Shown piece after piece: positions 1-64,000 of a stretch of DNA of 64,000 bases. The position numbers and the translations under genes are program-made. Position 1 is the stretch's first letter. The number at the start of each line of letters is the position of its first letter. This DNA is from Maridesulfovibrio salexigens DSM 2638 (GTDB lineage Bacteria > Desulfobacterota > Desulfovibrionia > Desulfovibrionales > Desulfovibrionaceae). The DNA is taken from NCBI RefSeq assembly GCF_000023445.1, contig NC_012881.1, forward strand, positions 3,799,501 to 3,863,500, given 5' to 3'. The notes beneath the pieces are model-generated. The model ran no database searches. It was not told the origin of the DNA and saw only the letters and a list, made by a program, of their open reading frames with translations.

Positions 1-1459
1 TGCATTGGCGTAACCATCTGCGTGGAGTAATACCGTTTGTAACCGAGGTGAAGCGGCCCGGGTACATTTCCACAAAATCCTGAAAGATGCTCTTCTTAAT
101 CAATTCTCCATGCAGAGCTGAGACCCCGTTCACAATGAAGCTGCCCACAACAGCCAGCCATGCCATACGCACCTGCGGAGAATCACTGTCCTCGACTATG
201 GACATGCGCTTAAGCCTATTCTCATCGCCGGGAAAGCGACTCTTCACATCTTCCATGAAACGGCGGTTGATCTCGAAAATTATGGAGACATGCCGGGGCA
301 GGACCTTGCGCATCATGTCCAGCGGCCATGTTTCAAGGGCTTCCGGCATGACAGTATGGTTGGTGTAAGCAAAAGTGCGGCGGCAAATGCGCCATGCCAC
401 ATCCCAGTTCAGCATATGCTCATCAATCAGGATACGCATGAGTTCCGGAATAGCGATTGCTGGGTGGGTTTCGTTAAGCTGGACTACAGCCCGGTTGGGA
501 AGTTCGGAAAAATCGAGCTTAAGCTTCATAAAACGGCGCATCATATCCTGAATAGTTGCCGAGACAAAAAAGTACTGCTGCACAAGACGCAACTCGCGCC
601 CTTCACTTAACCTGTCATTGGGATAAAGCACCTTGGAAATGGTCTGTGAACGGACAGCATCTTCCATGGAACGGATGTAGTCACCACTGTTAAACAGATC
701 AAAATTAAACCGTCTTGCAGGCTGCGCTTCCCAGAGGCGCATGTTAATAACATTTCCATTCCTGTATCCCGGGATAAGCATATCAACAGGCACTGCCATA
801 ACCTTTGCGCTGTCCGCCCAGCGATGGCGTACCGAACCGTCCTCATGCGTATACTGCTCTTCGCGTCCGTAAAGACGGACAGTAAACATAAAACCTTTGC
901 GGTTGAATTCCCATGGATTACCACTATGCAGCCAGTCGTCCGGGGCTTCAACCTGTTCGCCGTTTTCAATGGCCTGTTTGAATATTCCGTACTCATACCT
1001 GATTCCATATCCGTATCCGGGAATGCCGAGACTCGCCATAGAATCGAGGAAACATGAAGCGAGCCTCCCCAACCCGCCGTTCCCCAGTCCGGCATCAGCT
1101 TCGGCACCTTCAGCCTCATCAAGGGTAACACCGAATTTTTCCAAGACCTCGGTTACTTCCTTTTCCACCCCGAGGCTTATGGTGTTGCTTGCCAGCGACT
1201 TTCCAGTCAGGAACTCCAAAGAAAGATAATAAACACTTTTGGCCCGCTGATTGTAGTAGGAACGCTGGGTTTTTATCCAGTTTCCTACAAGCCGGTCACG
1301 CAATGTGTATGCAAGCGATTGATAAAGCGAAAACAGGTCGGTACGGCCATAATCACGGCCCAAATACGACAGGTGATGCCGGCAGACACAATTAACAAGG
1401 GATTCAACGTCCATTCCCCCAATCTCTTCCAGAAACTCAGCAATATCCTTTTTAGGCAT
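1..1459 (-). CDS. glgP: Glycogen/starch/maltodextrin phosphorylase, N-terminal part (runs off left edge)
   Basis: This enzyme splits alpha-1,4-glucan with phosphate to give glucose-1-phosphate. The reading frame is open for 486 codons from an ATG at 1459 (after an AGAGGAAG ribosome site) to the window edge. Family blocks seen in order are YYLSLEFLTGKSL, LGNGGLGRLA, a Y-G-Y-G-I-R-Y-E-Y-G-I-F segment, LNETHPAIAIPEL, a Y-T-N-H-T segment and, at the edge, VTNGITPRRWL. The family is usually about 820-850 residues, so some 340 are missing, including the region holding the pyridoxal-phosphate lysine. Substrate preference (glycogen or maltodextrin) cannot be read from this part. Confidence 0.95.
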   Translation of the reverse strand, partial: MPKKDIAEFLEEIGGMDVESLVNCVCRHHLSYLGRDYGRTDLFSLYQSLAYTLRDRLVGNWIKTQRSYYNQRAKSVYYLSLEFLTGKSLASNTISLGVEKEVTEVLEKFGVTLDEAEGAEADAGLGNGGLGRLASCFLDSMASLGIPGYGYGIRYEYGIFKQAIENGEQVEAPDDWLHSGNPWEFNRKGFMFTVRLYGREEQYTHEDGSVRHRWADSAKVMAVPVDMLIPGYRNGNVINMRLWEAQPARRFNFDLFNSGDYIRSMEDAVRSQTISKVLYPNDRLSEGRELRLVQQYFFVSATIQDMMRRFMKLKLDFSELPNRAVVQLNETHPAIAIPELMRILIDEHMLNWDVAWRICRRTFAYTNHTVMPEALETWPLDMMRKVLPRHVSIIFEINRRFMEDVKSRFPGDENRLKRMSIVEDSDSPQVRMAWLAVVGSFIVNGVSALHGELIKKSIFQDFVEMYPGRFTSVTNGITPRRWLRQC

Positions 1460-1933
1460 AGCTTCCTCTCTATCTATTCGAAATTGATATCTTTAAATCC
1501 ACACGTATCAAAACAAAAACCAACACTGCCTCACAAAAATAAGTTCTACATAGTTATTATACATCAACTCACCAAAAAAAGTAACGCAAACATATTTTTT
1601 TGATTGCAACAAAAGACAACTGCCAGACATATAGAAATCAAACTGAATTACTAAATCCCTAAGCAGTTGGTTAAACCATACTAAATTCGGCAAGTTATTA
1701 TATGTTGCACATCAGACTTCTAAAAAAGTAGAAAGTTTTTTAATATTCTACTTCACCTTTATATGCATATAATGCTATTCATGGTTAGTCTTAGTTGATT
1801 AAATTTTCTAAGAGGATATTCACTTTAATCTAAAGTTTATACACCAAACACAATACGTTCCTACATCAACAGACTAAAAAATATTTAATACATAAATTAT
1901 ACGGCAACCGTAAAACATGGGAAGGGAGAGAAT
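1460..1933. other. AT-rich divergent intergenic region, glgP / mucR-like
   Basis: About 470 bases without a gene separate the two divergent genes. The sequence is strongly AT-rich with A and T runs, which suits MucR-type proteins because they favour AT-rich DNA with TpA steps, so self-control is possible. I found no clear -35/-10 pair, RNA gene or open frame that I would defend. Confidence 0.6.
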
Positions 1934-2329
1934 ATGGAAGATCATCTTAAAGAAGCACTTGAAATAGTAAAAGCACAGGCCAGTGTTAGAACCATGACTG
2001 AAGAAGAAATTACTTCCATGGTACATAAACTTGCCGCAGGAATAAAAAAAATAAGCGAAGGAATGCTCGACAGCAACTCTCCAGAACCGACTCCCCCGGT
2101 AGACCCCAAGAAAGCGATCAGGGAAAAAAGCATTATCTGCCTTGAGTCAGGAAAATCATTTAAAGTCCTGACCAAAAGACATCTGGCAAAATACGGCCTG
2201 ACTCCTGACGAGTATCGCGAAAAGTGGGGATACGCCAAAAAGACTCCGCTGGTCTGTAAATCCCTGCAACGGGAAAGGCGCAAGAAGATGAAGGAAATGA
2301 AACTCTGGGAAAAACGCAAGAAACAATAG
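1934..2329 (+). CDS. Ros/MucR-family transcriptional regulator
   Basis: 131-residue DNA-binding protein, preceded by a GGGAGAG ribosome site. The C-terminal half carries the Ros/MucR domain: an ICLESGKSFKVL segment, then RHLAKYGLTPDEYREKWG and a basic tail. In the classic Cys2His2 form the second cysteine follows the first by three positions. Here it is serine (C-L-E-S), and the distal histidine position reads K-Y, so the zinc site is incomplete. Known zinc-free Ros homologues in rhizobia show that the fold can survive this. The N-terminal half (about 65 residues) is acidic and helical, as in family members that form oligomers. It stands alone, with a strong terminator just behind it. Targets are unknown. 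Confidence 0.85.
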   Translation: MEDHLKEALEIVKAQASVRTMTEEEITSMVHKLAAGIKKISEGMLDSNSPEPTPPVDPKKAIREKSIICLESGKSFKVLTKRHLAKYGLTPDEYREKWGYAKKTPLVCKSLQRERRKKMKEMKLWEKRKKQ

Positions 2330-2360
2330 AGCGTTCAAAAAAACTAAAACATAAAACAAA

Positions 2361-2390
2361 ATGCCCGGTATCTTTTCAGATACCGGGCAT
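2361..2390. terminator. Bidirectional intrinsic terminator, mucR-like / motB
   Basis: Perfect inverted repeat with 12-base arms (ATGCCCGGTATC / GATACCGGGCAT) and a 6-base loop between two convergent genes. T-rich DNA follows on both strands. Confidence 0.9.
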
Positions 2391-2430
2391 TTTCAATACA
2401 ATAAAAATTAGTTCTACAAGCTGCCTGTTT

Positions 2431-3183
2431 TTACCAATTATCAGAAGGCGGCTGGTAATAAAATTCCACCCTGCGGTTGATAGCCCTGTTTCTATTGGAA
2501 GTATTGGGAACCAAAGGTTTAGTCCCGGCATACCCTACAGCCTTTAACCTCTTCGATGAAACACCGGACTTTTTGAGTATGTAACGCAGGCAGGAAGCCG
2601 CCCGGGCAGCTGAAAGCTCCCAGTTGGAACTGTAAATATTATTCTTGGTAGCCCGGTCATCTGTATGTCCGCGCACCACCAGATTAAAATCTTTCTTTTT
2701 CATAATACTGGCCACCTTATCCAGCAGGACAGTGGCCTTGGGATTAATCTGGGCGGTTCCGGGTTTAAAAATAGCCCGGGTGGGAACCCTGACCAGAACC
2801 CCCTGCTGGTCAGTATTCACTGCCATCAGCTTCTCCATTTTACCCGCCGAGATAAAAGCCCTGATATCAACCTCAAGGGCATGCATATCTTTTTTGGCTT
2901 TTGCGCTTACGGAAGAAGCGGAGTGGGGACTTTTGGAAAAGGCCATATGCTTTCCGGATTTATCCTGACTCTGCATACCAAAAGCATCGCGCATGGAACC
3001 TTTCAAGGTCTCAAAGTTGGCAACATCCTGGTTAGCAAAGGAAAGCAGCAAAACAAAAAAACAAAGCAGCAGGGTAACCATATCCGCAAAGGTGGCCATC
3101 CACGGCGGCAAGCCTTCTTCCGGCGGCGGCTCCGCTTTAGCTTTCGCTACAATATATATTATCTCTTCTTTTTTACGGGGCAC
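2431..3183 (-). CDS. motB: MotB-type flagellar stator protein (OmpA domain), no MotA beside it
   Basis: 250-residue stator subunit that couples ion flow to flagellar rotation. A short basic cytoplasmic start is followed by one membrane segment, WMATFADMVTLLLCFFVLLL, in which Asp34 is the ion-carrying acid. A plug/linker and a periplasmic OmpA-like peptidoglycan-binding domain (about residues 120-245, with VRGHTDDRAT and NRAINRRVEF) complete it. Stator genes normally come as a motA-motB pair, but no motA lies next to this one. It follows a receiver gene by 79 bases on the same strand, behind a histidine kinase, so kinase-receiver-motB may be one transcript. It could also be an OmpA-type protein serving another TolQR-like motor. 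Confidence 0.85.
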   Translation of the reverse strand: MPRKKEEIIYIVAKAKAEPPPEEGLPPWMATFADMVTLLLCFFVLLLSFANQDVANFETLKGSMRDAFGMQSQDKSGKHMAFSKSPHSASSVSAKAKKDMHALEVDIRAFISAGKMEKLMAVNTDQQGVLVRVPTRAIFKPGTAQINPKATVLLDKVASIMKKKDFNLVVRGHTDDRATKNNIYSSNWELSAARAASCLRYILKKSGVSSKRLKAVGYAGTKPLVPNTSNRNRAINRRVEFYYQPPSDNW

Positions 3184-3262
3184 TAAAATACACTCCGGGC
3201 AAAACCGTTCTATTCAAAAAACAGATAACGGCTACCCGCCCATATTGCAAATCCAAAGTCAG

Positions 3263-3631
3263 CTATCCAAGCATACGCCTGATTTCACTGACCATAACGT
3301 CGCAAGTCGGCAGCGGTTTAAGAAAAATTGAATTCGAAACGCAGGGCACTTCAGCCAGATCAATAGGAATGCTGAACTCCGGTGACCCTGTATAAATTAT
3401 AAATTTGAGCTCCGGCCATTTTTGCCGGGCCTCTTTAATAAAATCAGTACCATTCATACCGGGAAGCCGCAAATCAACGACAACCAGATCAACCTGCTGC
3501 GTTTCAAGGAAGCTTAAAGCTTCCTCTGAACTTTCGACCTCGTAAACTTCAAAATCCTCATCTTCAAGGCTTATCGCAAGACTTTCCCTGACATGGATAT
3601 CATCGTCCAGAACAAGTATTGAGTGTGACAT
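3263..3631 (-). CDS. Single-domain response regulator (receiver only)
   Basis: 122-residue receiver domain with no output domain. The acidic pocket is LVLDDD at the N-terminus, the phospho-acceptor is Asp53 in VVVDLRLPGMNG, and the lysine lies in FLKPL. The start at 3631 is chosen because GGGAGG precedes this ATG; a longer frame upstream lacks such a site and runs into the kinase gene. The start lies 2 bases behind the stop of the kinase gene, so the two are co-translated and this receiver is the likely target of that kinase. MotB follows downstream, so an effect on the motor is possible but is inference. Confidence 0.92.
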   Translation of the reverse strand: MSHSILVLDDDIHVRESLAISLEDEDFEVYEVESSEEALSFLETQQVDLVVVDLRLPGMNGTDFIKEARQKWPELKFIIYTGSPEFSIPIDLAEVPCVSNSIFLKPLPTCDVMVSEIRRMLG

Positions 3632-3633
3632 AA

Positions 3634-5442
3634 TTAAGCCTCCCGCCCAGAAATGGGGATCTTGATTCCAAACCGGGTCCAACTGCCCGGTACTGAGCTT
3701 ACTTCCATAAGCCCTTTATGCTGATCTGTTATAATAAAATATGAGACAGAAAGACCCAATCCAGTCCCGGACCCCACTCTTTTAGTAGAATAAAAAGGTT
3801 CAAAGACTCTTTTACGAACATCCTCTTCCATTCCCGGGCCATTGTCTTCAACTTCAATAACGGCCATGTGACCATCTTTTTTTAATCTTAAAATGAAACA
3901 TGGTTTATCTTCAACATATTCCTTCTCCATCATTGCCTGTGCTCCGTTTTTAAGCAGATTAAGAAAAACCTGCTGGAGCTCGTTCTCCTCGCAGACAACA
4001 CTTGAAAGTTCTGAGCTATACTCTTTAATTATTTCAATTTTTCTAAAATCATACTCGCTCTTCAGATCGTAATCATTGGCTGCCAATTCAAGTGTATTAT
4101 TCATCAATTCAGCGAGATTGCACTCACCAAACTTACGTTCGCTCTTACGGCTGAAGCGGAGCATGTTACTGACTATGGTTGCTGCTCGGTTGCAGGATTC
4201 AGAAATCCCATTCAGCATTTTCGGAACATCCCTTCTGGAAAGATATTCCCGAATATTTTCCAGATCGACATTACATTCACAGGCTGTCTCGTGGTTTTTA
4301 TCCAGATCCTTATAGATACGATTAAGAATATTCTGGGAGTTACCGACAATGGCCGCGAGGGGGTTATTAATTTCGTGGGCCATGCCCGCAGCCAGACCGC
4401 CGACAGACATCATTTTTTCGGACTGGATCATCATCTGCTCCAGATTGCATCGTTCAGTCACATCGTCTATCTGGATAACCGCCCCATCAACGCCGTTGGC
4501 AATAAGCGGAAAAATAGTAACATCCTCGTAGCAGGTGCCGCTCTCGCCCTGCCGGGTTTTACGCTCCTCACAGCAGGGCTTACGAGTCCTGATAGTCTCT
4601 CTGATCTTGTCCATCTCCGAAGCCATACGCGGAAACACAGATACGAGAGACTTTCCCTGAGCATCTCCGGCAGATATTCCTGTAACCTTTTCTGCGGTCA
4701 TATTCCACTGAGTAACGTGCCCCTCAGCATCCACCCCCACAAGGACAGAGGGCATTGAATCAATAATATTGGATAAATAGTTTCGTAGTCTACGTAACTC
4801 CTCACGCTGGCGATACTCTTCGGACGCATCCCTGAAAACAAGGACTGTTCCTGAGATATCCCCTTTCTCGTTAAAGACCGGAGCTGCTGAATCTGCAATA
4901 TGAAACTCTTCCCCTGACCGGGAGATAAGTGCGGTATGGTTTGACAGCCCGACAACACCTTTCGTCTTCAAAACCGTATCCACAGGACTCGCGCAAGGAT
5001 GTCTGGTAACCGAATTGACTATTTTAAAGACCTCTGCAAGAGGCCGTCCCTCAGCCTCATCAATGGACCAGCCTGTCAGTTGGCGCGCTACCGGATTCAT
5101 GCGGGTTACCTTTCCATTGCAATCAGTTGCGATAACTGCATCTCCAATTGAATTAAATATGGTCTGTATTTCAGTTTCACTCTCGCGAGCCAGTTTTTCG
5201 GAACGCACAACCCGATCATAAAGAAAGGAAACAACCGCTCCACCAACAAAAATAAAACAGACCAGCATACCCCGCATATATATTTCATGCATATTATCAA
5301 ATGGCAGCAGGTAGTAATCAAACGGGCGCCCCGCTTGGTTAAACCACGTAAAGTCGAAATAAGAATCTATTACCCACAGCATAGCTGCTACAAACCCGAA
5401 AGTAAGCAGCATCTTAGTGCCTGCATATCTGTAACCGTTCAT
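3634..5442 (-). CDS. Membrane PAS-PAS sensor histidine kinase
   Basis: 602-residue sensor kinase. Two membrane segments (about residues 10-28 and 58-76) flank a short periplasmic loop. Two PAS domains follow, at about 90-210 and 220-330, then the dimerisation helix with His356 in GMAHEINNPLAA. The ATPase domain has the N box NELQQVFLNLLKNGA, DNGPGM, and GTGLGLSVSY. The start at 5442 is chosen because GGGGTGAG stands just before this ATG. Its neighbour 2 bases downstream is a lone receiver, giving a complete phosphotransfer pair. The periplasmic loop is too short for a typical Cache sensor, so sensing may rest with the PAS domains. Confidence 0.93.
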   Translation of the reverse strand: MNGYRYAGTKMLLTFGFVAAMLWVIDSYFDFTWFNQAGRPFDYYLLPFDNMHEIYMRGMLVCFIFVGGAVVSFLYDRVVRSEKLARESETEIQTIFNSIGDAVIATDCNGKVTRMNPVARQLTGWSIDEAEGRPLAEVFKIVNSVTRHPCASPVDTVLKTKGVVGLSNHTALISRSGEEFHIADSAAPVFNEKGDISGTVLVFRDASEEYRQREELRRLRNYLSNIIDSMPSVLVGVDAEGHVTQWNMTAEKVTGISAGDAQGKSLVSVFPRMASEMDKIRETIRTRKPCCEERKTRQGESGTCYEDVTIFPLIANGVDGAVIQIDDVTERCNLEQMMIQSEKMMSVGGLAAGMAHEINNPLAAIVGNSQNILNRIYKDLDKNHETACECNVDLENIREYLSRRDVPKMLNGISESCNRAATIVSNMLRFSRKSERKFGECNLAELMNNTLELAANDYDLKSEYDFRKIEIIKEYSSELSSVVCEENELQQVFLNLLKNGAQAMMEKEYVEDKPCFILRLKKDGHMAVIEVEDNGPGMEEDVRKRVFEPFYSTKRVGSGTGLGLSVSYFIITDQHKGLMEVSSVPGSWTRFGIKIPISGREA

Positions 5443-5537
5443 AAACTCACCCCGATTCGACTCCATCAAGACCTGCAACAAACTGACAAGAAGAGACTAA
5501 CAATAACCCATACTATTCTTTTTTTCAGCAACAAAAA

Positions 5538-5561
5538 AGGCGGAAGCAACTGCTTCCGCCT
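5538..5561 (-). terminator. Intrinsic terminator of alanine dehydrogenase
   Basis: Inverted repeat AGGCGGAAGCA / TGCTTCCGCCT with a 2-base gap, followed on the minus strand by a run of T. It lies 44 bases behind the ald stop codon. Confidence 0.9.
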
Positions 5562-5604
5562 CTTGGAATACTACGTAATAAAAACTAAGATTTTAAGCAC
5601 TTAC

Positions 5605-6711
5605 TCAAGAAAGAGCTTCATCAGGAGTAACTACATCAATTCCGAAAGCTTCTCCTACTGCTGCATAAGTCAGCTTACCCTTCATGGTATTAAGGCCGAG
5701 CTTGAGAGATTTATTTTCACGCAACGCATCAAGGCCCTTATCAGCAAGCTGCAACGCATAAGGCAGGGTCTGGTTTACAAGTGCAAAAGTAGATGTTCGG
5801 GGAACCGCTCCGGGCATATTGGCTACACCGTAATGCACCACACCATCCACAACATAAGTCGGATCACTGTGGGTGGTAGGCTTGATTGTTTCTACACAGC
5901 CGCCCTGATCAACTGCAACATCGACAATCACGGAACCTTCCTTCATAGTGGCAAGCATGCCTTTGGTAACCAGATTAGGTGCCTTAGCTCCCGGAATAAG
6001 AACCGCGCCGATGATCAGGTCGGCCTCGGCTACTGCTGCGCGGATGTTGGGTTCAGTGGATGTCATGGTAGTCACCCGGCCATTGAAAATATCATCCAGA
6101 TACTGGAGGCGTGCATGGTTGACGTCGAAAATTGTAACTTTCGCACCCATACCTGCGGCAATTTTGGCCGCGTTGGTTCCGACCACACCACCACCGAGAA
6201 CCATTACCTTTGCAGGAGCAACACCGGGAACACCGCCCACAAGGATACCACGTCCGCCCTTGGGCTTTTCAAGATGCAGTGCGCCTTCCTGAGCGGCCAT
6301 GCGTCCGGCAACTTCGCTCATGGGTGTAAGCAGCGGCAGGGAACCGTCGGGAAGCTGTACGGTTTCATAAGCAACACCGGTGGTCCCTGATTCAAGAAGC
6401 ACTTTTGTCAAAGGTTCATCCGCAGCAAGATGCAGATAAGTAAACAGCAGGAGATCTTCGCGAAGATATTTGTATTCAGAAGCTATGGGTTCCTTGACCT
6501 TGATAACCATTTCAGCGGCCCATGCGTCATCGACAGAACCCATCTTGGCACCGCAAGAAACATATTCTTCATCAGAAAGCCCGGAACCGAGCCCGGCTCC
6601 TTTTTCAACTACAACGGAATGACCGCGCCGAACGAGTGTTTCAACCGCACCGGGGGTCATAGAGACCCTGTTCTCCATAGTTTTAATCTCTTTGGGGATA
6701 CCAATCAGCAT
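5605..6711 (-). CDS. ald: Alanine dehydrogenase
   Basis: 368-residue NAD-dependent enzyme that interconverts L-alanine and pyruvate plus ammonia. The N-terminus [18 protein letters not shown] is the family signature, and the NAD-binding motif [20 protein letters not shown] sits near residue 175. The length is that of the full family. It is a single-gene unit with its own terminator, divergent from a receiver/phosphatase-like gene across about 200 bases. In a sulfate reducer it may serve growth on alanine or redox balance with pyruvate; that is inference. Confidence 0.96.
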
Positions 6712-6907
6712 GTCATCAACTCCTGCTGCTAAAAGTTGTAGATTTAAAATTATGCAACAATCTAACGCAACAGTAACTTTTTTAGCAACGTATAATTTCG
6801 AATAAAGTACAGAATATTTTTGAACACAAAGACTTTTTTTCTACTTTGAGATACTTTAGAGGAACATAACACTCACTCAACCCGTTGACCGTAAAGGATT
6901 CAATAAA

Positions 6908-7993
6908 ATGCCTGTTTGCCCACACAATATACCAACAATTCTCATAGTGGATGATGAACCTTTCAATCTCGAATTTCTTGAATTGGTGCTGAAACAACAG
7001 GGCTACAACATCATTACTGCTAACAGCGGTCGTAAAGGAAGAATGCTGGCAGAACAGGAACAACCCGACCTGATACTGCTGGACATCATGATGCCCGGAG
7101 AAAACGGATTTGAATGTGCAACAGTGCTACGCCTGTCCCCGGAAACTTCTGAGATCCCCATTCTTTTTCTAAGCGCCCTTGACGATGACGCCAACACATC
7201 CAAGGGTTTTGACGCCGGAGCAGTAGATTTCATTGCCAAACCGTTTGCTTATAAGGAAGTAATTCAAAGGATCAGGCTGCATTTGAAGCTGATGTCTTGC
7301 GATAGACAACTAAAAGCGGAGCGTCCTGCTGTCTCCAGAGAAAAACCGCTTGAAGCAGATTTTCCGGTGAAAGGTTCAAGAGCCTTTTATCCTGACCACC
7401 CCCGCAGTTCGGGAAGATTCATGCACGAAAGCGTTATCCTGACAGAGAAAAGCGAGAGCCATCTGCTACTGAACTGTTCAGAACCGTGCCCCGAACAATT
7501 ACCTGCAACAATAAAAGAACTGCTGGCCGAAAACAGCGGCCCCTTGTTCAGACCTTCAGAAACCCTGCGCAACATAGGCATCGGACTCAAAAACAATTTC
7601 AGTAGTAACAACGAAATTTCAGCCGCATACATCCATCTTGACCGGGAAGATGAGTCGCTCACTGTAGTCAACGCCGGAGCACTCCCGGTAATTCTACTGC
7701 GCCGTGACAAACCCCCGCAGCTAATCGAAAGGCAAAGCGGCAATCTGGGCAGCCTCGGCATGGGACTACCACCATGCTCCACTTACGATATCAAGAGAGG
7801 TGATCGCGTTTTCATGTTCAGCAGGGAAATGCTCAACTCCTTCGCTCGTGAAGGTGATGCTATCAATGAGCTGATGGAAGCTTTTCACCTCTCATCAGGT
7901 GTAGATATTGAAACAGCCTGCCAAGCCGCAGGCGAAATGCTCCTGCGCAATGGAGAGCAGCCGGAAGGGATTCTGGTGGGGATTGAGGGGTAA
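6908..7993 (+). CDS. Receiver domain fused to a degenerate PP2C/SpoIIE-like domain
   Basis: 361-residue protein. Residues 10-130 are a receiver with Asp59 in LLLDIMMPGENGF and a lysine in IAKPF. After a linker, the C-terminal 190 residues resemble the second half of RsbU/SpoIIE phosphatases: AAYIHLDREDESLTVVNAGA matches the family's AGHPP core strand and LPPCSTYDIKRGDRVFMFS its later strand. Catalytic features are missing. The metal-binding aspartates of the early GD motif are not recognisable, and the usual Y-T-D-G motif is F-S-R-E. It is therefore probably a pseudophosphatase that binds a partner instead of cutting phosphate. It sits alone. The STAS protein at 18682 would be a natural partner type, but nothing links them directly. 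Confidence 0.75.
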   Translation: MPVCPHNIPTILIVDDEPFNLEFLELVLKQQGYNIITANSGRKGRMLAEQEQPDLILLDIMMPGENGFECATVLRLSPETSEIPILFLSALDDDANTSKGFDAGAVDFIAKPFAYKEVIQRIRLHLKLMSCDRQLKAERPAVSREKPLEADFPVKGSRAFYPDHPRSSGRFMHESVILTEKSESHLLLNCSEPCPEQLPATIKELLAENSGPLFRPSETLRNIGIGLKNNFSSNNEISAAYIHLDREDESLTVVNAGALPVILLRRDKPPQLIERQSGNLGSLGMGLPPCSTYDIKRGDRVFMFSREMLNSFAREGDAINELMEAFHLSSGVDIETACQAAGEMLLRNGEQPEGILVGIEG

Positions 7994-8038
7994 AAAAGGT
8001 TAGACGGCTAAGAAAGTGCCAGATGCAAGGCGCAAGAA

Positions 8039-8065
8039 AGCCCCGGCACACAACACACCGGGGCT
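8039..8065 (-). terminator. Probable terminator hairpin behind the rhodanese gene
   Basis: Perfect arms AGCCCCGG / CCGGGGCT with an 11-base loop lie 35 bases past the rhodanese stop on the minus strand. Only a weak T-rich tract (TTTCTT) follows on that strand, so it is less certain than the other terminators here. Confidence 0.55.
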
Positions 8066-8099
8066 AGGAGAGAGAACTGGGTTTATACCCAGTCTGAAA

Positions 8100-8627
8100 T
8101 TATTTTACAGAACCGACAGGGTACTTTGCGCCTTTCCAAGCAAAGATGCCGCCGGGGTATCTTTTTACGTTGGTGTAACCGAGCTTTTTAGCCCATGCTG
8201 CACCGTTGTGGCTGCGGGTGCATTTTACGAAACCGCAGTAGATTACGATAAGTTTGTCTTTATCGGGTCCGAGCATTTCAATGAACTGCTCTTTGGTTTT
8301 ACCATCGGTTTCCTTAACGTCCCACTCAAGCATGTCGGGAATGGGGAAAAGAAACTGCTTTGCACCGGGAACGTGCTCTTTCTTGTAGCTTGCTTCATAG
8401 GGCATGGTGTCGATGATGATCATGTCCTCTTTCTTATCCTGCAGAGCTTTCAGTTCAGGAGTGGTGATAATATCGTAGCCACCGCGCTGTACTTCTTTGA
8501 GCAGTTTTACCGCGCCTTTTTCTTTTTCCACTTCCTGCGCGAATTTGTCAGCACCGAGACATCCGGTCATTGCAAACATGAGCGCGCACAGAGCCGCAAT
8601 TACAGAAATATTCCTAACCATCTTCAT
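8100..8627 (-). CDS. Rhodanese-domain lipoprotein
   Basis: 175-residue exported protein. The first 23 residues are a lipoprotein signal ending in the lipobox MTGC, so the mature protein should be anchored by Cys23. The rest is one rhodanese domain with D-T-M-P-Y and H-V-P-G-A upstream and an active-site loop YCGFVKCTRSHN. The loop cysteine of YCG is the expected sulfur carrier, and a second cysteine follows four residues on. It probably handles sulfane sulfur or thiols at the membrane surface. A MauE/DoxX-like membrane protein gene lies 30 bases upstream on the same strand, which suggests a shared periplasmic sulfur/thiol redox role. Substrate unknown. Confidence 0.88.
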   Translation of the reverse strand: MKMVRNISVIAALCALMFAMTGCLGADKFAQEVEKEKGAVKLLKEVQRGGYDIITTPELKALQDKKEDMIIIDTMPYEASYKKEHVPGAKQFLFPIPDMLEWDVKETDGKTKEQFIEMLGPDKDKLIVIYCGFVKCTRSHNGAAWAKKLGYTNVKRYPGGIFAWKGAKYPVGSVK

Positions 8628-8657
8628 TCCATCATCCTCCAGATTTCAAATTGATAA

Positions 8658-9128
8658 TTAACGGGCAGCAAGCATTGGAACAGGCCGGGCACGATATCCT
8701 TTTACCCGGCGCAGGAAATACAGATATCCACAGGCTGCAAGCAGAAAAGCATCACGTAGCAAAGCTTCGCGCAAGGAATGATAGGCTTCACCTTCCGGAT
8801 CATCGGGAGCAAAGCACCCGCAATCAACATCGAGTCCCATGTTGATTCCATGAGCGAGTACCCCCATGAACACGAGCAGCAGAACCGAATAAGACGAAAG
8901 GGAACCTTTCACATCCCAGATCAGTCCAAAAGCAACGATAATCTCCGCCAGAGGCAATACAACCGCCGCAACAGAATTCAATTGCCCGGGCAGCAATCCA
9001 TAACCGCTGATGACCGTGGCGAACCCCTGAACATCCAACAGTTTTCCCGCTCCTGCGTATAAAAACACAGCAGCCAGAACACACCTGAGAATGAAATACA
9101 CCTGTTTGGACATCATCTTTTCAATCAT
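8658..9128 (-). CDS. MauE/DoxX-family redox-associated membrane protein
   Basis: 156-residue protein with four predicted membrane helices. The first helix holds VFLYAGAGKLLD, a pattern typical of DoxX/MauE proteins. A loop contains GLDVDCGCFAPDD; this C-x-C pair is the conserved MauE-type feature. Relatives supply or relay disulfide/redox power to periplasmic partners. The rhodanese lipoprotein gene follows on the same strand, so the pair may work together. Two other ATG codons lie within the first six codons. I keep the first one because GGGTG lies just upstream. Confidence 0.85.
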   Translation of the reverse strand: MIEKMMSKQVYFILRCVLAAVFLYAGAGKLLDVQGFATVISGYGLLPGQLNSVAAVVLPLAEIIVAFGLIWDVKGSLSSYSVLLLVFMGVLAHGINMGLDVDCGCFAPDDPEGEAYHSLREALLRDAFLLAACGYLYFLRRVKGYRARPVPMLAAR

Positions 9129-9333
9129 TGCAGCACCCGTTCAAAAAAGTTTGATAAATTCAGGATTACATTCAATTTAATCCCAATATCAAATAGTTAT
9201 ACCCAATTACACAGCGACGCTTCTATCCATATTCTCGATAACATCCATTGCAGGACAAAATACCCTTTGCAAAATCCGCTAGTTATAGCGTAGTGTTGTG
9301 CGGATATTTCAAGTTTTAATAGGAAAAACATTT

Positions 9334-10887
9334 ATGACCAATTCAAAAGATGACCAAGCTGCACAAAAAATGCATAACGAAAGCGTTCACGATGAACCGG
9401 ATAAAGTAGTAGAGCCAGAAGAGGCCCTCCCGGAAATCACCAAAGACGAACTCCCCCCATCCATACTGAACGCCCTTGATAAAACAGGCTGGGACAAACT
9501 CACCCCGGTCCAGTCAAAATCCCTCCCCTACCAGCTTTACAATAGAGACCTCATGGTGCAGGCCAAGACCGGAAGCGGAAAAACCGGCGCATTCGTCCTG
9601 CCTTTGCTGGAAAAACTCGACCCCAACATCAATTATACTCAAGCACTGATCCTTGTCCCCACACGAGAACTTGCACGACAGGTTGAACGCGAAGCTGAAA
9701 AAATTTTTGAAGGCTCAGGATTACGGGTTCTTTCCGTTTACGGCGGAGTCGGTTACGGTCATCAGCGCGAAGAACTGGAAAAAGGGGCACATATGGTTGT
9801 AGGTACCCCGGGCAGGATTCTGGACCACCTGCTCAAACGCACCTTTGACCTTGAAGACCTCGAAACCCTGATTTTTGATGAAGCGGACCGCATGTTGTCC
9901 ATCGGTTTCTACCCGGACATGCGCGAAGTTAAATCCTACCTGCCGCGCAGACCTATTTCCACCTACATGTTCTCTGCAACTTTCCCGGAACACGTTATCC
10001 GTCTCTCCAAAGAGTTCATGTACAAGCCGCAGATGCTCAGCCTGAGCAGCAAACAGGTTCATGTAACAGAGATTGACCACGCCTATTACGAAGTGCCTTC
10101 CATGGGCAAGGAACGCCAGCTCATGCGCATCCTTGAAATGGAAAATCCCACCTCGGCTATCATTTTCTGTAACACCAAAGCCAACGTCGAATTTGTTACA
10201 GCAGTGCTCAACAACTTCGGCTTCAATGCCGCAGATCTGACCTCGGACCTTTCGCAGTCCAAACGCGAACGGGTTCTGGCCCAGCTGCGTGACGGATCAG
10301 TGCGCTTTCTCGTGGCAACGGACATTGCAGCGCGCGGCATCGATGTACCGGACCTCTCCCACGTAATCATGTACGAACCGCCGGAAGATAAGGAATCCTA
10401 CATCCACCGTGCCGGACGTACAGGACGTGCAGGATCTTCCGGGGTCGCAATCTCTCTTGTGGACGTAATCCAGAAGATAGAACTGCAACGCATCGCTACT
10501 GCCTACAATATTAATTTTGAAATACGCGAATTGCCGGATGACAAACAGGTACTGGAAACAATCAACGAAAGACTGACCACAATCCTTGAAGGTAAATTCC
10601 GTTCACGGACAATACTTGAAAGGGAACGCATCGGACGTTATAAAGATCTGGTCCGCCAGCTTGCCGAGGATGACGAACAATGCATCCTTGTGGGCATGCT
10701 TCTGGACGAACTCTACCAGAAATCCCTGCACGCCCGTGCAGAACAGCCCCCGGCGCCCAAGCCCAGACCACAGAGACAATCCCGCCCCCGCAAAAATAAC
10801 TACCGTGGTAAGCCGAAAGGCGGAAGCTCTACAAATAAAGGTCAGAACAAGGGCCGCAGCGGGAACTACAATCGCAACCGCAGATAA
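9334..10887 (+). CDS. DEAD-box ATP-dependent RNA helicase
   Basis: 517-residue helicase. All family motifs are present: Q motif (LTPVQSKSLPYQ), AKTGSGKTGA, PTRELARQ, GTPGR, DEAD, SAT, ATDIAARGID and HRAGRTGRAG. About 70 residues of helical extension and a basic Gly/Arg/Lys/Asn-rich tail of about 50 residues follow, the latter typical of RNA-binding helicases in ribosome assembly or cold adaptation. The start at 9334 is chosen because AGGAAAA precedes this ATG; a GTG further up has no such site. The aminotransferase gene begins 12 bases downstream, so they may share a transcript. Confidence 0.95.
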   Translation: MTNSKDDQAAQKMHNESVHDEPDKVVEPEEALPEITKDELPPSILNALDKTGWDKLTPVQSKSLPYQLYNRDLMVQAKTGSGKTGAFVLPLLEKLDPNINYTQALILVPTRELARQVEREAEKIFEGSGLRVLSVYGGVGYGHQREELEKGAHMVVGTPGRILDHLLKRTFDLEDLETLIFDEADRMLSIGFYPDMREVKSYLPRRPISTYMFSATFPEHVIRLSKEFMYKPQMLSLSSKQVHVTEIDHAYYEVPSMGKERQLMRILEMENPTSAIIFCNTKANVEFVTAVLNNFGFNAADLTSDLSQSKRERVLAQLRDGSVRFLVATDIAARGIDVPDLSHVIMYEPPEDKESYIHRAGRTGRAGSSGVAISLVDVIQKIELQRIATAYNINFEIRELPDDKQVLETINERLTTILEGKFRSRTILERERIGRYKDLVRQLAEDDEQCILVGMLLDELYQKSLHARAEQPPAPKPRPQRQSRPRKNNYRGKPKGGSSTNKGQNKGRSGNYNRNRR

Positions 10888-10899
10888 CGGAGAATTGAA

Positions 10900-12090
10900 A
10901 TGAAACTTCTTTCAACCCAAGTGGAAGGATACATTGAACGTTCATCCTGGATTCGCAAGATGTTCGAAACAGGCATTGAACTGAAGAAAAAGTACGGTGA
11001 AGACGCAGTCTGCGACTTTTCACTGGGCAACCCTGATGTTCCTGCACCTGCTGCTGTCGGTGAAGGTCTCAAGGAACTTGCCGAAACCGCAGACAAGCCT
11101 TTTGCTTTCGGCTATATGCCCAACTTCGGTTACCCCACCGTGCGTGAAAAACTCGCTGAAACAGTTTCCGAAGAACAGGGTGTAAAAGTATCCGGTTCAG
11201 ACCTGATTATCACCTGCGGCGCTGCCGGTGCGATCAACGCTCTTTACCGGGCCATTCTCGAACCGGGCGATCAGATTCTCTGCCCCGCTCCCTATTTCGT
11301 AGAATACGGTTTCTATGCTCAGAACTCCGGCGGCGAACTGGTTACCGTACCTTCCAAGCCGCTGACCTTTGAGCTGGACCTCGACGCCATTGAAGCAGCC
11401 ATAACCGAAAAGACCCGTGTGCTGCTCATCAACTCTCCCAACAACCCCACCGGGGCTGTCTACACCAAGGAAGAGCTTGAAGGACTGGCCGCCGTTCTCA
11501 AAAAAGCAAACGAAGGCCGCGAACGTCCTATCTTCCTCGTTGCGGATGAGCCATACCGCTTCCTCGCATTTGATGGTGTTGACGTTCCCTCTATCCTGCC
11601 GCTCTACCCCTACAGCATCGTAGTAAGTTCTTTTTCCAAGAACCTTTCTCTTGCCGGAGAACGCATCGGCTACGGCCTGCTCAACCCGGACATGCCCGAG
11701 AAAGAAAAACTCATGGCCGGACTGGTGCTCACCAACCGTATTCTCGGTTTCGTAAACGCACCCGCAGTAGGTCAGAAGCTGCTTGAAAAAGCCCTCGGCT
11801 CACAGGTCGATAAGAACATCTACCTTGAACGCCGCAATGCTATGGATTCCGTGCTTAAAGATGCAGGTTATTCCTACACCATGCCCAAGGGCGCATTCTA
11901 CTTCTTCCCCGAAGCACCCGGCGGTGACGATGTAAAATTCTGCGCCGCACTGCAGGAAGAAAAAATCCTCGCCGTTCCCGGAACAGGCTTCGGATTCCCC
12001 GGTTACTTCCGCCTCGCTTTCTGCGTAGGAACCGAGGTAATCGAACGTTCCAGAGAAGGATTCAAGAAGGCTATCGAGCCGTTTAAATAG
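10900..12090 (+). CDS. Class I/II aminotransferase (PLP-dependent)
   Basis: 396-residue fold-type I aminotransferase. Visible features are FSLGNPDVPAP at the N-terminus, the NSPNNPTGAVYTKEEL segment that binds cofactor and substrate, ADEPYRFLAFD, and the cofactor lysine in SFSKNLSLAGERIGYG. The C-terminal arginine that grips the substrate carboxylate falls in GYFRLAFCV. Relatives are annotated as aspartate or aromatic aminotransferases; the sequence does not decide. An ATG preceded by GGAG sets the start. It lies directly behind the helicase gene and ends in a strong terminator. Confidence 0.9.
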   Translation: MKLLSTQVEGYIERSSWIRKMFETGIELKKKYGEDAVCDFSLGNPDVPAPAAVGEGLKELAETADKPFAFGYMPNFGYPTVREKLAETVSEEQGVKVSGSDLIITCGAAGAINALYRAILEPGDQILCPAPYFVEYGFYAQNSGGELVTVPSKPLTFELDLDAIEAAITEKTRVLLINSPNNPTGAVYTKEELEGLAAVLKKANEGRERPIFLVADEPYRFLAFDGVDVPSILPLYPYSIVVSSFSKNLSLAGERIGYGLLNPDMPEKEKLMAGLVLTNRILGFVNAPAVGQKLLEKALGSQVDKNIYLERRNAMDSVLKDAGYSYTMPKGAFYFFPEAPGGDDVKFCAALQEEKILAVPGTGFGFPGYFRLAFCVGTEVIERSREGFKKAIEPFK

Positions 12091-12117
12091 TAATACTAGT
12101 CAGATTTAACTGATTCC

Positions 12118-12155
12118 AGGCACTCCGTTTTTGAAATAACGGAGTGCCTTTTTTT
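12118..12155 (+). terminator. Intrinsic terminator behind the aminotransferase gene
   Basis: Arms AGGCACTCCGTT / AACGGAGTGCCT with an 8-base loop and a run of seven T. Confidence 0.93.
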
Positions 12156-12189
12156 GATCAACTATCCCAGCCGACCCCATTTGACTTAT

Positions 12190-12218
12190 TATAATTCATA
12201 TGTCACTACTGGTGACAT
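12190..12218 (+). promoter_or_regulatory. Candidate TetR promoter -10 and operator dyad
   Basis: A consensus TATAAT (12190-12195) is followed at once by a perfect 7+5+7 dyad, ATGTCAC / GTGACAT (12200-12218). The dyad overlaps the first two bases of the start codon. Its position suits self-repression. No good -35 is visible at the usual distance. Confidence 0.5.
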
Positions 12219-12831
12219 GAAATCCAAAAAAGACAAAGAACAAACCCGAAAGCGCATCATTGAAGCCGTTGGACACGTGCTTGCCAGAGATGGGGCCAAA
12301 GGTCTTGGCATCAATAGCATAGCCAAACAAGCAGAAGTGGATAAGGTGCTTATCTATCGATATTTCGGAGGTTTGCCGGAAGTCATCAAAGCATTCGGAA
12401 TAACCGAAAAGTATTGGCCCAATCCTGAAGAACTGGTTGGAGATCCTGAGCAATGGGAAAAACTGGGCATCCAGCTATCACTACACCGCTTTTTCAAAAA
12501 CTATATACGGGCAATGCGTTCAAGACCCCTGACCTTAGAAATTATGGCTTGGGAACAAGTCTCTACTTCTAAAGAAGCAGCTTGTCTGGAAGACATTCGC
12601 ATACGGACCGCTTTAGAATGCTTTGAACGCATGTCACTGGAAGTAAATGAAGATGTCGATCTTACAACCTTAATTGTCATGATGTTTTCCGCAATTAATG
12701 CACTGCTGGTCAAATCCATAAAAACGAATAGCTATGGAAGCTTGGATTTATCAGAAGATAAAGCATGGAAACGGATAGACGCTGTAGTCGCGGGTATGTT
12801 GAAAGGTGTCATAGCGGCAAAAGAACTCTAA
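12217..12831 (+). CDS. TetR/AcrR-family transcriptional regulator
   Basis: 204-residue repressor-type protein. The N-terminal helix-turn-helix covers about residues 8-55 (TRKRIIEAVGHVLARDGAKG, then INSIAKQAEVDKVLIYRYFGG). The remaining 150 helical residues form the ligand and dimer domain, whose effector is unknown. The first in-frame ATG is at 12217, with only a weak, very close GGTGA before it. A perfect dyad overlaps this start. The C_GCAxxG_C_C gene follows 12 bases downstream, so the two form an operon that the regulator may control. Confidence 0.88.
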   Translation: MKSKKDKEQTRKRIIEAVGHVLARDGAKGLGINSIAKQAEVDKVLIYRYFGGLPEVIKAFGITEKYWPNPEELVGDPEQWEKLGIQLSLHRFFKNYIRAMRSRPLTLEIMAWEQVSTSKEAACLEDIRIRTALECFERMSLEVNEDVDLTTLIVMMFSAINALLVKSIKTNSYGSLDLSEDKAWKRIDAVVAGMLKGVIAAKEL

Positions 12832-12843
12832 GGAGAATTTAAG

Positions 12844-13284
12844 ATGGAACCACGCGATCAAGCGGTTACGGCTCTACTGAATGGGTCTTCCTGTGCACAA
12901 GCCGTACTTGAAGCATTGGGAAATAAATATGGACTTGGTGCAGATGTGGCAAAAAAAATTACTGCCGGACTTGGCGGGGGACTTGCTTCCGGATTAACCT
13001 GCGGCGCGGTTTCCGGGGGGTGCTTGGCACTCGGCCTTGCTCTAGGATCTGATAACCCTGCGGATACATATTCACGTGAGCGCACATACTATGCTGTACA
13101 GGAACTGCTGGCCCGTTTTGCAAAAATCAATCACTCACACCAATGTTCAGAAATCCTGAGCTTAAATGATCAGGAAATAAAAACTCCCGAAGGAAAGAAG
13201 CGGCTGCGGGAAAGCAAACTATGCCTTAAATTAGTAACAGATACCATAGACTGCATTGAAGATATCCTTAACGAAGAACTATAG
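12844..13284 (+). CDS. C_GCAxxG_C_C family protein (putative redox protein)
   Basis: 146-residue small protein. It carries the cysteine pattern of its family: a cysteine in NGSSCAQAVL near residue 17, CGAVSGGCLALGLALG at about 54-70, and distal cysteines in SHQCSEIL, KLCLKL and TIDCIEDIL. Such proteins are thought to bind metal or take part in redox chemistry, but no reaction has been settled. The ribosome site is AAGGAG, and the gene follows the TetR regulator by 12 bases, which suggests it answers to that regulator. Confidence 0.82.
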   Translation: MEPRDQAVTALLNGSSCAQAVLEALGNKYGLGADVAKKITAGLGGGLASGLTCGAVSGGCLALGLALGSDNPADTYSRERTYYAVQELLARFAKINHSHQCSEILSLNDQEIKTPEGKKRLRESKLCLKLVTDTIDCIEDILNEEL

Positions 13285-13402
13285 CTCTGACATTAATACA
13301 AAGAACTCCTTAACAGAAAAAGCCGCTGAAAATTTAATTCCAACGGCTCTTCAAATTTGAAACTTAAAAGTAAAAAGATTTTTACACTTAAAATCCGAAT
13401 CT

Positions 13403-14281
13403 TTAAAACTTGTACCTCAAATTAAAGAAAGCTCCGAATGCAGCTTCCTGATCCTCTGATCCGAACTTATCACCGTTCTTATCAAAGAACTTGGTTTCTC
13501 TGGCGAAAACATATTCCGGGCCGATTGATATGGAGCAGTTTTTAATGGGTTTGTAGTCATAGTAAACACCGAACTTCATGCTGCTCGTCTCAATATAGCC
13601 CGCATCTGAAACAGAGCTGTCATCCTTTAGCCGATAGGTCTTACCGTCAAAGTTGAATGCAGCGCGCAGGGTGGAAACCTTGTCAAAGGAATAACCGACC
13701 TCAGTGGCGGGCATGCCGAGGTTTACAAAATATCCTGAGCCGTCAGCAGCGTAGTCAGTATAATTGACACCGAAATACGGCATAGCTGAAACCCGGATAC
13801 TATTAGCAAAGGCACGCAGACCGATCAGCGCCTTTAAGTTGTCATTGAAAAAATAACCGATGTGCCCACGCAAGGCTCCACCAAATGAATCTTCCATCTG
13901 TTCTTCAAAAGCGGATGTCCCGGTGATCCCGGCTCCATAAAACCAATTCTCATTGATTGCGCCATTCAAACTATATCCAAGACTGAAACGGTGCAGGGTA
14001 TTCCAAGGATCATCCTGCCCATTTCCAAAATTAAGCTGACCGACATTGTCCCAAGAATAGTGCTGTCCTTCATAACTGAAAGAGAATCCACCGGCATTTA
14101 CCCGCATCTGTCCCCCGGCAATGCTGGAGGAGCCGTCACTATCCTTGTAATCGGCATCAGAAAGATACTTCCCAGTAACCCGGACTGATATAGGTTCAAA
14201 AAGACTGCCTTCTCCTGCTGCTGCGGTGCTGGCGCAACAGAGTATTAAAAAGGCTAGTATGATATTGGTAATTTTGGTCAT
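13403..14281 (-). CDS. Outer-membrane beta-barrel protein
   Basis: 292-residue exported protein with a signal peptide of about 22 residues ending in STAAA-G. The remainder alternates hydrophobic and polar residues with many aromatics and ends in NLRYKF, a terminal phenylalanine of the kind the BAM machinery recognises. No known porin signature is recognised, so its cargo or role is open. A good GAAGGAG precedes the ATG. It is read in the same direction as, and directly behind, a QseBC/PmrAB-like two-component pair. The intergenic DNA holds a tandem CTTAAG site, so control by that pair is likely but unproven. Confidence 0.8.
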   Translation of the reverse strand: MTKITNIILAFLILCCASTAAAGEGSLFEPISVRVTGKYLSDADYKDSDGSSSIAGGQMRVNAGGFSFSYEGQHYSWDNVGQLNFGNGQDDPWNTLHRFSLGYSLNGAINENWFYGAGITGTSAFEEQMEDSFGGALRGHIGYFFNDNLKALIGLRAFANSIRVSAMPYFGVNYTDYAADGSGYFVNLGMPATEVGYSFDKVSTLRAAFNFDGKTYRLKDDSSVSDAGYIETSSMKFGVYYDYKPIKNCSISIGPEYVFARETKFFDKNGDKFGSEDQEAAFGAFFNLRYKF

Positions 14282-14407
14282 GACAATGCAACTCCTTCAA
14301 AACGTATTATTCATTACAATTAGCAATCGAATAACACCCACTATGTGAACAACTTGTAATTAACATGTGAAACTTTCGAAAAATAGCAACACGAAGGAGA
14401 GAAAGCA

Positions 14408-14426
14408 CCTTAAGATTCCTTAAGAT
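14408..14426 (-). promoter_or_regulatory. Tandem CCTTAAGAT repeat, candidate response-regulator box
   Basis: Two copies of CCTTAAGAT start 10 bases apart (14408 and 14418), giving CTTAAG-N4-CTTAAG. PmrA/QseB-type regulators bind CTTAAG half-sites in tandem, usually with N5. It lies 127 bases upstream of the barrel-protein start and just behind the kinase stop. Confidence 0.5.
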
Positions 14427-14446
14427 GCTACACGAAATAGAACTTA

Positions 14447-15754
14447 TTACGCAACCTGTTCTGTCGAACTGAAATCAATGGAGACAATTGTGCCTCCTTC
14501 AGGGCGGCTGCTTATAGAAAACTGCCAACCGAATCGGTCGCATAATCTTTGGACAATGGACAGGCCTAACCCGAAGCCGTTACTGCTTTCGCCCTTCACA
14601 TAAGGTTTTGAAATATTGTCCATAACATCAGCAGAAATCCCAATCCCCGAATCCTTAACTGTTACAATTGCCCCGACTATAAGGACTTCTACAGAACCGC
14701 CCGGAGCGAAATTAAAGGCATTGCAAAGCACATTATTGAGAACAATGGAAAAAGCACGTTCAGGAGCATAATTTGAAGCGCAGTCGCTCATCTCCACAAC
14801 CAGATTTATTTTTTTAAGCTCAACAAGTGGCTGCAAACTGCGCAAGACTCTCTCGGACGCTTCATTGATATTAAAACACGCTTCCGAAACTTCCTTATTT
14901 TCTTCCCGGGCTATCCAGAGCAGGGTTTCAATTGTCTCTTCCATATCCTTTACTGAACGCTCTATACGGCCCAAAGGTTTCTGCATCTCAGAACTTTTAG
15001 ATGAAGGAGAGAGTCTGATCAGTTCCAGAGCACCTTTAATCACACTTAACGGGGTGCGCAGTTCATGGCTGACATCTCTGGTAAAATCCTTTTCGCGCTT
15101 GATGAACATCCGCACTCTTTTAAATGAATTCTGGATATTTAAAGCGATCAGACCGATTTCATCTTTACGTACAGATTCCGAAAACTCTCTATTCAAATCA
15201 TCCGGCCTGTATGCCCGTATTTTTCCAGTAAGAGAATCAAGGGGGCGGAATACAATTTTACCTATAAAAACCACAAGAAATATGCCTAAGGCTGCGGTAA
15301 AAACAAAATAAAGGAGTAGAATACTGGTAGCACCCAAAACGCAAGAATGCTTATCAATGACATGGCTGACATTATAAATGAGGTACAGCCTTCTGTCCCC
15401 TTCAGGATAAGTGCGCACCAATGTATTATGACTATCGGGACCGGATATTGCTGCCGGGCCGCTGGTTTCATAAAAACCGTCCCGCAGCAGGGGCAGGGTG
15501 TCCTTAAACTCTGGAGGAAGCTGTGCCGGATCTGTTGCTGCCAGTAAATTTCGCAACTTGGGCAGACGTGCATTTTTATCTTCAGCGTAACGCCTGAAAT
15601 AATCATCGGCCTCATCGCGGAGGATGTTATTGAGAACCTCATCCTCAGTAACCCGGACCGTCCCAAGCTGCGCAAAGCCATATAGTCCAAGCAGGATAAC
15701 CAGTGAAATGCTGTAGGAAACAATCGCTTTAAAGCGTAAACTATTAATCTTCAT
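14447..15754 (-). CDS. Two-component sensor histidine kinase (QseC/PmrB-like layout)
   Basis: 435-residue membrane kinase. Membrane helices at about residues 8-27 and 140-163 enclose a periplasmic sensor of about 110 residues. A HAMP region, the phospho-acceptor His230 in RDVSHELRTPLSVIKG, and an ATPase domain with DSGIGI and GFGLGLSIVQRL follow. The start overlaps the end of the OmpR-type receiver gene by 11 bases, so the two are translated together and form a pair. A barrel protein is encoded downstream. The signal is unknown. Confidence 0.93.
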   Translation of the reverse strand: MKINSLRFKAIVSYSISLVILLGLYGFAQLGTVRVTEDEVLNNILRDEADDYFRRYAEDKNARLPKLRNLLAATDPAQLPPEFKDTLPLLRDGFYETSGPAAISGPDSHNTLVRTYPEGDRRLYLIYNVSHVIDKHSCVLGATSILLLYFVFTAALGIFLVVFIGKIVFRPLDSLTGKIRAYRPDDLNREFSESVRKDEIGLIALNIQNSFKRVRMFIKREKDFTRDVSHELRTPLSVIKGALELIRLSPSSKSSEMQKPLGRIERSVKDMEETIETLLWIAREENKEVSEACFNINEASERVLRSLQPLVELKKINLVVEMSDCASNYAPERAFSIVLNNVLCNAFNFAPGGSVEVLIVGAIVTVKDSGIGISADVMDNISKPYVKGESSNGFGLGLSIVQRLCDRFGWQFSISSRPEGGTIVSIDFSSTEQVA

Positions 15755-16433
15755 TGTTCCCGGCCAACTTAAACCCTATTCCGTAAACAGTCTGTATCAT
15801 CGGGTAGGAAAACCCTTTATCCACCAGACACCGCAATTTATAAATATGACTGCGTAACGAATCACTGTCAGGCGGATCTTCGCCCCAGAGAGAAAACTCG
15901 ACATCCCTACGGGGCACTACATTAGGGTAAGCCTCCATAAGAAGCCGTAAAAGCTGAAAACAGGCCCGGTTAAGTTTAATGGGAACCCCCTCCCTTGTTA
16001 CAGCCATGCGCCCTGTATCCATGACCAAAGTCCCGACACTTAACGAAGACGCCCCTCTCCCCTTGTTACGAGCGGTAATTGCAGTCAGCCTTGCAACCAA
16101 TTCTTCCAAAGCAAAAGGCTTAACCAAATAGTCATCCACTCCGGCATCAAAACCTGAAAGCTTATCCTGCAATGTATCCAAAGCGGTAAGCATTAAAATA
16201 GCAGGCTGGGCAACGGAAGCCTTGCGAAGCCGTGAACAAACTTCAAGCCCGTCCATCCCCGGCAGCATTACATCCAACACCAAGGCATCATACTGATTAG
16301 TAACAGATAGGTGCAATCCTGCGACACCATCCGCAGCGTAATCAACCACGTGGCCGCACGATTCCAGATAATCACATATATTTTCAGCAAGATCATGATG
16401 ATCTTCAACAACCAGCACTTTTAATGGCGGCAT
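15744..16433 (-). CDS. OmpR-family response regulator
   Basis: 229-residue regulator. Its receiver domain (1-120) has Asp54 in LVLDVMLPGMDG and a lysine in LVKPF. The C-terminal winged helix (about 130-225) has the SDSLRSHIYKLRCLVDKG recognition helix and ends IQTVYGIGFKL. It overlaps the downstream sensor kinase gene by 11 bases. A tandem CTTAAG site in front of the barrel-protein gene is a candidate target. Confidence 0.95.
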   Translation of the reverse strand: MPPLKVLVVEDHHDLAENICDYLESCGHVVDYAADGVAGLHLSVTNQYDALVLDVMLPGMDGLEVCSRLRKASVAQPAILMLTALDTLQDKLSGFDAGVDDYLVKPFALEELVARLTAITARNKGRGASSLSVGTLVMDTGRMAVTREGVPIKLNRACFQLLRLLMEAYPNVVPRRDVEFSLWGEDPPDSDSLRSHIYKLRCLVDKGFSYPMIQTVYGIGFKLAGNNED

Positions 16434-16575
16434 GGGACAACCTCATTTCACAATAGGTAAAGCTACAGCTTCAGATTTAAATATTCTTCTCATACCCGTC
16501 AGCACCGAAAAAGGCGAGAAATAGCCTTAAACCTAAGTTGATTTTTGTGAAATATATGTGAACAAATCATCCGGC

Positions 16576-17736
16576 CTAATCAGTCCGCCCCTTCAAAAGT
16601 AATTCGCGGTCCACAAACTGGCTGAGAACAAGAGAAACCAAGGACATTCCTGCTGCGCCGAGGAAAACAATGCGATAATCCTGCATCCACGCAATACCAC
16701 CCAATACGGGCACGAAAACAGCAGCAATATGGTTGATGGTAAAACTGACCGCCATAGACGGGGCAATGTCCGGCTTATCGGCAATCTTCTGGAAGAAGGT
16801 CTTGATGGCCATGGTGAAGTTAAAGAAAATATTATCCAGAATATAGAGCAGAGCTCCTACCAGCGGACTGTCTGTATAAGCATAGGCGGTAAAGATCAGG
16901 AACAAGCTGGCGTACTCAAGGGTCAGGACTTTGCGCTCACCGAACTTGTTCACCGACTTGGCAATGATCGGGTTGACGAAATAGTTAATCACGTTGTTGA
17001 CCACAAAAAGAATGGCGATGTGCTGCAACGAAAATCCGAATTTCTTAACCAGCAGAAAGACAGCAAAAGCGACAAAAATCTGCCTGCGCGCCCCGGCGAT
17101 AAAAGTCAGAGCATAGAAGAGCCAGTACTTGGACCGAAAAATCATCTTCTTGTGCTGCGGCGGCAGGTCCGGGGATGATGGATCACGGGTCAGACAATAA
17201 AGTCCGGCCAGCACTGCTACAATACCTGCCCCAAAGAAAATCTCCGAATAGCCCATGAAACCGGAAATCGAGATAACAACCACGCCCACACAAATATTGG
17301 TCGCTGCGGCAAGACTGCGCAAACGTCCCATAACCAGCGGAGCCTCCGTGTAACCGAAATATTGCAGGGTCAAGGACTGGTTCAGTGTCTCGTAATAGTG
17401 AAAGCCGAAAGACATAACCAGAGTAGTAAAAGCCAAGCCTGCAAAGGATGGCATGAATCCGGTAATGCAGATACCGAGTCCCATGATAATTACAGAAAGT
17501 GCAGCAAGACGGTGCTCCTTGATGAACATGAGCACGTAGATTACAAGCAGAGCAAGGAAACCCGGAATTTCACGAATGGAACCGAGCAGCCCGAACTGAC
17601 CGCCGTCCAGCCCGGCCACTTCAACCGCAAAATTATTCAGCAGGGTTCTCCAACCTTGAAAACCGACAGTGGTGGCAATGGTCAGCACCAGCAGAAATAT
17701 ATACATCTTACGGGAAGTGAAGCTTTTTGTAGGCAC
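16576..17736 (-). CDS. Major facilitator superfamily transporter
   Basis: 386-residue protein with about 12 hydrophobic helices in two sets of six, separated by a charged central loop near residues 190-205. The N-terminal half has GLLGSIREIPGFLALLVIYV. I see no motif that settles the substrate. It is divergent from the YgjP-type peptidase gene and lies 142 bases upstream of the OmpR regulator on the same strand, so it is probably a separate unit. Export of a small molecule is as likely as uptake. Confidence 0.85.
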   Translation of the reverse strand: MPTKSFTSRKMYIFLLVLTIATTVGFQGWRTLLNNFAVEVAGLDGGQFGLLGSIREIPGFLALLVIYVLMFIKEHRLAALSVIIMGLGICITGFMPSFAGLAFTTLVMSFGFHYYETLNQSLTLQYFGYTEAPLVMGRLRSLAAATNICVGVVVISISGFMGYSEIFFGAGIVAVLAGLYCLTRDPSSPDLPPQHKKMIFRSKYWLFYALTFIAGARRQIFVAFAVFLLVKKFGFSLQHIAILFVVNNVINYFVNPIIAKSVNKFGERKVLTLEYASLFLIFTAYAYTDSPLVGALLYILDNIFFNFTMAIKTFFQKIADKPDIAPSMAVSFTINHIAAVFVPVLGGIAWMQDYRIVFLGAAGMSLVSLVLSQFVDRELLLKGRTD

Positions 17737-17845
17737 GATGAGATCCTTAAAATGGTGAGATTATGATAAACGGATGCATTCAGTAAGGACGGAAAAAGTA
17801 ATCCCGCGTCCGACATAAAACAAGTCAAAATTTAGCAGGAACAAT

Positions 17846-18562
17846 ATGGCAGACTTTCCCCCTCCGTACACAGTGCGGGTCAGCCCAAGGGCAAAAAACA
17901 TAATAATCAAACTAATCCCGGACAAAGGAATTGAAGTAGTTCTGCCAAAGGGAGCTAATCGCAGAGATGTACCCTACTTTCTGGAAAAACGCCGGGAATG
18001 GATCGAACACAATATCCGTAAACTGGAAGGGAAAGGATTCTCCTTAAACCCACCGGAATTGGTCCTGCCCGATGAAATCTGCTTTGCCGCAAGTGGAAAA
18101 GTCTTCACAGTACGGAGGGTGGAAAACCGTAAACCCGGCCTGCGCATGCGCCGCAATGTGGATAAACTTCTCTTGAGCGGCAATGACTGGTCACCGGAAG
18201 AAGAATTGGAGGTGCTGACCCGTTTTGTTCGCAGCGAAGCCCGCGATTTCCTTGTTCCGGAACTAAATAAAATTTCAGAAGAACTGAACCTGCCCTTCAG
18301 CAAGGTCTTCATCCGTTCACAGCGAAAACGCTGGGGCAGCTGCTCCGCCAAGGGCAACATCAACCTGAACATGAAACTAATGTTCCTGCCCTACCGCCTC
18401 GCGCGCTATGTGCTCATTCATGAACTCTGCCACACAGTGCACCTGAACCATTCCGCTAAATACTGGCGGCTGGTAAAAATGGTCGAGCCTGATGTGGACA
18501 AATTAGAGAGGGAACTTTCCGAGGCGGGAAGACTGGTCCCGACATGGATTAATTTCCAATGA
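17846..18562 (+). CDS. YgjP-like (M48/SprT-related) metallopeptidase
   Basis: 238-residue protein of the YgjP/DUF45 family. The zinc site is visible as HELCH (His192, Glu193, His196), followed by H-L-N-H-S-A-K-Y-W, and is preceded by the family block RWGSCSAKGNINLNMKL. The N-terminal half is the usual beta-rich region with VSPRAKNIIIKL. No signal peptide, so it is cytoplasmic. Its substrate is unknown; relatives are linked to nucleic-acid-associated or repair contexts only by similarity to SprT proteases. Confidence 0.9.
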   Translation: MADFPPPYTVRVSPRAKNIIIKLIPDKGIEVVLPKGANRRDVPYFLEKRREWIEHNIRKLEGKGFSLNPPELVLPDEICFAASGKVFTVRRVENRKPGLRMRRNVDKLLLSGNDWSPEEELEVLTRFVRSEARDFLVPELNKISEELNLPFSKVFIRSQRKRWGSCSAKGNINLNMKLMFLPYRLARYVLIHELCHTVHLNHSAKYWRLVKMVEPDVDKLERELSEAGRLVPTWINFQ

Positions 18563-18681
18563 GACGAGAGCCAATAAAACGTCTTCCCCTTTACAAACCG
18601 CCACAAATGGATGAAGTTTATACGTTAACAACTGCACAGCTACTAGCGAACCATATAGCTATATCTCCTTAAGGAATCACG

Positions 18682-19017
18682 ATGGAAATCAGCAGCAAAA
18701 AAGTCGGTGACGTATTGGTCATGGCCATAAAAGGCCGCCTTGATGCCCTTACCTCCAGCAAACTGGAAAGTAAGATGTGCGAACTCATTAACGCCGGTGA
18801 AAATAAAATTGTAATAGATCTTGGTGAGCTGGAATATATTTCCAGTGCAGGACTCAGGGCCATACTTTTTTGCGCCAAAAAGCTTAAGGCAACAGAAGGA
18901 GACATAGCCTTCGCGAACATAACCGGGATGATAAGTGAAGTATTTGAGATTTCCGGTTTCGGAACCATGTTCAATATATACAGTTCCGCCCTTACTGCTG
19001 CGGAAAAGATCTCCTGA
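18682..19017 (+). CDS. STAS-domain anti-sigma-factor antagonist-like protein
   Basis: 111-residue single STAS domain. The core reads KIVIDLGELEYISSAGLRAIL; Ser55 in this loop is the position phosphorylated by serine kinases in SpoIIAA/RsbV relatives. An AAGGAATCACG stretch precedes the ATG. No anti-sigma kinase or sigma factor is nearby, so it may act in a phospho-switch encoded elsewhere. The DsbA-like gene follows by 10 bases, and CheD and an HPt gene lie further on. Confidence 0.92.
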   Translation: MEISSKKVGDVLVMAIKGRLDALTSSKLESKMCELINAGENKIVIDLGELEYISSAGLRAILFCAKKLKATEGDIAFANITGMISEVFEISGFGTMFNIYSSALTAAEKIS

Positions 19018-19027
19018 GGAGCTTAAA

Positions 19028-19804
19028 ATGCTACGCCCTGCCCTGACTCTTCTGCTGACTTCCACAATATTTTTTTATGCACAGATTTGCGGGGCAGAAA
19101 CCTCCCGGACAGTTAGCAAAGAAGAGGTCCGCCAAATCCTCAAGAACAACCCGGAACTGATCTTCGAGGCCCTTCAGGGACACGAAGAGCAACTCTATGA
19201 CCTGTTACAGGTGGGGTTGGAAAAAAAGAACAAATCACGAATCAGGGAAGGCCGGCTCAAGCAACTTAATAATCCCAAAATAGCAGCTCTTCACCCGGAC
19301 CGTCCGGTTTGGGGTTCTCCCAATGGGAAAATCAATATTATTGTCTTTTCAGACTTTCAAAGCGCAACCAGCGCCAAGGCTGACAGCATAATTCATGAAT
19401 TGCTAAAAAAGCATCCTGAAATCAGCTACCGCTTCCGTCATAATCCTTTAGGACTTCATAAAATGTCACTTCCGGCAGCCGGTTATTACGAAGCACTTGC
19501 CCTTCAAGATCAAGCTAAGGCCAAGAAGCTAAATCGGCTGATCTTAAAGAACAGATTGGCAATTAAAAAGAGCGGGACAAAAAAACTTGATGAGCTGGCA
19601 GAAAAGTGCGGTGCGGACATGAAACAATTGCACCGGAACTTGAATTCCCCGCAAGTAAAAGCACGTATTGACGGAGACCGTAAGGAAGCACGCAAGCTTG
19701 GCCTGACAGCCTCACCGGTCTTTCTCGTTAACGGGGTTACTGTCACCGGAGCAGCCCCTATTGAAGAATTTGAAGAAGTGCTCCGAATGATCCGCGAGAA
19801 TTAA
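19028..19804 (+). CDS. DsbA-fold exported protein lacking the CxxC motif
   Basis: 258-residue protein with a signal peptide of about 24 residues (to CGA-E). A helical N-terminal region with VRQILKNNPELIFEAL matches the dimerisation segment common in DsbA/DsbG-like proteins. A thioredoxin-fold domain follows. Where family members have F-x-D-F-x-C-P-Y-C, this one reads FSDFQSATSAK, so both catalytic cysteines are serine (Ser112, Ser115). The cis-proline loop LTASPVFLVNG (Pro230) is intact. It therefore cannot do thiol-disulfide exchange in the usual way and may be a binding or chaperone protein. The start is set by GAGGAG ahead of the ATG. It lies 10 bases behind the STAS gene. Confidence 0.85.
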   Translation: MLRPALTLLLTSTIFFYAQICGAETSRTVSKEEVRQILKNNPELIFEALQGHEEQLYDLLQVGLEKKNKSRIREGRLKQLNNPKIAALHPDRPVWGSPNGKINIIVFSDFQSATSAKADSIIHELLKKHPEISYRFRHNPLGLHKMSLPAAGYYEALALQDQAKAKKLNRLILKNRLAIKKSGTKKLDELAEKCGADMKQLHRNLNSPQVKARIDGDRKEARKLGLTASPVFLVNGVTVTGAAPIEEFEEVLRMIREN

Positions 19805-19862
19805 TCTTTTTATAATAGAGGGTTCACTCTTTATTCTTTAAGTTGCGCAAAGCAGAAGAGCA

Positions 19863-19889
19863 TAAAAAGACTGGGCAGCAATACGATAG
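19863..19889 (+). promoter_or_regulatory. Candidate sigma-28 (FliA) promoter of cheD
   Basis: TAAA (19863-19866), exactly 15 bases, then TACGATAG (19882-19889). The FliA consensus is TAAA-N15-GCCGATAA, so the -35 matches fully and the -10 at five of eight. It lies 47 bases ahead of the cheD start. Confidence 0.5.
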
Positions 19890-19936
19890 TGATATATTAT
19901 CATAAGCCCTGTTAAAATTTCCAAATCGCGGACAAT

Positions 19937-20458
19937 ATGAACACAATGCCACAAAATCAATCTGATATACGCCGAGTATTCCTGCACACCGGAGATGCAT
20001 ACCTCGGGGTTAAACCGACTATTGTTTCCACCGTACTCGGGTCTTGTGTGGCAATATCCATGTTCTCTCCCCGCAAAAGACAAGGTATTATCTGTCACGC
20101 ATTCCTGCCTTCGCGTGCTGAAATCAAGGATGTAAACGAGCCGTCAATTCAGATTTGCAGATATGTGGACACAGCCGTAGACCATTTGCTAAAGAGTATG
20201 AGACGCTTGGGGGTTAGGAAAAACGAGCTTGAAGTAAAACTGTTTGGTGGAGCCACCGGACTGAGTTATTCTCAGGTAAGGCCGTCATGCGCTCTGGGTA
20301 TCGGCAACAGAAATGTTGATGCCGCACTTGAAAATTTAGAAGCGAAAGGACTCAAGCCTGTAAGCATGGATGTTGGCGGAAATGTAGGCAGAAAACTTCT
20401 TTTCTGCACCTACTCCGGGGACGTCTGGATTAAGCGGCTTGAAAAACATATGTTCTAG
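19937..20458 (+). CDS. cheD: Chemoreceptor glutamine deamidase CheD
   Basis: 173-residue protein that deamidates glutamines in chemoreceptors and can tune CheC/CheY signalling. The catalytic pair is visible: Cys37 in VLGSCVAISM and His54 in ICHAFLP. VKLFGGA and IGNRNVDAALENLE are further family blocks. No cheR/cheB genes are close. The window's two MCP genes, at 37.7 kb and 50.3 kb, are possible substrates. A sigma-28-like promoter upstream fits co-expression with motility genes. Confidence 0.95.
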   Translation: MNTMPQNQSDIRRVFLHTGDAYLGVKPTIVSTVLGSCVAISMFSPRKRQGIICHAFLPSRAEIKDVNEPSIQICRYVDTAVDHLLKSMRRLGVRKNELEVKLFGGATGLSYSQVRPSCALGIGNRNVDAALENLEAKGLKPVSMDVGGNVGRKLLFCTYSGDVWIKRLEKHMF

Positions 20459-20490
20459 CCATATAAACGGCCACTATCTGCAAGATTAAA

Positions 20491-21288
20491 ATGAAGCTCT
20501 CTAACAAGCTGTATTCACTTCTTTTACTGTTCACTATTTTTCTTTTCAGCCTACCCGGAATATCCTGTGCAGGGGATTCCATCTACCAATATTCCCTCAT
20601 TGATTCCCTGCTTGCAGGCAATTATGACGGGGAATTAACAATCGGCACCCTAAAAAAACACGGTGATACCGGACTGGGAACATTCAACCGTCTTGATGGT
20701 GAAATGGTTTTCCTTGATGGCGAGGTATACAGAATTGATGCCCACGGCAAAGCCATTAGAATCGATGATAGCGAATGCACTCCCTTTGCTGCTGCGGCCT
20801 TTTTCAAAACAGGGAAAATAATCAAGCTCGATTCCGTGAAATCCATTAAAGAATTAAACGACAAGATTTCAAAATCCCTCGACTCTGAAAATCTTTTCTA
20901 CCTCATCCGGATTGATGGAAAATTCCATAAAATACGCACTCGTAGTGTTCCAGCGCAGCAAAAACCTTACCCTCCGTTGAAAGAAGTGGTTAAGGAGCAG
21001 AGCATCTTCGCTTTCAAGGACATTACCGGAACTTTAATCGGTATCAAGAGCCCGTCTTATGTCAAAGGGATCGGTGTACCGGGGTTCCATTGGCACTTCA
21101 TTAACAGGGAACGGACTTCCGGGGGACATGTCTTGAACTGCATTTTCAGCGATCTGGCTGCCAAGGTAGGAACATACAATGAGTTCCAGCTTCAGCTTCC
21201 AGAAAATAAAAGCTTTCTCGACGCTAAATTTGAGCAGGACAGACAAAAAGAATTAAAAGAAGTGGAAAAAGATTCAGAGAAGAAGTAA
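20491..21288 (+). CDS. budA: Exported alpha-acetolactate decarboxylase
   Basis: 265-residue enzyme of the BudA/AlsD family, which makes acetoin from 2-acetolactate. GLGTFNRLDGEMVFLDG is the family core. The three zinc histidines are His200, His202 and His213 in GFHWHF and SGGHVLNC, with the same spacing (2 and 11) as the characterised Bacillus enzyme. A signal peptide of about 27 residues ends near SCA-G, so the protein is exported, as the Bacillus type also is. The C-terminus adds a charged lysine/glutamate-rich tail. No acetolactate synthase gene is in the window. It sits between cheD and an HPt gene. Confidence 0.92.
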   Translation: MKLSNKLYSLLLLFTIFLFSLPGISCAGDSIYQYSLIDSLLAGNYDGELTIGTLKKHGDTGLGTFNRLDGEMVFLDGEVYRIDAHGKAIRIDDSECTPFAAAAFFKTGKIIKLDSVKSIKELNDKISKSLDSENLFYLIRIDGKFHKIRTRSVPAQQKPYPPLKEVVKEQSIFAFKDITGTLIGIKSPSYVKGIGVPGFHWHFINRERTSGGHVLNCIFSDLAAKVGTYNEFQLQLPENKSFLDAKFEQDRQKELKEVEKDSEKK

Positions 21289-21349
21289 CATTAATCAAAA
21301 TCTAACAATTCCATTCCCTAACTGAATTATATTGTCCGGGAGATATATT

Positions 21350-21664
21350 ATGAGTGACCGAATTCTCGTACAGGTAGATGAAGATCTTGAAGCCATCATG
21401 GACCGGTATCTGGAAATCAGACAAAAAGAACTTGTTGAGCTTGAAGAAGCAGTTGAGCAGAAAAACTTCGAAATCATCAGACTGCTTGGACACCGCCTTA
21501 AAGGAACGGGGTCATCGTACGGGCTGGATGAACTAACCAGACTGGGGACACTGATAGAAGACAAAGCCATGGTTGAAGACATGTCCGATGTACCGGACTA
21601 TACCGCAGAAATCAGGCATTTCCTGACCAATCTGGACATAGAATACATCGAAGTAGATGAATAA
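21350..21664 (+). CDS. HPt (histidine phosphotransfer) domain protein
   Basis: 104-residue four-helix phosphotransfer protein. The acceptor is His48 in LLGHRLKGTGSSYGL. The start at 21350 is chosen because GGGAG lies just before this ATG; a TTG further up has no such site. A stand-alone HPt relays phosphate between a hybrid kinase and a distant receiver, and no such kinase is adjacent. It follows the acetolactate decarboxylase gene by 61 bases and ends at a shared terminator. Confidence 0.87.
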   Translation: MSDRILVQVDEDLEAIMDRYLEIRQKELVELEEAVEQKNFEIIRLLGHRLKGTGSSYGLDELTRLGTLIEDKAMVEDMSDVPDYTAEIRHFLTNLDIEYIEVDE

Positions 21665-21669
21665 AAAAC

Positions 21670-21698
21670 AAGGCCGGAAGGATTATCCCTCCGGCCTT
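21670..21698. terminator. Bidirectional terminator, HPt gene / uvrA
   Basis: Arms AAGGCCGGA / TCCGGCCTT with an 11-base loop between convergent genes; T-rich on the plus strand and T-run on the minus strand. Confidence 0.88.
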
Positions 21699-21704
21699 TC
21701 ATAT

Positions 21705-24452
21705 TTAAATCAGAAACTTTCCGGTAACTGAGTTCGGGTTGGCAATAATCTCTTCAGGGGTACCCTGAGCAACAATCTGCCCACCGGATTCCCCTCCTCC
21801 AGGGCCTAAATCAAAAACATAGTCAGAAGCACGAATCACATCAGTATTATGCTCGATGACGATTACTGTTGCCCCTTTTTCAACCAACTGTTGCAAAACC
21901 TTGATCAGCTTGCCGACCTCATGCATATGCAATCCAGTAGTAGGCTCATCAAGGATGTACAGTGTTCCGGGCAGACTGCGCTTACCGAGCTCGCGTGAAA
22001 TCTTGATCCGCTGAGCTTCACCGCCTGAAAGGGTAGTTGCTGGCTGCCCCAGTTGCAGATACTCAAGGCCGACCTGCTCCAAGACTTCCAGCCTGCGTTT
22101 GAGAGTCGGATGATTCTCAAAGAATGCCTTGGATTGACGCACGGTCAGGTCAAGCACTTCGGCAATATTCTTGCCCTTGTAATCCACTTCCAGAGTCTGG
22201 CTGTTGTAACGTTTGCCCTTGCAGACATCACAGGTCACGTAAACATCGGGCAGGAAATGCATTTCCACCCTGATCTGACCGTCACCGCGACATGCTTCGC
22301 AACGTCCGCCGCGCACGTTAAAACTGAAACGTCCGGGCTTGTAGCCACGCTTCTTGGCTTCCTTGGTAGCGCAAAAAATCTTGCGGATTTCATCAAAAAT
22401 CTTGGTGTAAGTGGCCGGGTTGGAACGCGGGGTCCTCCCGATGGGAGACTGGTCAATGGAGATAACTTTCTCCACTTTCTCGATCCCTTCAATTCCTGCA
22501 ATACGTCCGGGCTGATCCACTTTCACACCGCGCGAGAGGGCGATATGCTTATACATGGAATCCACAACCAGTGAACTCTTGCCCGAACCGGAAACCCCGG
22601 TAAAGCAGCAGAGCACACCCAGCGGTATATCAACATCAAGGTTTTTGAGGTTGTTGGTCTTAACCCCTTTGAGCTTAATCCAATCTTTGGGAATACGCCG
22701 CTCTTCAGGTTTATCCAAAGCAAGTTCGCCACGCAGGTACTTGGCGGTCAAAGTCTGAGCCTTACCGAGAAGCTGTTTTACGCTGCCCTGAAAAACAATC
22801 TCCCCGCCAAGCATACCCGATCCGGGTCCGATTTCGATAACATGGTCTGCATTGCGAATAGTGGATTCATCATGCTCCACCACCAGCACGGTATTGCCAC
22901 GAGACTGCAAGGAGCGCAGGGTCTTGATCAAACGCTCGTTATCGCGCGGGTGCAAACCGATGGAAGGTTCATCAAGAACATAGGTAACACCCACCAGCCC
23001 GGAACCCAGCTGGCCTGCCAGCCTGATGCGCTGTGCCTCACCACCGGAAAGAGTCGCCATATTACGGCCAAGATTGAGATAATCAAGACCAACATTGACC
23101 ATAAAACCCAAACGATGGGTCAGCTCCTTCAGGAGCGGTTCAGCAATGAGCAGTTCATGACCGGAAAAATCAAGGCCTTCCAGCCAGTCCAAGGCCCGTT
23201 TGATGGACATGGAGCAAAAATCAAAAATTGAAACCGAGTTCACTTTAACAGCTAATGACTCAGGACGCAGCCTTGCACCTTCACAAACAGGACAGGGCCG
23301 CGACTGTCTGAACCGGGAAAGCTCATCGCGCCAGATACGCCCGAGATTATGCCCCACTTCAAGCAGGTCAACCACACCTTCCCAGCCCAAATCCTTGTCG
23401 CCGTAGAACAGGGCCTTATGTGCGTCAGCAGAAAAGTCTGCCAGCGGAGTATCAACCTTGAAGCCGTATTTTTTACCAAGCTGCCGAAAATCAAGTTCGT
23501 AACGCTCAAACATCTTCGGGGATTTCCACGGGATGACCGCTCCGGTCTTCAATGAAAGGCCCTTGTTGGGCGCCAGAAGTTCCGGCTCGTAATATTCAAC
23601 ACTTCCGATACCGGAACAGAGCGTACAGGCTCCCTGCGGGCTGTTAAATGAAAACAGTTGAGGGGAAAGTTTAGGCATGCTGATCTTGCATGACGGACAG
23701 GTGGACATGGTTGAAAGGTAGACATCCTCACCACCTATGATGGAAACCACGATGGATTCATCGCCGTAACGCAGGGCCAGCTCAAGGGAGTCACCGAGGC
23801 GTTTTTTCATGTCACCCTTGATGACAAGGCGGTCCACCACCAGATCAACATTGTGTTTCTTGTTCTTCTCAAGGTCCGGCACATCGTCAATGGTATAGAC
23901 CGTACCGTCAACGCGCACACGGACGAAGCCTTCTTTTTTAAGCTTCTTGAACAGGTCCTTGTGGGTACCCTTCTGGTGATCCACCAATGGAGCCATCAGC
24001 ATAAATTTTGTGCCTTCACCAAAAGCCATGATCCGCTCCAGAATCTCATCCGAAGTCTGGGCTTCAATGGGAATACCGCACTCAGGACAATGGAATTTAC
24101 CCAGCCGTGCAAAGAAAACGCGCAGGAAGTCGTAAATCTCGGTCACAGTACCGACGGTTGAACGCGGGTTACGCGAAGTGGATTGCTGCTCCAGCGAAAT
24201 CGCCGGGGAAAGCCCTTCAATCTTATCAACCTGCGGTTTGTCCAGCTGCGGCAGGAATTGGCGGGCATAAGCGGAAAGAGATTCTACATAACGCCGCTGT
24301 CCTTCCGCATATACAATGTCGAAGGAAAGGGTTGATTTACCGGACCCCGAAGGACCACAGACCACCACCAGTTGATCACGCGGAATATCAAGGTTCAAAT
24401 TTTTAAGGTTGTGCTGACGCGCACCTTCAATATGGATACATTTTTTATTCAT
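21705..24452 (-). CDS. uvrA: Excinuclease ABC subunit A
   Basis: 915-residue DNA-damage sensor of nucleotide excision repair that loads UvrB. Two ABC ATPase modules are present: Walker A GPSGSGKST near residue 32 and GVSGSGKSS near 610, with signatures TLSGGEAQRIRLA and TLSGGEAQRIKIS. Zinc modules are visible as CPECG, CPSCK...CTLC and CEACRGDGQ...CDVCKGK. The start at 24452 fits the family N-terminus (IHIEGARQHNLKN); the open frame extends 36 codons upstream without family likeness. No clear ribosome site precedes this ATG. A dyad 213 bases upstream may be a control site. Confidence 0.97.
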   Translation of the reverse strand: MNKKCIHIEGARQHNLKNLNLDIPRDQLVVVCGPSGSGKSTLSFDIVYAEGQRRYVESLSAYARQFLPQLDKPQVDKIEGLSPAISLEQQSTSRNPRSTVGTVTEIYDFLRVFFARLGKFHCPECGIPIEAQTSDEILERIMAFGEGTKFMLMAPLVDHQKGTHKDLFKKLKKEGFVRVRVDGTVYTIDDVPDLEKNKKHNVDLVVDRLVIKGDMKKRLGDSLELALRYGDESIVVSIIGGEDVYLSTMSTCPSCKISMPKLSPQLFSFNSPQGACTLCSGIGSVEYYEPELLAPNKGLSLKTGAVIPWKSPKMFERYELDFRQLGKKYGFKVDTPLADFSADAHKALFYGDKDLGWEGVVDLLEVGHNLGRIWRDELSRFRQSRPCPVCEGARLRPESLAVKVNSVSIFDFCSMSIKRALDWLEGLDFSGHELLIAEPLLKELTHRLGFMVNVGLDYLNLGRNMATLSGGEAQRIRLAGQLGSGLVGVTYVLDEPSIGLHPRDNERLIKTLRSLQSRGNTVLVVEHDESTIRNADHVIEIGPGSGMLGGEIVFQGSVKQLLGKAQTLTAKYLRGELALDKPEERRIPKDWIKLKGVKTNNLKNLDVDIPLGVLCCFTGVSGSGKSSLVVDSMYKHIALSRGVKVDQPGRIAGIEGIEKVEKVISIDQSPIGRTPRSNPATYTKIFDEIRKIFCATKEAKKRGYKPGRFSFNVRGGRCEACRGDGQIRVEMHFLPDVYVTCDVCKGKRYNSQTLEVDYKGKNIAEVLDLTVRQSKAFFENHPTLKRRLEVLEQVGLEYLQLGQPATTLSGGEAQRIKISRELGKRSLPGTLYILDEPTTGLHMHEVGKLIKVLQQLVEKGATVIVIEHNTDVIRASDYVFDLGPGGGESGGQIVAQGTPEEIIANPNSVTGKFLI

Positions 24453-24664
24453 GATAAGAGGCTGATTTGATGCGCTTCGCGCTTTAAGTTTATTAAAATT
24501 TACCTCTTCAGGCCTACTAGCTCTTCGTAAAAAAAGTTTAAGGCCCCTACAAATCCACATAAAAGCAGACTTGAAAATTGCCTTAAAAGCAACGATCCGA
24601 AAGGATGGACATCTGAAAGAGGCAAATCAAAACCTTTTATTAGGTCTTCGCTGTGCCATGCGAT

Positions 24665-24683
24665 TGTTAAGATATGCTTAACA
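24665..24683. promoter_or_regulatory. Perfect dyad TGTTAAG-N5-CTTAACA upstream of uvrA
   Basis: 7+5+7 perfect inverted repeat in the 286-base gap between the HD-GYP gene and uvrA, both on the minus strand. It has the look of a dimeric repressor site, and upstream of uvrA a LexA-type role is the obvious guess. I cannot confirm that this is the LexA motif of this lineage. I see no gene in the rest of the gap. Confidence 0.4.
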
Positions 24684-24738
24684 CGAAGAAAGATAATAAG
24701 CACTTCTTAAAAGAAGGCAAGTAAAATAGTAATGATTC

Positions 24739-25572
24739 TTAATTATTTTTTGATTCTTGTCCGGCAGGACTTTCTTTTCCCATAGGGCAGGTGCTGAAAT
24801 TTTCTTCCACATCCTCAAGGCAGTTTTCTTTAATTTCAGCAATGAAAAGCTCCACCAACTCAGGATCAAGAGAATGGCCAGCAAGCTTGCGCAGGATGGA
24901 ATATGCTTTTTCCAAATCCATAGCTTCCTGATAACTGCGGGTGGTAGTTACCGCATCAAATACATCGGCGATGGAAAGGATACGTGACCCTGTCTTAATT
25001 TCATCGCCCTGCAAGCCGTTTGGATAGCCAGTACCATCCAGACGCTCATGATGTGACCGCATATACTCCAAGGCAGGGCCGAGAAAATCCAGCCCGCGCA
25101 GCATCTTAAATCCCCATTCCGGGTGCTGCTTGATCTCCGCCAGCATATCCTCATCAACCTTGGTATCCACATTTTGGATCAAGCGGTCACTGAAACCGAT
25201 TTTGCCAATGTCATGCAAAGTCCCGGCAACATGCACAGTCCAGATTTCATCTTCGGAAAGCCCCATCCTACGGGCTAAACGCTCACAATAAAGCCCCACC
25301 CGCTCCGCATGTCCACGTGTATACGGATCGCGCAGGCTCAATCCGCGCGCAACAGCCTTAACGGTTGCTACCACATTGCACTTAAGTTCCTCATTCGCCT
25401 GCTCAAGCGCAAACTCACGAGCCTCAATACGGACCATCATCAAACCCACGGATTCCGCCAGTTCCCGTACATAGGGATCATATTCATCAGTAGTCAGATG
25501 CATGATGTCATTGGAATAATTACCGCCGGAAATATCCTGAATACAGGCAAGAAGTTCGGTGAGTCCTTTCAT
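24739..25572 (-). CDS. HD-GYP domain protein (probable cyclic-di-GMP phosphodiesterase)
   Basis: 277-residue protein. The N-terminal 65 residues are helical and end in a coiled coil (EAREFALEQANEELK), reminiscent of a HAMP exit or a dimerisation stalk. The HD-GYP domain follows with GHAERVGLYCERLARRMGL, GTLHDIGKIGFSDRL, and the diagnostic HHERLDGTGYPNGL. All metal and GYP residues are present, so hydrolysis of cyclic di-GMP is likely. No membrane helix or receiver is fused to it, so how it is switched is unclear. Confidence 0.92.
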   Translation of the reverse strand: MKGLTELLACIQDISGGNYSNDIMHLTTDEYDPYVRELAESVGLMMVRIEAREFALEQANEELKCNVVATVKAVARGLSLRDPYTRGHAERVGLYCERLARRMGLSEDEIWTVHVAGTLHDIGKIGFSDRLIQNVDTKVDEDMLAEIKQHPEWGFKMLRGLDFLGPALEYMRSHHERLDGTGYPNGLQGDEIKTGSRILSIADVFDAVTTTRSYQEAMDLEKAYSILRKLAGHSLDPELVELFIAEIKENCLEDVEENFSTCPMGKESPAGQESKNN

Positions 25573-25691
25573 ATGGCTATCCGTAGATTAGAGTGAATGG
25601 GATATGGATGTCTTACGACTTTATACTGAAATTGTGTGGTGGGGGATAGGGGGAAGGTTAGTGAGGAGGGGATGTTTTTAGACTAGAAGAT

Positions 25692-25750
25692 TCAATTATT
25701 CCATTAGAGCGATAAAAAATATTCTACTAGAATAATTCTAGTAGAATATT
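25692..25750 (-). repeat. Flanking repeat B with 33-base palindrome, downstream of the AAA ATPase gene
   Basis: From 25718 to 25750 the sequence is a perfect palindrome with 16-base arms around one base (arm AATATTCTACTAGAAT). It abuts the ATPase stop codon at 25751. On the minus strand it ends in a run of T, so it can serve as a terminator. The whole unit aligns without gaps to the upstream copy at 26882-26940, with 45 of 60 bases equal over the two blocks and 27 of the last 30. Confidence 0.85.
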
Positions 25751-26872
25751 TTAAAAAGTTCTGACCAGCCACCTTCTGAAGACAGGATCAACAAGTTCCC
25801 AGCCGTTTTCTTCATTGCTGACCAAGTCCTGTATACTGAGATGTTTCAAGGCCTTTTGGACTCCACCTGACGATAGATTCGTTTCCTTCAAAAACACCTG
25901 AGAAGTAACCTTGCTTCCCGGATATTTTGCCAATCCCACCAACAAAGACAGTTGTACCGGGGTTAAGCCGTCTACGATCCCCTGATAGGAATATCTCTCG
26001 CTCGCTAGAAGTGATTCAAAACATTCATCAACATCATCAAGGCTGGGGTTGTCCCTCATGCTGAAAAGCAAATAGCTGAAAAGCTGTGCGTAATAAGGAT
26101 ATTGATGAACAAGATTTGAAACAGCAGCAGCTGCTTCGTGCGAAATGGACTTACCGCCCTTACTGAAAAGCTCAACAATATATTCCACAAGATCTTCATG
26201 TGGTAGCGGAGGAAGTTCCATCAAAAGAGTGCTATTGTAGAAAGGACGATGCCTATCAGTAAACATAGACTTGAGGATACGCCGCCTGCTACCCGCAAAG
26301 ATATACCCCGCCCCATGCATCTGGATATGGGTTCGCAGTATAGCTTCCGTCTTACCCTTGTCCACCTCCACAATATCCTGAAACTCGTCCATGGCTATGT
26401 GCACAGGCTTATCCGACTTCTCGGTAAACTTTCCTATCTCGGAAAGCAGAGATTCAAGCAGGTCATACCCGGAAATACCTTCAGTAGCACGGACATCAAT
26501 CTGAACTCCCCCTTCTTCAGTAGGAGTAAAAACAGGACGATAGGTCTTGAAAAAATCAAGCAGAGCCTTTTTGCCTTTTTCGAAAAAAGAAACATATTCG
26601 CTCAAACCTTCATACACAGCCCTTGCCAGTCTCGAAGCAAGATCCTCAACCGACATAACCCTGTAAAAATCGACATAAAAGACATAGGCGCCCTTATCAT
26701 GCATTTCTTTCTGGGCACGTTTAATCAACGATGTTTTCCCGTACCTACGAGGAGAGAAGAGCGTTACGTTCGCACCATTCATGCCGTGTAAAATGAGATC
26801 AGTAAGTTCCTTTTCACGGTCACAAAACGGATCACTTGGTCGCAAGGTATTAAAACGGAAAGGATTATTCAT
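25751..26872 (-). CDS. Archaeal-type AAA ATPase with C-terminal winged helix (COG1672-like)
   Basis: 373-residue P-loop ATPase. The N-terminus NPFRFNTLRPSDPFCDREKEL is the family entry motif; Walker A is SPRRYGKTS (Lys46), Walker B HIAMDEFQDI (Asp162, Glu163), and GSRRRILKSMF contains the arginine sensor region. The C-terminal 80 residues are a winged helix (LTPVQLSLLVGLAKYP, LSSGGVQKALKHLSIQDLV). The start is the ATG at 26872, with GGAG seven bases before it. Function of this family is not established. It stands alone, bracketed by two copies of an AT-rich palindromic repeat, one just upstream of its ribosome site and one touching its stop codon. This suggests self-control or a mobile unit. 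Confidence 0.85.
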   Translation of the reverse strand: MNNPFRFNTLRPSDPFCDREKELTDLILHGMNGANVTLFSPRRYGKTSLIKRAQKEMHDKGAYVFYVDFYRVMSVEDLASRLARAVYEGLSEYVSFFEKGKKALLDFFKTYRPVFTPTEEGGVQIDVRATEGISGYDLLESLLSEIGKFTEKSDKPVHIAMDEFQDIVEVDKGKTEAILRTHIQMHGAGYIFAGSRRRILKSMFTDRHRPFYNSTLLMELPPLPHEDLVEYIVELFSKGGKSISHEAAAAVSNLVHQYPYYAQLFSYLLFSMRDNPSLDDVDECFESLLASERYSYQGIVDGLTPVQLSLLVGLAKYPGSKVTSQVFLKETNLSSGGVQKALKHLSIQDLVSNEENGWELVDPVFRRWLVRTF

Positions 26873-26881
26873 AACATACTC

Positions 26882-26940
26882 CAAAATATTCTAATAGAGC
26901 ATCAAATTTTATTCTCTTAGAATTATTCTAGTAGAATATT
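26882..26940 (-). repeat. Flanking repeat A, upstream of the AAA ATPase gene
   Basis: Same orientation as repeat B and 1200 bases from it. It shares the ATTCTAGTAGAATATT arm exactly. Its other arm, TATTCTCTTAGAAT, has two mismatches to the perfect form. A third half-site, AATATTCTAATAGAGC, lies next to the ribosome site. The promoter of the ATPase gene must lie in or beside this repeat. Confidence 0.8.
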
Positions 26941-26972
26941 TAAATTTGTCAATTAACCTAATCCACAAAAAA

Positions 26973-27002
26973 AACTCCCTGCCTCAACCGAGACAGGGAG
27001 TT
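26973..27002 (-). terminator. Intrinsic terminator of folD
   Basis: Arms AACTCCCTG / CAGGGAGTT around a 12-base middle that can pair further; a T-run follows on the minus strand. Confidence 0.88.
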
Positions 27003-27038
27003 CTTTCAAAACTTCAAAACACGCATATAACCAATAAA

Positions 27039-27899
27039 TTAAGCCCCGACATGCTCCTTATAAGCCTGTACGGTGTTGATCAGCAGCTGAGCGATGGTCA
27101 TGGGACCTACTCCGCCGGGAACAGGGGTCATGGCGGATGCTACGTCTTCCAGTGCTGCGTAATCACAGTCACCGACCAGACCTTCGTCAGTGCGGTTGAT
27201 GCCTACATCAACTACGACTGCGCCGTCTTTGACCATCTCTTTCTTGATGAATTTGGGAATGCCGATGGCGGCGAAAACGAAATCCGCGGCTTTGACTTCC
27301 TCAGCGAGATTGTCAGTGCGGGAATGGCAGACAGTTACGGTGGCGTTTGCGAAATCACCGTACTGCATGAGCATCATGGCAAGGGGCTTACCAACGATGT
27401 TGGAACGACCTACTACAACGGCTTTCTTGCCGGAAGTGGGCAGGTTGTAGCGTTCCAGCAGGGTGATGATACCTGCGGGAGTGCAGGAACGGAAACCGGG
27501 CAGGCCGAGCATGAGCTTACCTACGTTCATGGGATGGAAGCCGTCCACATCCTTGCCGGGATCAATGAGTTCGAGGCAGCGTTGGCTGTCGAGTCCCTTG
27601 GGCAGGGGCAGCTGCAGCAGGATACCATCGATGGTGTCATCTGCGTTGAGCTTCTGGATCAGAGCCTCAAGTTCTTCCTGAGAAACGGATGCATCGATAC
27701 GGTGTGCAGTGGAAACGATTCCTGCTTTCTCGCAGGCGATTTCCTTGTTGCGAACATATACCTGAGATGCGGGGTCCTCGCCGACCAGAATAACGGCCAG
27801 ACCGGGCGCTCTGCCGTGTTTTTCTTTAAGTCCGTCTATCTCTACTTTCAGCTCTTCACGAATAGTAAGAGCTGTTTCTTTACCATTCAAAATCTGCAT
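27039..27899 (-). CDS. folD: Methylenetetrahydrofolate dehydrogenase / methenyltetrahydrofolate cyclohydrolase
   Basis: 286-residue bifunctional enzyme linking 5,10-methylene-THF to 10-formyl-THF for purine and formyl-Met synthesis. Family blocks are [20 protein letters not shown] (with the catalytic lysine), [18 protein letters not shown] and [15 protein letters not shown]. The NADP-binding loop is [16 protein letters not shown]. It is a single gene with its own terminator. An AGAAATTTC stretch stands before the ATG. Confidence 0.97.
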
Positions 27900-27986
27900 T
27901 GAAATTTCTCCGCTGTTTATGGCCTGTGGGTGAAAAATGCATATTGTAATTTTTAAAGACTGGCAAGCACACAGCCTACTGGAGAA

Positions 27987-28787
27987 TTACTCCGGAGTCT
28001 TCAACTGAAAGACCGTCCTCTTATCAATTTCAAGACTTTTTATGTCCTGCCCATAATATTTATCCACCAATTTATCGATTAAGCCTGACGATTGGGCATT
28101 TTGCAGAGCTTTCTCCAATATCGGTTTCAACTCTCTACGTTTGGGCGAGAGGTAGATTATAACATTCTTATCATAAGAAAAAAGGATATTCGGGACAATT
28201 ACCAGATCTGAATAAGTACGTATCTCTTCCTGCGCTTCAAGAACAGATCGAGGAAAATAGTCAACATTTCTATTAGTACGACTCAGCATACAATAAATAA
28301 GCTGCCAATCCGCCACAGCGATATGCTTTAAACCATTCTCTTCCCAAACTCTGTTATCGAACCACTTTTGGCCGAATGCACCTACCAAGTTCAAAGACCG
28401 AAATTCTTCTAATGAATTTATATTATTAAAAAGATCTACTTTAGACTTTGAAACAACCAATACTCGTTTTGAAATATACCCCTTGGTGAGGGGGACGTTT
28501 ATGGGAATTAGCTCTTCGTCTTACTTCTTGCTTTGGATTAGAGGAAGAACATCGATTAAACCATGTTCGAGCATGCGGCGTTTACGCAAATGCGGGTAAC
28601 ATTTCATCATAACGAAATTAACTTCAGGACTGCTGGCTTTCAATGCACTGGAAAGCAACTCTGCTACAAACTGATTGTTTTTCGTTTCGCAATAGGAATA
28701 CCGGACACTTACCTCCGCATAAGTGACACTTGAAAACAACAGCACAGCGAGCAATGCAGGAAAAGTTAAATTTACACGCATACCCAT
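27987..28787 (-). pseudogene. Periplasmic solute-binding-like protein, interrupted by one in-frame stop
   Basis: One reading frame of 267 codons is broken only by a TAA at 28521-28523. Before it is an 88-residue part with a signal peptide (VNLTFPALLAVLLFSSVTYA) and the start of a family-3-type binding fold (FVAELLSSALKA). After it the frame continues as DEELIPINVPLTKGYISKR, then LVVSKSK and the rest of the domain (DYFPRSVLEAQEEI, DKLVDKYYG). The joined length of about 266 residues is normal for extracellular solute-binding proteins. Both parts still look constrained, so the break is recent, a sequencing error, or read through. No transporter genes are nearby. Confidence 0.8.
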
Positions 28788-28851
28788 ATATACATTTGGG
28801 AGTCTGAAGGGTCAATATTACAAGAACTGATCACGTTAGAACATCACAAAA

Positions 28852-28883
28852 AAAGGGCTGCGGGGAGAACCCCACAGCCCTTT
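28852..28883 (-). terminator. Intrinsic terminator of eno
   Basis: Near-perfect stem AAAGGGCTG-CGGGG / CCCC-ACAGCCCTTT with a 4-base loop and a T-run on the minus strand. Confidence 0.9.
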
Positions 28884-28903
28884 AATAAGCAGTAAGCTAT
28901 TTC

Positions 28904-30232
<1,329 letters not shown>

Positions 30233-30278
30233 TTACTTGGACTACCGGGTACGTCCCCGGCAAAAAACCTACACTAAA

Positions 30279-31064
30279 CTATTTTTCACTGCCAAACCAA
30301 GCCATGCGCAACCCGTCCAGAAGGAGAGTTGGTTCCACACGGTCAATAGCCTGACAGACTTCAGCTATTTTAGAGGCGAAACCTCCGGTGGCGATGAGCT
30401 CAACCTCCCCGCCGAGAGTCTTGCCCAAACGTTCGCTCAAGCCTTCAACCATGGCTGCGAACCCGAAGATAAGCCCCTGATTAAGGCTGTCTGCGGTGCT
30501 CTTGCCCGGCCTGATGGTATCACACTCGATCTCAAGAGAAATATGAGGCAGTTTTGCGGTCCCTGATGCAAGCGCCTTTGTGGAAGAAAGCACGCCGGGA
30601 CAGATCAGCCCGCCCATATAATCCATGCCTACCACACAGTCGAAAGTGGTGGCAGTGCCGAAATCAACCACGATAAGATTCTCACTGTCGCTGATCTGGC
30701 GGCCGGCAAAAGCGGTGACAAGCCTGTCTGCGCCGACTTCCCACGGCCTCTCGTACTTGTTGTTCAAGGCCAGAGGAATGGAATCAGGAGCAAAACGAAG
30801 CTCGCAGGGGAAAAACCTTTCTACCGCCCGCTTTAAAATCGGATTCATAGGTGGAACAACCGAAGAAACGGCACCGCCGATGATATCCTCATTAGAGTAT
30901 CCGGCCACCCGGCATATCTCAACGAGCTTGAGTCCCCATGAATCAGCTGTGCCTCCGGGATCGGTAGGCAGAGTGAATGAAGGACCGATTTTATCACGGG
31001 TGGAAAAACCAATTTTGGTATTGGTATTTCCCACATCAAAAAGTAAAATAGTTTCCGAACTCAA
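30279..31064 (-). CDS. coaX: Type III pantothenate kinase
   Basis: 261-residue enzyme for the first step of coenzyme A synthesis. ASKHA-fold blocks are visible: LLFDVGNTNTKIGF (phosphate 1), VVDFGTATTFDCV (phosphate 2) and LIATGGFASKI near the C-terminus, with GADRL in the middle. There is no ATG in the N-terminal part. I choose the TTG at 31064 because GGAG stands six bases before it and the protein then begins just ahead of the family start; another TTG at 31100 is possible. Confidence 0.93.
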   Translation of the reverse strand: MSSETILLFDVGNTNTKIGFSTRDKIGPSFTLPTDPGGTADSWGLKLVEICRVAGYSNEDIIGGAVSSVVPPMNPILKRAVERFFPCELRFAPDSIPLALNNKYERPWEVGADRLVTAFAGRQISDSENLIVVDFGTATTFDCVVGMDYMGGLICPGVLSSTKALASGTAKLPHISLEIECDTIRPGKSTADSLNQGLIFGFAAMVEGLSERLGKTLGGEVELIATGGFASKIAEVCQAIDRVEPTLLLDGLRMAWFGSEK

Positions 31065-31435
31065 AGGTGAACTCCGCTGCTTGCTGGATTCTTGCTCCAA
31101 AGTCTAATACCATATTCCGCAAAAACTAAAAACATGATTGCGATACACTTGCGGTACAACCCGGGGTTTGTTTTCAAAGACCGTCCGAAAACCGAAAATC
31201 ACTATGGATTCCTCTTTCCGCCCAGCCTTTTAAGACCTGTCAGGATGACCGCGTACTCCATTCTTGGAAAGGAATCAATATGGTTTTCTGATCGAAAGTG
31301 AACACAAAAATGTTCGAATTGCAACATTTTTATAATAATTTGATAGTTTATTGACTTGGCTTGCATTAAAAATTAAAAAAAAATAATAATAAAAAAAGTT
31401 TGAATTTCCCATGAAACCCCAATGCGGAGCATGCC
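31065..31435. promoter_or_regulatory. Divergent intergenic region, coaX / MerR-like gene
   Basis: Two things stand out in this AT-rich stretch. A perfect inverted repeat with 9-base arms (AAAAATGTT / AACATTTTT, 8-base middle) lies at 31306-31331. A plausible promoter on the plus strand follows, with TTGACT at 31351, a 17-base spacer and TAAAAA at 31374, reading into the MerR-like gene. No gene is seen. Confidence 0.45.
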
Positions 31436-32050
31436 GTGCCAGACAAAAAACTTCTTTCCATCGCCGAAATTTCGCGCTTGCTGGAGGTACCTGAGTCAAC
31501 CCTCCACTACTGGAAAAACCGTTTTGCCCAGTACCTGCCCAGTACCGGTCGTAACAGGCAGAAAAGATTCAAATCCGAAGCAATTGAAATTTTTAAAATT
31601 ATCTCCTCCATGCTCAAACAGGGCCATACAGCCGAAGACGTTATGGCCGAACTCTCCCGTAAATATCCGGTTAACGTAGCCATTGATGCACAGGGTCCGG
31701 AATTGGCAACACCCGCCGCTCCTGCTCAAATCCAGCAGGCGAATCTGGAACCTGCCATCCAACTTGCCGCTGCCATGGGAACTGAAATCGCAAAATCCAT
31801 CAATGAAGGACTGAAAGGGATGCTCTCCTGCATGCCGCAAGGAGCTATCTCTGAAGATGTAAAAGCCTGTATGGACAAGGCAACCGCTGACCTGAATGCC
31901 CAGAACGAGAGTATTGCGGGTTTAAAAGATGAGAACATCCAGCTTAAAGAAAAGCTTTCCATTATGGAAGCAGAGCTGGTCCGGCTGCGCAAAGACCGCC
32001 GGGAAATGGAAAAGTTCCTCCTTGACAAGCTCAAAAACGTCACTAAGTAA
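31436..32050 (+). CDS. MerR-like helix-turn-helix regulator with C-terminal coiled coil
   Basis: 204-residue protein. The first 70 residues are a MerR-type winged helix: LLSIAEISRLLEVPESTLHY, then WKNRF and RKYPV ending the region. The C-terminal 80 residues form a coiled coil (DLNAQNESIAGLKDENIQLK, then EKLSIMEAELVRLRKDR), as in chaperone-linked or chromosome-linked MerR relatives. It begins with GTG after GGAG; no in-frame ATG fits. The htpG gene lies about 100 bases downstream in the same direction, so a link to stress control is possible, but the DNA-binding type (HspR or other) is not clear. Confidence 0.83.
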   Translation: MPDKKLLSIAEISRLLEVPESTLHYWKNRFAQYLPSTGRNRQKRFKSEAIEIFKIISSMLKQGHTAEDVMAELSRKYPVNVAIDAQGPELATPAAPAQIQQANLEPAIQLAAAMGTEIAKSINEGLKGMLSCMPQGAISEDVKACMDKATADLNAQNESIAGLKDENIQLKEKLSIMEAELVRLRKDRREMEKFLLDKLKNVTK

Positions 32051-32100
32051 TCCTTGCCTTTTTTGTTCCTGACGGAACACCCAAAAAATACAATCAATAA

Positions 32101-32129
32101 CCTTCCGGCTGTATCACACAGCCGGGAGG
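32101..32129 (+). promoter_or_regulatory. htpG leader hairpin covering an upstream ribosome-binding site
   Basis: CCTTCCGGCTGT (32101-32112) pairs along 12 positions, with one G-U, with ACAGCCGGGAGG (32118-32129) across a 5-base loop. The 3' arm contains the GGGAGG that would serve the ATG at 32136. htpG itself uses a second GGAGG (32144-32148) just downstream. No T-run follows, so it is not an ordinary terminator. Confidence 0.6.
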
Positions 32130-32135
32130 AATTTT

Positions 32136-32192
32136 ATGTTTATGGAGGAACTAAATGACTGCCCAGACAGAAAAATTCGAATTCAAGGCTGA
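32136..32192 (+). CDS. Candidate 18-codon leader ORF overlapping the htpG start
   Basis: ATG at 32136 follows GGGAGG at good spacing and opens a frame of 18 residues (MFMEELNDCPDRKIRIQG) that crosses the htpG start in another frame and stops at 32192. It could couple or compete with htpG translation. Coding is not shown by the sequence alone. Confidence 0.25.
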   Translation: MFMEELNDCPDRKIRIQG

Positions 32193-34053
32193 AGTTAACC
32201 AGCTGCTGGACATCCTGGTCCACTCTCTCTACACCAACCGCGAAATTTTCCTGCGCGAACTGGTTTCCAACGCATCCGATGCTCTCGACAAAATGCGCTT
32301 TGCCATCAACAGCAATCCTGAGCTGGAAGATGAGGTGGAACCTGAAATCCTCATCGCATATGACGAAGAGAAAAAGACCGTGACTGTGACCGATACCGGT
32401 ATCGGTATGACCCGCGAAGAAGTCATGACCAACATCGGTACCATCGCCCACTCCGGTTCTGCTGAATTCGTCAAGCAGGCTGCCGAATCCAAGGAAAGCC
32501 TTGATTCCCTTATCGGCCGTTTCGGTGTCGGTTTCTACTCCATCTTCATGGTTTCCGACCACGTAGTAGTACGCACCAAGTCTTACCTGAAAGACGAGCC
32601 TGCAATCCAGTGGGTATCAGACGGCAAAAACGCATACGAACTTACTGAAGTTGAAGCTGAAATGGATCACGGAACCATCATCGAGATCCAGCTCAACGAA
32701 GACAACGCTGAGCGTTTCGGTTCCGATGACAAACTCAAAGACATCGTCAAACGCCACTCCAATTTCGTTTCTTTCCCGATTATGATCGGCGGCGAACGCG
32801 TTAACACCGTATCCGCCCTCTGGCGTGAACCCAAATTCCAGATCAAGCAAGAACAGTACGAAGAATTCTACAAATTCCTGACTTACGATGTGCAGCCTCC
32901 CATCGATACCCTGCACTTTTCCGTAGATGCTCCGGTACAGTTCAACTCCCTGCTATTCATCCCCGAAAATGACCTCGATATCTTCGGTATGGACCGCGAC
33001 AACTGGGGGCTCGACCTCTACGTACGCCGCGTGCTCATCGAAAAGCAGAACAAGAACCTGCTTCCCGAATACCTGAGCTTCATCAAAGGTGTTGTTGATA
33101 CCGAGGACCTGCCCCTGAACATCTCCCGCGAGACCCTGCAGGACAACCTGCTCATCGGAAAAATCAGCGCAACCCTGACTAAACAGGTTCTGGGACAGCT
33201 GGAAAAACTCGCTAAGGATGATGAAGAAAAGTACGCAAAATTCTGGAAAGCCCACTCCAAGATTTTCAAAGCAGGACACATGGACTTCGTCAACCGTGAC
33301 AAGTACGCCGGACTGCTCCGCTTTGACTCTTCCAAAGCAGAAGAGAACACCCTTGTATCCTTTGCGGACTACATCGAGCGCGCTAAGGAAGACCAGAAGG
33401 AAATCTACTACTCTTTTGTTGCCAGCCGCGAAGCAGCGAACCTCAACCCGCACCTCGAAATCTTCCGCAACAAGGATATCGAAGTACTCTACCTCTACGA
33501 ACCCATTGATGAATTCGTCATGGAATCCATCCGTGAACATGAGGGCTTCAACTTCGTAGCCGCAGAGTACGCCGATCTTGAAAAGCTGGACAAATTCGAA
33601 TCCACTAAAAAGGAAGACGAGCCGGAACCGCTTTCCGAAGATCAGGAAAAGGACATGGAAGCACTCATCGCCAAGATGAAAGAAGTACTCGGCGAACAGG
33701 TTGCCGAAGTAAAAGTTTCCGAGCGTCTTTCCGATTCTCCCTGCCGTCTGGTCAACCCCGACGGAGCCATGACCTCGTCCATGGAAAAGCTGATGAAGGC
33801 TATGAACAAAGACAGCTCCATCCCCACCAAGACCATGGAAGTGAACGCCGGCCATCCGCTGCTGCGTTCCATGCTGGAGATCTTCAAGGTTAACCCCGAA
33901 GATGAATTCATCGCCCTCTCCTCCAACCAGCTGCTGGAATCCGCCCTGCTGCTGGAAGGCTACCTCAATGATCCCCACGCTCTCGTAGGCCGCATCCAGA
34001 GCCTGCTGACCAAGGCAGGAGGCTGGTACGCCGAACTGGAAAAGAAAGACTAG
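32155..34053 (+). CDS. htpG: Chaperone HtpG (Hsp90)
   Basis: 632-residue ATP-dependent chaperone. The N-terminal GHKL ATPase has EIFLRELVSNASDALDKMRF, DTGIGM, IGTIAHSGS and GRFGVGFYSIF. The middle domain has RRVLIEKQNKNLLPEYL and LNISRETLQ. The C-terminal dimerisation domain ends in AGGWYAELEKKD. Full family length. A TGGAGGAAC ribosome site precedes the ATG. Upstream lies a MerR-like regulator gene and an RNA hairpin, and a strong terminator follows. Confidence 0.98.
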   Translation: MTAQTEKFEFKAEVNQLLDILVHSLYTNREIFLRELVSNASDALDKMRFAINSNPELEDEVEPEILIAYDEEKKTVTVTDTGIGMTREEVMTNIGTIAHSGSAEFVKQAAESKESLDSLIGRFGVGFYSIFMVSDHVVVRTKSYLKDEPAIQWVSDGKNAYELTEVEAEMDHGTIIEIQLNEDNAERFGSDDKLKDIVKRHSNFVSFPIMIGGERVNTVSALWREPKFQIKQEQYEEFYKFLTYDVQPPIDTLHFSVDAPVQFNSLLFIPENDLDIFGMDRDNWGLDLYVRRVLIEKQNKNLLPEYLSFIKGVVDTEDLPLNISRETLQDNLLIGKISATLTKQVLGQLEKLAKDDEEKYAKFWKAHSKIFKAGHMDFVNRDKYAGLLRFDSSKAEENTLVSFADYIERAKEDQKEIYYSFVASREAANLNPHLEIFRNKDIEVLYLYEPIDEFVMESIREHEGFNFVAAEYADLEKLDKFESTKKEDEPEPLSEDQEKDMEALIAKMKEVLGEQVAEVKVSERLSDSPCRLVNPDGAMTSSMEKLMKAMNKDSSIPTKTMEVNAGHPLLRSMLEIFKVNPEDEFIALSSNQLLESALLLEGYLNDPHALVGRIQSLLTKAGGWYAELEKKD

Positions 34054-34078
34054 TAATATATTATTAAAAAGTGCATCA

Positions 34079-34110
34079 AATCCCCGGCAACTTTTGTTGC
34101 CGGGGATTTT
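34079..34110 (+). terminator. Intrinsic terminator of htpG
   Basis: Arms AATCCCCGGCAAC / GTTGCCGGGGATT with a 4-base loop and a T-run. Confidence 0.93.
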
Positions 34111-34227
34111 TTATTTTATTTCAAATCAATGTTGCTGACAGTTCCTGCTTAAGATAAAATAAAATAATCGAAATAGACCTGAGCTGCAGGACAAACTCTT
34201 CCAGCCTTGCAAATTGGAGATAAAAAA

Positions 34228-34593
34228 ATGAACTTAACTGATGCCCCTGAACGCTTTGACCTGCAAAGTGCATTGGATAGATTCTCAGGTGATCATGAAT
34301 TATTGGAAGAGGCCATTGAAATATTCGTAGAAGAAGCAGCTAAGCACCTTGAAGCAATCAAGACTAATATTGAACAAGGCAACCTGAAAGAAGCATCCGC
34401 AAGCTCTCACACCCTGAAAAGTGAATGCGGTGCTGTAGGCGCAATTCAAGCTCATTCACTGAGCCATACTCTGGAGAAAGGTGCTGCAAATGGTGATATG
34501 GAAGAAGCATTGGAAATCTATCCCCAACTTAAAAAAGAAGTTGAATTAGCTATAAAACTTCTTCCTGAAGCAAGCAGCCAGTTGAAATTTTAA
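34228..34593 (+). CDS. HPt (histidine phosphotransfer) domain protein
   Basis: 121-residue phosphotransfer protein with the acceptor His61 in SSHTLKSECGAVGA. An N-terminal RFDLQSALDRFSGDHELLEE segment is typical of HPt modules from hybrid kinase relays. The start at 34228 is chosen for its GGAG. A lone receiver gene follows 98 bases downstream, so the pair may form the end of a phosphorelay whose kinase lies elsewhere. Confidence 0.9.
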   Translation: MNLTDAPERFDLQSALDRFSGDHELLEEAIEIFVEEAAKHLEAIKTNIEQGNLKEASASSHTLKSECGAVGAIQAHSLSHTLEKGAANGDMEEALEIYPQLKKEVELAIKLLPEASSQLKF

Positions 34594-34691
34594 CAAAAAA
34601 CAGGTTATTAATTACTTAATATATACACTGCTTCCTTTTTAAATCTGCTTGAGGTAGGCACTATAAAAATATTTCTAACCACCTAATTATT

Positions 34692-35057
34692 ATGAAGACT
34701 ATTCTGATCGTTGATGACGACCCAAAGATGCTTGAATTACTCAAGCACTACCTCAAAAAAGAAGAGGTCAACACTCTCGCCGCGACAGACGGAGAGAAAG
34801 GTCTTTCTTTGTTTGAATCCACTCCGGTGGATCTTGTCATCATTGATATTTTCATGCCGAACATGGATGGTATCCAGACCATTATGGAATTGAAGCAGAA
34901 AAAACCGGAATGCAGCATTCTGGTCATTTCCGGCGGTGGTGAATTTACCGGGCTTGAATATCTTAAACAAGCTAAAGCGCTTGGAGCAAAAGAGGCTCTG
35001 GTCAAACCGTTCACCCAGAAAGATTTCCTGACTACAGTACACTCTATGCTGAATTAA
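34692..35057 (+). CDS. Single-domain response regulator (CheY-like)
   Basis: 121-residue receiver without output domain. ILIVDDD forms the acidic pocket, Asp52 in VIIDIFMPNMDG is the acceptor, and the lysine is in LVKPF. The upstream HPt gene is its probable phosphate donor. The ribosome site is weak. It ends 13 bases from the convergent LysE-family gene with no terminator between them. Confidence 0.92.
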   Translation: MKTILIVDDDPKMLELLKHYLKKEEVNTLAATDGEKGLSLFESTPVDLVIIDIFMPNMDGIQTIMELKQKKPECSILVISGGGEFTGLEYLKQAKALGAKEALVKPFTQKDFLTTVHSMLN

Positions 35058-35070
35058 TCTCCAAGTGCTC

Positions 35071-35697
35071 CTATCTTCTGGAGCAGGCCAGACTTACCCC
35101 AAGTCCCACAAACGCTGTTCCCAGAACTTTATTTATATATCTGCAAACAGCTGTGCCCTTGATAACTTCCTTTATCTTTGCCCCGCCGCAGGCATAGATC
35201 ATCATACATCCGAATGCGATAATGGTGAGCAAAGTAAGCAGCATGGCAAAATGCTGGATGGATGCCTGACCACTGCTGATAAACTGGGGAAACAAAGCAC
35301 TGAAAAACACTATTGCCTTCGGGTTTCCGGCCGCAACCCAGAAGCCCTGCAAAAACAGCTTTAGATTTGAGGTGCTCTTCGCTGCATCAACACTATCTTC
35401 ATCGAAAGTGAAATCACCGGACATAAGCACCCCGATACCAAGCCAGACCAGATAGGCGGCTCCGGCATATTTAACCATCATAAAAGCTGTTTCGGAAGCA
35501 GCCAGCAAAGCTCCAAGTCCGGCTATGGAAACAACGGCCTGCAAGAAAGAAGCAGCGGAGTTGCCCAAAGCTGTAGCAATTGCACGCTTGGCGCCATACT
35601 TAACACCGTGGGTCAAAGCCAGAATCATACTCGGTCCCGGAATTATGGAAGCCAGAAAAACCGTAAGTACGTATACTCCCCAAAACTCAATCGACAT
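35071..35697 (-). CDS. LysE/RhtB-family amino-acid exporter
   Basis: 208-residue membrane protein with about six helices. The N-terminal signature IIPGPSMILALTHGVKYGAKRAIATALGN is the LysE/RhtB mark; GFWVAAGNPKAIVFFSALFPQFI is the second conserved block. Relatives export amino acids such as homoserine, threonine or lysine; the substrate is not readable here. A strong terminator for purE lies just upstream, so it has its own promoter. Confidence 0.9.
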   Translation of the reverse strand: MSIEFWGVYVLTVFLASIIPGPSMILALTHGVKYGAKRAIATALGNSAASFLQAVVSIAGLGALLAASETAFMMVKYAGAAYLVWLGIGVLMSGDFTFDEDSVDAAKSTSNLKLFLQGFWVAAGNPKAIVFFSALFPQFISSGQASIQHFAMLLTLLTIIAFGCMMIYACGGAKIKEVIKGTAVCRYINKVLGTAFVGLGVSLACSRR

Positions 35698-35718
35698 GAA
35701 GCGTCCCCTTCAAAAAAA

Positions 35719-35746
35719 AAGCCGTGCTCAAGAAAGAGCACGGCCT
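35719..35746 (-). terminator. Intrinsic terminator of purD-purE
   Basis: Arms GCCGTGCTC / GAGCACGGC with a 6-base loop and a T-run of nine on the minus strand. Confidence 0.92.
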
Positions 35747-35769
35747 TTTAATATAATCTACATTAGCTA

Positions 35770-36261
35770 CTAACCTTCAAGTTCGGCAGCAGCCTGCTCA
35801 ACGGAATCAATGAATCCCTGACGGGCTTCCCTGATCTTTCCGGCCAGTTCTTCGTCATGAAGAGCCAGAATCTGAGCGGCCATCCATGCGGAGTTCTTTG
35901 CGCCGACCTTATCAAGGGCAACTGTTCCTACGGGGAATCCCGGAGGCATCTGCACGGTTGCCAACAGAGCATCCATACCGCCGAGAGCGGAACCGCAAAT
36001 GGGCACACCCAGGACAGGACGGATGGTTTTAGCTGCTACAGCACCTGCGAGATGTGCGGCAAGACCTGCGGCGCAGATGAAGATTTCACAACCGTTATCT
36101 TCCAGTTCCTTGACCAGCTTCGCAGTCCTTTCCGGAGTACGGTGGGCAGAGGAAACTGTGAAAACGTGGGGAATACCGAGCTTGGTCAACAGATCGGAGC
36201 AAGGCTGCATTGTGTCCTTATCCGAAATGGAACCCATAAAAATAGCTACTTTTGCACTCAT
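35770..36261 (-). CDS. purE: N5-carboxyaminoimidazole ribonucleotide mutase
   Basis: 163-residue purine-synthesis enzyme. The class I PurE signature is present: GSISDKDTMQPC at the start, SAHRTPERT, and AAGLAAHLAGAVAAKTIRPVLGVP. Its start ATG overlaps the purD stop by four bases (ATGA), so the two are translationally coupled. Confidence 0.97.
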   Translation of the reverse strand: MSAKVAIFMGSISDKDTMQPCSDLLTKLGIPHVFTVSSAHRTPERTAKLVKELEDNGCEIFICAAGLAAHLAGAVAAKTIRPVLGVPICGSALGGMDALLATVQMPPGFPVGTVALDKVGAKNSAWMAAQILALHDEELAGKIREARQGFIDSVEQAAAELEG

Positions 36262-37529
36262 TTTTTAAGACCCTTGTTACCTATGTCGCGACGGAAATAA
36301 GCTTTATCAAAGCTGAGTTTTTCAACAGCTTCATAAGCTTTTTTCTGAGCTGCTCCGAGATCCGCCCCCAGAGCGGTAACACCCAGCACACGGCCGCCGC
36401 TGGTTAATGTTTTACCATCTTCATACTTTGTCCCGGCCTGAAAGACCTTGACACCTTCAATCTTTTCAGCTTCCTCGAATCCGGTAATCTCCGCTCCCTT
36501 TTCGTAGGAACCGGGGTAACCGCCAGCAGCCATTACCACACAAAGGGTGGTTTCTTCCTTGAGTTTCACTTCCACTTCGGGGAGGCGATTCTCAACGCAG
36601 GCCAGCATGATTTCGACCAGATCGCAATCCAGACGCATCAAAAGCGGCTGACATTCGGGGTCGCCGAAACGAACATTGTATTCAAGAACGGAAGGACCGT
36701 CTTCAGTGTACATAAGCCCGGCATAAAGAATACCGGTAAAAGGCTCGCCGCGTTCGGCAAGCAGCTTGAGAATGGGCTTGATAACCAGTTCAGCGGTTTC
36801 AGCATATTTGTCGCGGGGCAGAATGGGGGCCGGGCTGTATGCACCCATGCCTCCGGTGTTGGGTCCGGTATCACCTTCGCCCACGGCTTTATGGTCCTGT
36901 GCGGAAGGCAGCAGAGCATAATCTTCACCGGCACAGAAAGCGAGAAAGGAAGCTTCTTCACCCTTGAGGGCTTCTTCCACTACAACGCGTTCACCGGCAG
37001 TACCGAAGATTTTTTTAACCATCATGTCGTCGAGAGATTCAAGAGCCTCTTCAACAGTTCCGGCAACGACAACACCTTTACCTGCGGCAAGACCGTCAGC
37101 CTTGACCACGATAGGTGCGCCTTTTTCTTCTACAAATTTTTTGGCTTGTTCATACTCATCGAAAACCTGAAAAGGAGCGGTGGGAACACCGGAATCGCGC
37201 ATGGTAATCTTGGAGAAAGCTTTGCTGCCTTCAAGATTAGCGGCATATGCGCCCGGGCCGAAGCAGGGGATACCTTCTTTGGCAAGGGCTTCCTTGATGC
37301 CCAGCACGAGGGGAAGTTCCGGGCCTGCCACAACAAGATCGATCTTGTTTTCTTTGGCAAACTTGACCAGTCCGGGCAGGTCGTCATCCTTGATGGGCAC
37401 ATTCGTGCCGTGCAGACGGGTACCGCCGTTACCGGGTGCGATAAAAATCTCGGAAACCTTGGGGCTCTGGCTTATCTTCCAAGCCAGCGCGTGTTCTCTT
37501 CCGCCTGAACCTACAACAAGTATTTTCAT
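36258..37529 (-). CDS. purD: Phosphoribosylamine-glycine ligase
   Basis: 423-residue ATP-grasp enzyme of purine synthesis. The start KILVVGSGGREHALAWK is the family signature; GLAAGKGVVVAG and FGDPECQPLLMRLDCDL are further conserved blocks. The ATG at 37529, behind AGAGGAA, is chosen; the open frame runs 19 codons further up but lacks likeness there. It overlaps purE by four bases. Confidence 0.97.
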   Translation of the reverse strand: MKILVVGSGGREHALAWKISQSPKVSEIFIAPGNGGTRLHGTNVPIKDDDLPGLVKFAKENKIDLVVAGPELPLVLGIKEALAKEGIPCFGPGAYAANLEGSKAFSKITMRDSGVPTAPFQVFDEYEQAKKFVEEKGAPIVVKADGLAAGKGVVVAGTVEEALESLDDMMVKKIFGTAGERVVVEEALKGEEASFLAFCAGEDYALLPSAQDHKAVGEGDTGPNTGGMGAYSPAPILPRDKYAETAELVIKPILKLLAERGEPFTGILYAGLMYTEDGPSVLEYNVRFGDPECQPLLMRLDCDLVEIMLACVENRLPEVEVKLKEETTLCVVMAAGGYPGSYEKGAEITGFEEAEKIEGVKVFQAGTKYEDGKTLTSGGRVLGVTALGADLGAAQKKAYEAVEKLSFDKAYFRRDIGNKGLKK

Positions 37530-37661
37530 GAAATAATTCCTCTTGGGATTGAGCTGAAGTGACCTGTGGGTATTACTGCCTCCCAAAATATTAGGTTGGC
37601 AGCAAGCATCACTTAGATAAATATTGCAGATTTGGCAAGAAAATGCGTACGCCTGAAATAA

Positions 37662-39344
37662 TTATCCGTTAACCTTCACATCAGCGGCAATAACACCCAG
37701 CACCTTGCCCTTGGAATCAAAGAACGGACCGGAAACCGTAATACAATTCTCACCGGTAGCAGAAGATTCATAAACCTCGGATACATACATAGTCTGATCT
37801 TCCACAGCTCCGCTGAACCATTCCCGGCCGGACCAATCTTTGCCGCAGGCTGAGCCGTCTTCGGCAAAGCTCTGCCACTGTCCGCTGATATTGCTGACCG
37901 TCTGAATTCCATTATGATCGGTGATGTAGAGAAGTTCGAGGAAACGATTGTCTCTCAAGGCTTTGTGCATGGCCCGCTCCTGCAACTCCCGGTTCAGAGA
38001 GAGCACATCGGAAGATTTGGCGAGAGAATCAATCACTTCCTGCACCTTACCATTACCGACCAGCTTAAACACACCGATCATATCATCAAGATCAGCTACG
38101 CGTCCACCAAGAACGGAAATAGCTTCTCCCGCCCCGGACATGGCCTCGCCGGTTTCATCTGAGATCGAGTGAACTTCGTTGACAGCTTCACGAACATTAT
38201 TGCTGGCCTCTGCCTGTTGCACAGCCTCTTCAGCAATAAGACGCACTCCGCGAGAACTCTTTTCTGCAAGGTCAACAATTTCGCCGAGGGCTTCACCGGA
38301 ACTGGAAGCTAAACCGGACGCATTGCCGGCCAGATCATTAATATGGTTCACCCCGGCGACTGTCATTTCAACGTGCTCTTGAATCCTGCTGATTTCAGTA
38401 CCCACATCACGGGTGGCTTCCATCGTCTTTTCAGCAAGATTGCGGACTTCATCAGCAACAACGGCAAATCCACGACCGGCATCCCCGGCACGGGCTGCCT
38501 CGATAGCGGCATTAAGAGCCAAAAGGTTAGTCTGATCGGCAATATCGGAAATAACGGACATGATGCTTCCAATCCCCTCCGCCTGTTTGCCGAGAGCCTC
38601 AACCCTTCCGTTAAGATCATTGGTATTGCTCATGACCGTGTTGATTGATTCAATGGTCTGCTCGAGCACGTCTTCACCGGATCTTGCCCGCTCAGCAGCT
38701 GACTCAGCATCTACTGCCGCAAATTCCGCACGTTCCACCGAATGCTGAATGGAAACATCAATCTGTTCCATGGATGCAACAACAGATGAAAGATACTCCA
38801 ACTGCTTTTCAGCTCCATCGCTGGCCCGCGACGAGGATTCACCCAGCATTTCAGAGCTTGTACGAATGCCCTCAACAGCATTTTCAAGGGTCCCTGCTGC
38901 GGAAAGAAGTCCCTTGCTGCGAGCCTGTTCACCACGCACCCTTGCATCCTCGGCCATTTTATAAGCCTCAAGCTGCCTGGAGATTTCAATTTTGCATTGT
39001 TTGTCAGCCTCTTCCAGTTTAGTGCGGAGACTGCTTACATAAGATTCAAGTTTAGTAGCTGAAGGCAACAAAGCAGAAGTGAACCCTAGATCACTTTTGA
39101 AATCGGAACCGGAAACAAGTTCATCAATCCAATGACTGACACCTATCCACTGAGCATTGATTCTACTCCTGAGTATAAGCCCGGAAACAACAATCACAGC
39201 ACAGGCTACCGCAAACATTCCCAGCAAAGGGGCCATGTCCCCGCCCATAAATGTTTCAGGAGCAAACACAAACGCAAGACAAAGCCCTAACAGGACCAAG
39301 ACATCAATCACAACATGAACAACAATCCTGCCGGGCATACACAA
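37662..39344 (-). CDS. Methyl-accepting chemotaxis protein with C-terminal Cache-like domain
   Basis: 560-residue chemoreceptor. Two N-terminal membrane helices (about 8-28 and 38-57) have almost no periplasmic loop between them. The signalling coil has its tip at [41 protein letters not shown] (given here as the known MCP hairpin, at about residues 270-310). Beyond the coil, residues 455-560 form a Cache/PDC-like domain ([42 protein letters not shown]). Such domains usually sit N-terminally outside the cell; here it is C-terminal and cytoplasmic. It lies 52 bases behind glnD. Confidence 0.9.
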
Positions 39345-39396
39345 CTCCTATTAAGTATTGATTTTCTGGACGACGGCTAAGCACAACCGCAATGTA

Positions 39397-41934
39397 TCAA
39401 CTGTTTCCTGTGAGAGAATATTCAAGAGCGCTGATAAGCTCCCGCAAATGGATATGATCTTCAATCCTGCCACCCTCGGGACCTTCCACATGAAAGACAT
39501 CAAACACAGACTCGCCTGTGGTTGAGATACGGGCCATTCGCAGATTAATATTCATCCGCGCAAAGGAAGCGACCATATCGTAAAGAATGCCGGAACGGTC
39601 TTGAGTGATAACTTCAATTAGAGTGCATTCAGCGCTGGAATCATTATCCACACTGATTCTGGTGGGAACTCTGCTGGGCACAGACTTGGCAAGAAGAGAA
39701 TTACGTTTCTTGTGTAGACGGTAATCAAGAGCCAACCTTCCGGTGAGCGCGTACATGATGGACCTCTCCACTCTGGCCCAGATATCTGAAGGGCAATTTT
39801 CCGCCGGAGCTTCAACTATAAAAATGTTCAGCGCCGTACCGTCAGACCACGAGAATACTTCAGCAGAAAGAATATTCACAGAATGAAGGGCCAGCACACC
39901 GCTCTGTGCAGCAAACAGAAAATTCTGATCTCTGGCGGTGATAACCAGCTTGATATGGTTTTCGTCTTCGGTTTCAAAAACTCGAACCAAACTCAAGCCA
40001 AGCCCACCCTTACCAGAAGGCTTGCGTACCATATCCAACTCATAGGCCCCCTTAAATTCGAGAACCTGCTGCATGTGCTGCACAATCTCGTCCGGGTCCT
40101 CGACCAGCAGATAGCGTTCAGGCATGCAGCTAAGCATAGATTCAACTAATTCGGATTCTATAAGCCCCACTGCACACTCACGGATACGATTTATGGTTTC
40201 ACCAAGCTGCTCACCGGAATCAACTTCTGCAAAAGCCTCGTCAGTAAGTATCAACTCCAATCCGGCATATATCTCCCGCAACAGGGATTCACTCCATGAA
40301 TTCCAGACACGGGGGCCGGTAGCCATAGAATCAGCCATGGAAAGGATAAAGAGCATACGCAAACGACGCAGAGAGCCGACCTTTTCGGCAATCTTCTGCA
40401 AAGCTTCAACTGAACTGAGGTCGATCGAACGCGAAGAACGGATCAGAAGCAGATGTTCTCGGACCAGAAAGACGACATCCTCCTTGAAACGCGTAGGGAA
40501 GTCCGTACGGGAAAGAATCTCATCGGCAAGATCTGCTCCGCGTTCGCTGTGATTCCGCTTCCCCTTACCGATGTCGTGAAAGAAAGCACCGAGCAGCAAG
40601 GCATCGAAATCTGTAGTGGAAATACATTTTCCACCGTCTGAAAATTCATTACGAAAAATATCGCGACATTTATGGACAGTTAGCAATGAATGCCTGCCCG
40701 GAGGGTACTGGTGGTATCCGTCATAAGGAACCAGCTCGGAAACCTTGGAAAATTCAGGAAGGAAGGACTTGAACACCCCGCTATCAAGCATTTCAACAGA
40801 GGCCCGCCAACCGAACTCACCTTTGAAAATATCAATGAGCATCTTCAGAGAACGGGTTAAACTGATACCGCTTGCGGAATCAATGGCCGAGACAGCACGA
40901 CGGGCTTCACGTGTAAGAGGAGCCCCGGTTCTGGACTTTATCCCAAAGACTTCCAGTCCGGCTTTAAGTCCGGCAATACCCCGGTGATCGATAAAGGAGC
41001 GCGAATCAGCATCAAAGGATTCACGGTAAAGGGCATCCCCCATGGAACGCACCCGGACCATAGCCTGATGAATTGAAGTAAGCAGATCGTTGCCGCGCTT
41101 TGCCGGGTCGTACCCTTTAACTCCGCATAGAGAGGCTGCATCCGGTAAAATCTCAAGAATCAATTTATCCTGTTTACGTTTGCGCAAAAAATGAACCGCA
41201 GAGCGGGCCTGCATAAGCAAAGCTTCATCCCTGCCCAGATCATTCAAATCATTTTTGTTAAGCGGAAAGTAATCGCCTTTGATATCCGCACACCAGCGTA
41301 TAAACTGAACATCACGCAAGGTCCCCCAGCCGTTTTTCAGGTCAGGTTCAAGAACTACGGAATCCATACCTTTCCCGGTCTTGGAACGATTCTCCCAAAG
41401 GATACGACAGAACTTATCTCCCGCGCTGGGGATAACTTTTGTTCTGAATTCATCGGAGAGATGTCGGAAGAGCTCTTCGCGACCGGAAATGAACCGTAAA
41501 TCCAACAATGAAGCTAGTACCTTGAAATCTGACATTGCCAGCTCAATATTTTGCTCCACAGTTCGAACACCGTGACCAACATCGAATTTAAGATCCCAGA
41601 GAGGATGAAACAGAAAGGATGCCAGATCTTCCAGCCCTTCCTGCGTGGTGAGTTCAGTGAGAATCAAAACATCAATATCTGAAAAAGGAGCCAGCTGACC
41701 ACGGCCGTAGCCACCTACAGCCACGATACTCAGATCATCATGGGAAGAAAGGATCCCCTCGGAAACAGCTTCAATGACCCTTGCCCTGAAATAGTCATCA
41801 ACAAGAGCACAAAGTTGCTGCGGAAAATCCCGCGGCATGCTCTTGGAGCATGCCGCGAGGAGTATTTCACGTCCCGCCAACAACCTGTCTACGGAAGTTT
41901 CCGGGGACAATCCGGGGGAATTTTCAGTGTTCAT
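39397..41934 (-). CDS. glnD: PII uridylyltransferase / uridylyl-removing enzyme
   Basis: 845-residue nitrogen sensor that adds or removes UMP on PII. Domains in order: nucleotidyltransferase with VGGYGRGQLAPFSDIDVLIL (about residues 70-90), a helical GlnE-like linker, an HD domain with FHDIGKGKRNHSERGADLADE near 460, and two C-terminal ACT domains (VITARDQNFLFAAQSG and VITQDRSGILYDMVASFARM) that sense glutamine. The gene starts directly behind the glnB stop, as the last gene of amtB-glnB-glnD. Confidence 0.96.
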   Translation of the reverse strand: MNTENSPGLSPETSVDRLLAGREILLAACSKSMPRDFPQQLCALVDDYFRARVIEAVSEGILSSHDDLSIVAVGGYGRGQLAPFSDIDVLILTELTTQEGLEDLASFLFHPLWDLKFDVGHGVRTVEQNIELAMSDFKVLASLLDLRFISGREELFRHLSDEFRTKVIPSAGDKFCRILWENRSKTGKGMDSVVLEPDLKNGWGTLRDVQFIRWCADIKGDYFPLNKNDLNDLGRDEALLMQARSAVHFLRKRKQDKLILEILPDAASLCGVKGYDPAKRGNDLLTSIHQAMVRVRSMGDALYRESFDADSRSFIDHRGIAGLKAGLEVFGIKSRTGAPLTREARRAVSAIDSASGISLTRSLKMLIDIFKGEFGWRASVEMLDSGVFKSFLPEFSKVSELVPYDGYHQYPPGRHSLLTVHKCRDIFRNEFSDGGKCISTTDFDALLLGAFFHDIGKGKRNHSERGADLADEILSRTDFPTRFKEDVVFLVREHLLLIRSSRSIDLSSVEALQKIAEKVGSLRRLRMLFILSMADSMATGPRVWNSWSESLLREIYAGLELILTDEAFAEVDSGEQLGETINRIRECAVGLIESELVESMLSCMPERYLLVEDPDEIVQHMQQVLEFKGAYELDMVRKPSGKGGLGLSLVRVFETEDENHIKLVITARDQNFLFAAQSGVLALHSVNILSAEVFSWSDGTALNIFIVEAPAENCPSDIWARVERSIMYALTGRLALDYRLHKKRNSLLAKSVPSRVPTRISVDNDSSAECTLIEVITQDRSGILYDMVASFARMNINLRMARISTTGESVFDVFHVEGPEGGRIEDHIHLRELISALEYSLTGNS

Positions 41935-42273
41935 TTATATGGCATCCGGGCCGGTTTCACCGGTACGGATACGCACCACTTCTTCAACCGGGATTACGAA
42001 TATTTTACCATCGCCAACCTTTCCGGTCTTGGCTGCTGCACTGACAGCTTCAATCACTTCGGATACCCGGTCAGCATCGACCACAATCTCAACCTTGGTC
42101 TTGGCAATGAAGTCCACCTGATACTCGGCACCGCGATAGACTTCCTTATGTCCACCCTGTCGTCCGAAACCTTTCACATCAGTTACGGTCATACCCTTAA
42201 GACCGAGAGCGGAAATGGCATCCTTTACATCATCAACCTTGAAAGGTCGTACAATTATTTCAATCTTTCTCAT
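41935..42273 (-). CDS. glnB: Nitrogen regulatory protein PII
   Basis: 112-residue PII protein that reports 2-oxoglutarate and ATP/ADP state. The T-loop is GGHKEVYRGAEYQVDF, with Tyr51 as the uridylylation site, and the ATP-binding block is GDGKIFVIPVEEVVRIRTGE. The start at 42273 gives the standard family length and a proper AGGA spacing; another ATG three codons upstream sits too close to that site. It is between amtB and glnD and may act on both, like GlnK. Confidence 0.97.
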   Translation of the reverse strand: MRKIEIIVRPFKVDDVKDAISALGLKGMTVTDVKGFGRQGGHKEVYRGAEYQVDFIAKTKVEIVVDADRVSEVIEAVSAAAKTGKVGDGKIFVIPVEEVVRIRTGETGPDAI

Positions 42274-42297
42274 TGGAATCATCCTGTTTTAGCTATT

Positions 42298-43500
42298 TTA
42301 AATCTGGTAACCGGCTTCGCTGTGATCCGAGACATCCATCCCTGCAACTTCCTCTTCTTCGGAAGGACGCAGGCCATAGAATTTGTCGATCAGCTTGAAA
42401 AGAATCCAACTTACAGTGAAGCAGTAGGCCCAAGTGGCAATGCAGGATTCAATCTGGATCCAAAGCTGGGAGGCATTGCCGTAAAACAAACCCTCCGCAC
42501 CGATGCTGGCAAAAAGTCCGGTAACAATAGCACCGTAAGTTCCGCCAAGACCGTGAATACCGACAACATCAAGAGAATCATCGTAGCCGAACTTGGATTT
42601 CATAAGTACGCCGCCGTAGCAGACCATGCCGCCACCGAAACCGATAACAATTGAAGCCATAGGAGTTACAAAACCGGCAGCCGGAGTAATGGCTACCAGC
42701 CCGGCAACAGCACCGGAAGCAGCACCGAGAGTGGTAGGTTTACCGCCATGCATGGCTTCAACAAGCAACCAGCCGAGTACTGCGGCAGCCGCAGCAAGAT
42801 GGGTGGTTACGAAAGCATTGGCAGCCAGACCATCAGCAGCAAGGGCGGAACCGGCGTTAAAACCGAACCAGCCGAACCAGAGCATACCTGCACCAAGCAG
42901 GGTCATGGGCAGGTTGTGAGGAATGAAAGGCTCTTTACCGTACCCCTTACGCTTGCCCACGATCAGACATCCGGCAAGAGCTGCTGCAGCGGAACTCATG
43001 TGAACAACCGCTCCACCAGCAAAATCGAGCGCGCCGTGGTCGCCCATCCAACCGCCGCCCCAGACCCAGTGACACATGGGAGCGTAGACAAGAATAACCC
43101 AAAAAGCGCTGAAGATCAGCAATGCCCCGAACTTCATACGCTCGGCAAAAGCACCCGTAATAAGTGCGGGAGTGATAACCGCAAACATACACTGGAAAAT
43201 CATGAAAAGAAGATGAGGCAGGTTATCGGCGGGGCTGTTGACCGTATCCATGCCCACACCGTTAAGGGCAAAGAAATCCATTCCGCCGATAATGCCGCCG
43301 ATATCAGTCCCGAAAGAGAGGGAATATCCGATGACCGCCCAGACAATTGAAACGAGTCCAAGCATGATGAAACTCTGCATGATCGTAGCCAATACGTTTT
43401 TGCTACGCACCATGCCACCATAGAAAAGGGCCAACCCCGGAGTCATAAACATAACCAGAGCTGCACAAATAAGTATAAATGAAGTATCCGCCGAATTCAT
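42298..43500 (-). CDS. amtB: Ammonium transporter
   Basis: 400-residue Amt channel with 11 predicted helices. Family blocks are MTPGLALFYGGMVRSKN, MCHWVWGGGWMGDHGALDFAGGAVVHMSSA and DDSLDVVGIHGLGGTYGAI, which hold the twin pore histidines. It begins close to the membrane without a classical cleaved signal. A sigma-54 promoter lies 128-143 bases upstream. It leads the operon amtB-glnB-glnD, so ammonium uptake, its PII regulator and the PII-modifying enzyme are made together. Confidence 0.97.
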   Translation of the reverse strand: MNSADTSFILICAALVMFMTPGLALFYGGMVRSKNVLATIMQSFIMLGLVSIVWAVIGYSLSFGTDIGGIIGGMDFFALNGVGMDTVNSPADNLPHLLFMIFQCMFAVITPALITGAFAERMKFGALLIFSAFWVILVYAPMCHWVWGGGWMGDHGALDFAGGAVVHMSSAAAALAGCLIVGKRKGYGKEPFIPHNLPMTLLGAGMLWFGWFGFNAGSALAADGLAANAFVTTHLAAAAAVLGWLLVEAMHGGKPTTLGAASGAVAGLVAITPAAGFVTPMASIVIGFGGGMVCYGGVLMKSKFGYDDSLDVVGIHGLGGTYGAIVTGLFASIGAEGLFYGNASQLWIQIESCIATWAYCFTVSWILFKLIDKFYGLRPSEEEEVAGMDVSDHSEAGYQI

Positions 43501-43952
43501 TTTTGATCAACCCCCGTTGATTCAAGGTCTCTTTTTTACAATTTCGTCTCTAAAATCGTTTTTAACGCTTCTCATTTTACAATTTTAGACAAATCAGCCT
43601 TCAAAAATGCATTTTGACTAGTATCAAAGCACGCATTGTGCCAAAACTGAAAACTTCATACTCATAAAAACAAAATTTATACACATAAAAAACATAATTG
43701 GAAATTTGCGACAGCAAACAAAGCGTAATTATTCCCATCTTAGACAATAAAATAAATCAAAAATCATGAGGGAGACAATTAAGATTCGGAATCAGGGTCC
43801 CAGTTAACAATTAAATTTTCAGATAGGTGCAGATGGGCAAAAGCAGAAAAATGAATACGGAGGCAAAACTGATGACAATCACAATTGACATCATATAAGA
43901 TATAGATCACTTTCGACTAAATGAAATTGACTCTCAAACACAGAAGGACCAT
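43501..43952. other. Divergent intergenic region, amtB / znuA-like
   Basis: About 450 AT-rich bases. It contains the sigma-54 promoter of amtB (listed separately). On the plus side it presumably holds the promoter of the metal-binding protein gene. I see no perfect Zur- or Fur-type dyad there and no gene that I would defend. Confidence 0.6.
43628..43643 (-). promoter_or_regulatory. Sigma-54 promoter of amtB-glnB-glnD
   Basis: TGGCAC-AATGC-GTGCT on the minus strand; the GG and GC pairs are exactly ten bases apart, as sigma-54 requires (consensus TGGCAC-N5-TTGC). It predicts a transcript start near 43617 and a leader of about 115 bases. Ammonium transport operons are classic NtrC/sigma-54 targets. 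Confidence 0.8.
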
Positions 43953-44849
43953 ATGAAAATATCTAAAACAATCATACTGACCGTAATAAGCCTACTACTA
44001 AACTATTCCGTAGCTGCCGCCGAACAATTCCAAACGACAGTCTCAATTGCACCACTGAAATATTTTGTGGAAAAAATCGGCGGGGAAAATGTAAAAACCA
44101 ACATCATGGTAAAAGCAGGCAGCAGCCCGGCTACATACGAACCACAACCGAAACAGATGGCAGACCTGAGTAAGTCAGAAATATACTTCGCCATCGGCGT
44201 CCCTTTTGAACAGGCATGGCTCCCGCGATTCAAATCCGCCAACAGCAATCTTGAAATCGTAAATCTCGGAGAAGCAGTTATCCATAGGAGCATGAAAGCC
44301 CATATCCACGAAGACGAAGGAGAACACGGCCATACCCACCATGATGACCATGGTGAAGCAAAAGTTAAAGATCCTCACGTCTGGCTTGCCCCGCCCTTAG
44401 TCCGAGTCATCAGTCAGAAAATTCTAGAAACCCTGATAGAGCACGACCCCGAAAACGCAGCAACTTACACCAGCAACTACCTTAGCTTTGCAGCTGAAAT
44501 AAACGACATTGACTCCGAACTACTAAAAACTTTTACCCAAAAAGGACAAAAGTTCAGTTTCATGGTCTATCACCCTTCATGGGGATACTTTGCCGACACC
44601 TATGCCTTAAACCAGATACCTATTGAACTGGAAGGCAAAGAGCCCAGCCCCAAAAAAATGGCTCAACTTATTGAATTTGCCAAAACCAACTCAGTAAAGG
44701 CTATTTTTATTCAACCCCAATTTTCTCAAAAAAGCGCACAAACCATAGCAAACGCCATTGACGCAAAAGTCCTTATTGCTGACCCACTAGCTGAAGACTG
44801 GACTGCTAACCTGCGCCGCACGGCCAAGGCATTTGCAACACAGCACTAA
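43953..44849 (+). CDS. znuA: ZnuA-like zinc/manganese ABC transporter binding protein
   Basis: 298-residue periplasmic protein with a signal peptide of about 23 residues (VAAA-E). Cluster A-I blocks are TTVSIAPLKYFVEKIGG, KAGSSPATYEPQPKQMADL and DPHVWLAPPLVR. A histidine-rich loop, HEDEGEHGHTHHDDHG, favours zinc over manganese. Metal ligands would be the His in DPHVW, the His in VYHPSWGYF and a C-terminal Asp (ADPL). The permease and ATPase genes are absent here, so it must use a transporter encoded elsewhere. A strong terminator follows at once. Confidence 0.92.
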   Translation: MKISKTIILTVISLLLNYSVAAAEQFQTTVSIAPLKYFVEKIGGENVKTNIMVKAGSSPATYEPQPKQMADLSKSEIYFAIGVPFEQAWLPRFKSANSNLEIVNLGEAVIHRSMKAHIHEDEGEHGHTHHDDHGEAKVKDPHVWLAPPLVRVISQKILETLIEHDPENAATYTSNYLSFAAEINDIDSELLKTFTQKGQKFSFMVYHPSWGYFADTYALNQIPIELEGKEPSPKKMAQLIEFAKTNSVKAIFIQPQFSQKSAQTIANAIDAKVLIADPLAEDWTANLRRTAKAFATQH

Positions 44850-44855
44850 ACAAAA

Positions 44856-44884
44856 AAGCCCGCTCATCAAATGATGAACGGGCT
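44856..44884 (+). terminator. Intrinsic terminator of the znuA-like gene
   Basis: Stem AAGCCCG-C-TCATC / GATGA-A-CGGGCTT with one mismatch, followed by a run of seven T. Confidence 0.9.
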
Positions 44885-44930
44885 TTTTTTGTAGGCGATA
44901 ATCCCGCCAAACGACAGGAACACAAAACTA

Positions 44931-45164
44931 CTAAAAACTAATAACTCCCATCAGGGTGGCCATAAAGGCAATAGGAGCACGGAGTTTAAAAGAATATGAA
45001 CTTGTTACCGGCATTTCAGCGGAAATTTTGCTGCGCAGATCTTTAAATGCCTGATCCATTTCACGACTGCTATCCAAGCGCTCTCTTCTAGCCAGCTTGG
45101 CTTCTGTTCTTAAGAGAGTCATATCTTCACGATGCATGGACATTAAACTTTCAACACTACTCAT
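44931..45164 (-). CDS. Small protein of unknown function, probably sigma-54-dependent
   Basis: 77-residue protein, not recognised. It is rich in charged residues (REDMTLLRTEAKLARRERLD) with helical character, and ends in a hydrophobic stretch (LRAPIAFMATLMGVISF) that may touch the membrane. The ATG at 45164 is chosen because GGAGAT precedes it; a longer frame runs back through the leader hairpin and is unlikely. About 136 bases upstream of the start is a well-formed sigma-54 promoter, and divergent from it is a sigma-54 activator gene, which supports a real transcript. Function unknown. Confidence 0.5.
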   Translation of the reverse strand: MSSVESLMSMHREDMTLLRTEAKLARRERLDSSREMDQAFKDLRSKISAEMPVTSSYSFKLRAPIAFMATLMGVISF

Positions 45165-45219
45165 CAGACCATCTCCGTATATTTCGAGGAATTGCGTCGA
45201 ATTGTTCTTGAAAAGGTTA

Positions 45220-45271
45220 TGGACCGGAGAGCCCGGAGGGGTCGGGGAGGTGGAGTGGGCTCTCCAGTCCA
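45220..45271 (-). ncRNA. Leader hairpin with pyrimidine-rich loop (minus strand) or candidate small RNA
   Basis: Arms TGGACCGGAGAGCCC (45220-45234) and GGGCTCTCCAGTCCA (45257-45271) pair over 15 positions with one mismatch. The 22-base loop reads, in minus-strand RNA, with two CCUCC runs that are complementary to ribosome-binding sites. The plus strand of the loop is G-rich. It sits in the 5' leader of the small gene. Confidence 0.5.
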
Positions 45272-45299
45272 TACTTGACTAACAAGCTAATCTCCTTAC

Positions 45300-45315
45300 A
45301 GCACCATCCGTGCCA
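45300..45315 (-). promoter_or_regulatory. Sigma-54 promoter reading toward the small gene
   Basis: TGGCAC-GGATG-GTGCT with GG and GC exactly ten bases apart; the -12 part equals that of the amtB promoter. It is divergent from the adjacent sigma-54 activator gene, the classic arrangement of activator and target. Confidence 0.72.
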
Positions 45316-45485
45316 AACTTTATCAAGAACTGCTGACAGCACTGTTTCAAAGGGATCACTCCCCCAAAACGACCTCTTAATCTATTATTCAAAGTGTAAT
45401 CCATGTTGACCAAGCATAACTTTGACGATATATCGTAAATATACCTAGATAACAGAATCGTACAACCTAAGAAAAACCTATTATT

Positions 45486-47021
45486 ATGACAATATCTGTA
45501 AATGATTACAAGGCCCTTTCTAAAGAATTAGATCCGGAAAAATTGCAGAAGCAAATTCTGACTCTGCTGCTTAAGCTGCAAAACGTTGAACGCGGCTCTC
45601 TTTGGCTGGAACGTGACGGCATGTATGAGTGCGTTGAAGCATTGGGAGAAAAAAGTGAGAACATTAAGGGAGTCAGAATCTCTTCACAGGAAAACAGTAT
45701 TGTAGGCTGGGTAATTCGGCACGGAAAAATGACCATTGCCGAAGCAGGAGACTCCCGCCATTACAGCTCAATGGAAAAAAACTTCAAAATTAAAAGCCGT
45801 TTGATCTTATGTTTTCCACTTAAACTCGAAGGGCAGGAAGTTTACGGAGCGGTTCAGGTTATAGACACCAGCGCATCAGGAGAACAACTTAACCTAGACC
45901 CTGCCTATCTGACCATGCTGCAAGATATGGTTGATATAGGTTCTATTTCCTTACGCAATTCCATTGAATTTCAAAAACAGCGCATTGAATTCGACCAGCT
46001 CAGCCGAACCTTGAGCAGCATTCGAAACAACAAAACCATTGTGGGCAAAAGTCAATCTGTAAACAAGGCTCTCAAACTGGTTCAAAATTACGGTGCCACC
46101 AACTATCCGGTCCTGCTCTATGGTGAATCAGGAACAGGTAAGGAGCTCTTTGCAGAAGAAATCCACGCTCAGAGTTCGAGAGCTCAAAAACCTTTCCTGA
46201 CCCAGAACTGCAGTGCCATCCCTGAAAACCTGCTCGAAAGTGAATTGTTCGGTTATGTGAAAGGAGCATTTACCGGTGCCACCAGCAATAAATCCGGTTT
46301 GTTTGAAGCGGCCGATGGAGGCACTGTCTTTCTTGATGAAATCGGGGATATGGACATCAACCTGCAAGCCAAACTACTCCGTGTGCTACAGGAAAGTGAA
46401 ATCAAGCCCCTTGGGGGAACCCAGACCAAAAGAATCGATATCCGCATCATTTCTGCCACCAACCGTAACCTTGAAGAAGAAGTTCGCTCCGGCAGGTTCA
46501 GAGAGGACCTTTATTACAGACTCAACGTACTGCCCCTAAAACTCCCGGCCCTGAGAGAACGCAGAGAGGACATCCACCTGCTGACCGGACATTTTCTTAG
46601 CCGTGAAGCAGCACACAGCCACATGCTGCCTAAAAAAATGTCCAACGAAGCGATGGCTGTAATGGAGAAATACAACTGGCCGGGTAACATCCGCGAGCTG
46701 GAAAACATGGTCAAACAATTTCAGGCCATGGTTCCCGGAGACACTATCTCTATCAAGGACCTTCCCCTGCACATCGTGCACCCCGGCACTAAACCTCCTG
46801 TTGAAAACAGAGCCCGCAAACAGAGCGAAAAAACAATTTTGCCAAGCGATCAGCAGGAAGCGCTCAGTTCTCTAACATGGAAAGAGATGGAATACGCATA
46901 CATAATGAAAATGCTTGAAAAATTCCGTTGGAATATCAGCCGCGCAGCCCGTGCTGCTGAAGTTAACCGTTCCACCTTTGATTCTCGCATGAAAAAACTT
47001 GGAATTAGCAAAAACAATTAA
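45486..47021 (+). CDS. Sigma-54-dependent activator with GAF domain
   Basis: 511-residue enhancer-binding protein. Residues 10-170 form a GAF sensor domain (VERGSLWLERDGMYE, IVGWVIRHGK, LCFPLKLEGQEVYGAVQVID). The AAA domain follows with GESGTGKELFAEEIH (Walker A), the sigma-54-contacting loop GYVKGAFTGAT, and DGGTVFLDEIGDMD (Walker B). A Fis-type helix-turn-helix ends it (NISRAARAAEVNRSTFDSRM). A GAF instead of a receiver means it answers to a small ligand or a redox cue. It faces the sigma-54 promoter at 45300-45315 and precedes the HyuA-HDAC genes, either of which may be a target. Confidence 0.95.
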   Translation: MTISVNDYKALSKELDPEKLQKQILTLLLKLQNVERGSLWLERDGMYECVEALGEKSENIKGVRISSQENSIVGWVIRHGKMTIAEAGDSRHYSSMEKNFKIKSRLILCFPLKLEGQEVYGAVQVIDTSASGEQLNLDPAYLTMLQDMVDIGSISLRNSIEFQKQRIEFDQLSRTLSSIRNNKTIVGKSQSVNKALKLVQNYGATNYPVLLYGESGTGKELFAEEIHAQSSRAQKPFLTQNCSAIPENLLESELFGYVKGAFTGATSNKSGLFEAADGGTVFLDEIGDMDINLQAKLLRVLQESEIKPLGGTQTKRIDIRIISATNRNLEEEVRSGRFREDLYYRLNVLPLKLPALRERREDIHLLTGHFLSREAAHSHMLPKKMSNEAMAVMEKYNWPGNIRELENMVKQFQAMVPGDTISIKDLPLHIVHPGTKPPVENRARKQSEKTILPSDQQEALSSLTWKEMEYAYIMKMLEKFRWNISRAARAAEVNRSTFDSRMKKLGISKNN

Positions 47022-47042
47022 GACCATCCACAAACTAGAAAC

Positions 47043-47219
47043 ATGAAACCGCTCACGGAATACATCAAGCCGCTGACGGTAAAAGCTCTGGACGGCAACA
47101 TTGGCCGGGTGCTAGATAAATGGATGGATCGATTCAATAATGTAATACTGCTCACCAGCCTCCCGAATGAACCGGGGGAAGAATTCAAGGAATTATCAGA
47201 TGCTCCTTCTCGGAATTGA
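47043..47219 (+). CDS. Candidate small ORF between activator and hydantoinase genes
   Basis: 58-codon frame (starts MKPLTEYIKPLTVKALDG, later DKWMDRFNNVILLTSLPNEP) that fills the gap and overlaps the HyuA-type gene by 20 bases. The residue composition looks protein-like and the overlap suggests coupling, but no clear ribosome-binding site precedes its ATG. No family recognised. Confidence 0.35.
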   Translation: MKPLTEYIKPLTVKALDGNIGRVLDKWMDRFNNVILLTSLPNEPGEEFKELSDAPSRN

Positions 47220-48864
47220 TGTCGGCGGAACCCATACAGACGCCGTTGCCATAGGTCCTGACGGATTGGAAGCGCAGGTCAAGGTTGCCACAGAACATGA
47301 CAACCTGCTCTCCTCCATCAGGAACAGCCTTGGAGAAATACTCCGCCACACCGACCCGTCCCGCATACGCCAGTTGAACCTCTCCACAACGCTGTCCACC
47401 AACTCTATTGTAGAAGGAAACTACGAAGACGTGGGCGTAATTGTTTCCGCAGGACCGGGACTCGACCCCCATTCCTTCATGACCTGCAAGGATTTTCACG
47501 TTATCCCGGGGTCGCTGGATCACCGCGGATCTGAAACCAAACGGCTTGATAACCTATCCCTTGAAGAAGCCATTGCGTCCTGCCGTAAATCCGGGATCAA
47601 AGTATACGCAGCAGTCACCAAATTTTCCCCCCGCAATCCGGCCCATGAAAAATCCATTGAGCTGGCCATCGGCGACAATGCGGACTTCATTACTTTAGGT
47701 CACCAGCTCACCGGACGACTGAACTTCCCGCGCCGTATTTCCACTGCCTTCTACAACTGTGCGGTCTGGAGGGTCTTTAACAAATTTGCCGATGCCATTG
47801 CCGACACCCTTGATGAAATGGGACTCGGTCAGATCAAGGTTAATATCCTAAAAGCAGACGGTGGCACTATGCCGCTTGATCTTTCCCGCAAGGTTCCGGT
47901 GCAATCCATATTTTCCGGTCCCGCAGCAAGTGTCATGGGCATAATCGCTCTGTGCAACATCACCCATGACTCTATCATCTACGATATCGGCGGAACCACC
48001 ACCGACATAGCAATATTCGCTGGAGGCAGTCCGCTTATTGAGCAGGAAGGCATCCACATCGGCTCCCACCCCACCCTTGTGCGGGCATTAAAAGTCCACT
48101 CCATCGGAATCGGTGGAGATTCAGCCATATCCATATTTGAAGGCGATATCCGGGTCGGCCCCAACCGCCTCGGACCATCTATTGCTTTCGGGGGTAAAAT
48201 CCCGACCCTGACCGACGCACTTATCTGGAAGGATTCCTGCGATTGCGGCAACACTGAGCGGTCGAAATCCGGCTTCAGTGCTTTTGCCGCCAAACACGGT
48301 TTTGAAGCTGACGAATTAGCTGAGAAAGCTATCGGATGCGCAGTGGATAAGATACATAGCTCTACCCGCAGCCTTGTGGAAGAGATCAACCAGCAGCCGG
48401 TTTATACCATCCATGAACTTTTGGAGAACATAAAGATCATCCCCCGCAAGATTTACATCATGGGCGGCCCTGCTCAAGCTATGAAAATGGATATCTTCCG
48501 CAAGTTCCGCCTTTCAACCGAAGTTCCGCAAAATTACGATGTAGCCAATGCCATCGGTGCGGCCCTGACCCGCACTACCACCGAACTGGAACTATTCGCC
48601 GACACCGAACGCGGACTCATGTTCATCCCGTCTTTGGGACACCGCGAAAACATCCCCCGCAACTACAAAATCGAAGACGCGGAAAGAGATGCCATGAACC
48701 ACCTGCTGGCCCATCTCGGAGAAATGCATGTTGCCTCAGACGGTTCCAATGCCCAGATAACCAGTTCCTCATCATTTAATATGGTAAACGGAGCCACTAC
48801 TGTCGGGCGCAATATCAGGGTAAAATGTCAGATTAAACCCGGCGTGGACCGGACATATTCATAA
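47200..48864 (+). CDS. HyuA-type hydantoinase/oxoprolinase-family ATPase
   Basis: 554-residue ASKHA-fold protein. LLGIDVGGTHTDAVAI (phosphate 1), LSTTLSTNSIVEG, YDIGGTTTDIAIFAGG (phosphate 2) and HSIGIGGDSAI are the family blocks. Family members open cyclic amides (hydantoin, 5-oxoproline) or activate carbonyl groups with ATP, usually with a HyuB partner. No hyuB is present; instead an HDAC-family amidohydrolase gene follows by 12 bases. The C-terminal 90 residues are variable. The start at 47200 is set by AAGGAA and the family N-terminus. Substrate unknown. Confidence 0.88.
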   Translation: MLLLGIDVGGTHTDAVAIGPDGLEAQVKVATEHDNLLSSIRNSLGEILRHTDPSRIRQLNLSTTLSTNSIVEGNYEDVGVIVSAGPGLDPHSFMTCKDFHVIPGSLDHRGSETKRLDNLSLEEAIASCRKSGIKVYAAVTKFSPRNPAHEKSIELAIGDNADFITLGHQLTGRLNFPRRISTAFYNCAVWRVFNKFADAIADTLDEMGLGQIKVNILKADGGTMPLDLSRKVPVQSIFSGPAASVMGIIALCNITHDSIIYDIGGTTTDIAIFAGGSPLIEQEGIHIGSHPTLVRALKVHSIGIGGDSAISIFEGDIRVGPNRLGPSIAFGGKIPTLTDALIWKDSCDCGNTERSKSGFSAFAAKHGFEADELAEKAIGCAVDKIHSSTRSLVEEINQQPVYTIHELLENIKIIPRKIYIMGGPAQAMKMDIFRKFRLSTEVPQNYDVANAIGAALTRTTTELELFADTERGLMFIPSLGHRENIPRNYKIEDAERDAMNHLLAHLGEMHVASDGSNAQITSSSSFNMVNGATTVGRNIRVKCQIKPGVDRTYS

Positions 48865-48876
48865 ACGGAGTTAAGA

Positions 48877-50196
48877 ATGCTCAAGGCTGAAAACAGTCTG
48901 GGAATCATATTTTTCCCCGCCTTTGACTGGGCAATTTCCCCCACCCACCCGGAACGGGAGGAAAGACTGCTCTATACTCAGGACCAGCTGCGCGAAGAAG
49001 GACTCTTCGACATCGAAGGCATCCGTGAATACAAGCCCGAAGTGGCTTCCAGCGTAGATATTGAACGGGTCCATTTCTGCTTTCCCGAAGCCGAGGCAGT
49101 AGCAACACGCTCGCACTGTATTTCCGCAGGCGGGGCCATCAAAGCAGCACAGCTTGTTATGGAAGGAGAGCGGGACAGGGCCTTTGCACTCGTGCGTCCG
49201 CCGGGTCACCACGCAATGAAGACAGTGCAAGGATCACGCGGGTTCTGCGCCATCAACATCGAAGCAATCATGTGTGAATACATCCGCGAGAATTACGGCC
49301 CCAAACGCATCGCCATTGTGGATACCGACTGCCATCACGGGGACGGTACACAGGATGTTTACTGGCACGATCCCGACACCCTGTTCATATCCCTGCATCA
49401 GGATGGACGAACCCTCTATCCGGGGACGGGATTTCCAAAAGAATCAGGCGGACCTAAAGCTCTCGGGCGCACAGTGAATATTCCCCTGCCCCCCGGCACA
49501 TCCGATGCCGGTTTCATGATGGTCATGGAGAATGCGGTTATGCCTATTCTTGATGACTTCAAGCCGGATCTGATCATCAACTCCGCCGGACAGGATAATC
49601 ACTTCACCGACCCGATCACCAACATGAATTTCTCGGCACAAGGTTATGCTGCCCTGAACTCCATGCTCAAGCCCGATATTGCCGTACTGGAAGGGGGCTA
49701 CGCTATTCAGGGAGCCCTGCCTTACGTAAACCTGGGCATCAGTCTGGCTATGGCCGGAGTGGATTATTCCCATGTACGCGAACCGGGCTTCAACCCTGAA
49801 ACACTCAGGGAATCCGATGAGATCATGGATTACATCGCAACCATTTGCGAAGGGGTTAAAGACATTTATTTTAATCCGCCCGCAGAAAGCGTGGAAGGAG
49901 TGATTAGTGGAGGCTGGTCCGTACGTCATCGCAATATTTTCTACGATACCGAAGGATTCACCGAATCCCAGACTGAATCCCTGCTGCTTTGCGATAACTG
50001 CCGGGGACTGCTTAAGGTAGAAACCCAGCGAGAAGGCGGCCCAATGGGATTTGGACTGGAAATACCCGCTGCGGCCTGCGACAAATGCCGCAATCAGGGA
50101 TATTCGCTTTTGGAAGAAGCACAGGTCAAAAGCCGCTACCGCTACATTCAGCTGATCAACCGCAAGGACAAGGATTACCTGCGCTACGGATTTTGA
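48877..50196 (+). CDS. Histone-deacetylase-family amidohydrolase with C-terminal four-cysteine motif
   Basis: 439-residue enzyme of the HDAC/acetylpolyamine amidohydrolase/AcuC superfamily. RPPGHHAM holds the catalytic histidine pair; VDTDCHHGDGTQ supplies zinc ligands Asp151 and His153, and SAGQDNH the third aspartate; EGGYAIQG is the last active-site loop. Residues 372-404 add two CxxC pairs (Cys372/375 and Cys401/404), a probable zinc ribbon not found in standard bacterial HDACs. It is 12 bases behind the HyuA-type gene, so both probably act on one compound, by deacetylation or amide cleavage. It ends at a strong terminator. Confidence 0.92.
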   Translation: MLKAENSLGIIFFPAFDWAISPTHPEREERLLYTQDQLREEGLFDIEGIREYKPEVASSVDIERVHFCFPEAEAVATRSHCISAGGAIKAAQLVMEGERDRAFALVRPPGHHAMKTVQGSRGFCAINIEAIMCEYIRENYGPKRIAIVDTDCHHGDGTQDVYWHDPDTLFISLHQDGRTLYPGTGFPKESGGPKALGRTVNIPLPPGTSDAGFMMVMENAVMPILDDFKPDLIINSAGQDNHFTDPITNMNFSAQGYAALNSMLKPDIAVLEGGYAIQGALPYVNLGISLAMAGVDYSHVREPGFNPETLRESDEIMDYIATICEGVKDIYFNPPAESVEGVISGGWSVRHRNIFYDTEGFTESQTESLLLCDNCRGLLKVETQREGGPMGFGLEIPAAACDKCRNQGYSLLEEAQVKSRYRYIQLINRKDKDYLRYGF

Positions 50197-50254
50197 CAAA
50201 AAAAACGAAAACTCCTCAGGTTGAGGGGATAGGTGCGTTCAACGCCCAAAATAG

Positions 50255-50291
50255 AAACGGGGCAGGTTCTGTAGAACCTGCCCCGTTTTTT
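50255..50291. terminator. Bidirectional terminator, HDAC-like / MCP
   Basis: Perfect 16-base arms (AAACGGGGCAGGTTCT and its complement) around 2 bases, with T-runs on both strands, between convergent genes. Confidence 0.95.
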
Positions 50292-50294
50292 TAA

Positions 50295-51878
50295 TTATTT
50301 CTTCTGCATTCCGTGAATAATACCGGAAAGATCATCCGCCAGCTTGGCCAATTTTTCAATGGCCGCTGAAGATTCGACCATGGCCTGTTCAGTTTCATTT
50401 GAAATGCGGTTAACCGTTTCAGTGGAACGGTTAATCTGCTCACTGGCTGCGGCCTGTTGCTCTGCAGCAGTTGCGATAGATCTGATCCGGTCCGAAGTTT
50501 CCTCGGACATGGATACGATGCGCGCCAAAGCCTCACCGGATTCCCCGGCAAGCGAAGTACTGCGGGCAACAGACTCAACTGCAGCCTCTGTAGCCTTAAC
50601 GTTAGTCTTAGCGCCCTGCTGAATATTTGAAACAGCCTGATGAACCTCAGTTGTTGCCTGAACGGTTTTCTCCGCAAGCTTGCGGACTTCGTCAGCTACA
50701 ACAGCAAATCCGCGTCCAGCTTCACCTGCACGAGCAGCCTCAATCGCAGCATTCAGAGCCAGCAGATTGGTCTGGTCCGCGATATCTTCAATCACGCTAA
50801 GGACATTACCGATAGCTTCAGCCTTCACGTCCAGATCTTCCATGGAAGCTCTCAGAGAGCTGGCCTGACCGGACACTTCATCAATAGCACTGACAACTCC
50901 GGCAACAGTATCTTCACCTTTCTCAGCTTCAGACTTAGCTTTATCTGCATCGCTTGCAGCTTCCTGCGCATGTCGGGCAACTTCGAGCACGGTAGCATTC
51001 ATTTCTTCCATGGCAGTTGCAGCCTGCCCTGCTTCCTCACTCTGCACCATCGCTCCCTTGCGAGCCTCACCGACGAGACCACGCAACTGCTCTGCCGCGC
51101 TGCTCAACTCGTAAACAACGGAATCAGCCTGATCAGCAGCTCTGGCAATAAGTTCATTCTGATCAAGAATGTGTGCCTCACGCTGCTTCAATTCGGTGGT
51201 GTTGATATACAGGCAGCATCCGCCGATAACATTACCAACCACATCATGCAGGGGAAAAAGGTTGGCCAGAATATTGATATCACTGCCGTCCACATGCTTG
51301 AAAATGACTTCACGGTTCATGGCCCGGGTATCGTCATCCATACAGTGACCGATCAGGGATTTGCGATCATCATGATAAAAAATCTGGGAAATCATGCGTC
51401 CATGATATGATTCGGGTCTTTCGTTTGAACCGATCATTTCCAGAATTTCTTTGTTAAGAAAAGTAATGTGTTCTTTAGTGTCTACAATACAGCAACCGAG
51501 CGGCAGACCTTCAAGGATACTTGTGCTGAAGCCAAGCCTTTCCTTGTAAGAATCACTCAACTCGCTCACAGCAGCACGCAAGCCGTCAATCCCCGGGCTG
51601 GTGCATTTATCAGCTTCGGAGTACTCACCCTTGATCACAAGCTTTGCAAAATTTGTAAGACATTCAACAGGTCGGACGACCTGATTTTTGAGAACGGCAA
51701 AAATGCAGATTCCCAGCAAAACCAGCAGTGCTATCAAACCGGAAGCCAACCCGGTCATAGCCCAAGGTTCATTGCTGAAACTAGATAAGATTACGCCGCA
51801 AAAGGCCGCGGCGACAATTAACACCCCAAAATAAATCCACGCGACAGTGCGCATGAATTTTCCATTTCCATTGTCCAT
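50295..51878 (-). CDS. Methyl-accepting chemotaxis protein with PAS domain
   Basis: 527-residue receptor. Two helices (about 10-31 and 39-63) have almost no periplasmic part. A PAS domain (about 115-235, [20 protein letters not shown] and [12 protein letters not shown]) senses inside the cell. A methylation coil with the signalling tip [16 protein letters not shown] near residue 360 follows. PAS-type receptors of this sort often report redox or energy state. The upstream sigma-28-type promoter ties it to motility genes. It ends in [19 protein letters not shown], without a CheR-tether pentapeptide. Confidence 0.94.
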
Positions 51879-52019
51879 ATCAACTTCTCCCAGCTAAATA
51901 CGAATAACCCACAAAATTATTCGATCATCCTTTCTACCAATCCCCAATCGGATATTGCTATCCTTGCAGGCCCCCTCGTCTCCACAAACGAGGATCATAT
52001 TTGCATATGATACAATAAT

Positions 52020-52046
52020 ATATCGGTAGAATTAAGAGTATTTTTA
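52020..52046 (-). promoter_or_regulatory. Sigma-28 (FliA) promoter of the PAS-MCP
   Basis: On the minus strand TAAA (52046-52043), exactly 15 bases, then ACCGATAT. Against TAAA-N15-GCCGATAA this is four of four and six of eight. Confidence 0.75.
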
Positions 52047-52143
52047 GCCTTCCAAAGCCGAACCTTCAATAAACCTCGCAAAATCGCTTCTAAACACTAT
52101 ATAAGAGCTTGTCTACTCGTTTCGGTATATTTAAAAAATACAA

Positions 52144-52172
52144 ACGGAGTCAGGGGATTACCCTGACTCCGT
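52144..52172 (-). terminator. Intrinsic terminator of ubiA-like gene
   Basis: Perfect 12-base arms ACGGAGTCAGGG / CCCTGACTCCGT with a 5-base loop and a T-run on the minus strand. Confidence 0.9.
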
Positions 52173-52248
52173 AAGCTATTCGTAACAAAAGATATTTTTA
52201 TCTGTGTAGATTTCACAGATATTTAAAGGCTAACGATGCAGCACTGGG

Positions 52249-53133
52249 CTATAACATTATGTCGGCAAAAGTTCCCAGGAACAGGAGTACCGAAATTACA
52301 CCGTTCAAAGTGAAGAAAGCCATATTCACCCGGCTCATATCTTCAGCGGAAATCACCTGATGTTCAAAAATGAGAATTCCGCCCACTACCGCGAGAGTTG
52401 AGAAATAGATCCAGCCCAGTCCTGCGGCTAACCCGGCCAGCGCGAAAAAGATAACCGTATTGATATGACTGAATGTGGATATGGTCAAAGCCCTCTGGAT
52501 ACCGAGATTAGCCGGAACTGAATTGAGTCCGCGGTTACGGTCAAATTTACGGTCCTGAGTAGCATAGAGAATATCGAATCCGGCCACCCAGAAAGTAACC
52601 CCGAAGAAAAACAGGATCGCAGGCAGGGAAAAAGTAGGATCAACACAGAGCCAGCCTGCAACAGGAGCCAGACCAAGCACGGAGCCGAGCACGAAATGGC
52701 AAAGCATGGTAAAACGTTTGGTCAGGGAATAAAAAGCCGACCACCCCAGTGCAAAGTATGAAAGCTTGTAGCAAAGTTCATTCATGCCCTTACAGGCGAA
52801 AACAAAAACTACGGCGCAAACCGCGATGAAGCAGAAAGTAAAGAACGGAGTCAATTCCCCGGTTACCAGCGGACGTGTCCGGGTTCGCGGATTTTCACTG
52901 TCGATATTGATATCAAAGAGTCTGTTCACAGCCATGGCGAAGGAGCGAACAGCTACCATAGCCACGGTCAGCAGTGCAAAAGGCTTGAATTCAGGCCAGG
53001 TTCCGCTGGCCAGAAAAATACCCATATAAGCGAACGGAAGGGCAAAAATGGAGTGTTCAATCTTAACCATCCGGCAGCCCAGTACGGTATTTTCCCACAA
53101 CTTCTTCAAGTATTTACAAAGAATATCCTTCAA
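52249..53133 (-). CDS. mqnP: UbiA-family prenyltransferase (probable MqnP of menaquinone synthesis)
   Basis: 294-residue membrane enzyme with about eight helices. The two aspartate-rich motifs of UbiA are visible: NRLFDINIDSENPRTRTRPLV and DILYATQDRKFDRNRG. Sulfate reducers make menaquinone, usually by the futalosine route, where a UbiA relative named MqnP attaches the prenyl chain; that is why I prefer MqnP to ubiquinone UbiA. It shares a strand with a small DMT-type protein gene 23 bases upstream. Confidence 0.85.
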   Translation of the reverse strand: MKDILCKYLKKLWENTVLGCRMVKIEHSIFALPFAYMGIFLASGTWPEFKPFALLTVAMVAVRSFAMAVNRLFDINIDSENPRTRTRPLVTGELTPFFTFCFIAVCAVVFVFACKGMNELCYKLSYFALGWSAFYSLTKRFTMLCHFVLGSVLGLAPVAGWLCVDPTFSLPAILFFFGVTFWVAGFDILYATQDRKFDRNRGLNSVPANLGIQRALTISTFSHINTVIFFALAGLAAGLGWIYFSTLAVVGGILIFEHQVISAEDMSRVNMAFFTLNGVISVLLFLGTFADIML

Positions 53134-53156
53134 AACCCCACTCCTTGATATTTAAC

Positions 53157-53600
53157 CTAAAATTTCTCAATCAGCACAGCGCCGACAATGACCAACAAAG
53201 CTCCGAGAATACGGCCCGGCGTTGCTTCCCGCACGGCATACCCTATGATTCCATAGTGGTCCAGCACAAGGGAAGCTGCCATTTGTCCGGCAACCATCCA
53301 ACACATCATTATTCCGGCACCCAGCACCGGAGCCACCACGACTGCCGCCGCCACAAAGAAAGCGCCCATAAATCCGCCGGTCCACATCCACCACGGTCCT
53401 TTGAGAACAGCAGAACCTTCAGGAAGCGGAACCTTGGTAAAGTAGGCATAAACCAGCAGACTCATTGTCCCCACAGCAAAAGACACAATGGCAGCCAGAA
53501 CAGGATCACCCACAAAACCGCGCAGTTTTAAGTTAACCCCGGCCTGAGTCGGCGCAAGAGCACCGAATATGAATGACATTGCAATAAAAAACAGCCGCAT
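53157..53600 (-). CDS. DMT-superfamily protein of the YdcZ/DUF606 type
   Basis: 147-residue protein with five hydrophobic helices (MRLFFIAMSFIFGALAPTQA, VLAAIVSFAVGTMSLLVYAY, GAFFVAAAVVVAPVLGAGIM and others). The pattern of one half-size transporter unit with internal glycines fits the YdcZ family, whose members probably act as dimers. Substrate unknown. It lies just upstream of the ubiA-like gene. Confidence 0.8.
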   Translation of the reverse strand: MRLFFIAMSFIFGALAPTQAGVNLKLRGFVGDPVLAAIVSFAVGTMSLLVYAYFTKVPLPEGSAVLKGPWWMWTGGFMGAFFVAAAVVVAPVLGAGIMMCWMVAGQMAASLVLDHYGIIGYAVREATPGRILGALLVIVGAVLIEKF

Positions 53601-53675
53601 AAACTACCCTCTATTCGAATTGCATGCCCACAATACATTGCTTAATCACGATTGCAAAGCAGTATACACAATAAA

Positions 53676-53702
53676 GCCCGCTGAAAGACTCTTCCAGCGG
53701 GC
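53676..53702 (-). terminator. Intrinsic terminator of tyrS
   Basis: Arms GCCCGCTG / CAGCGGGC with an 11-base loop and T-rich DNA on the minus strand. Confidence 0.8.
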
Positions 53703-53726
53703 CCAATTAATCCGTTTTGGATTTTA

Positions 53727-54995
53727 TTATTTAAGGGTAACTAAACCGTAGTTCTTTTTACCTTTGCGGATGAGCATGCATTCGCCGCCGATAAAGTCAT
53801 CATCGCCGGGAACATAATCAAAATCAGCAACACGTTCGTTGTTGATGTAAAGTCCACCACCCTGAATATCCTTGCGGGCCTGACCTTTGGATTTAACCAT
53901 GCCGAGGTCGAGCAGGATCTGGGGCAGATCGGGCAGATCCGCTTTAGCGTATTCTACACCGGGAGCAGCTTCCATAGCACCGCGCAGGGTTGCGGCATCA
54001 ACAGACATGATGTCGCCCTTGCCGAACAGAGCAGCTGTTGCAGCCTGAACCTTCTCCAGCTCTTCCTTGCCGTGAATCATAATGGTGGTCTCTTCAGCAA
54101 GACGCTTATGAGCTGCACGCAGATGCGGAGCTTCCTCGTGCTCTTTAGCAATCTCAGCAATCTCTTCCTCAGTGAGGAAAGTGAAGTACTTGAGGAACTT
54201 GATTACATCACGGTCATCAGTGTTGATCCAGAACTGATAGAATGTGTACGGGGAAGTCAATTCAGCATTCAGGAAAACAGCATTGCCTTCACTCTTACCG
54301 AATTTCTGACCGGATGCAGTGGTAATCAGCGGAAAGGTTACAGCGAAACCTTCACCCTGAGCCTTGCGGCGGATCAGTTCGCAACCTGCGGTGATGTTAC
54401 CCCACTGGTCACCGCCACCAATCTGAAGCTGGCAGCCCTTTTCATTGAAGAGATGGTAAAAGTCGTAACTCTGCAGCAGCATGTAGCTGAATTCAGTGTA
54501 GGAGATACCTACATCATCACGACCAAAACGACCCTTAACGGATTCTTTAGCCATCATCCAGTTAACGGAGAAGTGCTTGCCTACATCGCGCAGCATATCA
54601 AGAAAGGAAATCTCTTTCATCCAGTCGTAGTTATTGACTACTTCTGCTTTTTCGCCAGTGTTGCGTTCAACAAAAGCCTCAATCTGGGTTCTGATGTTTG
54701 CAGCCTGAGATTCTACCTTTTCGATAGAAGTAAATTCCCTTTCCTTGTCCTTACCGCTGGGGTCACCGATACGTCCGGTAGCACCGCCGAGCAAAAATAG
54801 CGGATTGTGTCCCGCACGCTTCATGCGTACAAGACTGAGAAGAGGAACAAGGTTACCGATATGCAGGCTGTCGGCAGTGGGGTCGAAGCCGCAATACATG
54901 TACTGACCCGGAGTATCCAGATACTCGCGTACCTTCTCTTCGTCAGACACCTGATTGATCAGCCCTCGCCACTTTAGTTCATCGTAAATGTTCAT
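53727..54995 (-). CDS. tyrS: Tyrosyl-tRNA synthetase
   Basis: 422-residue class I synthetase. The HIGH motif is in PTADSLHIGNLVPLL and the KMSKS motif is KFGKSEG. GGDQWGNITAG binds tyrosine. The C-terminal S4 RNA-binding domain covers about residues 355-420. Full length and ordinary. It is the last gene of the rny-ymdB-tyrS row, separated from ymdB by 176 bases that contain a repeat-like hairpin region. Confidence 0.97.
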   Translation of the reverse strand: MNIYDELKWRGLINQVSDEEKVREYLDTPGQYMYCGFDPTADSLHIGNLVPLLSLVRMKRAGHNPLFLLGGATGRIGDPSGKDKEREFTSIEKVESQAANIRTQIEAFVERNTGEKAEVVNNYDWMKEISFLDMLRDVGKHFSVNWMMAKESVKGRFGRDDVGISYTEFSYMLLQSYDFYHLFNEKGCQLQIGGGDQWGNITAGCELIRRKAQGEGFAVTFPLITTASGQKFGKSEGNAVFLNAELTSPYTFYQFWINTDDRDVIKFLKYFTFLTEEEIAEIAKEHEEAPHLRAAHKRLAEETTIMIHGKEELEKVQAATAALFGKGDIMSVDAATLRGAMEAAPGVEYAKADLPDLPQILLDLGMVKSKGQARKDIQGGGLYINNERVADFDYVPGDDDFIGGECMLIRKGKKNYGLVTLK

Positions 54996-55037
54996 TTGGT
55001 TAAACCTCTTTAAGAATGTATTAATTTGCCTGCATTA

Positions 55038-55125
55038 GGCTTTTTTTATGCCTTCGGCGAGCCTCCCAGCGGGATCAACCCTTTTGCAAAAGGATTTAAG
55101 AATCCCAAAACCTTTTATTAAGCTT
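55038..55125. repeat. Intergenic hairpin-rich sequence between ymdB and tyrS
   Basis: A noncoding block with a perfect 14-base palindrome (CCTTTTGCAAAAGG, 55080-55093) and runs like GGATTTAAGAATCCC. It resembles the block at 56040-56085 in style (a GCC-rich flank around a Cs/As-AAAGGG-type hairpin), suggesting dispersed extragenic elements. Only these two are seen here, and they are not close copies. Confidence 0.35.
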
Positions 55126-55171
55126 AGCTGGGTAAAATCGTCGATAGGCAATATTTTTAATGGAACTTTTC

Positions 55172-55960
55172 TTATACGGTCATCCGGCCTGAGTTATATG
55201 TCTCAATTGAGACAGTCCGTCCTGTTTCTTCATCTATTTCAAGCAGCACACCCTGTAATTCTATAGGGCCGCCAGCAACCTTCCATTTCTGGGGAAGACC
55301 GGTCACAAACCGTTTGATGACTGGATTAGGGCTTAAGCCCAAACAGGATTCAACCGGACCGCACATACCTGCATCGGTAATATAGCCGGTGCCGTTTTCA
55401 AAAATACGGGCATCATTTGTCTGCACATGTGTATGGGTTCCCAGCATGGCACTGACGCGCCCGTCAAGATAACGCCCGAGGCTCTGCTTCTCCGAAGTGG
55501 CCTCAGCATGAAAATCAACCAGTATGACCTTAATCTCCGGGTCGATTTCCTGTAAAATTTTGTCTGCGCACTTAAATGGGCATTCCACCGGATCCATAAA
55601 GACCCGTCCCTGCAGATTAATAACCGCAACGGGCACTTCACCACGGACTTCAAAAGAAGTCCAGCCCCTTCCACGAGTTCCTTCCGGCAGATTTGCCGGA
55701 CGCACTATCCGGTCACTGGTCTTCAAAAAAGAATAAATATTACTGAACTTCCATATGTGGTTACCGGAAGTCAAAAGATCAATCCCGTAATCGAGTAACT
55801 GCTGGGCATTTTTAATTGAGAGCCCGATTCCCTGCGAAGCATTCTCTCCGTTAGCAATAATCAAATCAAGGTCAAGCTCCTCACGAAGAGCCTTAACCTT
55901 TGCAGCTATCCCCTTACGACCGGGTCTGCCGAATATGTCACCGAAAAATAGTATGCGCAT
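55172..55960 (-). CDS. ymdB: YmdB-family metallophosphoesterase
   Basis: 262-residue phosphodiesterase of the TIGR00282 family, known to hydrolyse 2',3'-cyclic nucleotides in Bacillus. Metal-binding blocks are FFGDIFGRPGR, IANGENASQGIGL, LTSGNHIW and LGTHTHVQTND. The start at 55960 fits the family N-terminus (MRILFFGDI). Its place next to rny is conserved in many bacteria and links it to RNA decay. Confidence 0.95.
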   Translation of the reverse strand: MRILFFGDIFGRPGRKGIAAKVKALREELDLDLIIANGENASQGIGLSIKNAQQLLDYGIDLLTSGNHIWKFSNIYSFLKTSDRIVRPANLPEGTRGRGWTSFEVRGEVPVAVINLQGRVFMDPVECPFKCADKILQEIDPEIKVILVDFHAEATSEKQSLGRYLDGRVSAMLGTHTHVQTNDARIFENGTGYITDAGMCGPVESCLGLSPNPVIKRFVTGLPQKWKVAGGPIELQGVLLEIDEETGRTVSIETYNSGRMTV

Positions 55961-56039
55961 GGAATTTTTCTTGGTCTGAACAAGACTCAACTAAATTAAG
56001 GAAAATTGTCGAATTAAAGACTGAAATTAAACTAATCGG

Positions 56040-56085
56040 GATTCCAAAGGGACTTGTTCCTTTGGCCGCCGGGGGCGAAATCATT
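56040..56085. repeat. Intergenic hairpin element between rny and ymdB
   Basis: CCAAAGG and CCTTTGG arms around 8 bases (56042-56063), followed by a GCC-rich stretch. It looks like a dispersed extragenic element. No other close copy is in the window. Confidence 0.35.
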
Positions 56086-56116
56086 TCACTGAAAGCGCGA
56101 TAGCGCATCATATCAA

Positions 56117-56140
56117 AAAGGCCCGGTGAACCGGGCCTTT
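56117..56140 (-). terminator. Terminator-like hairpin behind rny
   Basis: Perfect 11-base arms AAAGGCCCGGT / ACCGGGCCTTT around 2 bases with T residues on the minus strand, 12 bases past the rny stop. Confidence 0.88.
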
Positions 56141-56151
56141 CAGGAAGTTAT

Positions 56152-57708
56152 TTACTTAGCATAGCCCACCGAGCGCCGTTCGCGGATAACGGTCACACGA
56201 ATCTGGCCTGGATAGGTCATGTTGTTTTCAATCTTGGTAGCGATGTCCTTACAGAGCATATGGGTGTTGTCGTCAGATACTTTTTCAGCATCAACCATAA
56301 CTCTGATCTCACGGCCTGCCTGAATGGCGTAGGCTTTGGATACACCGTCGAAACCGGTTGCCACGTTTTCAAGCTCTTCAAGACGCTTAACGTAGTTTTC
56401 CAGAAGTTCCTTACGCGCACCGGGACGAGCACCGGACAGGGAGTCCGCAGCCTGTACAAGGGTTGCGAGTACGGATTTGGGCGGAATATCTTCGTGGTGA
56501 GCCTGAATTGCGTGGATGATCTCTTTGGATTCACCATGTTTCTTGGCAAGGTCGGCACCGATGACAGCGTGAGGACCTTCGATTTCGTGGTCAACAGCCT
56601 TACCGATATCGTGCAGCAGACCTGCGCGCTTGGCGATTTTCTCATCCATGCCCAGTTCTGCGGCCATGATTCCACAGAGGAATGCCACTTCAAGAGAGTG
56701 CTGAAGAACGTTCTGAGAGAAACTGGTGCGGTACTGCAGCTGACCGATGAGCTTGACGATTTCGGGATGAATACCGTGTACGCCTACATCGAAAGTTGCC
56801 TGTTCACCAATTTCACGCAGTTTGACATCCATTTCCTGCTCAACCTTGTTGACGATGTCTTCAATGCGAGCGGGGTGGATACGTCCATCGTGGATCAGAC
56901 GCTCAAGAGCCTGCTTAGCCACTTCGCGGCGCAGCGGGCTGTAAGCGGAGAGAACAACTGTTTCCGGAGTATCATCGATGATCAGATCAACACCTGTAGC
57001 AGCTTCAAGAGCGCGGATGTTGCGGCCTTCACGTCCGATGATGCGGCCCTTCATGTCTTCAGAAGGAAGGGTAACAGCGGTAACGGTCTGTTCGTTGACG
57101 TAATCGCCGGAATAACGCTGAATAGCGAGGGCGAGAATCTTGCGGGCCTTGCGGGTTCCCTCTTCCTTGGCTTCCATTTCAATGGAACGAACCATTTTGG
57201 CAGCCTCGTGGCGGGTCCTGCTTTCAATTTCGGTCATGAGCTTTTCACGCGCTTCCTCAACAGTCAGCCCAGAGACTTCCTGCAATTTGCGCTCATGCTC
57301 ATCCTTTCTTTTTTCGAGATCTTCGCGAAGACCTTCGAGCTTCTTTTCCTGCTTGATCATACGCTTTTCAAGAGTCACAACTTCGGACTCTTTGCTGGCT
57401 ACTTTTTCAAGCTTGTTCTCAAGACGCTCTTCTTTTTCCTGGAGGCGCTCCTCCTGCCTTTTCAGGCCGCGCTCCATTTCTTTATACTCATTTTCCTGCT
57501 CTTTTTTCAGAGCATAAACTTCGTCCTGACCCTGAAGCTTAATTTCCTTTTTCATGGCTTCAGCTTCTTTACGGGCTTCCTGGACAATACGGTCTGCCAA
57601 TCCTTGCGAATCAGCCAGACGTTTGGAATTCACGTACCGATGCAGAGCGTAACCGCCTGCGGCACCTAGGGCGATTCCAAATAAAATCAGAAAAAAATCC
57701 CCAAACAT
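56152..57708 (-). CDS. rny: Ribonuclease Y
   Basis: 518-residue membrane-anchored endoribonuclease that starts mRNA decay. An N-terminal helix (FFLILFGIALGAAGGYAL) is followed by a long coiled coil (about 25-200), a KH domain with GRIIGREGRNIRALEAATGV and an HD domain with LLHDIGKAVDHEIEGPHAVIG. Full family length. A GAAAGG site precedes the ATG. A TATAAT stands 72-77 bases upstream of the start, with a 6+5+6 dyad beside it. Confidence 0.97.
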   Translation of the reverse strand: MFGDFFLILFGIALGAAGGYALHRYVNSKRLADSQGLADRIVQEARKEAEAMKKEIKLQGQDEVYALKKEQENEYKEMERGLKRQEERLQEKEERLENKLEKVASKESEVVTLEKRMIKQEKKLEGLREDLEKRKDEHERKLQEVSGLTVEEAREKLMTEIESRTRHEAAKMVRSIEMEAKEEGTRKARKILALAIQRYSGDYVNEQTVTAVTLPSEDMKGRIIGREGRNIRALEAATGVDLIIDDTPETVVLSAYSPLRREVAKQALERLIHDGRIHPARIEDIVNKVEQEMDVKLREIGEQATFDVGVHGIHPEIVKLIGQLQYRTSFSQNVLQHSLEVAFLCGIMAAELGMDEKIAKRAGLLHDIGKAVDHEIEGPHAVIGADLAKKHGESKEIIHAIQAHHEDIPPKSVLATLVQAADSLSGARPGARKELLENYVKRLEELENVATGFDGVSKAYAIQAGREIRVMVDAEKVSDDNTHMLCKDIATKIENNMTYPGQIRVTVIRERRSVGYAK

Positions 57709-57902
57709 GCCTTTCTCCTTTGTATGTTGACAGGCCTCAAGGGACCTGATTCGTCATTACCGATTAATACAATCGGAAGATTATAACAATCTGCAATGGA
57801 AAGAAGAGAACTAAAGGCTGAATGAGGTGTTTTTTAAGTGGTCCGGCAGAAAATTTAATAAATTAAACCTGTTTATTCATACCAATACCGAGAATCCCCA
57901 TA

Positions 57903-58087
57903 TTGGGACCCCGGAGATGCCGTGTTGCCGTATACGTTAGAACCTAGTCTAACAGGTGGGCGCTGCCCCCGGAATTTTAGGCTTCCCGGTAAAACCGGGC
58001 CTGCACACCACTCCGGTGATGCTTGCTCCCTTACTTTTTATATTGGTTCAAAAGCCATAGGGCAATCACGCACTCCCCAGGGAAATT
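57903..58087 (-). ncRNA. ssrS: 6S RNA
   Basis: Regulatory RNA that binds the sigma-70 RNA polymerase. The 5' end CCTGGGGAGTGC pairs with the 3' end GCATCTCCGGGG, and GTGATTGCC lies opposite GGCAACACGG, giving the closing stem. Conserved inner segments are present: the TTGAACC region, GCATCACCGGAGTGGTGTGC, the GAAGCCTAAAATTCC block and CACCTGTT with AGGTTCTAACG. A -10-like TATAAA is about 10 bases upstream. It lies directly behind zapA, its usual place in many Proteobacteria. Exact ends are estimates. Confidence 0.85.
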
Positions 58088-58124
58088 TCTTTATATCTTA
58101 AAAAGCAGTGCCATGCACAGCTTA

Positions 58125-58373
58125 TCACTTCTCTAACAGCGCGTTAATTTTCTCTTCCATTGTTTCGAGTTTGCGGCTGTGTTCAAGGTAATCATCGGCC
58201 AAACTAAGAGCCAGACAGGTGAGCAATTTCTCCCTGCTGACATCCTTTCCGCCCCGGGTAAGCTCGCTAAATCTCTCTTCGAGCACATCTTTTGCGGCTT
58301 CAATTCTTTCTTTGTCCGCATCGGTCTTGAAAGAAATTTCAAGTCCGAGAACGGGAATAGTATAACGGGGCAT
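58125..58373 (-). CDS. zapA: Cell division protein ZapA
   Basis: 82-residue FtsZ-ring stabiliser. The N-terminal YTIPVLGLEISFKTDADKER strand-helix unit and the C-terminal coiled coil (LETMEEKINALL) are typical, and the length is right for a short ZapA. It lies between a ZapB-like coiled-coil gene and 6S RNA, on the same strand. Confidence 0.92.
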   Translation of the reverse strand: MPRYTIPVLGLEISFKTDADKERIEAAKDVLEERFSELTRGGKDVSREKLLTCLALSLADDYLEHSRKLETMEEKINALLEK

Positions 58374-58452
58374 ATTAATCCGGCGGCAGTATTCCTGTAG
58401 AATTTATATAAATTCGCTCCCTTCTTTTGAAGAGCTACGAATCTGAAAACCC

Positions 58453-58629
58453 TTATTCGATGGTACCTTCAACTTTGTTCAGGAGAACTTCAATGCGATT
58501 GCGGACATCGTCCTTACGCTGTTTCTCCTGCTCAAGTTCCTCGAGAAGAAAAGCATTTTCTTCTTCAAGTTGCTTAATTTTTTGCAGCATCTTATCGAAA
58601 CGTTCTTCCAAATGAGCGATTATTTCCAT
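58453..58629 (-). CDS. Small coiled-coil protein, ZapB-like
   Basis: 58-residue protein starting MEIIAHLEERFDKML and ending KVEGTIE. Nearly all of it forms heptads (EEENAFLLEELEQEKQRKDD), as in ZapB, which joins ZapA in the division ring. AGGGTAGGA stands in front of the ATG. It is 79 bases ahead of zapA and 31 behind glmU on the same strand. The size and fold suit ZapB, but coiled coils look alike, so the name is by context. Confidence 0.72.
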   Translation of the reverse strand: MEIIAHLEERFDKMLQKIKQLEEENAFLLEELEQEKQRKDDVRNRIEVLLNKVEGTIE

Positions 58630-58660
58630 AGTCCTACCCTAATACCTTATCTTTACAAAA

Positions 58661-60043
58661 TCAAGACTTCTTAGAAGCCCGGGAAATGTTGACCTGCTTG
58701 CCTCTTGCAACACCAAGGTCACCATCTTTTACATTCTTAGTTATCGTGGAACCGGCTCCGATCAGAGCACCTTTGCCGATAGTTACCGGGGCCACCAGTG
58801 CAGTATTGCTGCCGATGAACGCACCTTCTCCGATAACGGTTTTATGCTTGTTCACCCCATCATAGTTGCAGGTGATAGTACCCGCACCGATGTTGGTTCC
58901 TGCGCCGATTTCACTGTCGCCGAGGTAAGTCAGGTGGCTGGCTTTGGCTCCCTTACCGAGAACTGCCTTCTTAACTTCAACAAAGTTGCCCACCTTGGAC
59001 TCTTCCTCAAGGACTGCGCCCGGACGCAGACGCCCGTAGGGACCGACCATACAATCGCGCCCAACTTTAGCTTCCTCAAGATGGCTGTATGCTTTAATTA
59101 TTGCTCCTGAATCTACAACACTGTCCACTATGCGCACATGGGACTGGAGCACTGCACCACGACCGATCTTTGACGAACCATAAATTTCGCAAGGACCTGT
59201 AATTTCAGCCCCCGGCTCAATTTCAACACCGGGACCAACTACAACTGACTCCCAATTGTGCAGGGTAACACCGCTTTCAAGCAACTTCTCAGCTGTCCGC
59301 AAACGCAATGCGGATTCAGCTTTAGCAAGCTCAAGCGGGCTATTGATCCCCATGAGATCAATGGAGTTTCCGGCATTCACTGCGGTGACGTTCATGCCAC
59401 ATTCCACAGCAAGGTCAACAAGATCAGTAATATAATACTCCCCACTCTTATTATTGTTGGTCAGCTTACTAAGCAGGCTGTCCACAGCGGAGATTTTAAG
59501 ACAATAGATGCCGGCATTGACTTCGCCACTTACAGGACCGTGTACAGCTTCATCATAATCCTTGGCTTCCACAATGGCTGTAACCTGACCGTCTTTATCG
59601 CGGATGACCCGTCCAAAAGCCGCAGGTTCGTCCGGTGTGATACTCATAAACGAAAGATCGGCACCGTCCATTTTCACTGCATCAAGAAAATCGGTCACAA
59701 CCTGATCCTGAATCAGCGGGGTATCGCCATTGATTACCAGACAGTATTCAGCACCGGATTCCTTAATCCGATCCCAGCCCATTTGCAAAGCATGCCCGGT
59801 TCCAAGTTGTTCTTCCTGAAGAACAAAACGGTCTTTCATATCCGGAAATGCTTTTTCAACCTGTCCGGATTCAAAACCGACGATTGTAAAAACATTTTCC
59901 CCAAGGGCGGGTTTCAAGGCCTTATATACATAGTAGAGCATGGACTCGCCAAGTAAGGTTTTAAGAACCTTAGGGCTGTCCGAATGCATGCGGGTACCCT
60001 TTCCTCCAGCGAGAACAAGGGCGCAGGCAAATGATTTATCCAT
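58661..60043 (-). CDS. glmU: Bifunctional UDP-GlcNAc pyrophosphorylase / glucosamine-1-phosphate acetyltransferase
   Basis: 460-residue enzyme making UDP-GlcNAc for cell wall and LPS. The N-terminal uridylyltransferase has LAGGKGTRMHSDSPKVL and EEQLGTGHALQ; the C-terminal left-handed beta-helix (about 250-450) has hexapeptide repeats, GNFVEVKKAVLGKGAKASHLTYLGD and GAGTITCNYDG. Full length. The C-terminal tail is short and basic. Confidence 0.97.
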   Translation of the reverse strand: MDKSFACALVLAGGKGTRMHSDSPKVLKTLLGESMLYYVYKALKPALGENVFTIVGFESGQVEKAFPDMKDRFVLQEEQLGTGHALQMGWDRIKESGAEYCLVINGDTPLIQDQVVTDFLDAVKMDGADLSFMSITPDEPAAFGRVIRDKDGQVTAIVEAKDYDEAVHGPVSGEVNAGIYCLKISAVDSLLSKLTNNNKSGEYYITDLVDLAVECGMNVTAVNAGNSIDLMGINSPLELAKAESALRLRTAEKLLESGVTLHNWESVVVGPGVEIEPGAEITGPCEIYGSSKIGRGAVLQSHVRIVDSVVDSGAIIKAYSHLEEAKVGRDCMVGPYGRLRPGAVLEEESKVGNFVEVKKAVLGKGAKASHLTYLGDSEIGAGTNIGAGTITCNYDGVNKHKTVIGEGAFIGSNTALVAPVTIGKGALIGAGSTITKNVKDGDLGVARGKQVNISRASKKS

Positions 60044-60179
60044 AATAAATTACTCTCCAATATTATTTGCTCGCAACTTGTTATCAGTTTGCCCGCCTTG
60101 AGTAAATGCGTAATAAAAATTTATTGAATTTAATTTTACCGGAATTTCAGGGTGATACCTAAGAGATTAAACAAAAAAA

Positions 60180-60207
60180 GGAGCAGACTGAGTAAACAGT
60201 CTGCTCC
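60180..60207 (-). terminator. Intrinsic terminator of the atp operon
   Basis: Perfect 11-base arms GGAGCAGACTG / CAGTCTGCTCC around 6 bases with a T-run on the minus strand, 39 bases past the atpC stop. Confidence 0.92.
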
Positions 60208-60245
60208 CTGATAGCCATGGGGCTTTTTGAGGCTGAAACTAAGCT

Positions 60246-60674
60246 CTAGTGAGTGGTAGTCCCGGCCTTCTGGGCCGCATCTTTACAGGTCAGGCGTGCA
60301 AGTGCTCTCTGGAGAGCGGCCTGTGCGCGAGCTGATTCAATGCGATCCTGTGCTTTAGCCAAACGAGCCTTCGCTTTTTCCTGAGCTTTCTGAGCCCGAG
60401 CGATGTCGATCTCAACGGCCTTTTCAGCAACTTCGGCGAGAATGGTCACTTTATTGTTTCCTACTTCGGCAAAGCCGCCGGAAACAAAGATGTAGTGAGT
60501 GCGGTTACCTTCTTTAAAGTAGAGGTTACCTACGCCGAGAGCCGAAAGAAAGGGTATGTGATTGGCCATAATACCAAACTCACCCTCAATCCCCGGGGCG
60601 CCGACATAGTCGACTTCCTGGGAAAGGACCTTGCGATCAGGAGTAACGATTTCCAAAAGGAGCTTACTAGCCAT
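60246..60674 (-). CDS. atpC: ATP synthase epsilon subunit
   Basis: 142-residue F1 subunit that couples rotation and inhibits ATPase activity. The beta-sandwich has [29 protein letters not shown] and the C-terminal two helices are rich in Ala/Arg ([17 protein letters not shown]). Last gene of the atpA-atpG-atpD-atpC row, 14 bases behind atpD. Confidence 0.96.
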
Positions 60675-60688
60675 AATCGCGTCCTATG

Positions 60689-62104
<1,416 letters not shown>

Positions 62105-62109
62105 CTATA

Positions 62110-62988
62110 TTATCCTTTCAGCGCTTCTGCGCCGCCGACAATGTCCATAAGATCCGCGGTAATCGCAGCCTGCCTGGTTTTGTTGTAAAGCAGTGTCAGA
62201 GTTTCGGTCATGTCATCGCATGCTCTGGATGCGTTATCCATTGCAGCCATACGTGCAGCGTGTTCACTGCAGGATGTGTCGAGCAGACCGCGGTAAACCT
62301 GAACTTTAACAAAACGGGGCAGCAGCTCCGCGAGAAGGCCTTCAACGGAAGGTTCGTAAATGTATTCGCTGTTAGCACCGGATTCACCTTCTTCACCTGC
62401 TGCGTCGGAAGACATGGGCAGGATCTGGAGGGTATTCGGAGGCTGGCTGGCTACGTTTACGAATTCACCGAAGACAAGGAAAACCTCATCAAGCTCTTCG
62501 GCAAGGTAGGCGTCGATAACTTTGTTACCGATGGATGCAGCCAGGTTGAAGTCGAAGTGAGTCATATCGTCATTGTATGCTTCAACGATCTCGTATTCGG
62601 TCTTCTTAATGGCGGCAGCGCCTTTTTTACCTACGCAGTAAAACTTAACAGCTTTACCTTCAGCCTTCTTTTCTGCAGCCTTTTTAAGGGCCGCATTTAT
62701 CATATTCGCATTAAAACTACCGCAAAGTCCGCGATCAGAGGTGGTAAGTACGATACCTACGGTCTTGATCTCTTCGTGGACTTCGAGCAGCGGGTGAACG
62801 GAAGAATCCGCGCCTGCTGCCAGATCGCCAAGCATTTCGTAGAACTTGTCTGCGTAGGGGCGAAAGCGCTCAATTCTATCCTGAGCACCACGCAGCTTAG
62901 CCGACGCAACCATGTTCATGGCCTTGGTAATCTGCTTAGTCTTTTTAATACTGACGATTTGGTTTTGGACATCCTTAAGAGAAGCCAT
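62110..62988 (-). CDS. atpG: ATP synthase gamma subunit
   Basis: 292-residue rotor stalk subunit. N-terminal SLKDVQNQIVSIKKTKQITKAMNMVASAKL and C-terminal HAARMAAMDNASRACDDM with LTLLYNKTRQAAITADLMDI are the two ends of the coiled coil. A variable middle loop (SDAAGEEGESGANSEYIYE) is acidic. Lies between atpA and atpD. Confidence 0.97.
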   Translation of the reverse strand: MASLKDVQNQIVSIKKTKQITKAMNMVASAKLRGAQDRIERFRPYADKFYEMLGDLAAGADSSVHPLLEVHEEIKTVGIVLTTSDRGLCGSFNANMINAALKKAAEKKAEGKAVKFYCVGKKGAAAIKKTEYEIVEAYNDDMTHFDFNLAASIGNKVIDAYLAEELDEVFLVFGEFVNVASQPPNTLQILPMSSDAAGEEGESGANSEYIYEPSVEGLLAELLPRFVKVQVYRGLLDTSCSEHAARMAAMDNASRACDDMTETLTLLYNKTRQAAITADLMDIVGGAEALKG

Positions 62989-63003
62989 CAGTACCTCCCA
63001 GGA

Positions 63004-64000
63004 TTAAGCTGTGAAACCTTTATTGAACTCTTCCAGAGCGGCCTTCAGCTTGCCTTCGATTTCGTCGTCAATAGCGCCTTTAGTCTTGATGCCTTCCAGG
63101 ATTTCAGGCTTCGCGTTAGCGATGAATTCCTGGAGTTCGTCTTCGTATTTGCGTACTGCGCTAACAGGAAACTCATCCATGTAACCGCGGGTACCGGCGT
63201 ACAGGGAAACTACCTGTTCCATAACGTTCATGGGCTTGTACTGAGGCTGCTTGAGAAGCTCAACCATGCGTGCACCGCGGTTCAGCTTCTGCTGGGTGGC
63301 CTTATCGAGGTCAGAACCGAAAGCTGCGAAAGCTGCGAGTTCACGATACTGTGCGAGGTCAAGACGCAGAGTACCTGCAACCTGCTTCATAGCTTTAATC
63401 TGAGCAGCACCACCAACTCGGGATACGGACAGACCTACGTTAACAGCAGGACGGATACCGGAGTTGAAGAGGTTAGGCTCGAGGTAAACCTGACCGTCGG
63501 TAATGGAGATAACGTTGGTCGGGATATATGCGGATACGTCACCTGCCTGAGTTTCAATGATGGGCAGTGCGGTCAGAGAACCAGCGCCGAGGTCATCATT
63601 TACTTTACAAGAACGCTCGAGGAGCCTTGAGTGCAGGTAGAAAACGTCACCGGGGTATGCTTCACGTCCCGGAGGGCGACGAAGCAGGAGAGACATCTGT
63701 CTGTATGCAACAGCCTGTTTGGAAAGGTCATCGTATGCGATGAGGGCGTGCTTACCGCCGTCACGGTAGTACTCAGCCATGGTTGCACCGGTGTATGCAG
63801 AAATGAACTGCAGAGGTGCAGGCTCAGATGCAGTAGCAGAAATGATTGTGGTGTATTCCATTGCACCGTGCTTGCGCAGAATGTCAGCAACAAGAGCAAC
63901 TGCTGCTTTCTTCTGACCGATAGCTACGTAGAAGCAATGGATACCGGAATCTTTCTGAGCGAGGATAGCGTCAACGCAGATAGCGGTCTTACCAACCTGA
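63004..64000 (-). CDS. atpA: ATP synthase alpha subunit, C-terminal two thirds (runs off right edge)
   Basis: 332 codons of the regulatory F1 subunit are visible and the frame continues past the edge, with about 170 residues missing. At the edge the end of the P-loop reads [13 protein letters not shown]. Other blocks are [52 protein letters not shown] and [21 protein letters not shown]. The first ATG of the visible frame is not the true start. Confidence 0.98.

Follow-up and report, generated by a model that had tools for sequence, protein, structure and literature searches.

A stand-alone SSO1545-type ATPase gene of Maridesulfovibrio salexigens very probably repressed by its own product through a private, co-evolving operator

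In a 64,000-nt stretch of DNA from Maridesulfovibrio salexigens DSM 2638 (hereafter the window), an ATPase gene lies on the minus strand between two genes that we take to be folD (upstream) and the gene of an HD-GYP protein (downstream), and is bracketed by two direct repeats (Table 1). What these repeats are for is the question raised by the locus: the original prediction had proposed either that they are sites through which the winged helix of the ATPase controls its own gene, or that, as the ends of a unit, they allow gain and loss of the gene. The repeats proved real, with the same orientation, a length of 61 nt each and 48 of 61 positions identical. The ATG of the gene, and not the TTG from which the ORF was listed, is the start common to close orthologues. 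A second folD-like sequence was seen as fragments in two genomes (G009:C4:446404-446761 and G014:C13:49662-49763), where a full-length folD is also present.

Table 1. Features of the ATPase locus, in window positions
Feature	Position	Strand	Details
AAA+ ATPase with C-terminal winged helix, 373 aa	25751..26872	-	ATG 26872, stop TAA 25751-25753; ORF listed from TTG 26884
Codons of the predicted recognition helix, residues 334-345 (SSGGVQKALKHL)	25838..25873	-	top covariation window of 121; helix in the structure model; translation
Putative upstream operator array	26884..26944	-	sites 26925-26937 (ATTCTACTAGAAT), 26911-26923 and 26888-26900; steps of 14 and 23 nt
Sigma-70-like promoter	26925..26952	-	-35 TTGACA 26952-26947, 16 nt, -10 TAGAAT 26930-26925
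Downstream array	25694..25754	-	sites 25735-25747, 25721-25733 and 25698-25710; same steps of 14 and 23 nt
Inverted repeat between folD and the upstream array	26969..27006	-	probably the terminator of folD, at the border of that gene
Upstream neighbour, presumably folD	27039..27899	-	ORF list
Downstream neighbour, presumably HD-GYP protein gene	24739..25572	-	ORF list

The prediction of an ATPase with a winged helix held, with domain scores just below the Pfam cut-offs: PF01637 (ATPase_2) reached 32.2 bits against a cut-off of 33.2 (33.3 bits with the neighbouring stretches in frame), and a MarR_2 winged helix was placed at residues 302-354 with 25.9 bits (cut-off 27). A profile of 40 sequences matched two archaeal AAA+ ATPases of PF01637 over their full length, namely 2FNA (SSO1545; E=2e-23, positions 7-367 of 376) and 2QEN (a Walker-type ATPase of Pyrococcus abyssi; E=3e-17); the single window sequence, searched without a profile, found neither. 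Residues R42, R43, G45 and K46, and D162, E163 and Q165, which we take to be those of Walker A and B, are invariant in the 40 sequences. Full-length homology to solved members and the presence of the Walker residues indicate that the gene encodes an SSO1545-type AAA+ ATPase. A structure model built from three sequences had low overall confidence (mean pLDDT 58.7); its C-terminal part scored better, was the only part used and contains a helix at residues 335-345 followed by strands at 351-354 and 357-360. In a fold search with this weak model, 2QEN and 2FNA were the first two hits, followed by ORC/Cdc6 structures. PADLOC and NCBIfam yielded no family for the window protein at E<=0.001.

The unit of both arrays is an imperfect 13-base palindrome (ATTCTAnTAGAAT). 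At the stop codon, where a perfect palindrome of 33 bases (16+1+16) had been described, the palindrome is present and actually longer, comprising 18+1+18 bases at 25716-25752 (37 bases) and overlapping the TAA. The 16-base arm is shared by both repeats as described, with exact copies at 25718 (+), 25735 (-) and 26925 (-), and two mismatches are indeed present in the upstream partner arm; the reported agreement at 27 of 30 bases was reproduced as 26 or 27, depending on the frame end. With up to three mismatches the arm matched seven times, whereas 100 shuffles averaged 0.25 matches. The proposed search of the host genome located the exact 13-mer ATTCTANTAGAAT at three places in 4.29 Mb, all at the ATPase locus, and at one mismatch four single sites were found elsewhere; forward matches in the whole genome numbered 8 in all, versus 10 for a reversed control pattern. 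The upstream copy overlaps the promoter-like sequence of Table 1 (score 11/12, the best of the region), the -10 box of which sits inside the operator. Two weaker promoter-like sites lie inside the ATPase gene, and since the total of three is no higher than in shuffles (3.2), the promoter is called from its position and from the pattern in the family. The downstream array contained no promoter-like site.

Altogether, 91 homologues were collected. Five had flanks that were too short, and the 86 with at least 100 nt of upstream sequence were scored for three half-sites, of which two face each other and the third is a repeat, at permitted spacings of 13-16 nt and against 100 dinucleotide shuffles per locus. 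At p<=0.05 an upstream operator lay no more than 100 nt from the start in 54 of the 86, and at p<=0.01 in 25. The same score downstream was significant in 2 of 86 at p<=0.05 (the window locus and L015) and in 2 of 86 at p<=0.01, and 15 of 155 control genes were also significant at p<=0.05, a count that includes at least three ATPase operators that had slipped through the filter (L060, L141 and L142). Grouped by identity to the window protein, upstream operators were found in 3/3 loci at >=85%, 7/8 at 44-60%, 9/23 at 38-44% (the worst group), 14/20 at 33-38%, 8/12 at 29-33% and 13/20 at 20-29%. Direct half-site spacing in the 54 significant loci was 14 nt in 41, 15 nt in 12, 16 nt in one and 13 nt in none; 14 nt was also the spacing in 22 of the 32 homologues that missed p<=0.05. 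By eye, some of these 32 (L087, L088 and L122) show palindromes of a different layout, and some (L117, L119 and L136) apparently have no palindrome.

The spelling of the operator varies by lineage. Sites of the ATTCTAnTAGAAT type occur here, and inspection by eye gave TATTGn5CAATA in the clade of a 47% identical paralogue that the window genome also holds, and TTACA/TGTAA, TGACA, TTACGC, ATTATGC and more in others. The position relative to the promoter recurs across the family: the operator overlaps the -10 box in 48 of all 60 scored loci and in 27 of the 32 with a promoter score of at least 8, and random placement gave a mean of 14.9 and a maximum of 24 in 2000 trials, under a null that ignores the AT-richness of operator and -10 box. 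Overlap with the promoter of its own gene is what is expected of the operator of a self-repressor. Where two paralogues share a genome (n=7 pairs), their operators were more similar than the mean for equal identity in five pairs and less similar in two; the idea that operators are chosen against paralogue cross-talk was rejected, as no sign of avoidance was seen.

Covariation of operator and protein was examined in 80 of the 91 loci (those with complete protein and upstream sequence), with 3014 of the 3160 pairs having an AAA-domain identity below 0.5. Operators were more alike where identity in residues 334-345 was higher (partial r=0.28, p=0.001); the correlation is modest, and apart from what the covariates absorb, the pairs lack phylogenetic independence. 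With controls for composition and GC the helix retained a partial r of 0.21 (p=0.0005), against -0.001 for the rest of the winged helix and a small remaining signal of 0.086 for the AAA domain; for the 56 loci with operators at p<=0.06, the corresponding values were 0.24, 0.035 and 0.135. When windows of 12 residues were scanned along the protein, residues 334-345 ranked first of 121 (0.20) and the top four windows overlapped the helix, the next best outside it being at residue 25 (0.11). One homologue from another genus (L080, 39-40% identical) reads GGAQKALK against GGVQKALK in the window protein, and also has ATTCTAnTAGAAT-type sites. Covariation thus suggests that the operator is specified by the protein's own recognition helix.

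Covariation and operator position together make the ATPase very probably its own repressor, acting through a private operator that co-evolves with it; this estimate refers to the self-repression core, excluding the loop considered below. The comparison of homologues strongly favours the self-control by the winged helix that had been envisaged, through arrays at the gene start, their overlap with the -10 box, a near-fixed spacing and the covariation of the helix. As a stand-alone SSO1545-type AAA+ protein, the ATPase would read the palindromic half-site with residues 334-345 of its winged helix, and a few molecules would occupy the array over its own -10 box, closing the promoter as the protein builds up. 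We infer that the protein binds and represses, and that nucleotide state or oligomerisation governs its binding. That some other regulator of the host binds the operators instead is very unlikely, as their spelling follows the recognition helix of the ATPase itself and the exact sites occur nowhere else in the genome; arrays do persist in two genomes without the ATPase at the respective locus (G004 and G008), and these may have or gain other users. No wider regulon was seen for the clade-1 motif in the window genome or the 17 genus genomes, and the clade-2 motif occurred only at its own genes and in one orphan array of G008, apart from one control hit in G013. The ORC/Cdc6 structures found behind 2QEN and 2FNA with the weak model might recall an Orc1/Cdc6-like initiator with origin boxes, a reading that is exceedingly unlikely given arrays on the gene's promoters in many family members, a homologue at E<=1e-20 in just 32 of the 348 genomes of the order (own genome counted), and two paralogues with differing sites in one chromosome.

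Each of the three close orthologues (G000, G003 and G010) carries the second array downstream, and at two loci of other lineages (L099 and L110) the respective operator is repeated downstream of the gene; as three of these five loci are close orthologues, the independent cases number three. A test for a far-end copy was significant (p<=0.05) downstream in 6 of 55 loci (these five and L020) versus 1 of 53 upstream, leaving 49 of the 55 relatives tested without a significant copy. A half-site matrix applied to up to 300 nt downstream gave 9 of 55 loci at p<=0.05, including the same five at p=0.003, while controls gave 3 and 0 of 60 gene bodies and 2 and 1 of 59 upstream stretches at p<=0.05 and p<=0.01, respectively. 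L020 was significant in the far-end test and not with the matrix, and by the general three-half-site score L015 was significant downstream, L006 (p 0.13) and L007 (p 0.47) not. The simplest reading of the second, promoterless array, and the one that we prefer as a guess, is that of an auxiliary operator: the ATPase would hold both arrays together, looping out about 1.2 kb and so tightening repression. With 49 of 55 loci lacking a downstream array, looping cannot be general.

Dual use of the downstream copy as a terminator, also suggested originally, is possible in the window, where the palindrome as RNA folds with -18 kcal/mol (z -7.6) and terminates in a run of six U, four of which are base-paired. 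The terminator pattern scan did not call it, however, and a GC-rich hairpin distinct from the array stands before it in G003 and G010. In G004, moreover, the array has been retained without the gene, so the palindrome being simply a terminator that owes its likeness to the operator to local duplication is unlikely, though compatible with self-repression. Equally compatible, and about as doubtful, is an array that serves the next gene, the ATPase also controlling the HD-GYP gene. The array does lie just upstream of that gene in the window and in G004, but in G003 and G010 an opposite-strand ORF (L053 11195-12385 and L054 2702-3892), which to us resembles an iron-containing alcohol dehydrogenase, stands between the two. 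There, as in L099 and L110, the downstream copy lies between convergent ORFs and so is no neighbour's promoter.

As an alternative, the repeats could bound a mobile element of a single gene or serve as att-like sites for its gain and loss; this reading was rejected after a search for arrays in the genome and 17 genus genomes and a reading of four gene-less junctions, and is highly improbable. It would agree with the differing presence of the gene among close relatives, the ATPase being present at the folD/HD-GYP junction in G000, G003 and G010 and absent in G004, G008, G011 and G012, and with the different genomic places of the paralogue clade within the genus. Tandem sites, however, were confined to the folD/HD-GYP locus, in 4 of the 17 genus genomes, and the several copies or dispersed ends of a mobile element were not seen in this search. 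The better inverted than direct alignment of the G003 arrays (36 versus 31 of 50 nt), which could suit element ends, is not general either, since relative orientation differs among species: the G000 arrays align better directly (39 versus 29), and those of G010 are near even (37 direct, 35 inverted). The same 49 of 55 loci have no significant far-end copy, and no recombinase-like ORF was found by eye between the arrays.

Comparing the junction in strains without the gene, as had been recommended, revealed no clean empty site: none of the four gene-less junctions reads as a clean excision between repeats. In G004, another ORF occupies the junction, and a remnant of the ATPase terminator (recognised by eye) has been kept together with the downstream array (three pattern sites with 0, 2 and 3 mismatches, and two more degenerate ones by eye), contrary to repeat-to-repeat excision. 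One site is left in G008 (2 mismatches), and the junctions of G011 and G012 have no site at <=2 mismatches. G002 and G006 likewise have an HD-GYP match near folD and no ATPase match between the two, and their motif scans were empty at <=2 mismatches. We argue that these scars point to ordinary deletion and replacement, against excision between repeats, and they show that arrays can outlive the ATPase gene. The folD/HD-GYP junction looks like a minor hotspot. The junction ORFs of G004 (L036 2467-3129) and G011 (L035 789-1418), of 220 and 209 aa, are alike by eye, each with an N-terminal membrane stretch followed by a coiled coil.

The paralogue lies by a gene that we take to be hypF in G000 and G011, and appears to do so in G003 and G010 from short flanks. 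In G008, an orphan array of the paralogue type (L155 5110-5165, G008:C1:557610) stands by the presumed hypF without an ATPase, with a 264-aa ORF beside it. Homologues are distributed patchily, occurring (own genome counted) in 18 of 58 genomes at E<=0.001 and in 39 of 395 genomes of the phylum at E<=1e-25, and distant homologues were found on 72 plasmid records (E<=1e-5). A viral origin of the family was rejected, with one locus in viral contigs (from a single peptide-pattern scan), two phage records and no PHROGs match. On one contig of the viral collection (L144) a homologue stands beside two ORFs that look integrase-like to us, and in G015 (L056 3307-6215 and 9058-9456) a paralogue-clade ATPase is near what we presume to be a Cas2-like ORF and a transposase-like fragment. 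A toxin-antitoxin module would be expected to include a co-transcribed partner; on the downstream side, no co-directional ORF lies within 100 nt at 56 of 71 loci, the window locus included. A sensor or defence role of the ATPase, offered as a guess, would fit the patchy distribution and the NLR/Orc-like fold.

Within the open literature covered, we found no report of self-regulation in the SSO1545/PF01637 family, and open papers yielded no role for these ATPases themselves. The window ATPase differs from SSO1545 and 2QEN in its inferred DNA target and self-control, neither of which we found reported for those two in open papers. The closest parallels differ in architecture. According to the accessible part of its description, IniR is a mycobacterial signal-transduction ATPase with an N-terminal AAA+ domain resembling sso_1545 that binds a promoter; it differs in its 818 aa, MalT-like domain, SdiA-like DNA-binding domain and induction of other genes (PMC5760070). 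The antitoxin AbiEi, in the portion available, regulates itself negatively via several inverted repeats in its own promoter, but belongs to a two-gene toxin-antitoxin system, unlike the lone ATPase with a DNA-reading domain in the window (PMC7319586). Cdc6/Orc1 and NB-ARC/NLR proteins have been placed in one structural family, with SSO1545 named within it, and act in origin binding or immune signalling, the accessible text describing no private self-operators (PMC4599002). Among defence systems, DefensePredictor DS-8 combines a NACHT domain with a metallophosphatase domain, as far as the available part of the source states (PMC13092281); the DS8 and DS41_1 models of the systems DS-8 and DS-41 were each weakly matched by 6 of the 40 aligned relatives (best 5.8e-7 and 8.9e-8, respectively), and the window protein matches no NCBIfam model at E<=0.001.

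A wider and speculative possibility, which we hold with little confidence, is a widespread one-gene family of NLR/Orc-like AAA+ ATPases with a private operator code that co-evolves with them and, in some lineages, flanking arrays, in which the oligomer loops its own gene and the ATP state opens it, possibly as a sensor released by phage or stress. As judged from sequence comparison, the SSO1545/PF01637 family would gain a concrete candidate activity, sequence-specific reading of DNA combined with self-repression. The locus would also add, from bacteria, an NLR/Orc-like module whose winged helix apparently recognises a specific DNA sequence, and the family would offer a natural recognition code in which, over dozens of related genes, about 12 residues are linked to a half-site.
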